Shown here piece by piece: positions 1 through 37,704 of a DNA stretch of 37,704 nt; positions within the stretch are counted from its first letter, which is position 1, and every line of letters begins with the position of its first letter. Made by a program: the position numbers and the translations under genes. The stretch is taken from NCBI GenBank assembly GCA_017630455.1, contig JAGBVG010000014.1:1-37704 (forward strand), given 5' to 3'. The notes under the pieces are model-generated. The model was not told where the DNA came from. It worked only from the letters and a program-made list of their open reading frames with translations, and searched no databases. Origin of the DNA: Alistipes sp. (GTDB lineage: Bacteria > Bacteroidota > Bacteroidia > Bacteroidales > Rikenellaceae).

Positions 1-105
1 TATGAAAGTCAAAAAGGGAAAGGCAAGATGTCTTCCCCAAACAGGATGTCATTAAATAGATGTCTACATAAATAGATATCATCAAACATATAACTTCCTC
101 ATCAA

Positions 106-137
106 AGAGTGTCATTGTGTGTGGCACTCTTTTTTTT
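106..137 (+). terminator. Rho-independent terminator
   Basis: AGAGTGTC (106-113) pairs with GGCACTCT (123-130), one G-U pair, across a 9-nt loop, and is followed by seven T. It probably ends a plus-strand gene left of the window. Confidence 0.75.
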
Positions 138-792
138 AGATTTATCTGTGTAGAATACAGTTTAATATTTTGTTATAAGTAGTCACATATGACTTGTTTG
201 TGACCTACTTGTGACAATAGTCTGGTGGATATTGAATCAATAAAATTAGCACAGTAAGGATATTAGCACATCTATAGTCCAAATTTAGGGTCCAAATGAA
301 ATAAGAAGTAAATGAATATTGTGACTCCAAAATCTATAACTTAGAATGAGAATTTAACAACTATAATCCATTAATAATAGTATAAAACTACATTAAGAAT
401 CATTTATAATGAATTAACATCAATAATAAGTATTAATTATTATTAAGAATAGTATTAAGTATTAGAAATGAACCTATAATAAGAGTTATAATTAGTATTA
501 GTAGTATTATTATATATATTAGGTATATAAGGATTAGAAGTATCAATTATATAATAAGATGGTAGAATATCATTGTAAGTGGTTTATTTACAATAATATG
601 GGTTTTTAACCATAAGATTATACAGCAGTCTTCTTGGTATTCTCATCATAAATGACTACTTTAGCAGGTAATATGGCATATTGGAGAGACCTTTGTTGAG
701 ACCTATAGATGGTTATTGGTGTCAAACACAGGTTATAACTACTTGTAGTAGGGTTTTTGGATGTGGTTAGGAATTACCATCTTCCACCCTGA

Positions 793-827
793 AACCTTGT
801 TACAAGCAATTGTAGCAAGGTTTTTTT
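793..827 (+). terminator. Rho-independent terminator
   Basis: A 12-bp stem (AACCTTGTTACA with TGTAGCAAGGTT, one G-U pair) encloses the loop AGCAAT and runs into a T7 tract. It faces the plus strand, but no gene lies immediately upstream, so it may end an unrecognised transcript in the preceding AT-rich region. In the minus direction the T tract is poor. Confidence 0.7.
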
Positions 828-860
828 GTGCCTATATCTGAGGCGTATAGGGGTAATGGG

Positions 861-2051
861 CTATTCCATTGAGGATTTGTGTAATGCTTTATGTTCTGCA
901 ACGATGGCTAATGCTAAATATACTAAGGTTAAGGCGATTAATACGATGAGGTCTTCCGAGACGTCGATTAACGATGCTCCGGCCGTGCCGATATTCACAT
1001 AGGCATTTACCGCGCTGCTACTGGGAAAGACTCTGCCAATAAGATATAACCACTCGGGAAATGCCTCTTTGGGATACGACACTCCTGCGAGTAGCAATAC
1101 TGGGACGGAACTCCATAGGAGTAGCATTAGTGGGGCTTCGCGTCGCTTGAATAGGTGGGATAATGTGAGGCCTAATGAAGCGGCTGCAATAATGTAGAGG
1201 GTAAATATGATTACTACATCGATAGTTGCGCCCTCATAAGGGAATCCAAATATAGGCCATATAATAGCTAAAATAACGGTTAAATTAATGCCATATATAA
1301 TTATATAGGTCAATAGTTTAGCTACGATGCTTTTAATGGGGTTTAATGTCGTTAATTGTAATCCTTTTCGTCTTACGCCGAGCATCCCAAGGCCAATTAA
1401 TAGTGTCTGCTGAATGATCACAACTACAATTGATGGCATCACAAATGAGCCGTAACCCATCGATGGATTATGCAGAATGTGACCATCATAAATTATCGGC
1501 TGCACAACATCCATAGCTGCGAGATCGTCCGCGCCATTAGCGACAAGGCGCATAACCTCGAGCGACGCCCCCAGGGAAAGAACATCCTCGGTAACCTGCT
1601 CTAAAACCTGGCGATATAGCAGCAGGTGACTGCCATCGAGGATAACTCCTATATTTGCTTGATTACCAGCAAGAACGTCACGCTCAAAGCCATCTGGTAT
1701 GAAGATGATGCCGTGAGCCCCTCGAGTGTAAAATAGTTCTTTTGCCTCTGTCATATTGGCAACTTCATATCGCACGGCGGTTCTTTGTCCAGCGCGCAAG
1801 CCATTAATAACGCTTCTACTCTCGGCGCTATTATCCTCGTCGACCACCACGATAGCAACACTCTCCACAACCTCATTTCCGTATGCCGATGAGTATATCA
1901 TGGTATATATCAGCATCGCGAAAACAAGTATGAGGAGTACTCCGCCATCGGAGAATATCAACTTAAATTCATTGCGAATTATATTCAGGAAACTATCTGA
2001 TTGTTTGATGTTTATATTATTCATATCAACTTCTTCTCCAATAAGTTTCAT
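861..2051 (-). CDS. ABC-2 type permease (YhhJ/YbhR-like), second of pair
   Basis: Membrane subunit of a predicted drug or envelope-component exporter in the inner membrane. One N-terminal TM helix (about residues 35-55) precedes a large periplasmic domain with the family opening 'VAIVVVDEDNS', followed by about five C-terminal TM helices, the usual ABC2_membrane_3 layout. It is the last gene of the minus-strand operon tolC-hlyD-permease-permease and overlaps the upstream permease by 26 nt from this ATG. A second ATG at 2024 would give a 1-nt gap and an equally good N-terminus, so the start is unsure. It shares its domain layout with the upstream permease, so the two probably form a heterodimer. 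No ATPase gene lies in the operon, so the energising subunit must come from elsewhere. Confidence 0.88.
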   Translation of the reverse strand: MKLIGEEVDMNNINIKQSDSFLNIIRNEFKLIFSDGGVLLILVFAMLIYTMIYSSAYGNEVVESVAIVVVDEDNSAESRSVINGLRAGQRTAVRYEVANMTEAKELFYTRGAHGIIFIPDGFERDVLAGNQANIGVILDGSHLLLYRQVLEQVTEDVLSLGASLEVMRLVANGADDLAAMDVVQPIIYDGHILHNPSMGYGSFVMPSIVVVIIQQTLLIGLGMLGVRRKGLQLTTLNPIKSIVAKLLTYIIIYGINLTVILAIIWPIFGFPYEGATIDVVIIFTLYIIAAASLGLTLSHLFKRREAPLMLLLWSSVPVLLLAGVSYPKEAFPEWLYLIGRVFPSSSAVNAYVNIGTAGASLIDVSEDLIVLIALTLVYLALAIVAEHKALHKSSME

Positions 2052-3201
2052 CTCTCACTACCCTACTTAATCTGCGCCACGATATTGCAATCAGCGGTAA
2101 AAATAGAAGTAGAGATATCGCCTTTGGTATGTCATACGACAACGGCGTGCCAATCATCATCTGATCTATGAATATGTCGCTAAAATAGCTCAACGGAAAT
2201 AGTTTGGATAGAGGTTGGGTCCATTCGTACATTGCCGAAACAGGAAATGTAATACCCGAAAATGTAAATGCCATAACTGCATATCCTCCACCAAGCGATA
2301 GAGCTAATCTTAGATTTGCTGTTACTGATACTATTGCTATGGCAACTGCTTGATATGCAATAATAAACAATATGCAACCTACAGTTAAAAATAGGTAACT
2401 TCCAGCGCAATTCATCCCCATAAAAACTATCAAAATCAATAGAATGAATTGTGTCATAAGCGACATTATGATTGTAATTGGCAACAATTTCCCCATCAAT
2501 GCACCTGCAAGCGAGTTGCCCGAGGCCTCAAGCCATTTTGTAGCGGTGGCATACCTTAATTCTCTACCTATGGCGTATGTGGTACAAACGACAGTAAGTA
2601 TCACAACAGCCATAAACATAAATATAGGGGCGAGATAATAACCATAATTAAGGTATGGGTTAGCAACTATGTTACTATGTATGTTAATCGGTGTTATCTC
2701 AACTAACGCTTCACTATATCCAATACCCTCAGATTGAAGTTTATTTAACGATATTCCAGCGGATAATGTCATAACAGTCTGCTGCACATCGCGCTCTATA
2801 ACCCCATCCGCCGAGATATTTGTGCCGAGCAGATAACATTCAACCTTTGCTGGGATTCCGCGATAAATATTTGCCTCGAAATCATCTGGAATGTAGAGCA
2901 TCGCAAGAGCATCTCCTTGCAATATCAGCCTATAAGCATCAGCCGTAGATTGAACATTGTAAGTAACTGCAACACCAGGCGTTGCATCAATCATATTAAC
3001 CAATTTATACGATGTTTGCGTGTGGCTGTGATCGACAATCGCAATAGGCAAATCCTCTATCTCGCCTCGGTAAAACATAACGGCAAAGAACAGCACCATT
3101 GCAACGGGAATTACAATCAGTACAGCCATATAAAGTCGATCGCGAGCTACCTCAAGTATTTCGCGTTTAAATGATGATAATATACTGTTAACCAGACTCA
3201 T
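2026..3201 (-). CDS. ABC-2 type permease (YhhJ/YbhS-like), first of pair
   Basis: Inner-membrane exporter subunit of 391 residues. An N-terminal TM helix (about 25-45) is followed by the periplasmic domain opening 'DLPIAIVDHSHTQTS', with 'ALAMLYIPDDFEANI' further on; five or six TM helices follow from about residue 185. The layout is typical of ABC2_membrane_3 proteins that work with an HlyD adaptor and a TolC channel. It lies 8 nt after the hlyD-like gene and overlaps the next permease, so the genes are very likely co-transcribed. The substrate cannot be read from the sequence. Confidence 0.9.
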   Translation of the reverse strand: MSLVNSILSSFKREILEVARDRLYMAVLIVIPVAMVLFFAVMFYRGEIEDLPIAIVDHSHTQTSYKLVNMIDATPGVAVTYNVQSTADAYRLILQGDALAMLYIPDDFEANIYRGIPAKVECYLLGTNISADGVIERDVQQTVMTLSAGISLNKLQSEGIGYSEALVEITPINIHSNIVANPYLNYGYYLAPIFMFMAVVILTVVCTTYAIGRELRYATATKWLEASGNSLAGALMGKLLPITIIMSLMTQFILLILIVFMGMNCAGSYLFLTVGCILFIIAYQAVAIAIVSVTANLRLALSLGGGYAVMAFTFSGITFPVSAMYEWTQPLSKLFPLSYFSDIFIDQMMIGTPLSYDIPKAISLLLFLPLIAISWRRLSRVVRDETYWRRS

Positions 3202-3209
3202 ATTGCCGA

Positions 3210-4190
3210 TTATATAACATCATTTACAACTACGCTCATCCCGGGTAAAAGGTACTCATTTCGAGGTCTTGCTCTTATCTCAAAGGTTCGTATATCGAAT
3301 CCACCCCTTGCGCGTGTTGCACTCCAGGTGGCGAAGTCAGCCTCGGCTGATATGTAGTACACCTCAAAATCGCAGCTCGCGCCTAATGCCGGCACATAGC
3401 CTTCGAAGTGTGTGCCGATCGAGATACCCCGCATATTATCCTCCTTGATATTAAAAACTGCCCATATATCGCTCAGATCGAGAATTGTCACAACAGGATA
3501 CCCCGAGGAGATTAGCTCTCCGGGCTCGGCGATGATATTCGATACACGTCCTGCGATGGGAGCGTATACACGTGCATCGCTAAGATATGCCCTAACCTCA
3601 TCTACTGCGGCCTGCGCCTCGCGAACCTTGGCCGCAACAGCAGCCCGCTGCTCCTTGGTAGCACCATCCTTAGCCATATCGTAAGCAGCCTTGGCAGCCT
3701 TAGAGGTCGCATCCATAGCAGCGTAATTGGCCATTGCCTCATCATATTGCTGACGCGGCACTACCCCTTTGTTGTATAGATTCTCAACCCGCGCAAGGCT
3801 CTTCTTGGCCAACTCCAGCCCCGCTTCAGCTTTATGCCACAGACTCTTTGCTGCATCAACCTCCTCCCACCTTACGCCACGCTCAACCTCGAGATTCAGA
3901 GCCTCAGCGGCAGCCTCCAACGCAGCAGCTTGTCTCAGTTTGGCATCCAACTCGGGCGTGGAAATAGTGTAGAGAAGTTCACCCTTATCCACCCAATCGC
4001 CCTCCGAGACAAATAATGAGTCGATTCGCCCGGGGAGTTTTGATGATGCACGATAGGTTTTGCACTCAATAGTACCCTCTATCACATTCCCATTTAATGA
4101 ATGAATATATCGCCTAACGAAGATACTAATAGTGACAATAATTGCTATAGATAGAATGATATATATCGAATATTTAGCGTTGGTTTTCAT
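3210..4190 (-). CDS. HlyD-family membrane fusion (periplasmic adaptor) protein
   Basis: Links the inner-membrane permeases to the outer-membrane TolC channel. One N-terminal TM anchor precedes a biotinyl/lipoyl-like half-motif ('GRIDSLFVSEGDWVDKGELLYTI'), a long alpha-helical hairpin rich in Ala/Glu/Lys, a second half-motif ('VYAPIAGRVSNIIAEPGELISSG') and a beta-barrel domain. I chose the ATG at 4190, giving 326 residues that begin MKTNAKYS, because it lies 13 nt after the tolC stop. An upstream ATG at 4235 would overlap tolC by 32 nt and add a basic extension. It is the second gene of the export operon. Confidence 0.92.
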   Translation of the reverse strand: MKTNAKYSIYIILSIAIIVTISIFVRRYIHSLNGNVIEGTIECKTYRASSKLPGRIDSLFVSEGDWVDKGELLYTISTPELDAKLRQAAALEAAAEALNLEVERGVRWEEVDAAKSLWHKAEAGLELAKKSLARVENLYNKGVVPRQQYDEAMANYAAMDATSKAAKAAYDMAKDGATKEQRAAVAAKVREAQAAVDEVRAYLSDARVYAPIAGRVSNIIAEPGELISSGYPVVTILDLSDIWAVFNIKEDNMRGISIGTHFEGYVPALGASCDFEVYYISAEADFATWSATRARGGFDIRTFEIRARPRNEYLLPGMSVVVNDVI

Positions 4191-4203
4191 AATTTTACGG
4201 TGT

Positions 4204-5631
4204 TTATATAAATACTTTTTCACCTTGTGCAACATAATTTATGAGCGTACCACTTAGCCCCGAAGCCTCGAGTAGTCGCGCCAATGATAGACAATATTCG
4301 TATGCCGAATTGAGATATTTAACCTTTGCGGCCGCTACCTCCACATAAGCATCCATAAGCTCTATGGAAGATATTACCCCCTCGCGGAAGCCCTCCGACG
4401 CGGAGTGATAGTAGCTTTCTGTCAGGGCTACAGCTCGCTCATTTGCTGCAATATCGAATAGCCTATTTTGAAGCGTATAATACTCTTTATCAACAAGAAG
4501 CACAATGTCACTTCGAGCGTTTTCCACCTCATATTTTACACTCTCCGCCTCGCTCCTTGCAGCCTTATAGCGATACTCTTTACCCAGTCCGTCAAAGAGA
4601 GGTATTCTCACCCCTATACCCACACTCCACCGCGGCACGATGTCACTAAGTTGATAACTATACAAACTCGCTGCACCCATTGCGACAACCTCGGGTAATA
4701 GAGCGGCTCGAGCAAGCTTTACACCTTCATCTGACAGCTGTTTCCCGAGTTTGGTTTCACATAGAATTGGGTTTAGTATATCTGCCATATTACGGTAATA
4801 ATCAATACTATATATCTGTTTATATAGAAATATTCTACCTACAGGATTGATACTCTGACCAACCAATGCGTTAAGTGCCGACTCTGCAACCTTAACCCTA
4901 TTCTTGGCCTCCTGCATATCTCGCTCAGCCTCTGCAAGTTTGTACTGCACGTAGACCACCTCGCTATGTGCAATTACACCCTCCTCTTCCATCGCAGTGG
5001 CATCGGAGAGGTGTTGCATCATAACACGCACAACCTCCTGTCGGACATTTGCAACGTGGCGCGCCACGATAACACCGTAATATCGCTCCACGAGAGATGT
5101 AACAAGCATATTCTCCACTGCATCAAGACTATACGTAGCCATATCTAAAGTAAGTTTTGCTACACGCTTTGCAATATTTATACTTCCACCCATATAAATG
5201 GGCATCGTCAAAGTCGCACCAATCATTCCGAACGAACGCCTCTGAAGCGTGTACCGCCAATCTACGGATGTCAACGGGGATAACCCTTCGGCAAGGAGCT
5301 GCGCAAGCTCAGAGGTTATAAGCCCACTCGACACACCCTTGTTTATAAATCCGTTCAGTGACTCTGATACTACGCCCTTAGCCCCTCCAAGTTCGACATC
5401 TACATCTCTCTGTAGCAGCGTATAACCACCAATCAAATCAATCTTTGGCAGATATAATCCTCGCGTGGCACGTAGCTCGTTATATGCCGCATCCACACCA
5501 TATTGTTGAGCCTTTACCGAGCTATTATTCTCAAGCATAGCGTTCAACGCTTCGTCGAAACTCATATCCTGCTGCGCACTTAGCGAGGTGAGCGAACATA
5601 GAAATATTAACAAGATAAAAACATCTCTCAT
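4204..5631 (-). CDS. TolC-family outer membrane efflux protein
   Basis: Outer-membrane channel component of a tripartite exporter. The 475-residue protein begins with a signal peptide (MRDVFILLIFLCSLTSLSAQ) and then shows the duplicated long-helix pattern of OEP domains: 'MSFDEALNAMLENNSSVKAQQYGVDAA' in the first half, and a C-terminal copy beginning near 'LGKQLSDEGVKLARAALLPEV' with 'VGIGVRIPLFDGLGKEYRYKAA'. It is the first gene of the operon with the HlyD and ABC-2 genes and is divergent from the porin gene at 5754, with 122 nt between them. I saw no exact TAnnTTTG promoter in that gap. Confidence 0.93.
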   Translation of the reverse strand: MRDVFILLIFLCSLTSLSAQQDMSFDEALNAMLENNSSVKAQQYGVDAAYNELRATRGLYLPKIDLIGGYTLLQRDVDVELGGAKGVVSESLNGFINKGVSSGLITSELAQLLAEGLSPLTSVDWRYTLQRRSFGMIGATLTMPIYMGGSINIAKRVAKLTLDMATYSLDAVENMLVTSLVERYYGVIVARHVANVRQEVVRVMMQHLSDATAMEEEGVIAHSEVVYVQYKLAEAERDMQEAKNRVKVAESALNALVGQSINPVGRIFLYKQIYSIDYYRNMADILNPILCETKLGKQLSDEGVKLARAALLPEVVAMGAASLYSYQLSDIVPRWSVGIGVRIPLFDGLGKEYRYKAARSEAESVKYEVENARSDIVLLVDKEYYTLQNRLFDIAANERAVALTESYYHSASEGFREGVISSIELMDAYVEVAAAKVKYLNSAYEYCLSLARLLEASGLSGTLINYVAQGEKVFI

Positions 5632-5753
5632 AGCTACAGATTTTGGTGCTGCACAATCAAATATCGCACCATATTTTGAAAACCTACAGCGATGTTACTT
5701 TGGCATATTCCTTGTGTAGTCACGAGGCGAGTATTCACTAAAACTAATTGATT

Positions 5754-7070
5754 ATGAAACAAATTAGATTTTTACTTCTATCTTTTTTGAGCCTCGCGGT
5801 TGGTGCTTCTACCCTATCGGCTCAGGTGTTTCTCTATGAGATTGAGGAGTATACACCCACAGTGTATATGATTGCCAAGGGCAAGTCCGAGTGTGAAAAT
5901 ACGCGCCGCAATGTCACTGATGATTTTGCCGATACACACCGCTGCGGCTTCCAGCAATCGCCCAATCCACAGTTTATCTTCACGTCGCACGACAACCGCT
6001 TTGCGTTGGGTATAGGCGGTATGGTAAACCTCCGCACGAGCTACGACTTCAAGGGCGCGATGGGCAATATCGACTTCATTCCCTACGATATCCCGATGAA
6101 ACACAACTATGCCAACAGGCAACGTGTGATGATGGATGCATCCACATCGCGCCTCTTTATCAAGGCCGTCATCAAGAGTGATTTGTTGGGCCGTGTGTTG
6201 ATCTATAGCGATATGGACTTTCGCGGTGGTGGAGAGTTCTCCTATATCCCTCGTCTGCGTTCGGCATATTTAAATTTCAAGGGCTTTACTATTGGTCGCG
6301 ATGTTACGACATTCTGTGACCTCGAAGCCGCACCGACAACCATTGACTTCCAAGGTCCTAATGCCTATAACTTTGCATTTAACGAGATGATACGCTACGA
6401 GCATAGTTTCCTTCGTAACCATCTATCCGTAGGCGCTGCACTCGAGATGCCATCGGTAAACGGTACCTATGGCGAGCATTTTTCACCTATCTACCAGCGT
6501 GTTCCCGATGTAATTGCCTACGTTCAGTATGCGTGGGGTGAGAATCGCTCGAGCCACATCCGCGCTTCGGGTGTTGTGCGCGATATGTATCTTCACAATA
6601 ACCTCACAGGCGAGAATACCACACAGCTCGGCTGGGGCGTGCAGCTCAGCGGACATATCGACTTTAGCCACTGGGTTGACCTATATATGAATGGTGTATA
6701 TGGCGAGGGCATCACTCCTTATATCCAGGATCTCTCTGGCTCGCCTTACGACTTTGGCTTCAATCCCGAGAATCCTACAGAGATGCAGACTATGCCTATG
6801 TGGGGATGGCAGGCTGCGGCGCAGATCAATCTCTTCCCTGGTCAAGCCTGGCTTGCTGGCGGCTACTCGGAGGTACACCTCGAGAAGCACAATGGCTACC
6901 TCTCAAGCGATCAATATCGCAAGGGCCAGTATCTGTTTGTCAACGCCTTCTGCAAGGCAACGCAGAATCTCACCTTTGCCTTGGAGTATCTTCACGGCAC
7001 GCGCGAAAATATGGATGGCGCGAAGAGTCACGCAAATCGCATAAGCATTATGGCACAATATAACTTCTAA
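5754..7070 (+). CDS. DcaP-like outer membrane porin
   Basis: Predicted beta-barrel porin of 438 residues with a signal peptide ending ALSAQ-like (TLSAQ). The sequence 'NRFALGIGGMVNLRTSYDFKG', then 'RQRVMMDASTSRLFIKA', 'AYLNFKGFTIGRDVTTFCDLE' and a terminal aromatic residue (AQYNF) fit the DcaP-like trimeric porin family seen in Bacteroidetes. In-frame TTG at 5748 would add two residues, but ATG at 5754 gives a proper signal peptide. The gene stands alone, and a strong terminator follows at 7118-7158. The substrate is unknown; the family name is from recall of motifs, not a search. Confidence 0.82.
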   Translation: MKQIRFLLLSFLSLAVGASTLSAQVFLYEIEEYTPTVYMIAKGKSECENTRRNVTDDFADTHRCGFQQSPNPQFIFTSHDNRFALGIGGMVNLRTSYDFKGAMGNIDFIPYDIPMKHNYANRQRVMMDASTSRLFIKAVIKSDLLGRVLIYSDMDFRGGGEFSYIPRLRSAYLNFKGFTIGRDVTTFCDLEAAPTTIDFQGPNAYNFAFNEMIRYEHSFLRNHLSVGAALEMPSVNGTYGEHFSPIYQRVPDVIAYVQYAWGENRSSHIRASGVVRDMYLHNNLTGENTTQLGWGVQLSGHIDFSHWVDLYMNGVYGEGITPYIQDLSGSPYDFGFNPENPTEMQTMPMWGWQAAAQINLFPGQAWLAGGYSEVHLEKHNGYLSSDQYRKGQYLFVNAFCKATQNLTFALEYLHGTRENMDGAKSHANRISIMAQYNF

Positions 7071-7117
7071 GTCTGTTTTGGTGTTGTCTAACCCTGGTTA
7101 TACATCAGCCTAAAAGA

Positions 7118-7158
7118 GAGGGTGTCCACAAAACTTGTTGGACATCCTCATATTTTTT
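7118..7158 (+). terminator. Rho-independent terminator after porin
   Basis: GAGGGTGTCCA pairs with TGGACATCCTC (11 bp, one G-U) around a 10-nt loop and is followed by ATATTTTTT. The descending arm overlaps the -33 element of the next promoter. Confidence 0.8.
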
Positions 7159-7168
7159 CCTATTTTTG
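7138..7168 (+). promoter_or_regulatory. Promoter of ECF sigma operon
   Basis: TTG at 7138-7140, a 20-nt spacer and TATTTTTG at 7161-7168 match the Bacteroidetes housekeeping promoter. The predicted start near 7175 rules out translation from the GTG at 7122. Confidence 0.55.
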
Positions 7169-7238
7169 CGTACCAGATGTTACAATTTTCGAAGTTGTAC
7201 GTTCTATAGGTAAAGAAACAAAAACACAGGATAAGGAT

Positions 7239-7745
7239 TTGGCTACCGAAACAGAATATATATCACTTGTAGAGCGACTCAAGGATACGGTCTTTAGGTT
7301 GGCGCGAAGCATACTCACAGACACACACCTCGCCGAGGATGTCACGCAGGATGTCTTTGCAAGGGTCTGGCAGCAACGCAATACGGTACTTCACAGCGAC
7401 TACCCCAGAGCATACGTCTGTCGCATAGCGCATAACCTTGCCATAGATCGCCTTCGACATCGCGAACGAGAACGCAGCTTTGCGATTGAGGAGATGGCGA
7501 CAACTCACCAAAGCTGTGAAGATGTGGAGAGGTTGGATATGGTGACACTGACAAAGAGGTTTATAAGTGAACTTCCCGAGAAGCAGCGCACGACGATACA
7601 CCTCCGCGATGTAGAGGGTTACGAATTGGAGGAGATTGCCCGAATCCTCGAAGCCGATGAGGCGAGTGTGAGAGTAAACCTCTCGAGGGCAAGAAAGAGA
7701 GTAAAAGGGCAACTTTTAAACGCGATAAACTATGGAGTGGAATAG
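7239..7745 (+). CDS. ECF RNA polymerase sigma factor (sigma-70 family)
   Basis: 168 residues from a TTG start. Region 2 reads 'DTVFRLARSILTDTHLAED' and 'QDVFARVWQQR'; region 4 reads 'LPEKQRTTIHLRDVEGYELE' with the HTH 'EIARILEADEASVRVNLSRARK'. A longer frame opens at GTG 7122, but that codon lies inside the porin terminator and upstream of the promoter box at 7161. No ATG is in frame before region 2, and TTG 7239, preceded by AGGATAAGG, gives the usual ECF length. The gene overlaps the next frame by 14 nt. It probably controls its own operon in response to an envelope signal relayed by the downstream membrane protein. Confidence 0.88.
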   Translation: MATETEYISLVERLKDTVFRLARSILTDTHLAEDVTQDVFARVWQQRNTVLHSDYPRAYVCRIAHNLAIDRLRHRERERSFAIEEMATTHQSCEDVERLDMVTLTKRFISELPEKQRTTIHLRDVEGYELEEIARILEADEASVRVNLSRARKRVKGQLLNAINYGVE

Positions 7746-8208
7746 AGTACAATTGCTATATGATAAGTATCTCGAGGGTGAGACATCTCTTGCCGAGGAG
7801 CGTGAACTTTATGCCCTGCTCTCCGCAACTGATACACTACCAAAGGAGTATCAAGCTATTAAAGCTATGCTTGAGATGTCGCACGAAACATCGCTGGATA
7901 GATGTGTTATAGATATCAAACATAGCGAGCCAAAGAGGAGTGTATGGCGAAGTATTACATTGCGACGCATCGCGGGTGTGGCTGCTGTTGTGGGGCTCAT
8001 TCTTGGCGTAACGATAACGTCAATAACTACCACCCAACCCTCGGCAATCGAGGAGTATGAGATTGTATGCCACATCAATGGTTCGATGATTAGCGACCAA
8101 CTGGTGGCGCAGGCAGAAGCACAGCGAATACTCGGTGGCGTATCGCGAAATATGAATACCGCAAAAGAGCGTATCAACAACATTACAAAACTAACATCAA
8201 ACAAATAA
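7732..8208 (+). CDS. Putative anti-sigma factor, single-pass membrane protein
   Basis: 158 residues. A cytoplasmic, acidic, helical N-terminus (about 1-75) with 'LLYDKYLEGETSLAEERELYALL', as in Bacteroidetes anti-sigma proteins, precedes one TM helix (about 85-103) and a short periplasmic tail of about 55 residues. The start overlaps the sigma gene by 14 nt, a common sign of translational coupling between a sigma factor and its regulator. I see no zinc-binding ZAS motif (HxxxCxxC). The function is inferred from position and topology. Confidence 0.7.
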   Translation: MEWNRVQLLYDKYLEGETSLAEERELYALLSATDTLPKEYQAIKAMLEMSHETSLDRCVIDIKHSEPKRSVWRSITLRRIAGVAAVVGLILGVTITSITTTQPSAIEEYEIVCHINGSMISDQLVAQAEAQRILGGVSRNMNTAKERINNITKLTSNK

Positions 8209-8213
8209 CCATT

Positions 8214-9173
8214 ATGAAACGACTTACATTATTATTTACCCTACTCCTTGCTGCAACAACACTCCACGCACAGGTCACCGATAGCTTGGATCACGAGCAG
8301 GTGATATATCTCGATAGCCGCAGAGGAAATTCGATATCTTCATCCGACAACGGAGGTCTCTCGTTGATGCTCAATGGTATGCGCTTCGAGATTGGCAATA
8401 AGCAAGAGGAGGCGGATAGCGTATGTTACTATAAGAAAAATGCTGACGGCTCGATGGAGCTTCTCTCACGCGAGGAGCTCGCCATTGCAGCATACAACTC
8501 TAACATAGAGATTATAAACGCCAATAAAAAGAGGAGTAGCAATAAGGCGCACTTTGGTCTCCTCGGCATTGGCGCACCGAGCTACAACCACTTCTCGATC
8601 GTAGAGATAGGCTCGAATATGTTCACAGGTCTTAACTACGACGGATATAGCGCCGAGGAGGCAAAGAATCTGACTTTCAGTACCCGCAAGGCTGTATGCG
8701 TAACCTTGAACGTTGCCGAACTGAATGTACCTCTCACTCCAAACCACGCCTTAGCAGCATCTATGGCCTTTGGTTTTACCTGGGAGAACTACACCATTGC
8801 TGGCAACTACACTTTGGAGTATCGCGATGGTATGATGCGTCCACTCGCGGTGGACGCCAACCTCAAGAAGTCGAAGATGGAGGCATCCTATTTCCACGTG
8901 CCGATTACTCTCGACTGGAACATAAAGAGCGACTTCTTCATCTCGGCAGGCGTAAACCTCGACATCCTTATGGAGTCGCACCTCAAGTATAAGTTCCCAA
9001 AGACTAAGATCAAGGATGAGATTACCTTAAACCCATTTCAGTTTGGTGTTACAGCACGTATGGGATGGAGACGCATCTATGTCTTTGCAAACTACGCCTT
9101 CAGCGAGATGTTTCAGCGCGGCACAGGCCCCGAGGCTAATCGTTTCTCGGTAGGTATGGGTATCGGATTCTAA
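8214..9173 (+). CDS. PorT-like outer membrane beta-barrel protein
   Basis: 319 residues with a signal peptide (MKRLTLLFTLLLAATTLHAQ). The first 100 residues after it are polar and probably extracellular or periplasmic. From about residue 105 the alternating pattern of a small beta-barrel appears ('HFGLLGIGAPSYNHFSIVEI', 'LALAASMAFGFTWENY'-like strands, 'VPITLDWNIKSDFFISAGVN', 'FQFGVTARMGWRRIYVFANY'), ending in the outer-membrane signature GMGIGF. It lies 5 nt after the anti-sigma gene in the ECF operon and is probably part of that response. The exact role is unknown. Confidence 0.78.
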   Translation: MKRLTLLFTLLLAATTLHAQVTDSLDHEQVIYLDSRRGNSISSSDNGGLSLMLNGMRFEIGNKQEEADSVCYYKKNADGSMELLSREELAIAAYNSNIEIINANKKRSSNKAHFGLLGIGAPSYNHFSIVEIGSNMFTGLNYDGYSAEEAKNLTFSTRKAVCVTLNVAELNVPLTPNHALAASMAFGFTWENYTIAGNYTLEYRDGMMRPLAVDANLKKSKMEASYFHVPITLDWNIKSDFFISAGVNLDILMESHLKYKFPKTKIKDEITLNPFQFGVTARMGWRRIYVFANYAFSEMFQRGTGPEANRFSVGMGIGF

Positions 9174-9186
9174 ACCATTACATAAT

Positions 9187-9615
9187 ATGAAACGACTTAT
9201 AATATTGATAATGTTGCTTCTACCGCTAAGCAGTATAGCACAAGAGATAACCTTCACTGATATTATGTCGGAGTACTCATCCAAGGAGGGGTGTACGACA
9301 ATGCGAATCGGAAATAGTCTCTTTAGGTCGATGGAGATAGATATTGATGCCGATAGTATGTATATCATATCGGTGGAAAACCACTCGCTGATTCCGCACT
9401 TCAAAGCCCAGATCGAGACTCTCGCAACCTCTATGGAGGTTCTGATGAGCGTAAACCATAGCAGCGAGAGTGTCAATATATATCAGCTCAAAAACGATGG
9501 GCAAATCAAAGAGATTCTTATCGTGACAAGCGAGAAGGATGTATGTGCAGCTATATATATCATCGGCACAAATTTGGTGCTGAATCAGATAGATTCGCTT
9601 ATAAATTTGTTCTAA
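9187..9615 (+). CDS. DUF4252 secreted protein
   Basis: 142 residues with signal peptide MKRLIILIMLLLPLSSIAQ. The body ('FTDIMSEYSSKEGCTTMRIG', '..LFRSMEIDIDADSMYIIS..', 'ILIVTSEKDVCAAIYIIGTN', '..QIDSLINLF') has the length and layout of DUF4252 proteins, which in Bacteroidetes are often encoded beside ECF sigma factors. It is the last gene of the ECF operon, 13 nt after the barrel gene and followed by a terminator at 9636. No enzymatic motif is visible. Confidence 0.75.
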   Translation: MKRLIILIMLLLPLSSIAQEITFTDIMSEYSSKEGCTTMRIGNSLFRSMEIDIDADSMYIISVENHSLIPHFKAQIETLATSMEVLMSVNHSSESVNIYQLKNDGQIKEILIVTSEKDVCAAIYIIGTNLVLNQIDSLINLF

Positions 9616-9635
9616 AGTTAGTCGTCTAACATAGT

Positions 9636-9677
9636 GGAGGGTGCCCGACACATTTTGCGGACACCCTCCTCTCTTTT
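9636..9677 (+). terminator. Rho-independent terminator after ECF operon
   Basis: GGAGGGTGCCCG pairs with CGGACACCCTCC (12 bp with one C/A mismatch) around a 10-nt loop, followed by TCTCTTTT. The arm is nearly the same as in the terminator at 7118. Confidence 0.75.
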
Positions 9678-9688
9678 AAGAAGTTGTA

Positions 9689-9790
9689 TAACAAGAGTTA
9701 GTTTTAGGCGCACGAAGCACGAAAAAGCGGAGTTTACTAATCGTAAATGAGCATTTTGAGTGCAAGTGCAACACCAAAATAACCTTGTTA
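9689..9790. repeat. 102-bp long-hairpin intergenic element (REP/MITE-like)
   Basis: The outer arms TAACAAG (9689-9695) and CTTGTTA (9784-9790) enclose successive pairings: GTTA/TAAC, GG/CC, GCACgaaGCAC with GTGCaaGTGC, AAAA/TTTT, and the tip TTTAC-taatc-GTAAA (9733-9747). The whole intergenic stretch is therefore one imperfect hairpin. A wider inverted repeat, GTCGTCTAAC (9621-9630) with GTTAGACGGC (9787-9796, one mismatch), also encloses the preceding terminator. It lies between two convergent genes and carries no ORF. It could be a bidirectional 3' end structure or a non-autonomous repeat family. Confidence 0.6.
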
Positions 9791-9803
9791 GACGGCTTCT
9801 TTT

Positions 9804-10385
9804 TTAATAATTATCTGCCATAGGCTCAAAATACCTCTGCTCGTGTTCACACGAAGGACAAAGCTTCGGAGCTTTGGAGGCCTTGACAATATATCCGCAG
9901 TTGCGACACTGCCACACTATCTCACCATCGCGACGGAAGAAATCGCCATCGGCCAATCTGCTGAGCAGCTTCAGGTATCGACGTTCGTGCTCCTTCTCCA
10001 CCTCCGCCACGTGCTTGAACGTGAGTGCCACCTTCTGAAAACCCTCGGCGTGCGCAGTCTCGGCAAACGAGGCATAGAGATTCGCCCACTCATCGTGTTC
10101 GCCCTCTGCTGCGGCAATAAGATTATCCGCGGTCGTGGAGATTATACCTGCAGGATAGGATGCGTTGTGAATGGTAGCCATACCTCCCTCGAGATATTTG
10201 AAGAAGCGCTTGGCGTGTTCCATCTCCTGCTCGGCAGTAGTAAGGAATACCGCTGCAATCTGCTCATAGCCATCCTTTTTCGCCTGCTTCGCGAAGAATG
10301 TATAGCGGTTACGCGCCTGACTCTCACCCGCAAAGGCCTTCAATAAATTCTCCTCGGTAAGTGTGCCCTTAAGTCTATCTTTCAT
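9804..10385 (-). CDS. rbr: Rubrerythrin
   Basis: Non-haem iron peroxidase that detoxifies hydrogen peroxide in anaerobes. 193 residues. The N-terminal ferritin-like diiron domain has the ligand motifs 'AGESQARNRY' (Glu21), 'EQEMEHA' (about 53-58), 'EGEHDEW' and 'EVEKEHE'. The C-terminal rubredoxin-like domain has Cys160, Cys163, Cys176 and Cys179 (CRNC and CPSC). The ATG at 10385 (MKDRLKGT) is the usual family start; the frame is open up to 10436 but that extension is not conserved-looking. The gene is apparently monocistronic. Confidence 0.96.
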   Translation of the reverse strand: MKDRLKGTLTEENLLKAFAGESQARNRYTFFAKQAKKDGYEQIAAVFLTTAEQEMEHAKRFFKYLEGGMATIHNASYPAGIISTTADNLIAAAEGEHDEWANLYASFAETAHAEGFQKVALTFKHVAEVEKEHERRYLKLLSRLADGDFFRRDGEIVWQCRNCGYIVKASKAPKLCPSCEHEQRYFEPMADNY

Positions 10386-10446
10386 AATTATCAATGTTTT
10401 AAGATTCATATTGGAACAGTGCAAAATGAGAGCCAAATATTATATA

Positions 10447-10478
10447 TTTGCGAATTAATGGAAATATTGTTATCTTTG
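10447..10478 (+). promoter_or_regulatory. Promoter of the ABC-F gene
   Basis: TTTG (10447-10450), a 20-nt spacer and TATCTTTG (10471-10478) are an exact Bacteroidetes housekeeping promoter. A 7-codon frame (MDEKIKN, 10485-10508) lies at the start of the transcript just before the gene; its significance is unknown. Confidence 0.75.
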
Positions 10479-10514
10479 CACGATATGGACGAAAAAATCA
10501 AAAACTAACTATAT

Positions 10515-12194
10515 ATGGCAGACGAGAAAATTATTTTTTCGATGGTTGGTGTGAGCAAGGTGCTTAACAACAACAAGAAGATTTTGAACAACATCTACCT
10601 GTCGTTCTTCTATGGCGCAAAGATCGGTATCATCGGTCTTAACGGTTCGGGTAAGTCTACCCTTATGAAGATCATCGCAGGTATCGACAAGAGCTACCAG
10701 GGCGAGGTGGTGTTCTCGCCAGGCTACAGCGTGGGCTACCTCGAGCAGGAGCCACAGCTTGACCCTACCAAGACCGTTAAGGAGATCGTGGAGGAGGGTG
10801 CAGCTGCTACCGTAGCACTCTTGAAGGAGTACGAGGATATCAATATGAAGCTCTGCGAGCCTATGGACGACGACGAGATGGCTCGTCTTGTGGAGCGTCA
10901 GGGTGAGCTTTATGAGATGATCGACCACGTAAACGGTTGGGAGTTGGATAGCGTTTTGGAGCGCGCTATGGATGCGTTGCGATGCCCAGATCCTGATCAG
11001 AACGTAAGCGTTTTGTCGGGTGGTGAGCGTCGCCGTGTGGCGTTGTGTCGCTTGTTGTTGCAGCAGCCTGATGTGTTGCTTCTCGATGAGCCTACCAACC
11101 ACCTCGATGCCGAGAGTATCGACTGGTTGGAGCAGCACCTCCAGCAGTATAAGGGTACGGTTATCGCCGTAACCCACGACCGTTACTTCCTCGACAACGT
11201 AGCAGGTTGGATCTTGGAGCTTGACCGCGGTGAGGGTATTCCTTGGAAGGGTAACTACTCTGGCTGGTTGGAGCAGAAGACTCAGCGTATGGCTATGGAG
11301 GAGAAGCAGGAGAGCAAGCGTCGCAAGACCCTCGAGCGCGAGTTGGAGTGGGTACGTATGTCACCATCGGGCCGTCACGCCAAGTCAAAGGCTCGTCTCT
11401 CGGCTTACGATAAGATGATGAACGCCGACACAAAGGAGCGCGAGGAGAAGCTCGAGATCTACATCCCTAACGGTCCACGTTTGGGTGATCTCGTTATCGA
11501 GGCTCAGGGCGTTACCAAGGCCTTCGGCGACAGAGTGTTGTACGAAAACCTCGAGTTCTCGTTGCCACCAGCAGGTATCGTAGGTGTTATCGGTGCTAAC
11601 GGTACTGGTAAGACTACCTTGTTCCGTATGATTATGGGCTTGGAGGAGCCTACATCGGGTAGCTTCCGCGTAGGTCCTACCGTGAAGCTTGCGTACGTAG
11701 ACCAGCAGCATAAGTCTATCGACCCTGAGAAGACCGTATACGAGGTTATCTCTCAGAACTCAGACCTTATCCAGCTCGGTAACCGTCAGGTTCCAGCACG
11801 TGCATACGTAGGTCGCTTCAACTTCAACGGCGCAGACCAGGAGAAGAAGTGCGGCGTGTTGTCGGGTGGTGAGCGTAACCGTCTCCACCTCGCCCTTGCA
11901 CTCAAGGAGCAGGGCAACGTGTTGCTCCTCGATGAGCCTACCAACGATATCGACGTTAACACACTTCGTGCGTTGGAGGAGGGTCTCGAGAACTTCGCAG
12001 GATGTGCTGTGGTTATCTCGCACGACCGTTGGTTCTTGGATCGTATTGCCACCCACATCCTCTCATTTGAGGGCGACTCTAAGGTGGTATTCTACGAGGG
12101 TACATACTCGGAGTATGAGGCGTGGAAGAAGGCTCAGGGTGAGGATACAACCCCTAAGCGCGTGAAGTATAAGAAGTTGTTGGCAGAGCAGTAG
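10515..12194 (+). CDS. ettA: ABC-F ATPase, energy-dependent translational throttle EttA-like
   Basis: Soluble ribosome-associated ATPase with two ABC domains, 559 residues as is usual for EttA. Domain 1: Walker A GLNGSGKST (41-49), signature LSGGE (167-171), Walker B LLLDEPTNHLD (188-198). The linker 'KRRKTLERELEWVRMSPSGR' is the EttA-type PtIM region. Domain 2: Walker A GANGTGKTT (360-368), then LSGGE and LLLDEPTNDID. There are no TM helices. hisS follows after 14 nt, so two translation-related genes are probably co-transcribed. Strong G/C-third-codon bias and uniform codon choice suggest high expression. Confidence 0.93.
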   Translation: MADEKIIFSMVGVSKVLNNNKKILNNIYLSFFYGAKIGIIGLNGSGKSTLMKIIAGIDKSYQGEVVFSPGYSVGYLEQEPQLDPTKTVKEIVEEGAAATVALLKEYEDINMKLCEPMDDDEMARLVERQGELYEMIDHVNGWELDSVLERAMDALRCPDPDQNVSVLSGGERRRVALCRLLLQQPDVLLLDEPTNHLDAESIDWLEQHLQQYKGTVIAVTHDRYFLDNVAGWILELDRGEGIPWKGNYSGWLEQKTQRMAMEEKQESKRRKTLERELEWVRMSPSGRHAKSKARLSAYDKMMNADTKEREEKLEIYIPNGPRLGDLVIEAQGVTKAFGDRVLYENLEFSLPPAGIVGVIGANGTGKTTLFRMIMGLEEPTSGSFRVGPTVKLAYVDQQHKSIDPEKTVYEVISQNSDLIQLGNRQVPARAYVGRFNFNGADQEKKCGVLSGGERNRLHLALALKEQGNVLLLDEPTNDIDVNTLRALEEGLENFAGCAVVISHDRWFLDRIATHILSFEGDSKVVFYEGTYSEYEAWKKAQGEDTTPKRVKYKKLLAEQ

Positions 12195-12208
12195 AATTTC
12201 AGTAGACT

Positions 12209-13549
12209 ATGGCACAGAAACCATCTATTCCAAAGGGTACGCGCGACTTCTCGCCAGAGGAGATGATGCGCCGCACCTATATATTCGATACCATTAAGAG
12301 TGTATTCCGCCTCTTTGGCTATGCTCCACTCGAGACTCCATCTATGGAGAACCTCTCTACCCTACTGGGCAAATATGGCGACGAGGGCGATAAGCTTCTC
12401 TTCAAGATTTTGAACTCTGGTGACTACGGCGCAAAGCTCTCGGAGGAGGAGCTGCGCCAGGCTTCGAAGATCTCGGAGAAGGGTCTTCGTTACGACCTCA
12501 CCGTTCCTTTTGCTCGCTACGTGGTGCAGCACCAGAACGAGATTGTATTCCCATTCAAGCGCTACCAGATTCAGCCTGTATGGCGTGCCGACCGTCCTCA
12601 GAAGGGTCGTTATCGTGAGTTCTACCAGTGCGATGTGGATGTCATCGGCTCTAAGTCACTCCTTTCGGAGGTGGAGTTGGTGGATATCGTAGCACGAGTA
12701 TTCTCGAAGCTCGGCATCTCGGTAACGCTCAAGATGAACAACCGCAAAATATTGTTCGGTATTGCTGAGTCGATTGGTCACGCAGATAAGATGATCGACA
12801 TCACCGTTGCTATCGACAAACTCGACAAAATCGGTTTGGACAACGTGAAGGCTGAGTTGCGCGAGCGCGGCATCGACGATGAGGCTATCGCCAAGCTTCA
12901 ACCAATCCTTGAGCTTAGCGGCACTAATGCCGAGAAACTCTATAAGTTGGAGTCGGTTATCGGTGCGTCGGAGACAGGTATGCTCGGCATCGAGGAGATG
13001 CGCACTATCTTCGAGGGTATCGAGAAGCTCGGCATCAACCTTACACCTGAGCTCGACCTCTCACTCGCTCGCGGCTTGAACTACTACACCGGTGCTATTT
13101 TCGAGGTTAAGGCTAACGACTATCAGATTGGCTCTATCTCGGGTGGTGGACGTTACGACGACCTCACCGGCATCTTCGGAATGCCAGGTATGTCGGGCGT
13201 AGGTATCTCGTTCGGTGCAGACCGTATTTATGACGTTATGCTCGGCCTAAGCCTCTTCCCCGAGGAGTTGGCCTGCTCAACAAAGGTTCTCTTCATCAAT
13301 CTCGGCAAGGCTGAGGAGGAGGCCTCGATGCGCCTTATCTCGAAGTTGCGCGACAACAATGTAGCTGCGGAGATATACCCCGAGTCGGCAAAGATGAAGA
13401 AGCAGATGGAGTATGCCAACCGTCGCGGCATCCCATACGTTGTCATCATCGGTTCGGAGGAGTTGGAGCGCGGTGTAGCGACCCTCAAGGATATGCGCTC
13501 GGGAGAGCAGCGCGAGGTAACTTTCGAGGAGTTGCCAACAGCAATTTAA
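12209..13549 (+). CDS. hisS: Histidyl-tRNA synthetase
   Basis: Class II aminoacyl-tRNA synthetase charging tRNA-His, 446 residues. Motif 1 region '[18 protein letters not shown]'; motif 2 '[21 protein letters not shown]'; the HisRS-specific '[15 protein letters not shown]'; motif 3 '[13 protein letters not shown]'; then the C-terminal anticodon-binding domain (about 355-446). It is in tandem with the ABC-F gene and ends with a strong terminator at 13563. Confidence 0.97.
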
Positions 13550-13562
13550 GCGGCATACCACA

Positions 13563-13608
13563 AAATCAATAGCGGAGAGAATGTTATATTTTGCTCCGCT
13601 ATTGGTTT
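13563..13608 (+). terminator. Rho-independent terminator after hisS
   Basis: AAATCAATAGCGGAG pairs with CTCCGCTATTGGTTT (15 bp, one G-U) around a 16-nt loop, followed by a short AT-rich tail. It overlaps a possible upstream start (13581) of the S41 protease frame, which argues against that start. Confidence 0.7.
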
Positions 13609-13634
13609 ATATAACAGAGTGTAAACCTCATAAT

Positions 13635-14600
13635 ATGAAACGATTAGTCTTACTTCTACTCTCGGTATTAGGCGCACACCTCTGCGCCTCGGCACAGCTT
13701 ACGGAACTGCAACAGATACAGAAACTAAACTTAGTGTATCAGCAGATTCGCAACAACTATGTCGACGATGTGTCCCTCGAGCCATTAGTAGAGGAGGCTA
13801 TTCGCGCTACACTCAAGGAGCTTGACCCGCACTCGCAATACCTCACCAAGGAGGAGATGACTGAGACACGCGAGCGACTCCGTGAGCCTGATGCTATAAC
13901 CAGCTCTCAGCGCAGTGGCGACATTGGATACATAGCCGTTTCGAGATTCTCGAAGCCTCTTGCCGCAGAGTTTTATAAGGCGTACCGCGCCCTCGGAGAT
14001 ATCGAGAGCTTGGTTGTCGACCTGCGCGACAATGGCGGCGGCGCAATAACATCGGCCATAGATCTCACGTCGCTATTTCTACACAAGGGAGATGTCATAG
14101 TGTCGACAGAGGGGCGTAACACCAACGCTATATATGATACGAAGCATGATGGCAAGCTGTGTGATATTCCCGTTATTGTGCTTATAAACGAGAATAGTGC
14201 CTCGGCAAGCGAGATCTTCGCAGGTGCTATTCAGGATCACGATCGTGGTGTTGTCGTAGGTCGCACAAGCTTTGGCAAGGGTCTTGTGCAGCGACTCATA
14301 AACCTAAAGGATGGCTCGGGCGTGACAATCACCGTGGCACGCTACAAGACACCCTCGGGGCGAGTAATTCAGCGTCCGTACCAGATGGGGCGCAGTGATG
14401 ATTATCAGCGTGATACTATGCGTTATCAGCATCCTGACTCTATACGCCACGACGATGCACCCATCTTCAAAACCCTAAAACTGGGACGCGAGGTGTATGG
14501 TGGCGGAGGCATAACACCCGACATATATATCGAGAGTGACACCATAGCACTCACCAAAGATGCGATAGATAGGTGGTTAGAGGTTATCTCGCCACGCTAA
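13635..14600 (+). CDS. S41 family (CtpA-like) peptidase, short form without PDZ
   Basis: Secreted or periplasmic serine protease, 321 residues, signal peptide MKRLVLLLLSVLGAHLCASA. The core has 'DIGYIAVSRFS', 'LVVDLRDNGGG' (about 127-136), the catalytic serine in 'NSASASE' (Ser190) and the lysine in 'FGKGLVQ' (Lys215); the 25-residue spacing matches CtpB. The family usually has a PDZ domain between the N-terminal helices and the core, but here only about 15 residues (about 80-95) join 'DPHSQYLTKEEM' to the core, so PDZ is missing. The ATG at 13635 gives the signal peptide; an earlier ATG (13581) lies inside the hisS terminator. Confidence 0.88.
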   Translation: MKRLVLLLLSVLGAHLCASAQLTELQQIQKLNLVYQQIRNNYVDDVSLEPLVEEAIRATLKELDPHSQYLTKEEMTETRERLREPDAITSSQRSGDIGYIAVSRFSKPLAAEFYKAYRALGDIESLVVDLRDNGGGAITSAIDLTSLFLHKGDVIVSTEGRNTNAIYDTKHDGKLCDIPVIVLINENSASASEIFAGAIQDHDRGVVVGRTSFGKGLVQRLINLKDGSGVTITVARYKTPSGRVIQRPYQMGRSDDYQRDTMRYQHPDSIRHDDAPIFKTLKLGREVYGGGGITPDIYIESDTIALTKDAIDRWLEVISPR

Positions 14601-14642
14601 GTTTATCCAAGCGCCGTTTTTTGCATCATTACCCCAAAAATA

Positions 14643-14675
14643 AACCCCTCGGAACCGCACAGATTCCGAGGGGTT
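14643..14675. terminator. Bidirectional terminator
   Basis: AACCCCTCGGAA and TTCCGAGGGGTT form a 12-bp perfect stem with a 9-nt loop, between the convergent S41 protease and trxA genes. Confidence 0.7.
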
Positions 14676-14708
14676 ATCGTTTGCATTAGGGTACTACCCT
14701 ATTGCCCA

Positions 14709-15026
14709 CTACAAAAGAGCGTCGATCTTAGCCTTGAGCTGCTCCTTGTCTGCAGTACCTACGTGCTTGTCAACCTGAGCACCATCCTTGAAGAAGAGGA
14801 TAGTAGGCACGTTGCGAACGCGGTGCTGTGCTGCGATCTCATCGCCATCCTCACCTACATCACACTTGCAGATGATAACCTTACCATCATACTCCTCAGC
14901 AAGCTCGTCGATGATAGGGCTTACCATACGGCAAGGACCACACCAAGTTGCCCAGAAATCAATTACTACAGGCAAACCCTTGCCCATTACCTCGTCAAAG
15001 TTCTCGTTGTTTAGTTTAAGTGCCAT
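14709..15026 (-). CDS. trxA: Thioredoxin
   Basis: Cytoplasmic dithiol-disulfide oxidoreductase, 105 residues, the usual length. The active site WCGPC has Cys29 and Cys32; 'VVIDFWATWCGPCRM', 'DVGEDGDEIAAQHRVRNVPT' (with the cis-proline loop VRNVPT) and 'ILFFKDGAQV' are canonical. There is no signal peptide. It lies just after dnaE on the same strand, with 13 nt between them, so read-through is possible. Confidence 0.96.
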   Translation of the reverse strand: MALKLNNENFDEVMGKGLPVVIDFWATWCGPCRMVSPIIDELAEEYDGKVIICKCDVGEDGDEIAAQHRVRNVPTILFFKDGAQVDKHVGTADKEQLKAKIDALL

Positions 15027-15039
15027 AATTGTAAAAATT

Positions 15040-18000
15040 TTATATGTTTATAAAATAGTTGAATTCATTTTTAATCAAGAAGTTCATAAAATCGCTGCTC
15101 GTAGCGACACGATACTTCTTGGAGTTAAGCTTAATCTTGACATCGTTTTGGTGGTCATATATCGTAAACTCCAAAACCGTCTTGCCGGGATTAGCCTCAA
15201 TATGCTGCACGAGCATCTGCGTGAGGGTCGAACACACCTCGTTTATCTCCAACTCGATGCGAATCTTCGAGACATTCTCGGCAACCTCCGCAAGATGCTG
15301 GATCGACTGAATCTTATACACCAACTCGCCCTCCTTGCCAAATCGAGGCTGCACGCGACCTCTGATAAATAGGAAGTTATCCATCTCGATGAATATGCCA
15401 AATTGCTCAAACTCCTTACTCCAGAGTGTAAACTCGTGGTGGGTATTGTAATCCTCGAGGACGAAACGTGCATAGCGACGACCATCCTTGGTTGTGAGGG
15501 GTGTAACGGATGTAATGATACCCGCAACCGACAACTCCTTGCCATTGAGCAGCGTAAGCTCATCCAAATCACCAAGCTCCACCTGACACATCTTCGAGAG
15601 AATAAAATCGAAGCGGTCGAGGGGATGTCCCGAAAGGTAGAGGCCGATAACCTCCTTCTCCTTGTTCAGAACCGCGATATTACTCCAATCCTCCGCCGCG
15701 GGAACACGTGGCGGTGGAACATCCGATCCGCTGTCGCTAAACATACCGAAGAGGCTCTGCTGCGCATTGTTCTTATCCGACTGCACACGCTGTCCGTAGC
15801 GCACCAGCATATCGAGGAACTGAGCGTTGTTGTTATTAGCATCCACAGCAAAGAATCGCGAGCGATTGAAGTCGATAATCGAGTCGAAACCTCCAGCAAA
15901 TGCGATGCTCTCGAGAGATTTGCGGTTGACAACCGAGAAGTTTACACGCTCCATAAAGTCGTAGATAGACTTATATGGGCCATTCTTCAGACGCTCGTTG
16001 ACAATAGACTCTGATGCCGCCTCACCAACACCCTTGATAGCTGCGAGACCAAAACGAATATCACCGCTCTTGGATGTCGAGAACTTAATCATAGAGGCGT
16101 TTACGTCGGGACCGAGAACGGAGATACCCATACTCTTACACTCCGACATATATACCGTCACCTGCTTGATATCGTTCAGGTTGCGGCTGAGCACCGTCGC
16201 CATATACTCCGAAGGGTAGTGAGCCTTGATATATGCAGTCTGGTACGCCACCCACGAGTAGCACGTTGCGTGCGACTTGTTGAAGGCATACGATGCAAAC
16301 TTCTCCCAGTCTGCCCAAATCTTCTCCAGCACCTTCTCGTCGTGACCGTTGGAGATTCCGCCCTCGATAAACTTAGGCTTCAGCTCATCCAGCTTCGACT
16401 TGATCTTCTTACCCATCGCCTTACGCAGCGTATCCGACTCGCCTCGCGTAAAGTTACCCAACAGACGCGACAGCAACATCACCTGCTCCTGATAAACAGT
16501 GATACCGTAGGTATCCTTCAAGTAACGCTCCATAATCGGGATATCGTAGACAATAGGCTTGCGCCCGTGCTTACGATCGATGAAGTCGGGGATGTAGTCC
16601 ATAGGTCCCGGACGGTAGAGGGCATTCATCGCGATAAGATCCTCAAAAGTAGAGGGCTGCAACTCGCGAAGATATTTCTGCATACCTGGCGACTCAAACT
16701 GGAACGTACCAATAGTACCTCCCGCGCAATAGAGTTCGTATGTCTTTCTATCGTCGATAGGGATATTGTCGATATCTATCTCCACGCCGTGGGTCTGCTT
16801 CACATTCTCCACGGCATCTTTGATGATGGACAAGGTCTTCAGACCGAGGAAGTCCATCTTAATAAGACCCGTATCCTCAATCACAGAGCCCTCATACTGC
16901 GTAACAAGCATATTTTCGCCCGTCTCCTTATCCACCGCAGTACTTACAGGTACCCAGTCGGTGATATCATCGCGGCAGATGATAGTGCCGCAGGCGTGAA
17001 CACCCGTACCTCGCACGTTACCCTCAAGCATCTTGGCATACTTGATGGTATCGCGCATCACAGGGTCGTTGGACTCCTCCGCCTCCTTAAGCTCTGGAAC
17101 TGCCATAATGGCATTACGGAGATTGATCTTGAGGAGCTTATCATGGTCATTAGGATCGGGAATACGCTCTGGAATCCACTTACACAGCTGGTTGGCTTGC
17201 GCAAGAGGGAGCTTCTGCACACGTGCGACATCCTTCAGAGCCATCTTCGTGGCCATAGTGCCGTAGGTGATGATGTGCGCCACCTTCTCCTTACCATACT
17301 TCTGTGTCACCCAGTTGAGCACCCTGCCTCGGCCGTCATCGTCAAAGTCGATATCGATATCTGGCAACGAGATACGGTCGGGATTGAGGAATCGCTCGAA
17401 AAGCAAGTCATATTTAATAGGGTCTATCTGCGTGATACCCAAGCAGTAGGCCACCGCAGAACCTGCGGCAGAACCACGACCTGGACCGACCGAGACATCG
17501 AGCTCCTCGCGGGCAGCACGTATGAAGTCCTGGACAATAAGGAAGTAGCCCGGGAAACCCATCGTCTTCATAATGTGCAACTCGAACTTCAGACGTGTAG
17601 TAGTCTCCTCGTCAAGCACTTCGCCATAACGCTTATGCGCGCCATCCATAGCCAATTTGGCGAGGTAATCTGCCTCAAGCTTTATACGATATAGCTTGTC
17701 GTAACCACCTAATTTCTCGATCTTTTTCTTGGCATCCTCCTCTGACATCACCACGTTTCCATTCTCGTCGCGCGTAAACTCATCGAAGAGATTCTGCTCC
17801 GTAAGCGTGGCGCGATAGCCCTCCTCCGTGCCAAACTCCTCGGGGATGGCAAAGGTTGGCATAATAGGTGCGTGGTCGATGCTGTAACCCTCAATCTTGT
17901 TACATATCTCCACGGTGTTATCCAACGCCTCGGGGATATAGTCGAATATGGCGTTCATCTCCGCCGTAGTCTTCATCCACTCCTGCTTGGTGTAGAGCAT

Positions 18001-18882
18001 ACGCTTTGGGTCGTCGAAATCCTTGCTTGTACCGAGGCATATCAGTCGGTCGTGAGCCTCGGCGTGCTCCTCATCCACAAAGTGAACATCATTTGTACAC
18101 ACTAACTTAACACCTAACTCTCGAGATAGCTTTATAAGCTGCTCATTGACAGCCTCCTGAATCTTATATGTCTCGTGATTAGCACGCTCAACGGTCGCCT
18201 TATGGAGCTGCAACTCGAGGTAGTAGTCATCGCCAAAAATGCTCTTATGCCACAGAATCGCCTCGCGAGCCTGGTCGATATTTCCCGCGCGTATATGTCG
18301 TGGAATCTCGCCACCGATACACGCCGAGCAGCAGATTATACCCTCGTGGTACTTCTCTAACTCCGTACGATCGGTACGCGGACGTCCATAAAAACCCTCG
18401 GTGTATGCCTTCGAGACAATCTTGATAAGGTTCTTATAGCCTGTCATATTCTTCGCCAGAAGAATCAAGTGGTAGCCACTGTAGTCGCCCATCGCCTTCT
18501 CGCGATACTGCAAGCCGCGGCGTGCCACATAGACCTCGCAACCGATAATACCCTTGAAATCAGCCTTTGGAATAGCATCCAATTCGGCACGTGTCTTGGC
18601 AAGCGTAGCCTGCTCATCCTCACCCTTCTCGACATCCGAAGCAGTGCCATTTTCGAGCTTCTCGAGGAGTGATTTGAGGGCCTTGATCTTATCTTTTCGC
18701 GCACCATTCTTCTTCTTTACATAGTTGAAGAACTCCTTGACACCGAACATATTGCCGTGGTCGGTAAGCGCGATACCGGGCATACCGTCTGCAATAGCCT
18801 TATCGACAAGCTTTGTGATGCTTGCCTGGCCATCCAGCAGCGAGTACTGGCTATGAACGTGAAGGTGTACAAATGGTCGCAT
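15040..18882 (-). CDS. dnaE: DNA polymerase III alpha subunit
   Basis: Replicative polymerase, 1280 residues. The N-terminal PHP domain begins 'FVHLHVHSQYSLLDGQ'. The catalytic core includes 'VGPGRGSAAGSAVAYCLGI' and 'LPDIDIDFDDDGRG' with the aspartates that hold metal ions, then 'YRPGPMDYIPDFIDRKHGR', a (HhH)2 region ('RFGLAAIKGVGEAASESIV') and a C-terminal OB fold ('LSVAGIITSVTPLTTKDGRR'). I chose ATG 18882 because the family starts just before the PHP motif; the frame is open to 19080, but that extension crosses the TATATTTG promoter box and the oppositely oriented gene at 19010. The large antisense frames inside are shadows. Confidence 0.97.
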   Translation of the reverse strand: MRPFVHLHVHSQYSLLDGQASITKLVDKAIADGMPGIALTDHGNMFGVKEFFNYVKKKNGARKDKIKALKSLLEKLENGTASDVEKGEDEQATLAKTRAELDAIPKADFKGIIGCEVYVARRGLQYREKAMGDYSGYHLILLAKNMTGYKNLIKIVSKAYTEGFYGRPRTDRTELEKYHEGIICCSACIGGEIPRHIRAGNIDQAREAILWHKSIFGDDYYLELQLHKATVERANHETYKIQEAVNEQLIKLSRELGVKLVCTNDVHFVDEEHAEAHDRLICLGTSKDFDDPKRMLYTKQEWMKTTAEMNAIFDYIPEALDNTVEICNKIEGYSIDHAPIMPTFAIPEEFGTEEGYRATLTEQNLFDEFTRDENGNVVMSEEDAKKKIEKLGGYDKLYRIKLEADYLAKLAMDGAHKRYGEVLDEETTTRLKFELHIMKTMGFPGYFLIVQDFIRAAREELDVSVGPGRGSAAGSAVAYCLGITQIDPIKYDLLFERFLNPDRISLPDIDIDFDDDGRGRVLNWVTQKYGKEKVAHIITYGTMATKMALKDVARVQKLPLAQANQLCKWIPERIPDPNDHDKLLKINLRNAIMAVPELKEAEESNDPVMRDTIKYAKMLEGNVRGTGVHACGTIICRDDITDWVPVSTAVDKETGENMLVTQYEGSVIEDTGLIKMDFLGLKTLSIIKDAVENVKQTHGVEIDIDNIPIDDRKTYELYCAGGTIGTFQFESPGMQKYLRELQPSTFEDLIAMNALYRPGPMDYIPDFIDRKHGRKPIVYDIPIMERYLKDTYGITVYQEQVMLLSRLLGNFTRGESDTLRKAMGKKIKSKLDELKPKFIEGGISNGHDEKVLEKIWADWEKFASYAFNKSHATCYSWVAYQTAYIKAHYPSEYMATVLSRNLNDIKQVTVYMSECKSMGISVLGPDVNASMIKFSTSKSGDIRFGLAAIKGVGEAASESIVNERLKNGPYKSIYDFMERVNFSVVNRKSLESIAFAGGFDSIIDFNRSRFFAVDANNNNAQFLDMLVRYGQRVQSDKNNAQQSLFGMFSDSGSDVPPPRVPAAEDWSNIAVLNKEKEVIGLYLSGHPLDRFDFILSKMCQVELGDLDELTLLNGKELSVAGIITSVTPLTTKDGRRYARFVLEDYNTHHEFTLWSKEFEQFGIFIEMDNFLFIRGRVQPRFGKEGELVYKIQSIQHLAEVAENVSKIRIELEINEVCSTLTQMLVQHIEANPGKTVLEFTIYDHQNDVKIKLNSKKYRVATSSDFMNFLIKNEFNYFINI

Positions 18883-18907
18883 AAACAATTCGATATTTAT
18901 CAGCGTA

Positions 18908-18915
18908 CAAATATA
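18908..18915 (-). promoter_or_regulatory. dnaE promoter (-7 box)
   Basis: On the minus strand TATATTTG lies 26 nt before the dnaE ATG, matching TAnnTTTG. It supports the 18882 start. No clear -33 element is seen. Confidence 0.5.
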
Positions 18916-18954
18916 GGCATATTTTTTGGAAAATATAAGGGTAAAAGTATTGTA

Positions 18955-18986
18955 TTTGTTGATAAATTTTCCTAACTTTACATTTG
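18955..18986 (+). promoter_or_regulatory. Promoter of the DUF2007-like gene
   Basis: TTTG (18955-18958), a 20-nt spacer and TACATTTG (18979-18986), 24 nt before the ATG at 19010. It is divergent from the dnaE promoter. Confidence 0.65.
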
Positions 18987-19009
18987 AATAACTCTTAATA
19001 GTTTTTATT

Positions 19010-19231
19010 ATGGATGCAACAACCTCTACACTGGTTGTCATCGAGACGTATGACAATCCTATGCGTGCAGAAATTGCCAAGTCTATTCTTGAGAGTGCAG
19101 GTATTTTTTGTACGTTGAATGATGAGTATATCTCGGTAATATACTCTACGGGAGCCTTCCCGATGCGGCTTATGGTGCGTAGCGAGGATGCCGAAAGCGC
19201 ACTGCAACTTTTAAGAACCGAAAACTATTAG
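19010..19231 (+). CDS. DUF2007-like small protein (putative signal-transducing protein)
   Basis: 73 residues. 'STLVVIETYDNPMRAEIAKS', 'LESAGIFCTLNDEYI' and 'FPMRLMVRSEDAESALQLLR' show the ferredoxin-like beta-alpha-beta pattern of DUF2007/GlnB-related small proteins. It has its own promoter and is followed by a long terminator hairpin at 19256, so it is a real gene despite its size. It is divergent from dnaE. The molecular role is unknown; I see no catalytic residues. Confidence 0.82.
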   Translation: MDATTSTLVVIETYDNPMRAEIAKSILESAGIFCTLNDEYISVIYSTGAFPMRLMVRSEDAESALQLLRTENY

Positions 19232-19255
19232 CCCCCACATATAGTTTTGCTTACG

Positions 19256-19297
19256 AAAATGGGCCTATCCAATAATCATACTGGATAAGCCCATTTT
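19256..19297. terminator. Bidirectional terminator
   Basis: AAAATGGGCCTATCC pairs with GGATAAGCCCATTTT (15 bp with one C/A mismatch), with A and T tracts at the two ends. It lies between the convergent DUF2007-like and aroE genes. Confidence 0.8.
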
Positions 19298-19324
19298 CAT
19301 TATATAATCTCTTTCAGCCTCTGT

Positions 19325-20065
19325 CTACTCAATACCCAACTCTCGCTGCCATATATGCCACGATGCTATGGCCTGAGTCTGAAGCATAAGAATGCCATTC
19401 ATAGTATTCGCTCCCTGAGCCTCACCACGCTTCAGAAACTCCGAGGTAACAGGATTGTAGACCAAGTCGAAGAGCTGATGCTGAGCACCAAGTGCCGAGT
19501 AATCCAACATAGGAGCCTCCTCGATATTTGGAGCTGTACCCACTGGCGTTGCATTGATAATAAGGAGATGAATACCAACGATATCTGCATCGAGCTGCTC
19601 GTATGTAAGATCACCCCTATCCGCATCACGCGACACCACCTTATACTCCACACCCATTCTCTTCAGAACATACTGCACAGCCTTCGATGCACCTCCCGTA
19701 CCAAGCACCAACGCCTTGGTATTTTCGTCCACGCTCAGCCATCCCAATGATGCCTCGATACCCTTAACATCGGTATTATAGCCGACGGTTTTGCCGTCAC
19801 GTACAACGACACAGTTTACCGCGCCAACCGCCTTGGCCTCGGCAGAGAGCTCGTCGAGGTAGGGAATAATACTCTCCTTATATGGTATCGTGACATTGAA
19901 GCCGCAAAGCCCATTCTTAGCAATCACACTATTAATAGTCGAGATATCCTCGATCTCAATAAGCGAGTAATCTGCAGCACGCTGCTCAGCCTCAAACTTC
20001 GCAGTGAAGAAGTTACGAGAGAAGGAGTGCGCAAGGGTGCGTCCTATAAGTCCGAAATATAACAT
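19325..20065 (-). CDS. aroE: Shikimate dehydrogenase
   Basis: Reduces 3-dehydroshikimate to shikimate with NADPH (aromatic amino acid pathway). 246 residues, slightly short for the family. 'FGLIGRTLAHSFSRNFF' carries the shikimate-binding serines, 'GFNVTIPYK' the catalytic lysine, 'GAVNCVV', 'GYNTDVKGI' with the catalytic aspartate, and the nucleotide-binding loop 'VLGTGGASKAV'. It is the last gene of the apparent minus-strand unit mnmA-VTT-aroE. Confidence 0.95.
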   Translation of the reverse strand: MLYFGLIGRTLAHSFSRNFFTAKFEAEQRAADYSLIEIEDISTINSVIAKNGLCGFNVTIPYKESIIPYLDELSAEAKAVGAVNCVVVRDGKTVGYNTDVKGIEASLGWLSVDENTKALVLGTGGASKAVQYVLKRMGVEYKVVSRDADRGDLTYEQLDADIVGIHLLIINATPVGTAPNIEEAPMLDYSALGAQHQLFDLVYNPVTSEFLKRGEAQGANTMNGILMLQTQAIASWHIWQRELGIE

Positions 20066-20089
20066 AATCTGATTTTTTGAGATAAATTA

Positions 20090-20707
20090 TTACGCCTCGC
20101 CGCCACCAAAGAGCCACAATGCAAGCGTTGTAAAACCAATCAACAACACAGCGAACAGCGTCGCCAACAGGTTGAAATACTTATCTATGAAGCTCTTAAT
20201 CGGCGCTCCGAATCTCCATATAAGCCACGCGATAAGGAAGAAACGCATACCTCGCGACACCACAGAGGCGATGATAAACATCGCGAAATTGATATGGAAC
20301 ATACCGCCAGCGATGGTAAAGAGCTTAAACGGAAGCGGCGTGAAGCCTGCCGTAAAGACAATCCAGAAGTTGAACCTATCGTAGAGCGAACCTACATTAT
20401 TGAAACTCTCGACACTGAAGACGTGGTTATAAAAGAAGTCCGCAATCACCGTAGCATCACCCGAAGGTGTTGTCCAAAGATAGTAGCCTATGCAATAGCC
20501 GAGCGCAGCGCCTAACACCGAACCTACGAGGCACAGCGTAGCGAAGCGAAACGATCTCTTCGTAGCACCCAAGCAGAGTGCGATAAGTAGAATATCGGGC
20601 GGCAGAGGAAACCAGCTCGCCTCGAAAAGTGCTATAACAAAGAGAGCAAGCCAACCCCAGCGGCTATCGCTCCACGAAAGTACCCAGTTATAAAGACGTC
20701 TTACCAT
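20090..20707 (-). CDS. DedA/VTT-domain membrane protein (YqaA-like)
   Basis: 205-residue inner-membrane protein with four to six TM segments. The VTT/SNARE-associated pattern is seen in 'FEASWFPLPPDILLIALCLG', 'GSVLGAALGYCIGYYLW' and 'VFTAGFTPLPFKLFTIAGG'; the last matches the re-entrant loop of YqaA-type DedA proteins, a family linked to lipid-carrier flipping and membrane homeostasis. I chose ATG 20707 (MVRRLYNW); a frame opening at 20737 would add 10 residues and nearly abut mnmA. It sits between mnmA and aroE on the same strand. Confidence 0.88.
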   Translation of the reverse strand: MVRRLYNWVLSWSDSRWGWLALFVIALFEASWFPLPPDILLIALCLGATKRSFRFATLCLVGSVLGAALGYCIGYYLWTTPSGDATVIADFFYNHVFSVESFNNVGSLYDRFNFWIVFTAGFTPLPFKLFTIAGGMFHINFAMFIIASVVSRGMRFFLIAWLIWRFGAPIKSFIDKYFNLLATLFAVLLIGFTTLALWLFGGGEA

Positions 20708-20740
20708 ATCTAAAAATAATGAGCGACAAATGTACAATAA

Positions 20741-21748
20741 TTACTCGAAACCTACAACAATACCACCACCAATAACCAAATTATCGCGATAGAAAACCAA
20801 AGGTTGACCCTTTGCCGGGGCGTATGCCGCATCAGGAGATGTGATTACATAACTGTCATTCCACCTCTCTACCTTCACAGGCTGCTGGGGATTAACACCT
20901 ATGCCGCGTATCTTTATCGTAACATCATCCGACGAGAGCAACTCTCGCTCATCCACAATATTACAATCGTTTATATAGAGTTTATGTTTATATAGCGAAG
21001 TCGCCGCGCCAACGATCAGATGATTCTTTGTGGCATCTATATCCACCACACGCCAGCCATCTCTCAACCCCTCGCCGCGCTTCTGACCTATGGTATATCG
21101 CGCTATGCCGTTATGCCTACCACATAGCTCGCCACGCTCATTGACGATATCTCCCGCAGCCATTGCCACTCCGCGACTCTCGAGAAACTCGGCATAGGGT
21201 TGCCCAGCAAGAAAACAGATACCCATACTCTCGCTCTTATCCTTAAACTGCTCCTTAACCTCGCGCTTGAGTAGCTGCCCCATCGGTGTCAGCGCGCGAC
21301 GAAGAGCCTCCTGTGATAGTCCCCAGAGATAGTACGACTGATCTTTTGCGGAGTCTACACCCTGCGCCACGTAGTAGCGTCCGTCACGTTGCTCAACATT
21401 AAAGTAGTGTCCCGTAGCGATATATTGGATACCGAGACGTTCCGCCTCCTCGAGAAGAATCTGCCACTTTATGAGGGTGTTGCAGCGCGTGCAAGGTGCG
21501 GGGGTGCGGCCAGAGGCATATTCGCGGCAGAAGTAGTCGATAATATCTCGCTCGAAACGCTCACGACCCTCATAAAGATACCACTCTATACCTATCTCCG
21601 CGGCACGGTTCTGTGCGCGTTCCACAGCCTTAGAGTCGAGCATAGTGTCGATGGTCAATGCCACCACACGATACCCCTCACTTTTCAGCTTCTCCGCCGC
21701 CGTGGTGCTATCTATGCCACCGCTAAACCCCAATAATACACTCTTCAT
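20741..21748 (-). CDS. mnmA: tRNA-specific 2-thiouridylase MnmA
   Basis: Inserts sulfur at C2 of wobble uridine 34 in tRNA. 335 residues. The PP-loop ATP site is 'GFSGGIDSTTA' (7-17). The catalytic cysteines are in 'APCTRCN' (Cys86) and 'SMGICFL' (Cys178), the pair expected for MnmA. 'KDQSYYLWGL' and 'YTIGQKRGEGL' are family motifs, and the C-terminal beta-barrel domain is compact. Bacteroidetes often carry more than one MnmA paralogue, and this one is somewhat short. The wobble-modification partner mnmE lies about 6 kb away in the same window. Confidence 0.93.
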   Translation of the reverse strand: MKSVLLGFSGGIDSTTAAEKLKSEGYRVVALTIDTMLDSKAVERAQNRAAEIGIEWYLYEGRERFERDIIDYFCREYASGRTPAPCTRCNTLIKWQILLEEAERLGIQYIATGHYFNVEQRDGRYYVAQGVDSAKDQSYYLWGLSQEALRRALTPMGQLLKREVKEQFKDKSESMGICFLAGQPYAEFLESRGVAMAAGDIVNERGELCGRHNGIARYTIGQKRGEGLRDGWRVVDIDATKNHLIVGAATSLYKHKLYINDCNIVDERELLSSDDVTIKIRGIGVNPQQPVKVERWNDSYVITSPDAAYAPAKGQPLVFYRDNLVIGGGIVVGFE

Positions 21749-21865
21749 AGGCTATAGAAACGTTATCTTTACAGCTATTATTTTATACGTGATTACATTT
21801 TTTTGAGGCTTTGTCATTGACACACCTCGCAGTTGAGCGTTATCCCCCCTCCTTGTATTATATTA

Positions 21866-21890
21866 GGAGGCTGCCCGATGAGCAACCTCC
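21866..21890 (-). terminator. Hairpin after the DUF3276 gene
   Basis: On the minus strand GGAGGTTGC pairs with GCAGCCTCC (9 bp, one G-U) around a 7-nt loop. The following T tract is poor, so this is a probable but weak terminator between the DUF3276 gene and mnmA. Confidence 0.5.
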
Positions 21891-21913
21891 CAAATATATT
21901 TTCTATTATTCTA

Positions 21914-22246
21914 TTACAATTTCTCGAACTCCTCGTCGATAGAGGTCTCGGGCTTAGCCTCGAAATACTCAGGCTTGTGCTCCTTTACGAAATCGACCAT
22001 CTCCGTAAGACCCTCGGCGAACTTAGCGAAATCCTCCTTATAGAGATAGATCTGGTTGCGTGAGAATGATGCCGAGCCATCGGGATTCATCTTCTTGCGC
22101 GACTCGGTGATGGTTATGAAGTAATCGTCTCCTCGCGTAGCCTTCACATCGATGAAATATGTACGCTTACCTGCTCGCACTGCCTTTGAGCAGATATGTT
22201 CGCCACGATCATCGCCATCGTGGCGAGAAAAGAAGTCTGATGTCAT
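21914..22246 (-). CDS. DUF3276 (PUR-alpha-like) nucleic-acid binding protein
   Basis: 110 residues. 'ICSKAVRAGKRTYFIDVKAT', '..DDYFITITESRKK' and 'NQIYLYKEDFAKFAEGLTEM' correspond to the PUR repeat fold of DUF3276, a small family common in Bacteroidetes and related to PUR-alpha, which binds single-stranded nucleic acid. The acidic tail (PETSIDEEFEKL) is typical. On the minus strand TATCTTCG near 22300, close to TAnnTTTG, may be its promoter. The target is unknown. Confidence 0.88.
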   Translation of the reverse strand: MTSDFFSRHDGDDRGEHICSKAVRAGKRTYFIDVKATRGDDYFITITESRKKMNPDGSASFSRNQIYLYKEDFAKFAEGLTEMVDFVKEHKPEYFEAKPETSIDEEFEKL

Positions 22247-22364
22247 AGTTGTAGTTTTATGGTTTCAATTTGGGTTTGTAACAATTGTATTACGAAGATA
22301 CGACTTTTTTTATGAATGACCAAATTTTGAAGAAAAAAGTTACTCCGACGCAACCTCGCCAGCA

Positions 22365-23165
22365 TCATCTACTTGTCGCACTCTTCGCCACCTCTACATC
22401 CGCACAACGCTTGCCATATCGCGCTATAAAGGTCACAAATCGCACCAATCCAGCAAGCACCACCACCGCACTAACGGCATAGATTAGGATGTAGTTGGTT
22501 TTGCTGTCCACAAGCTCCAAAAGCGACTGCTCGTTGTATGATAATACAATAAGAGCATAGGCCAAGGCATTGTTGCACACGTGAAGGATTATAGGCGCAA
22601 TAATCGACCTTGTGCGAAGGTAGACAAAACCAAACAAGAAGCCCAATGGTATGCAAGATACAAATACAGCAAGTTCGAAATGCAACACACCAAAAATCAG
22701 CGACGACAGCAGTACAGATAGCGTGGGTGATACACTGACATTCAAGATATTATACAGCTTGCCACGAAATAGTATCTCCTCGAATATAGGAGCTATGATA
22801 GTTACGGTAAGCAGCGTCCAGACGCTATCATTATACGCGCTATTATCCACTGACATAACCTCTTTGAGAGGCGACAAAACGACGCTCAACGCCACCACAA
22901 AGATAACTCCCGCAAGGGTTATTACTGGATTGAAACCCGCGATAGACTTCATCACCGACCTTGGCGCAGGCTTGATGCGCGATGTATATAACTTAACCGC
23001 AATAAAGGTCAGTACCATTGACAAGGTGTAACCCACAAACAGCTGCAGCGACGCGTCGTCGGAGTGTGGCATAACAGCCGCAACAACACCCGCCACAATC
23101 TGCATAGCGACAAATATAATGGCAAAAACCGCAAGACGTATAATCGTATCAGCAAATTTCTTCAT
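22365..23165 (-). CDS. CPBP family intramembrane glutamic protease
   Basis: 266-residue polytopic membrane protein (about eight TM helices) of the CAAX-protease/bacteriocin-processing (Abi) family. The catalytic motif EExxxR is in 'APIFEEILFRG', the second motif in 'FGVLHFELAV', and the third in 'HVCNNALAY'. ATG 23165 (MKKFADTI) is preferred to the upstream frame opening at 23201, which adds a polar stretch before the first TM helix. It is divergent from parA. The substrate is unknown. Confidence 0.92.
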   Translation of the reverse strand: MKKFADTIIRLAVFAIIFVAMQIVAGVVAAVMPHSDDASLQLFVGYTLSMVLTFIAVKLYTSRIKPAPRSVMKSIAGFNPVITLAGVIFVVALSVVLSPLKEVMSVDNSAYNDSVWTLLTVTIIAPIFEEILFRGKLYNILNVSVSPTLSVLLSSLIFGVLHFELAVFVSCIPLGFLFGFVYLRTRSIIAPIILHVCNNALAYALIVLSYNEQSLLELVDSKTNYILIYAVSAVVVLAGLVRFVTFIARYGKRCADVEVAKSATSR

Positions 23166-23260
23166 ATCGGAAAAACCCTTATTGTGAGTCTCATAAAACA
23201 AATTTCAAACAAAGATAGGAAATTTTCGAAAAACAAGAGTTAAAAATAGAAGAAAATTAC

Positions 23261-23268
23261 TACTTTTG
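23261..23268 (+). promoter_or_regulatory. parA promoter (-7 box)
   Basis: TACTTTTG matches TAnnTTTG and lies 41 nt upstream of the parA ATG. Confidence 0.5.
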
Positions 23269-23309
23269 CAAGAATTATTTTTTCTTTGAAAACGAAACGA
23301 AAAGTATAG

Positions 23310-24074
23310 ATGGCAAAAGTTGTTGCATTAGCAAATCAAAAGGGCGGCGTGGGCAAGACCACAACCGCGATAAACCTCGCTGCATCGGTGGCACTCCTCG
23401 GTAAAAAGGTGCTTCTCATTGATGCCGACCCACAGGCAAACGCCACATCGGGACTCGGCTTCAGCATCGACCTTCCGGGTATTTACGAGTGTATCGTGGG
23501 CGATAGTGAGGCAAAGGATGTCATCCTCCACTCCGAGGATATTAAGAAGCTATGGCTCTTGCCATCATCTATAAATTTGGTAGCAGCCGACACCGAACTC
23601 TCGACAATGGAGAATGCACACCACATCATCAAGGGTATCGTCGATTCGGTGCGCGAGGCATACGACTACATATTCATTGACTGTTCGCCATCGCTTGGTT
23701 TCACCACCGTGAACATCCTCACCGCTGCCGACTCGGTTTTGGTACCAGTGCAGTGCGAGTATTTGGCATTGGAGGGACTTAGCAAACTGCTCAATACCAT
23801 CAAGATGGTTAAGAGTCGCTTGAATCCCGCCCTTGCAATCGAGGGTTTCGTGCTTACGATGTATATGCGCAACAGACTTAACAACCAGGTAGTAAGCGAG
23901 GTTCGCGAGCACTTTGGCGAGTTGGCATACGAGACCATCATACAGCGTAACATCCGTCTCGGCGAGGCTCCGTCACACGGCAAGCCAGTGATGCTCTACG
24001 ACGCCGCGGCATCAGGCTCGGTAAACTACCTAAACCTTGCACGTGAGTTTTTGAAGCGAAACAAAAAGAAGTAA
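23310..24074 (+). CDS. parA: Chromosome partitioning ATPase ParA/Soj
   Basis: 254 residues. A deviant Walker A 'KGGVGKTTTAINLA' (about 10-23) has the signature lysine. 'VLLIDADPQANATSGLG' and 'YIFIDCSPSLGFTTVNILTA' form the other nucleotide-binding motifs. It is short with no N-terminal HTH, the chromosomal Soj type. It works with ParB at parS in origin segregation. parB follows after 11 nt. I found no obvious parS (TGTTCNCGTGAACA-like) in the window. Confidence 0.96.
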   Translation: MAKVVALANQKGGVGKTTTAINLAASVALLGKKVLLIDADPQANATSGLGFSIDLPGIYECIVGDSEAKDVILHSEDIKKLWLLPSSINLVAADTELSTMENAHHIIKGIVDSVREAYDYIFIDCSPSLGFTTVNILTAADSVLVPVQCEYLALEGLSKLLNTIKMVKSRLNPALAIEGFVLTMYMRNRLNNQVVSEVREHFGELAYETIIQRNIRLGEAPSHGKPVMLYDAAASGSVNYLNLAREFLKRNKKK

Positions 24075-24085
24075 TCTTAGAGAGT

Positions 24086-24958
24086 ATGACAGCACAGAAG
24101 AAGAGAGGCTTGGGACGTGGTCTGGATGCGCTATTCGGTCCTACAAACCCCACACAGCAATCTACACCTATGTCCGAAATGGCGGAGGTGGCAATATCAG
24201 ATATCATCCCTAACCCTTTGCAGCCACGTCGCGACTTCGACGACGAGACACTACAGGAGTTGGCGACATCCATCGCAGAGTTGGGCGTTATCCAGCCTAT
24301 TACGCTTAAGCGCCAAGCGGGTGGCAAATATATAATTATCAGCGGCGAGCGTCGTTGGCGTGCCTCGCAGATCGCAGGACTCGAGACGCTGCCTGCTTAT
24401 ATTCGCGATGTCGACGACGAGGATCTGCACGCTATGGCTCTTGTTGAGAATATCCAGCGCGAGAATCTAAATGCCATAGAGATAGCACTCGGTATGCAGC
24501 GCCTTGTGGAGGAGTGTGGCCTCACACAGGAGGCTATGGCACAGAAGGTGGGCAAGAAGCGCTCTACGGTATCTAACTATATGCGTCTTTTGAGCCTACC
24601 ATCTGAGGTTCAGCTCGCACTTAAAGAGGGCATCATCTCTATGGGTCACGCCAAAGCTATTGCGGGTCTCGACCACGCACTTCAGGTTAAGGCCCTCAAG
24701 AAGTGTGTAAAGAGATCTCTCTCGGTTCGTCAGGCTGAGGAGTTGGCGCGCAAGCTTGTCGACACACCAAAAGGTGTAGCAGCGGAGGATGAGGATTACC
24801 CAGAGTCATACTCACGTCTTGTTGTGGAGATGGAGCGCGTGTTGAGCGACAATATCTCTATCAAGCGCACCAAGAGCGGCACGACACGCATCACACTCGA
24901 GTGTGCAAGTGATGCCGAGGTGGAGCTTCTCGTGGCAAAACTCAGCAATATAAAATAA
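24086..24958 (+). CDS. parB: Chromosome partitioning protein ParB
   Basis: 290-residue parS-binding CTPase. The N-terminal 'KKRGLGRGLDALFG' is typical of chromosomal ParB/Spo0J. The ParB domain has 'PNPLQPRRDFDDETLQELA' and the CTP-binding boxes 'SGERRWRASQIAG' and 'ALVENIQRENLNAIE'. The HTH is 'LTQEAMAQKVGKKRSTVSNY', and the C-terminal dimerisation segment is 'ISIKRTKSGTTRITLECASD'. It forms an operon with parA; the DUF5683 gene and the lytic transglycosylase follow closely on the same strand. Confidence 0.96.
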   Translation: MTAQKKRGLGRGLDALFGPTNPTQQSTPMSEMAEVAISDIIPNPLQPRRDFDDETLQELATSIAELGVIQPITLKRQAGGKYIIISGERRWRASQIAGLETLPAYIRDVDDEDLHAMALVENIQRENLNAIEIALGMQRLVEECGLTQEAMAQKVGKKRSTVSNYMRLLSLPSEVQLALKEGIISMGHAKAIAGLDHALQVKALKKCVKRSLSVRQAEELARKLVDTPKGVAAEDEDYPESYSRLVVEMERVLSDNISIKRTKSGTTRITLECASDAEVELLVAKLSNIK

Positions 24959-24983
24959 ATCAACCTTAAGAAACGTTTATCAA

Positions 24984-26204
24984 ATGATGAGTAGGCGAAT
25001 ATACAGATTCTTGGCATTGATGGTGGTTGCTATAGCGGCCATCTGCAGCAGTGCATCTGCTCAGGAGTATAACCGCGAAAGGCTGAGAGGTAATATTCGC
25101 ACCATCAACCAAGGTGGTCTTGTGCCTATCGATTCGGCCGCCATACTTCGCGAAAAGGCTGCTGCAGCCGCACGACGCGACTCGCTCTACTACAACTATA
25201 TCGACTCCATAGCCCGCGGTGAGTATGGCAAGTATAACGAAGCTGCCGTGGAAGTTCGCGACTCGATTCGCACAATTATCGCGGAGCGTGTAAGGCGCGA
25301 CTCGGCCATCGTAATGCGTGGCGACAGCATATCGCCCGACGGCAGACGTATCAAGCTCAACAGACGTGGCGAGGAACGAAAGCCATTCTTCAGCGACTCT
25401 ATGGGTCTGTCGAAGGTGTGCTGGCTGTCGTTACCCCTTCCCGGATTTGGACAGATATATAATAAGCAGTACTGGAAGCTCGGCATCCTCTACCCTGTAG
25501 TGGGTGCATCGGTGGGACTCTTCGCATACGAGAACAAGCAGTACAAACCTCTGAAGAAGCAGTATGATCAGTATCTTATTGACCACGGTTACTTCCGCAC
25601 CAAGGAGCTCGATGAGATACAGACCAATATGATCAAACATAACACCCGCCAGCAGATATATGCGGGTATCGCCATAGCGTCATACCTCTATTTTATTGGT
25701 GATGCGGCGGTAAACTATACCACCAACGATGTGTCGCGCGTGAAGAAGGCAACTACCCTATCAACCATCTTCCCTGGTGCGGGTCAGGTTTTTAATAAAA
25801 GCTACTGGCGTGTGCCTATCGTGCTCGGAGGTATAGCTTCGACAATCTATACCATAGACTGGAATAATCGTGGTTATCAGCGTTTCAAGACGGCATATGC
25901 TCTACGCGTAGACTACGACAAAAACCCTGAGAAGTACCCACAAGGTGCGGCTGATGAGTTCCGCGGCGCATACTCAGCGACGTTCCTCAAGAACTTGAAG
26001 GATAGCTATCGTCGTAATCGCGACCTCTGTATCATCCTTACTGCGGGAGTTTATCTGCTCAACATCCTCGATGCCCACGTCGATGCCCATCTCCAGGATT
26101 ATGACATCTCCGATGACCTCACGATGAATCTTGAGCCATATTTCGATGTTACGTCTGTCGGCGCACAACCGGTATACGGCGTGAATATGAGCATCAAATT
26201 CTAA
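24984..26204 (+). CDS. DUF5683 domain protein, exported/membrane
   Basis: 406 residues. It starts with MM, so 24987 is an equally good start. A signal peptide (about 1-26, ending SASAQ) is followed by a charged Arg/Asp/Ser-rich stretch and two copies of a short motif: 'SLPLPGFGQIYNKQYWKLGI' and 'STIFPGAGQVFNKSYWRVPI'. Each is followed by hydrophobic segments, as in DUF5683, a family of Bacteroidetes envelope proteins. The C-terminus resembles an outer-membrane-type strand (VNMSIKF). It lies between parB and the lytic transglycosylase (16 nt), suggesting a cell-envelope role linked to growth or division. Confidence 0.85.
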   Translation: MMSRRIYRFLALMVVAIAAICSSASAQEYNRERLRGNIRTINQGGLVPIDSAAILREKAAAAARRDSLYYNYIDSIARGEYGKYNEAAVEVRDSIRTIIAERVRRDSAIVMRGDSISPDGRRIKLNRRGEERKPFFSDSMGLSKVCWLSLPLPGFGQIYNKQYWKLGILYPVVGASVGLFAYENKQYKPLKKQYDQYLIDHGYFRTKELDEIQTNMIKHNTRQQIYAGIAIASYLYFIGDAAVNYTTNDVSRVKKATTLSTIFPGAGQVFNKSYWRVPIVLGGIASTIYTIDWNNRGYQRFKTAYALRVDYDKNPEKYPQGAADEFRGAYSATFLKNLKDSYRRNRDLCIILTAGVYLLNILDAHVDAHLQDYDISDDLTMNLEPYFDVTSVGAQPVYGVNMSIKF

Positions 26205-26220
26205 TCCCCTAAACCCAATT

Positions 26221-27618
26221 ATGAAATTACGACATATCTTTTCTATTTTTGTGCTCTTCGCTGCGCTGATGTTTGTATCGGCACTCAATGCCGATTGCTA
26301 TGCGCAGCGTCATAACCGTAGGGTTAAGAAGGTCTATACATCACCAGAAACCATTAAAGCACAGCAGGATAGCCTTAAGCGAGACTCGATTATAGTAGCT
26401 GCAGGAGCTGTGGATGAGGAGCCTACGGAGGTAAAGCCCCGCGGCAACACCTTGCAGCAGATAGACTCGGTGCTTGCGATGTGGCGCGCCACAACTACCG
26501 TAGAGGCATACGAGAACTATTTTAACCGCTACGTTGCCGTGTGTGAGCGTATAGACAGCGCGGCGACAACCACCAACATCGACTCGATATATGTCGAGCG
26601 TCTCAATGCGCTGCTATCGCCAGTGCCACTGCAGTACAACCACGAGGTGCGAGCGGCTATTAATCGCTACACCACCAAGGAGTTCGCGCCGATGATGGGA
26701 TACGCCTACTACTACTTCCCGATGATCGAGGAGGAGCTTATACGCGCTGGATTGCCTGTCGAGTTACGCGCATTGGCAATCATCGAGTCGGGACTCAATC
26801 CACTGGCAACATCGCGTATGGGCGCGAAGGGTCTCTGGCAGTTTATGCCATCAACAGGCAAGGAGTATGGTCTCGAGATCAACTCGCTGATAGACGAGCG
26901 TTGCAACCCTCGCCTTGCAACACGTGCGGCGTGTCAGTATCTAAAAAATATGTATAATGTCTATGGTGACTGGACCTTAGCCATCGCTTCATATAACTGC
27001 GGTCCAGGCAATGTAAATAAGGCTATTATACGTGCTGGAGGTAACCCAAGGGATTACCACGGTTCTTTCTGGGATGTCTACTCAGGCCTACCTCGCGAGA
27101 CACGTAGCTACGTGCCGCTATTTATGGGTGCAACATACGCCTTCGCCTACCACAAGAAGCATAATATGGAGCTCCCCGTGCCACCTATGCCTCTTGCTGT
27201 GGATACCGTGATGATCGACCGCCCTATGCACCTCGAGCAGATCTCTTCGACCATTGATATAAGCCTCGAACTACTCCAGATGCTCAACCCAGAGTATCGC
27301 CTCTCGATTATCCCGGCAACAACCAAGCAGTATCCACTGACACTGCCTACAGAGTGCATCACGGAGTTTATCATCAACCAAGACTCTATATTTGCCAAGG
27401 ATAGCCTCTACCTCAAGGAGTATGTCATCCACGCCAATATAGAGAAAAAGCGTCACGAAGCACCTCCTGCGACATATCACACCGTCAAGAAGGGTGACAC
27501 GCTGGGGGCCATTGCACGCAAGTATGGTCGCACCGTGAAGCAGCTTATGCAGTGGAATAACCTCAAGAATGCCAATTCATTGCGCATAGGCCAGCGTCTG
27601 CGTGTCAGCGCACAATAA
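26221..27618 (+). CDS. Membrane-bound lytic murein transglycosylase (MltD-like) with LysM
   Basis: Cleaves peptidoglycan glycan strands in the periplasm. 465 residues with a signal peptide (about 1-28). The SLT (family 1, MltD-like) domain has the catalytic glutamate Glu189 in 'ALAIIESGLNPLATS', then 'GAKGLWQFMPSTGKEYGL' and 'LAIASYNCGPGNVNKAI'. One C-terminal LysM domain (about 421-465, 'YHTVKKGDTLGAIARKYGRT') binds peptidoglycan. It is in tandem with the DUF5683 gene upstream and mnmE downstream (13 nt). Confidence 0.94.
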   Translation: MKLRHIFSIFVLFAALMFVSALNADCYAQRHNRRVKKVYTSPETIKAQQDSLKRDSIIVAAGAVDEEPTEVKPRGNTLQQIDSVLAMWRATTTVEAYENYFNRYVAVCERIDSAATTTNIDSIYVERLNALLSPVPLQYNHEVRAAINRYTTKEFAPMMGYAYYYFPMIEEELIRAGLPVELRALAIIESGLNPLATSRMGAKGLWQFMPSTGKEYGLEINSLIDERCNPRLATRAACQYLKNMYNVYGDWTLAIASYNCGPGNVNKAIIRAGGNPRDYHGSFWDVYSGLPRETRSYVPLFMGATYAFAYHKKHNMELPVPPMPLAVDTVMIDRPMHLEQISSTIDISLELLQMLNPEYRLSIIPATTKQYPLTLPTECITEFIINQDSIFAKDSLYLKEYVIHANIEKKRHEAPPATYHTVKKGDTLGAIARKYGRTVKQLMQWNNLKNANSLRIGQRLRVSAQ

Positions 27619-27631
27619 CAGATAGCAAACG

Positions 27632-28987
27632 ATGTCTATATACCATCACGATACCGACACTACAATCATCGCCCCTGCAACAGCCGCAGGTGGCGCAGTA
27701 GTCGTCGTTCGCATAAGTGGCCCAGATGCCATACCTATCGCCGATAAACTATTCCGTGGTCGCACCCAACTCGCAGATGCTAAGGGATATACGCTCCACT
27801 ATGGAGATATTGTATACCCTACTGGCGAGCCACTGGACGATGTTATCGTGGCACTCTTCCGCGCTCCACACTCCTATACCGAAGAGGATAGCGTGGAGAT
27901 CACGATTCACGGCTCTGAGTATATCACATCTGAACTTCTGCGACTGGCCATAGGCTACGGCGCGACGATGGCAACACCTGGCGAGTTTACACGCAGAGCA
28001 TTCCTCGCAGGAAAGATGGATCTCAGCCGTGCCGAGGCTGTTGCAGATATCATAGCATCTGACTCACAGTGGTCTCACAATGTGGCACGTACGCAGATGC
28101 GTGGCAAATACTCTGAGCGTCTGGGGGTAATGCGCCAGTCATTGTTAAAGCTCTGCTCGCTACTGGAGCTCGAGCTCGACTTCTCGGAGGAGGATGTGGA
28201 GTTTGCCAACCGCAGCGAACTCCGAGATATGCTAAAATCTATCAAATCGGAAGTCGAACAACTGAGATCATCTTTTGCTTTAGGTAATGTGCTTAAAAAC
28301 GGTGTTACCGTGGCGATTATCGGAGAACCTAATGTCGGCAAAAGCACGCTTCTCAACGCCCTTATAGAGGATGATCGCGCTATGGTTTCGGATATAGCTG
28401 GCACCACGCGCGATACCATTGAGGCCACGACAACTATCGACGGCATCCGCTATCGCTTTGTAGACACAGCAGGTCTACGCACCACGGAGGACAAGCTTGA
28501 GCAGATGGGTATCGACCGCACATATCGCGCTATTGAGAACGCTCAAATTATACTCCACATAGCCGCTGCCGACAACCCGTTTTTTGACAAAGTATCGGTA
28601 GATATGCAACAGAAATATATTCGGGTTATCAATAAGATAGATAAGCTTATATCAACCGACAATATAGATAGTGATACTACATTGATGATATCTGCTAAGG
28701 AGGGTATTGGCATCGATGCACTACGCACCGCACTGCGCGAATGCACCGACACAAGCCATATAAACAGCAGCTCGATTGTCGTCACAAATATGCGCCACTA
28801 CGCCGCATTGGAGCGTGCTGCGGAGAGTATCGGCATGGCATTAACAGCGATGGATAACGACCTCCCATCCGACTTACTGAGCGAAGATATCCGCCAAACC
28901 CTACACCACTTAGGCGAAATCACCGGCGACATCACCTCCGACGACATCCTCCACACCATCTTCTCCACATTCTGCATCGGAAAGTAA
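27632..28987 (+). CDS. mnmE: tRNA modification GTPase MnmE (TrmE)
   Basis: With MnmG makes the 5-carboxymethylaminomethyl group on wobble uridine of certain tRNAs. 451 residues. An N-terminal formyl-THF-binding domain ('IAPATAAGGAVVVVRISGP', 'PGEFTRRAFLAGKMDLSRAE') precedes the G domain: G1 GEPNVGKST (231-239), G3 DTAG (278-281), G4 NKID (334-337). The C-terminal catalytic motif FCIGK (447-451) is intact. The 3' end is the attachment site of the adjoining island: integration recreated the last codons, so the gene remains whole. Confidence 0.96.
   Translation: MSIYHHDTDTTIIAPATAAGGAVVVVRISGPDAIPIADKLFRGRTQLADAKGYTLHYGDIVYPTGEPLDDVIVALFRAPHSYTEEDSVEITIHGSEYITSELLRLAIGYGATMATPGEFTRRAFLAGKMDLSRAEAVADIIASDSQWSHNVARTQMRGKYSERLGVMRQSLLKLCSLLELELDFSEEDVEFANRSELRDMLKSIKSEVEQLRSSFALGNVLKNGVTVAIIGEPNVGKSTLLNALIEDDRAMVSDIAGTTRDTIEATTTIDGIRYRFVDTAGLRTTEDKLEQMGIDRTYRAIENAQIILHIAAADNPFFDKVSVDMQQKYIRVINKIDKLISTDNIDSDTTLMISAKEGIGIDALRTALRECTDTSHINSSSIVVTNMRHYAALERAAESIGMALTAMDNDLPSDLLSEDIRQTLHHLGEITGDITSDDILHTIFSTFCIGK
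28970..28987 (+). other. Predicted attL of the genomic island (3' end of mnmE)
   Basis: The last 18 bases of mnmE read TTCTGCATCGGAAAGTAA. From memory, the att core of Salmonella genomic island 1, also at the 3' end of this gene, is TTCTGTATTGGKAAGTAA, so about 15 of 18 positions agree. A tyrosine recombinase lies 1.2 kb downstream. No second copy is in the window, so attR must lie beyond 37704. Confidence 0.65.
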
Positions 28988-29028
28988 GTAGTTGATTACA
29001 TATAATTAAAATCAATCATAACTAATTG

Positions 29029-29057
29029 AAATAGCACTCTTTACGGGTGCTATTTTT
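29029..29057 (+). terminator. Terminator at the island's left edge
   Basis: AAATAGCAC pairs with GTGCTATTT (9 bp) around TCTTTACGG and ends in a T5 tract. It ends the mnmE transcript inside the island. Confidence 0.7.
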
Positions 29058-29070
29058 GTTTGCACAAGCA

Positions 29071-29200
29071 TCGTTGTTAATCGTTGCTAAGCCTTTTTAC
29101 GCCTGTTTTTGTACCTCCTGTGTACCTCGCAAACCGAAGTGCGAAATTTCATTGGTCAGATGACGGAGAAGTTGGTACGCATTGGTACGCTGTGGTACGC
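29071..29200. repeat. Three clusters of helically phased short repeats near attL
   Basis: TCGTTGYTAA occurs twice in exact tandem (29071-29090, 10-bp period). GTACCTC occurs at 29111 and 29122 (11-bp period). TKGGTACGC occurs three times at a 10-bp period (29171-29200), with its GGTAC core opposite in orientation to the GTACC pair. Spacing of one helical turn puts all copies of a cluster on one face of the DNA, as for arm-type integrase or excisionase sites. They lie upstream of the four-HTH gene and may also control it. Confidence 0.6.
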
Positions 29201-29237
29201 AATGAAACAGATTTGGCGAACTAAAAAGAGAATTAAA

Positions 29238-30131
29238 ATGGCTAGTAACATTGACATTCAGAAAAAATGCGAGTGGTGCGGTGTGATTTTTACCGCACAC
29301 AAGACCTCTACTGCCTACTGTTCTCACAGATGTGCAAACCTTGCATACAAGGAGAGAGTAAGGAAAAAGAGAGTACAAGAGTTTCAACTAAAATTTGATG
29401 AGGAAGCAAAACCTCATTCAGAAAAGGAGTTCTTAACACCAACCGAAGTGTCGGCATTTTTAGGTGTCGGGAGAACTTCAATCTACCGCTATATTAGGTA
29501 TGGCAAAATTAAGGCTGTTAGATTTGATGGTAAAACACTCATAAGGCGATCAGACATAGATAAGATGTTTGACTATTTCACTGTGAGTGAAAAGAACAAG
29601 CCAAAAGAAAAAGTCCCCATCACCGACTTCTACACCACTGCCGAGATTAAAGAGAAATATGGCGTTAAGGAATCGTGGATTTATGAGATTGCGAAGGAGC
29701 ATAATATCCCTCGCACATTTAATCGTGGCAGAACCTATTGGAGCAAGAAACATATCGACTCCTACTTTGCCAAGAAAGCTCCTGATGCGAGCATTACCGA
29801 ATGGTACAGCGTGGCGGAGTTACAGGAGAAGTTCGGTATGACGCTATCGGCAATCTACACCTTTGTATATAAGAATGTAATTCCCAAACGCAAGGAGGGC
29901 AAGATGGTCTATTACTCGAAAAAGCATTTCGATATAGCCAAAGGTATTGCCACGCCCGAAGAGCCCCAATACTACACCATACCCGAAGCGATGGAGAAAT
30001 ACGACCTCACACGCGACCAGCTCTACCACTATGTGAAGTATCACAACATCACTCGCATCAAGGTTGGCAAGTACACCAAGATTCTGCGCTCCGAGCTCGA
30101 CAAATTCTTTGAGCCACCGAAGATTGAGTAA
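29238..30131 (+). CDS. Zinc-finger protein with four tandem excisionase/MerR-like HTH domains
   Basis: 297 residues from ATG 29238; the longer frame from TTG 29109 runs through the repeat array and is unlikely. A zinc-ribbon-like knuckle has Cys11, Cys14, Cys28 and Cys32 ('CEWCG', 'YCSHRC'). Four HTH_17-like units follow: 66-111 ('LTPTEVSAFLGVGRTSIYRY'), 131-177 ('FYTTAEIKEKYGVKESWIYE'), 189-234 ('WYSVAELQEKFGMTLSAIYT') and 245-291 ('YYTIPEAMEKYDLTRDQLYH'). Each ends in the small wing typical of excisionases. It is next to the integrase gene (83 nt), so it is probably the recombination directionality factor or repressor of the island, binding several adjacent sites at once. Confidence 0.82.
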   Translation: MASNIDIQKKCEWCGVIFTAHKTSTAYCSHRCANLAYKERVRKKRVQEFQLKFDEEAKPHSEKEFLTPTEVSAFLGVGRTSIYRYIRYGKIKAVRFDGKTLIRRSDIDKMFDYFTVSEKNKPKEKVPITDFYTTAEIKEKYGVKESWIYEIAKEHNIPRTFNRGRTYWSKKHIDSYFAKKAPDASITEWYSVAELQEKFGMTLSAIYTFVYKNVIPKRKEGKMVYYSKKHFDIAKGIATPEEPQYYTIPEAMEKYDLTRDQLYHYVKYHNITRIKVGKYTKILRSELDKFFEPPKIE

Positions 30132-30139
30132 AGTTACTT

Positions 30140-30161
30140 GATGGTGATTGATACCACCATC
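30140..30161. other. Small hairpin between the HTH and integrase genes
   Basis: GATGGTG pairs with CACCATC (7 bp) around an 8-nt loop. There is no T tract, so it is either a weak attenuating structure or an operator dyad. Confidence 0.35.
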
Positions 30162-30214
30162 GGAACACCACTTTAATTTGCAACAAAAAATATAAACAAT
30201 TAATATATAAGACT

Positions 30215-31321
30215 ATGACACTAACTTGCACAAATGTAACCTTGCGTCAAAAAGCGTTACGCAATGACCGAATTTCACTCTATTTGGATTACTATCCAGC
30301 AATTCGTAATCCCTACACGATGAAGATGAGTCGCCGAGAGTTCCTCGGCATCTACCTCTATGCCAAGCCTCGCAACGAGCAGCAACGAATGTTCAATCAA
30401 GAGATGCTCAACAAAGCCGAAGCGATACGCTGTATTCGTGTTCAGTCGCTCATCAACGAGGAGTTCGGATTCCTCGACAAGAACAAACAGAAGGTCGATT
30501 TTCTCGCCTACTTCCGAGCAAAGGCACGCGAGCGATACGAAAAGTGGGATTGCGTTTGCAACCATTTCGAGAAGTTCTGTGGTGGAAAATGTACCTTCGG
30601 AGATATTACCGTTGAGTTGTGCGAAAAGTTTAGAGATTATCTATTGAAATGCAAACAGATACATCACCCCAACTCATATATCAGTCGAAATTCGGCAGCT
30701 GGATATTATTCCACTTTCCGCGCCCTGTTGAAGATTGCCTACAAGGAGAAGATGTTGCGCGAAAACCTCAATGACTTTCTTGAGAAAATCGAGTGGAAAG
30801 AGGTAAAAAAAGAGTATTTGACACTTGACGAGGTAAAGCAACTCGCCGCCACCCCTTGCCGTATTCCAGTGCTAAAACAAGCATCACTCTTCGCCTGTAT
30901 GACGGGACTTCGCATCAGCGATATACTCAAGTTGCAGTGGAGCGACTTTGAGATGGGACCCGACCAAGGCTACTATATCCGCATCTGCACCGAGAAAACC
31001 GAGACCGAGGCGACACTACCCATCAGCCACGAAGCATTGGAACTATGCGGCGACTGGGGCAAAGGATTGGTGTTCAAAGGACTCACCCGCGCAATGACAC
31101 ACCACCCACTAAAACAATGGATTTCCGAGGCTGGAATAAAGAAGAAGATAACTTTCCATTGCTTCAGGCACAGCTACGCGGTCATCCAAATCTCCTTAGG
31201 CACAGATATTTACACCGTATCGAAGATGCTTACGCATAAAAATGTAACCACCACTCAGATTTATGCCGACCTCGTTAACTCCAAGAAACGCGAAACTGCC
31301 AACAAGATTTCACTGAAATAA
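30215..31321 (+). CDS. int: Tyrosine recombinase (island integrase)
   Basis: 368 residues. The N-terminal arm-DNA-binding domain of the Bacteroidetes type ('NDRISLYLDYYPAIRNPYT', about 1-75) is followed by a SAM-like core-binding domain (about 95-190) and a catalytic domain with Arg233 (TGLRISD), Lys261 (TEKT), His315 and Arg318 (HCFRHSY), His341 (LTHKNV) and nucleophile Tyr350 (TTQIYADL): the complete set. It should integrate and excise the island at the mnmE 3' end. It follows the multi-HTH gene on the same strand and is convergent with the RES gene, with a strong shared terminator. Confidence 0.95.
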   Translation: MTLTCTNVTLRQKALRNDRISLYLDYYPAIRNPYTMKMSRREFLGIYLYAKPRNEQQRMFNQEMLNKAEAIRCIRVQSLINEEFGFLDKNKQKVDFLAYFRAKARERYEKWDCVCNHFEKFCGGKCTFGDITVELCEKFRDYLLKCKQIHHPNSYISRNSAAGYYSTFRALLKIAYKEKMLRENLNDFLEKIEWKEVKKEYLTLDEVKQLAATPCRIPVLKQASLFACMTGLRISDILKLQWSDFEMGPDQGYYIRICTEKTETEATLPISHEALELCGDWGKGLVFKGLTRAMTHHPLKQWISEAGIKKKITFHCFRHSYAVIQISLGTDIYTVSKMLTHKNVTTTQIYADLVNSKKRETANKISLK

Positions 31322-31326
31322 AACGA

Positions 31327-31364
31327 TATAATCCGTAGTTTATATCAATAGACTACGGATTATA
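31327..31364. terminator. Bidirectional terminator between int and the RES gene
   Basis: TATAATCCGTAGT pairs with ACTACGGATTATA (13 bp, perfect) with a 12-nt loop. The right arm overlaps the RES gene's stop codon region. Confidence 0.8.
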
Positions 31365-32546
31365 CTCTTCAATAGTAAATGGTGCACTTGAGCGTACAGG
31401 TACATTCGTTGTTGCTCCTACGACATTAGGTAATGAAATTCCTTTTGCTGGGCATCCAATTACAATATGTGGCAATGTTTCAAATTGATTATTTTTTAGT
31501 TTATCCTCAAGATATCCCATCTTTGATTGATCATATTGTTCTCGCAATATTTCTTCTTCCGTTTTTTCTTTACCTACCTTCTTCCAAAACATACGTGTTG
31601 TATTCTCCTTTAATGACTCATATTCATAACAAGAAGGCTTTGATATTTCAAATAATGATGCCAAACAATAGCAGTAATGGGAGGGATTATTACTTTCAAT
31701 AACAGGGAGTACGATATTCTCTAAAAACTTTTTACCATATGGGAAATCATTACTTATATGAGTAGATGTATATATAACACCCCAAATTACATCTGGGTCA
31801 ATTGCACTTTTTTCATGTTGTGTAATTTTCCTATTATTGCTAATTATAGTTTCCACAAGCATTTGTGGTATTATGTATTCTGGCTTAAAAACATCAGAAG
31901 AGTTTTTAACTACAAAACTACACGCTAACATCAACGGAACTCGTTTAATTGTTTGAATAAATTTTTCGGGGGAATAGTCCGAATCATTAGGGACTCTCAT
32001 ATCGAATACCTTGAAGGTGTATTTTACTTTGTATGCTGAAAACATTAAATTATTGAAAACTGGTCTCCTCATCTCTTCCCAACAAGAGTAAACACTATTA
32101 CCGAGGTATAGACAAGGGTATCCAGGACTACTATACCTTTGTGTACTAACAATTCCTCTTTTATTTAATGGAATATGAAACATATCCTTAATTGAAAAGT
32201 CAACACCAATCTTACGCTCACGTGCCCTATAATAAAACTCATCAGGATTGACATCTATACAACCAATACTAGAAAACAGGCCGTCTCTTTCTGTATTACC
32301 ATTCAATATCGTACTAAACAACACAAATGCATCTCCCTTACGACCATCATAGTACAAGTTGACAACATCTATAAGCGAACCACATAGATTTTTGACATTA
32401 TCTAATACAGCTGTATCAACTCCATCTAAACAAGAAACTATATCAATATACTTAGCAAAGACATTCTTAATATCTTGCAAAAAATCTTCTACCCATCTGC
32501 AAGGGAACATTGCATCAATCTCCCTTTTGAAATCTTCTATATTCAT
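31353..32546 (-). CDS. RES-domain protein (predicted NAD+-consuming effector)
   Basis: 397 residues. The N-terminal ~100 residues are helical and resemble the extra N-terminal domain, sometimes HEPN-like, fused to some RES proteins. The RES core begins at 'EFYYRARE' (Arg107, Arg109) and continues 'NKRGIVSTQRYSSPGYPCLY' then 'LGNSVYSCWEEMR' (Glu158), matching the conserved Arg/Tyr/Glu pattern. Characterised RES toxins such as MbcT and Res hydrolyse or phosphorolyse NAD+ and are paired with Xre-type antitoxins. No Xre-RES antitoxin gene is adjacent, so this may be a stand-alone defence effector, or it may be inactive. ATG 32546 is chosen because a TAAATTTG box lies just upstream and covers part of the longer frame opening at 32582. 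Confidence 0.78.
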   Translation of the reverse strand: MNIEDFKREIDAMFPCRWVEDFLQDIKNVFAKYIDIVSCLDGVDTAVLDNVKNLCGSLIDVVNLYYDGRKGDAFVLFSTILNGNTERDGLFSSIGCIDVNPDEFYYRARERKIGVDFSIKDMFHIPLNKRGIVSTQRYSSPGYPCLYLGNSVYSCWEEMRRPVFNNLMFSAYKVKYTFKVFDMRVPNDSDYSPEKFIQTIKRVPLMLACSFVVKNSSDVFKPEYIIPQMLVETIISNNRKITQHEKSAIDPDVIWGVIYTSTHISNDFPYGKKFLENIVLPVIESNNPSHYCYCLASLFEISKPSCYEYESLKENTTRMFWKKVGKEKTEEEILREQYDQSKMGYLEDKLKNNQFETLPHIVIGCPAKGISLPNVVGATTNVPVRSSAPFTIEEYNP

Positions 32547-32569
32547 ATCTCTTTCACTATTTAGCACCC

Positions 32570-32577
32570 CAAATTTA
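32570..32577 (-). promoter_or_regulatory. Promoter (-7 box) of the RES gene
   Basis: TAAATTTG on the minus strand, 23 nt upstream of ATG 32546. It matches TAnnTTTG; the -33 element is weak. Confidence 0.4.
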
Positions 32578-32633
32578 CACATTATTTAGCATATTCACTA
32601 TAATAAGTAGGGAGAAAACGCCATAATTACTAT

Positions 32634-32668
32634 CTGCATCATTCAGCAATGAGTGGTGCAGATTTTTC
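32634..32668 (+). terminator. Weak hairpin with T tract
   Basis: CTGCA (32634-32638) pairs with TGCAG (32657-32661), with CATT/AATG inside, followed by ATTTTT. It faces the plus strand, where no gene ends, so its role is unclear. Confidence 0.25.
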
Positions 32669-32694
32669 GTTATTTGACATTTATTTGAAATCAG

Positions 32695-33466
32695 CTATGG
32701 CTCAAGTGTAAGTGTAATTGTTCCATCTTTCGCCTCCTTCTGAAAATCCTTAACACATCGCAACCAAGTTATATAATGCTCCTTGTCTATTGCAGCTAAC
32801 TGCGTATCCTTCATATCAGATTCATTCATAAATGTAGTATATAGAACAAGCATTGCATCAATTTTATCTTTATGTCTATCACCATCTTCACTCAAGACAC
32901 CCTCAACAGCGGATCGAGCGAAGCAGAAACCATCTCTAACACGATAACCATATTTTGCTCCTTCACCATATTTCGCTAATCGTTTGTTTATTTCCTCATT
33001 CATTGCAATAGGCATCCCAACTTTATTTCTTGATAAGTACCGACAAGCAATATCATTCGCATTAAGAGATTTATCTTTGAGAATTCTCTCATTATAACGC
33101 TCCAGAAAATGACTTGAGTATGCGTGAATCTGGCGAATAAGCGACAAAGGACTCTCTTGCGTATGCTTATAGCCACCTGCTAACCATTGTAAAACAAATC
33201 GCTTCTTGCCATCAAAAACAATAGAAAAATAATCCACTAATGGTTTTTCTATATACACTCTGCTCTCTGCATAAAAAAAATATGATGTACTTATTATTAG
33301 TGGCAGGAACAGTGTATTCATACCACCTCCAAGATGGAAATTTTCGCTCTTTTTTAAATTCTCTAACAGCCTTTGGACGTAAATATTCTTCCTTTATCTG
33401 CACCTTTTTGAGGTCATTAGCGAGATGGTCGTACATCTCTTTATATGTCATTGTTGGTAGTAGCAT
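32695..33466 (-). pseudogene. Unknown protein gene split by a one-base frameshift at an A8/T8 tract
   Basis: Two overlapping minus-strand frames, 33466-33212 (84 aa) and 33321-32695 (208 aa), join without loss into one 256-residue protein if one base is removed from the A8 run at 33273-33280 (T8 in the mRNA sense). The joint would read '..NNKYIIFFYAESRVYIEK', smoother than either frame's own end or start. The first frame opens at an ATG behind a promoter-like box; the second frame's own start is hydrophobic and unconvincing. The product is charged, with 'SSHFLERYNERIL' and 'FCFARSAVEGVLSEDGDRHK'. I do not recognise the family. This could be a mutation, a sequencing error, a phase-variable tract, or a slippage site that makes the full protein at low level. 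Confidence 0.65.
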
Positions 33467-33491
33467 GTGTTTTCGCCTTGTCTATTTTCTG

Positions 33492-33499
33492 CAAAATTA
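33492..33499 (-). promoter_or_regulatory. Promoter (-7 box) of the split gene
   Basis: TAATTTTG on the minus strand matches TAnnTTTG and lies 25 nt upstream of ATG 33466. It supports transcription of the split gene from the first frame. Confidence 0.4.
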
Positions 33500-33536
33500 C
33501 AATACTATTTTGACAATTTATGACAATAAAATGTAT

Positions 33537-34037
33537 TTAAAAGTCATCCTCTTTGTTCTTGGCATTAAGGTAGAACTCATATAATTTCTTACCAATTTTA
33601 TCTTTCTTGAATTCTCTTTCGTGTTCTATAGGGATTGTTGTTAATCGTACTTTTATAATTCCATCCTTTAATAGTTCAAACTGTTCTGGAGATACTTCAA
33701 ATTGTGCTGTAGATATAATAGATGTAACAGGGATAACCATATTTCCAGAAACTATCCCTGCAGACTCAGTGCCATTGTCAATTAACTCTCCAGAGAACCT
33801 AAGAACATCGCCATTAGCAGTTCTAATCATCATTGTGGATTCCTTCAAAAATTTCATTCTATCCGATTGAACTGTCGCAATGATGTAGAACTTTTCATTT
33901 TGTTTTGCAACACTATATTTCATACTACAACCTTCTGCCGCTAACGCTTTATATGTATAACTTACAGTTTGAGCTGTAACATCATTTATAGCTATAGACA
34001 TAGCACCGATTATAACAAATAGTATCAACCTTTTCAT
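33537..34037 (-). CDS. Secreted protein of unknown function
   Basis: 166 residues with a signal peptide (MKRLILFVIIGAMSIAINDV, then TAQ). The mature part is beta-rich ('YKALAAEGCSMKYSVAKQNE', 'FYIIATVQSDRMKFLKES', 'MMIRTANGDVLRFSG', 'GNMVIPVTSIISTAQFEVSP') and ends in a lysine-rich helix. It has a single cysteine. I do not recognise a family. It may be a periplasmic sensor or a surface protein; nothing around it fixes its role. It is on the same strand as the genes at 34139 and 33466, with gaps of about 100 and 70 nt, so the three could be expressed separately. Confidence 0.75.
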   Translation of the reverse strand: MKRLILFVIIGAMSIAINDVTAQTVSYTYKALAAEGCSMKYSVAKQNEKFYIIATVQSDRMKFLKESTMMIRTANGDVLRFSGELIDNGTESAGIVSGNMVIPVTSIISTAQFEVSPEQFELLKDGIIKVRLTTIPIEHEREFKKDKIGKKLYEFYLNAKNKEDDF

Positions 34038-34138
34038 AGGAATAAATATTATTAATAGTTATTGAGCAGAATTATATCGTAAAGTTAATTAAAATTTATC
34101 AAATTAAGGTGACATAACTAAGATATTTATAATGTTAT

Positions 34139-34600
34139 TTACAATTCCAACATTCTGCAAGGTTTAGAGCTATGTGCTATGCTATAATGTAATGATGAGA
34201 GTTGGCTTGAGTTGTCGAATGGGGCGAAGACAACTTCCGATGCAAGATCGGCAGTGAGCCAATTACGGATTTGAGAGTTGGAGAATGAGGGGCGTGAGTG
34301 GTCTCGAAACGATACGAACAACACCCTATTGCTATCATAAGCAGCCTGCAAGTGCGTTGGGATTTTGCGGTATAGTGAACGCCCCAATGCGACCACGACA
34401 GAACAGCCATTAGCGAGGAGTATATCGAGTACAGCTCGCTCGATTGGAGAGTGAAAGCCGCTAATTACAATCTTATCAGTTTGAGCAATTTCGTGTGCCC
34501 ATCGCTTAGCGAGGTCAAGAGCCTCAGGCGGTGCTGTACGGGATGCGAAGAAGGCAACCAAATATCTATCCAACAACTCTTTGTTACCAGATAAGTCCAT
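34139..34600 (-). CDS. Minimal DprA/SLOG-like Rossmann protein
   Basis: 153 residues. 'FFASRTAPPEALDLAKRWAH' followed by 'KIVISGFHSPIERAVLDILL' and 'ANGCSVVVALGRSLYRKIPT' follow the DprA/Smf core pattern (first strand, helix, VVSG loop, helix, GG-type strand, GLD-YP segment). The N-terminal SAM/HhH and C-terminal winged-helix domains of full DprA are absent. DprA itself loads RecA on ssDNA; related SLOG proteins bind nucleotides or nucleotide signals. The ATG directly follows a T6 tract that ends a structured leader, so its expression may depend on terminator read-through. The family call is by pattern, not by search. Confidence 0.68.
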   Translation of the reverse strand: MDLSGNKELLDRYLVAFFASRTAPPEALDLAKRWAHEIAQTDKIVISGFHSPIERAVLDILLANGCSVVVALGRSLYRKIPTHLQAAYDSNRVLFVSFRDHSRPSFSNSQIRNWLTADLASEVVFAPFDNSSQLSSLHYSIAHSSKPCRMLEL

Positions 34601-34857
34601 AAAAAAGCGCAGGCCACTGCATTAACTTATCCCGTACCGAGGTCTTGGCTACCTGTAACACGAACAAGCAACACAGATAGCCCACGCAGGATGATATATA
34701 AGCACACACTGAGCCAATGTCAGTGGTGAATATATACACCTATCGTGGACATCTGATTGCGTATCTTCGTGTTACACAAACGGCCAAGTTTCGGTACGAA
34801 AGATTACAACAATAAATGTCTACTAATATGTATTGGCTTAGCGCTTAAAGTCGTAAG
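34601..34857 (-). ncRNA. Candidate structured RNA/leader upstream of the DprA-like gene
   Basis: On the minus strand a promoter box (34864-34871) would start an RNA near 34857. It opens with a hairpin (GGCTTA/TAAGCC, 34835-34859). Then comes a nested stem of about 166 nt: CGTACCGA 34633-34640 with TCGGTACG 34791-34798; CTTGGC 34644-34649 with GCCAAG 34783-34788; GTAACACGAA 34655-34664 with TTCGTGTTAC 34766-34775; CAGAT/ATCTG; CCACG/CGTGG; TATATA/TATATA; CACTGA/TCAGTG (34707-34725) at the tip. It ends in a short GC-rich hairpin (GCAG/CTGC) and T6 directly before the ATG at 34600. No ORF lies inside. It could be an attenuator leader, a small RNA, or a DNA hairpin such as a replication or transfer site. 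Confidence 0.6.
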
Positions 34858-34863
34858 CCGTAA

Positions 34864-34871
34864 CAAAGATA
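34864..34871 (-). promoter_or_regulatory. Promoter (-7 box) of the structured RNA/DprA-like gene
   Basis: TATCTTTG on the minus strand is an exact TAnnTTTG box. A TTTG lies upstream but at 13 nt, too close for the usual -33 spacing. The predicted start is about 34857. Confidence 0.5.
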
Positions 34872-34916
34872 CAAAAAATTTCCTCAAATGTAGAATATGG
34901 TGTAAAAATAGAGGTG

Positions 34917-34946
34917 CTATGACACGATAGGACAACCTATGACACG
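34917..34946. promoter_or_regulatory. Direct-repeat/palindrome operator candidate between divergent promoters
   Basis: CTATGACACG occurs at 34917-34926 and 34937-34946 (20 bp apart, two helical turns), and ATAGG-acaa-CCTAT (34927-34940) forms a dyad between them. The centre, about 34932, is midway between the predicted starts of the minus RNA (about 34857) and the plus gene (about 35007). Confidence 0.45.
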
Positions 34947-34992
34947 TGCGGTCAAAAGGCAAAAGAGTCATTTTTCGTGTTGATTATTCATA

Positions 34993-35000
34993 TATCTTTG
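34993..35000 (+). promoter_or_regulatory. Promoter (-7 box) of the two-TM membrane protein gene
   Basis: TATCTTTG matches TAnnTTTG, 21 nt before ATG 35021. It rules out the longer frame beginning at GTG 34946. Confidence 0.5.
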
Positions 35001-35020
35001 CTCACGAACGATTAACAAAG

Positions 35021-35764
35021 ATGACTATGAATAAGAAACAAACGGAATATATTGCACTCTATTTGTTCGTGTTTGGAGCGATATTGCTCTTTGGTGTATT
35101 AGCACGAAAGTTCGTGCTTGTCAAGGGGTATGATGAGTTCAGTGCGGCGATTGGATTCTTCGCAACGGTGGTTGTGTTGTCGGCGCTCTATATCAGTCTG
35201 CAAATGACGCTCAATGAGTTGCTGCTACCCCGAATGGAGAAGTTCCTGATGCGTTTTCCTGCATTTCAAAAGTTGGAGGAGGTTGCAGTTGTTGCCGAGA
35301 CTCCCGCTATCGTGGCCGCCCCTATTGAGGAGGTTGCTGTTACCGAGACTACCCCACAGCCAACAGAGTATGAGGTATTGCGTATCAAAGCAATCGCCGA
35401 GCAAGAGCGTGCATCACAAGCGAAGTTGGAGCGTGTACTCGACTACACCAAGCAGACAATGGTCGCCTATATGAGCGAGGCGGAATTAGACCGCTTGTGT
35501 GGCTACATCACAGAGTATAGTTTGGGCGACACCCCTCGCGAGGTATCGCCCGTATCGGTTGATTCTGCACTCAAAAGCATCGACCTGATGCACTTCGGCT
35601 GGAACATCGGCAAAGCATTCGGCAAAAAGCGTATCCACACCGCCACTTTCATTAAGCGAGTCTTTGCTCACGCTCTCCGTGACATAGAAGTCTCAACCAT
35701 CGAGCGCAAGATGTCGCATACCGAGTCTGAGTGCTGGATTAAGTTGGATGGGGAGATAGCATAA
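35021..35764 (+). CDS. Two-TM membrane protein of unknown function
   Basis: 247 residues from ATG 35021 (35027 is also possible). TM helices are at about 10-27 ('YIALYLFVFGAILLFGVLA') and 41-60 ('SAAIGFFATVVVLSALYISL'). Next come a Val/Ala/Pro/Thr-rich linker (about 85-125) and a cytoplasmic helical domain of about 115 residues with 'EQERASQAKLERVLDYTKQT' and 'FGWNIGKAFGKKRIHTATFI'. The C-terminal part is rich in basic residues and resembles nothing I recognise. Its GC content is higher than that of the flanking genes, close to the chromosomal level. It is divergent from the structured RNA and DprA-like gene, and shares a regulatory region with them. Confidence 0.72.
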   Translation: MTMNKKQTEYIALYLFVFGAILLFGVLARKFVLVKGYDEFSAAIGFFATVVVLSALYISLQMTLNELLLPRMEKFLMRFPAFQKLEEVAVVAETPAIVAAPIEEVAVTETTPQPTEYEVLRIKAIAEQERASQAKLERVLDYTKQTMVAYMSEAELDRLCGYITEYSLGDTPREVSPVSVDSALKSIDLMHFGWNIGKAFGKKRIHTATFIKRVFAHALRDIEVSTIERKMSHTESECWIKLDGEIA

Positions 35765-35784
35765 TGTCAGGTGATATTAAACAA

Positions 35785-35817
35785 TAATGACGACCACAGC
35801 ATTTATGATCGTCATTA
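35785..35817. terminator. Bidirectional terminator
   Basis: TAATGACGA pairs with TCGTCATTA (9 bp, perfect). A second small hairpin (GATGT/ACATC) follows. It lies between the convergent membrane protein gene and the TOPRIM gene. Confidence 0.6.
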
Positions 35818-35842
35818 CAGATGTTATTTTCATTACATCTTC

Positions 35843-36475
35843 TTAATTGTATAAAGCGTTCAGCCAGTTGACAAATGCCTGACAAATAGGAGGTGTTGTA
35901 GTTAGATATTTCTTAGTTACAGCAGAGCCCATAGGTGTTCCAGGATCTTCTTGCCACGCCAACCAAGTGTGTATCTTCGCCTTTGAATGATGTATTGGTT
36001 TATACTTATTCAAACCTCTTGCCTCTATGCTGTCTAAAACATTTTCAACTTCTGGCAACAACTTGTCGTCATCAGGAATTAAGAATGCTGCAAAATCCTC
36101 TAACATTCCATTATTGTTATTGTTCGGCATAATCCACACCCCGACTTTTATATCATCAACATTATCGGGGATAATAATGGCACCTCCCTGAGGACAATCA
36201 TCAGGAATACTGCTATACAAATTAGAGTTTATGAGTATCTGACGCATTTGCATCCATCTCGCTTGTATGTCAATATCTGCGTCCATAACTATTCCAATGG
36301 TCTTAATCTCACCAGAGCCTTTAAGTCTGACGGGGAGTCCATTCAATAGATTCGTAACACCTTTGCAGTCCTCTATTTTGAAAGTTTCGGAGACATCAAA
36401 CGCAGCACAGATGTTACAGATAAGATGAAAATCATCATTACCTTCAACCAATAATGTTTGAGTTATATTATCCAT
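35843..36475 (-). CDS. TOPRIM-fold protein (DUF3226-like), partner of the ATPase
   Basis: 210 residues. 'LLVEGNDDFHLI' carries the TOPRIM glutamate (Glu11), and 'GIVMDADIDI' the DxD pair (Asp65, Asp67), the metal-binding motif of TOPRIM nucleases and of DUF3226/DUF4435 proteins. 'GVWIMPNNNNNGMLEDF' follows as in DUF3226. It starts 3 nt after the ATPase stop, so the pair is surely one operon. In PARIS the AAA15 ATPase AriA holds a TOPRIM nuclease AriB (DUF4435) until phage infection, and OLD nucleases fuse the two functions. By analogy this is the likely effector nuclease; which nucleic acid it cuts cannot be told from sequence. Confidence 0.85.
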   Translation of the reverse strand: MDNITQTLLVEGNDDFHLICNICAAFDVSETFKIEDCKGVTNLLNGLPVRLKGSGEIKTIGIVMDADIDIQARWMQMRQILINSNLYSSIPDDCPQGGAIIIPDNVDDIKVGVWIMPNNNNNGMLEDFAAFLIPDDDKLLPEVENVLDSIEARGLNKYKPIHHSKAKIHTWLAWQEDPGTPMGSAVTKKYLTTTPPICQAFVNWLNALYN

Positions 36476-36478
36476 AAA

Positions 36479-37576
36479 CTATCTGATTTCAATGTTTTGA
36501 GCCGCAACTATCTTTAATTCTTCCAAATTATATTCGGTGAAAGTTATTGCACTCTGTTTGTTTTCAAGTCTTATATAGCGTCCCTCTTCGACATTACTCT
36601 CCTCCTTTAAGGCGTAACCGAAACTACTGATACAATCAGAGCTATGCGTTGTTGCAAATATCTGCACATTAAGTTTAATTGCCAATTTGAAAATTACAGA
36701 CCACAATTGTTTCTGCACGGTATAATGCAATCCGTTATCAATCTCATCTATCAATAGGCACCCATTTTCGCAATTAACCAATGCTAGGATAATTGACAAA
36801 ATGTGATTTATTCCATCACCCATACTTCTTAATGGCAATCTCTTGCTAACACCTTTTACCTTTACTACTGGATATCGTCCAATACGGGGTGATTCCTCAA
36901 GGAACGCCAAACTTTCGATATTCGGCTCTATAATTCTCAAAGCATCAATTACATATTCCTCTTTCTCTGTCAGTGTTACATTGTCCCAGAGCCTTCCGAT
37001 ATATAGATTCCCAAATGTTTCAGGATTAACCCTGATTACAGATGCTAAATCTGTTTTCTTAGTCCTACCTAATCTTATAGTGTCAAGGCGACGCTCTAAT
37101 GGCACTATAGCTTTGTTCTTACCTTTTCTTATAATTTCCAATGCAAGATGTGCATCTCCAGTAGCAATATCATCCCTTGAGTCAAAAACTATAGCTTTTC
37201 GTACTATATTCCCATCTTCCTCAGTTTCTTGCTCTGTGTAATAAACATAACGCAATGACAGAACATCATCATTATCAGAGATCTCAATGATATTATCTTC
37301 TGTCACATTAGTATTTCTATTTGTGAATAAAGAAGATATTGCTTCGATATTGGGTTTAAGGTATTCTGTTGTATCCTTGCTACTATATTTAGGTAACTCC
37401 CCTCTCTCTTCTACGATATAGAATAATTCAGAATCATCAACATATACACCAATAGCCTCCAACAACGATGACTTTCCGACATTATTCTTGCCTGAAATCA
37501 AGTTAATTCGAGACAACTTAGGGATATTTAACCCTGACAAGTTTTTAAAGTTCCGAATCTTAAGAGACTGTATCAT
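36479..37576 (-). CDS. SMC/OLD-like AAA ATPase (AAA15/AAA21 type)
   Basis: 365 residues. Begins 'MIQSLKIRNFKNLSGLNIPK'. Walker A is in 'SGKNNVGKSSLLE' (Gly29-Ser37). A long insertion (about 45-245) replaces a coiled coil. 'RSMGDGINHIL' (250-260) is the signature-like motif, Walker B is LLIDEID (274-280, Asp277/Glu278), and the switch histidine is in 'FATTHSSDC' (His311). The layout is that of RecF/OLD-type ABC ATPases used as sensors in anti-phage systems. It is the first gene of a two-gene operon with the TOPRIM protein. A TATATTTG box lies 34 nt before the ATG. Role: likely infection sensor that controls the TOPRIM partner. Confidence 0.9.
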   Translation of the reverse strand: MIQSLKIRNFKNLSGLNIPKLSRINLISGKNNVGKSSLLEAIGVYVDDSELFYIVEERGELPKYSSKDTTEYLKPNIEAISSLFTNRNTNVTEDNIIEISDNDDVLSLRYVYYTEQETEEDGNIVRKAIVFDSRDDIATGDAHLALEIIRKGKNKAIVPLERRLDTIRLGRTKKTDLASVIRVNPETFGNLYIGRLWDNVTLTEKEEYVIDALRIIEPNIESLAFLEESPRIGRYPVVKVKGVSKRLPLRSMGDGINHILSIILALVNCENGCLLIDEIDNGLHYTVQKQLWSVIFKLAIKLNVQIFATTHSSDCISSFGYALKEESNVEEGRYIRLENKQSAITFTEYNLEELKIVAAQNIEIR

Positions 37577-37609
37577 ACTGTACTATATACTATTATCCAT
37601 AATTTACCA

Positions 37610-37617
37610 CAAATATA
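37610..37617 (-). promoter_or_regulatory. Promoter (-7 box) of the ATPase/TOPRIM operon
   Basis: TATATTTG on the minus strand matches TAnnTTTG. TTTG further upstream is at 24 nt, longer than the usual 19-21. Confidence 0.5.
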
Positions 37618-37704
37618 CTACTTTTATTTCACATTGTGCGCCAAATATCATTTTATTTCTCTGACAACGCGTTTATTTTTAGTTTTTTACGCATATAATC
37701 ATCA

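Follow-up and report, generated by a model that had tools for sequence, protein, structure and literature searches.

Attenuators built on the exchange of four strands are textbook devices. In the attenuators of the trp and his operons, the leader strands pair in the order 1:2, 2:3, and 3:4; the 3:4 stem is followed by a U tract, and 2:3 is the antiterminator. Riboswitches with intrinsic-terminator platforms feature a structured 5′ leader and a mutually exclusive terminator. The leader described here, an RNA of 260 bases that precedes a DprA-like gene, lies on the minus strand of a 37,704-nt stretch of Alistipes sp. DNA (the window) and, as read from its sequence, looks like a conserved folding switch. 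With a probability of roughly 0.74, it would be the 5′ leader of this gene, would work as a transcription attenuator in which four strands, S1 to S4, exchange partners, and would belong to a wider family of leaders found in Bacteroidota ahead of unrelated accessory genes. Its strand order, U tract, and gene start have the layout of a transcription attenuator: 1:2, 2:3, and 3:4 with a U tract after 3:4 match the trp and his type, and 2:3 would be the antiterminator. Unlike the trp and his attenuators, the leader has no conserved leader peptide, carries a P1 stem and a conserved core around the 2:3 rod, and belongs to a family standing before unrelated accessory genes rather than biosynthesis operons. 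A leader peptide overlapping strand 1, as in the trp/his subtype, was rejected since an ATG before P1 is not conserved (present in only 27/48 and 36/74 leaders); the ATGs in the leader of the window are confined to S2 and S4. The likeness to riboswitches lies in the structured 5′ leader, the core beside a covarying P1, and the mutually exclusive terminator. In contrast to riboswitches, blocking P1 in silico rarely shifts the preferred fold, and the family, which is not known to bind a ligand, precedes a mixture of secreted, defence-like, and uncharacterised genes.

Bacteroidales-1 (RF01693) of Rfam is likewise a structured Bacteroidales RNA of similar size, but it has no match over the cut-off in the genome of the window. 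At gathering score, no family of Rfam 15 matches the RNA in the window or in sets of 12 and 19 relatives, and none matches it in 18 hold-out loci at E ≤0.5; at E ≤10, the leader stretch yields two chance-level matches of 13–15 bits. No published description of this RNA was found in the literature searched, including sections of PMC2864571 and PMC8040213. The latter reports, in the sections covered, 3161 candidate RNAs, and an unnamed earlier prediction of this RNA, for instance among these candidates, is possible. The kind of device is already known; as far as tested, the family, its spread over the phylum, the lack of a leader peptide, and the mixed gene set are new.

Architecture, fold, and covariation of the leader

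All parts of the leader are read on the minus strand. The sequence opens with a promoter −7-like box, TATCTTTG (34864..34871); TAnnTTTG, which we take to be the Bacteroidota promoter motif, occurs at positions −160 to −35 before 57/73 wider relatives, with 6.1 expected from shuffles. The 5′ hairpin H1 (34835..34859) is present in the minimum free energy (MFE) fold and is followed by a conserved single strand, UACAUAU (34826..34832), whose first A, two inner A, and the T between them are invariant or at least 90% conserved in the alignment of leaders. S1 (34802..34825) is a potential partner of S2, as judged by the swap test and the growing-chain fold described below. The 5′ strand of P1 (34791..34801) forms the base of the rod with covarying pairs, and the 5′ side of the conserved core, AAACUUGGCCGUUU (34778..34791), contains the helix P1b and is defined by alignments and covariation. 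S2 (34739..34762), the ascending strand of the rod, is identified by covariation, duplex energies, and swap tests; S3 (34662..34687), the descending strand with the sequence GCGUGGGC...GCUUGUUC, can pair with either S2 or S4 as judged by duplex energies and swap tests. The 3′ side of the core, CAGGUAGCCAAGACCU (34640..34655; alignments and covariation), and the 3′ strand of the rod base, P1′ (34632..34640; helix listing and covariation), are followed by the trailer S4 (34607..34633), the potential partner of S3 in a terminator stem, and by a U6 tract (34601..34606) that abuts the ATG of the DprA-like gene (34139..34600). At least five T stand directly ahead of the ATG in 76/78 DprA-like locus entries (duplicates included), and a run of at least five T follows P1′ in 66/74 wider relatives.

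The minus strand of 34601–34871 has an MFE of −103.9 kcal/mol compared with a shuffle average of −68.9 kcal/mol (z −7.4, 0/200 shuffles as good). Folding of the plus strand is no worse (z −9.0), and the fold alone is therefore not informative on the strand. The original prediction had named a large nested stem, a promoter box, a 5′ hairpin, and a T6 run directly before the ATG, all of which are present. Its three longest helices are likewise seen—an 8 bp helix (34633–34640 with 34791–34798), a 6 bp helix, CUUGGC/GCCAAG, and between 34654–34664 and 34766–34776 a third that is 11 bp long rather than the 10 bp claimed—with the 6 bp helix located between the other two. None of the listed ORFs of at least 60 aa overlaps the leader stretch, and a tRNA search of the window with ARAGORN was negative.

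Homologues of the DprA-like protein occur at 28 loci in named metagenome genomes, of which 19 carry an Alistipes or Rikenellaceae label, and in 35/101 genomes searched (its own and 100 relatives). A leader with T6–7 and then ATG is found at loci with sufficient upstream sequence down to approximately 30% protein identity (L077); it was not seen in L073 and L076. The leader is conserved among homologues, and alignment A1 consists of 48 leaders with pairwise identities of 43–98% (median 65%). Of its 44 predicted pairs, 24 carry compensatory changes. G–U cells outnumber A–C cells by 291 to 25, which indicates selection on the minus-strand RNA, although the count is biased toward this result by a structure predicted with G–U allowed. 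In 87 aligned relatives, compensatory changes occur at 44/45 pairs, 91.7% of cells are paired, and the covariation score is 0.66 compared with 0.21 in shuffled and ≤0.11 in slid alignments, the alignment itself having been fitted to the structure. P1 covaries and lies next to the conserved core, an arrangement looked for in riboswitches. The covariation check on homologous leaders proposed with the original prediction thus came out positive, here and in the swap tests (z −6.3 to −26.4), and the claim of a large structured attenuator-type RNA before the DprA-like gene is borne out by the strong covariation and the mispair bias toward the minus strand. Compared with L014, the leaders of L027 and L072 have a mosaic look by eye: The 5′ part is that of another leader type and the rest differs, as if recombination passes through the leader.

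Pairing exchange and the proposed switch

The trailer downstream of P1′ is complementary to the descending strand of the rod, which was noticed from divergent members. The S3:S4 duplex amounts to −30.8 kcal/mol in the window and to −28.5 kcal/mol on average in the 48 leaders, compared with −14.9 kcal/mol with shuffled trailers. The local GCAG/CUGC hairpin ahead of T6, part of the original prediction, is only 4 bp long and not the main terminator; the trailer instead has its conserved complement in the 3′ strand of the rod. The swap test compares the pairing of every strand with its cognate partner to its pairing with those of other loci in 5000 permutations, using 48 close leaders (A1), 70 of 75 wider RNAs (wide), and 22 of 23 hold-out RNAs. 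The z scores for A1, wide, and hold-out are −6.7, −10.7, and −6.3 for S1:S2; −17.0, −26.4, and −10.8 for S2:S3; and −8.6, −16.6, and −8.7 for S3:S4, with 0/5000 permutations as low in every case. The control pairings S1:S3 (−2.3, −0.2, and +0.3), S2:S4 (+1.0, +0.5, and −1.1), and P1:S4 (−0.5, −0.6, and −1.1) stay far closer to zero; weak signals, which speak against the attenuator reading, appear in the wide set for S1:S4 (−2.5; +2.1 in A1) and P1:S3 (−2.5), as well as in A1 for S1:S3. Sequence relatedness may inflate these z scores, and the controls have equal relatedness. The hold-out loci were found by a model spanning S2 and S3, not S1, and of S4 only its first 6 nt; S1 and the remainder of S4 lie outside the models behind both the wider and the hold-out sets, and the results for 1:2 and 3:4 are therefore nearly independent of discovery. 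Removal of the G284 and G000 rows from the hold-out set (n = 19) leaves −5.2, −8.2, and −7.2 for S1:S2, S2:S3, and S3:S4, with controls of −0.7, −1.6, and −1.4. The comparison of sequences thereby shows that S1:S2, S2:S3, and S3:S4 are each kept by matching change, with 1:2 plus 3:4 excluding 2:3. The possibility that the trailer pairs with the 5′ H2 region was rejected (z +2.4).

Upon movement of the RNA polymerase along the gene, S1:S2 would form first. The emerging S3 would then displace S1 from S2 and, together with P1 and the conserved core, build the rod, which as antiterminator would allow for transcription of the gene. If this exchange is slow or blocked, S3 would stay free and fold with S4 into a long terminator stem before U6, so that transcription would stop at the start codon. 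The balance may be set by a factor or ligand on the core AAACUUSGC / GGGCAGSSAAGGCC or by the speed of transcription; alternatively, the trigger could be a factor that stabilises the S1:S2 pairing or leaves S3 available. Growing-chain folding of the leader of the window has 1:2 at 116 nt and 2:3 in its place at 196 nt; at no point in these folds does S3:S4 become the minimum. The equilibrium fold is the rod in 45/48 (A1), 70/70 (wide), and 17/18 (hold-out) RNAs. The terminator is ahead in 3/48, 0/70, and 1/18 of the free RNAs and in only 4, 3, and 2 with the P1 strand blocked, as judged by equilibrium folding, and terminator-forced folds of the window are 15–22 kcal/mol worse. Since equilibrium favours the rod, the switch would have to be kinetic, during transcription, or driven by a factor. 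P1 as a simple equilibrium lever was rejected because blocking it rarely alters the preferred fold.

Distribution of the RNA family and the genes behind it

The family was followed with R1, a covariance model of the rod, and R2, a broader model. R1 has matches in 130/180 genomes of the genus of the window (E ≤0.001) and in 51/295 genomes of the order (E ≤0.01), the latter covering 36/184 genera. R2 matches 21/395 genomes of the phylum: the genome of the window, 3 from its order, 9 from the remaining orders within the class, and 8 from beyond the class. These counts are lower bounds as the stricter scan filters drop weak matches, and a single genome holds up to 10 model matches. Divergent members retain the core AAACUUSGC / GGGCANNSSAAGGCC, which many members outside the order replace by AAACUGGNA / GGNAUNCCAGUNCC; their apical strand resembles GCGUGGGC, and most have the U tract. 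A second member in the genome of the window (L219, 2606–2763; G000:C68:59105–59262) precedes an unrelated 184-aa ORF. Two short-class leaders of L120 (1492–1613 and 15180–15301), separated by 13.7 kb, each precede a paralogous lipoprotein-like gene, and L195 carries an rteR sRNA (2226–2306; RF04181, 93.5 bits) near its hold-out leader. Regarding carriage by phages, an exact-pattern scan gave 0 contigs and a looser scan 7, of which R2 recognised 0 at E ≤0.01; a close relative of the DprA-like protein occurs in a viral contig (L030).

Within the genus, the RNA and the DprA-like gene are closely linked. The gene lies ≤90 nt from 94/106 strong RNA hits (83 bits or more), and a strong hit stands directly upstream at 94/103 DprA-like places. 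Among the 9 remaining places are weaker matches at G163:C34 (72 bits) and G115:C5 (57.5 bits), a match cut by the contig end (G122:C36), and one beside a broken gene (G042:C6), while no leader RNA was found at G004:C23 and G179:C151. The downstream genes of distant relatives across Bacteroidota are unrelated and often secreted. By script, a co-directional ORF of at least 80 aa lies within 450 nt of 69/75 wider members, of which 4 are judged spurious (L118, L121, L124, and L128); it is absent in 6/75 (L123, L142, L144, L148, L178, and L185), of which L148 has a 72-aa ORF. Of the 69 ORFs, 50 begin 60–150 nt past P1′ and 45 have a hydrophobic N-terminus. Pfam searches on 63 of the 69 proteins return 46 families, the commonest—BspA-type repeats—being found in only 5 proteins. 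In the loci compared, no conserved neighbour downstream of the DprA-like genes was seen by eye. With mixed genes and no fixed downstream neighbour of the DprA-like gene seen, the leader seems to serve as a common control device rather than as half of a dedicated RNA–protein system.

The attenuator reading competes with three others. The RNA could be a free-standing functional small RNA with S3:S4 as its own terminator, the downstream gene being read by leak-through. This is unlikely: Whereas the bracketing promoter-like box and U tract, the approximately 10/75 wider relatives that have no convincing co-directional gene, and the tandem copies that L125 and L074 have ahead of one gene all agree with it, the conserved S1:S2 pairing and the co-directional ORFs of at least 80 aa within 450 nt in 69/75 wider cases (4 judged spurious) are left unexplained. 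The terminated product may be a free small RNA, as may the relatives that lack a co-directional gene. The tandem copies precede a single DprA-like gene with spacings of approximately 170–340 nt (three in L125, 3118–3923; two in L074, 3516–4207).

An RNA–protein pair, in which the DprA-like protein is bound by the RNA in the manner of an RNA antitoxin or guide, is less probable still and would leave the four-strand exchange unexplained. It draws on the linkage in the genus (94/103), on at least 3 of the other 9 places with a weaker, cut, or differently spaced RNA, on the likeness of the protein to PsyrA, and on a terminator between RNA and gene, as type III toxin–antitoxin loci also have. Against it, the same RNA superfamily stands before unrelated genes, and the leader lacks tandem 30–40 nt repeats. 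A type III toxin–antitoxin system proper was rejected since there are no tandem short RNA repeats and the protein is DprA-like, not a ToxN-like endonuclease. The suggestion in the original prediction that such a pair would form a new type of defence system is not supported, given the many unrelated genes behind the superfamily and the finding of no conserved gene next to the DprA-like gene in the loci compared. The patchy, multi-copy occurrence at varied sites and the folding of both strands, with the plus strand folding better, would fit a DNA-level element, such as a recombination site or the end of a mobile cassette, with folding in the form of single-stranded DNA. Such an element is highly improbable, and a DNA hairpin was rejected as the main reading, as the 291 G–U against 25 A–C cells point to the minus strand (with a structure derived allowing G–U and hence leaning this way) and the promoter-like box and U tract are conserved.

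The transcription attenuator remains the preferred reading, and it can be extended only tentatively, at somewhat less than even odds, to an undescribed, phylum-wide class of sensor leaders in which one conserved core is read by a common signal or transcription factor before dozens of unrelated accessory genes. If true, Bacteroidota would share an RNA-controlled regulon of accessory genes comprising surface proteins, small regulators, and DprA-like defence candidates. Members of the family precede unrelated genes throughout a phylum that makes up a major part of the gut flora, and identifying what the core senses would reveal the control signal of many surface and defence-like genes at once.

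The DprA-like protein and its surroundings

The DprA-like protein consists of 153 aa and is of the Rossmann type, with an AlphaFold2 pLDDT of 95.4. Its match to Pfam PF02481 is borderline (29.9 bits compared with a cut-off of 29.6), its best likeness in PADLOC is PsyrA (E 1.7e-11), and ShosA in the PDB (9vzo) is matched at E 0.026. It scores 17.4 bits with the DprA equivalog TIGR00732, far below the cut-off of 191.15. At the position of SGLAKGID in DprA (3uqz), it carries SGFHSP(I/L)E. With PsyrA and ShosA, which are DprA-like antitoxins, it has the DprA-type Rossmann domain in common; it differs from them by its length of only 153 aa and by this motif, and no conserved downstream gene was seen beside it by eye in the loci compared. 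From its family, we infer at most a role in sensing nucleotides or single-strand DNA.

The gene downstream of it in the window (33537–34037) matches PADLOC PDC-M59C at E 1.5e-70, and two adjoining genes at 35843–37576 match the PADLOC candidate defence pair PDC-M38A/PDC-M38B (ATPase and DUF3226). At 27632–31321, mnmE stands in a row with a protein matching HTH_17 four times and a tyrosine integrase; the island appears to adjoin mnmE, with L008, L009, and L011 similar by eye. In two further loci, the DprA-like gene is followed by an HsdR-like gene (L134) and by a DndC-like gene (L075), both named by eye from sequence.
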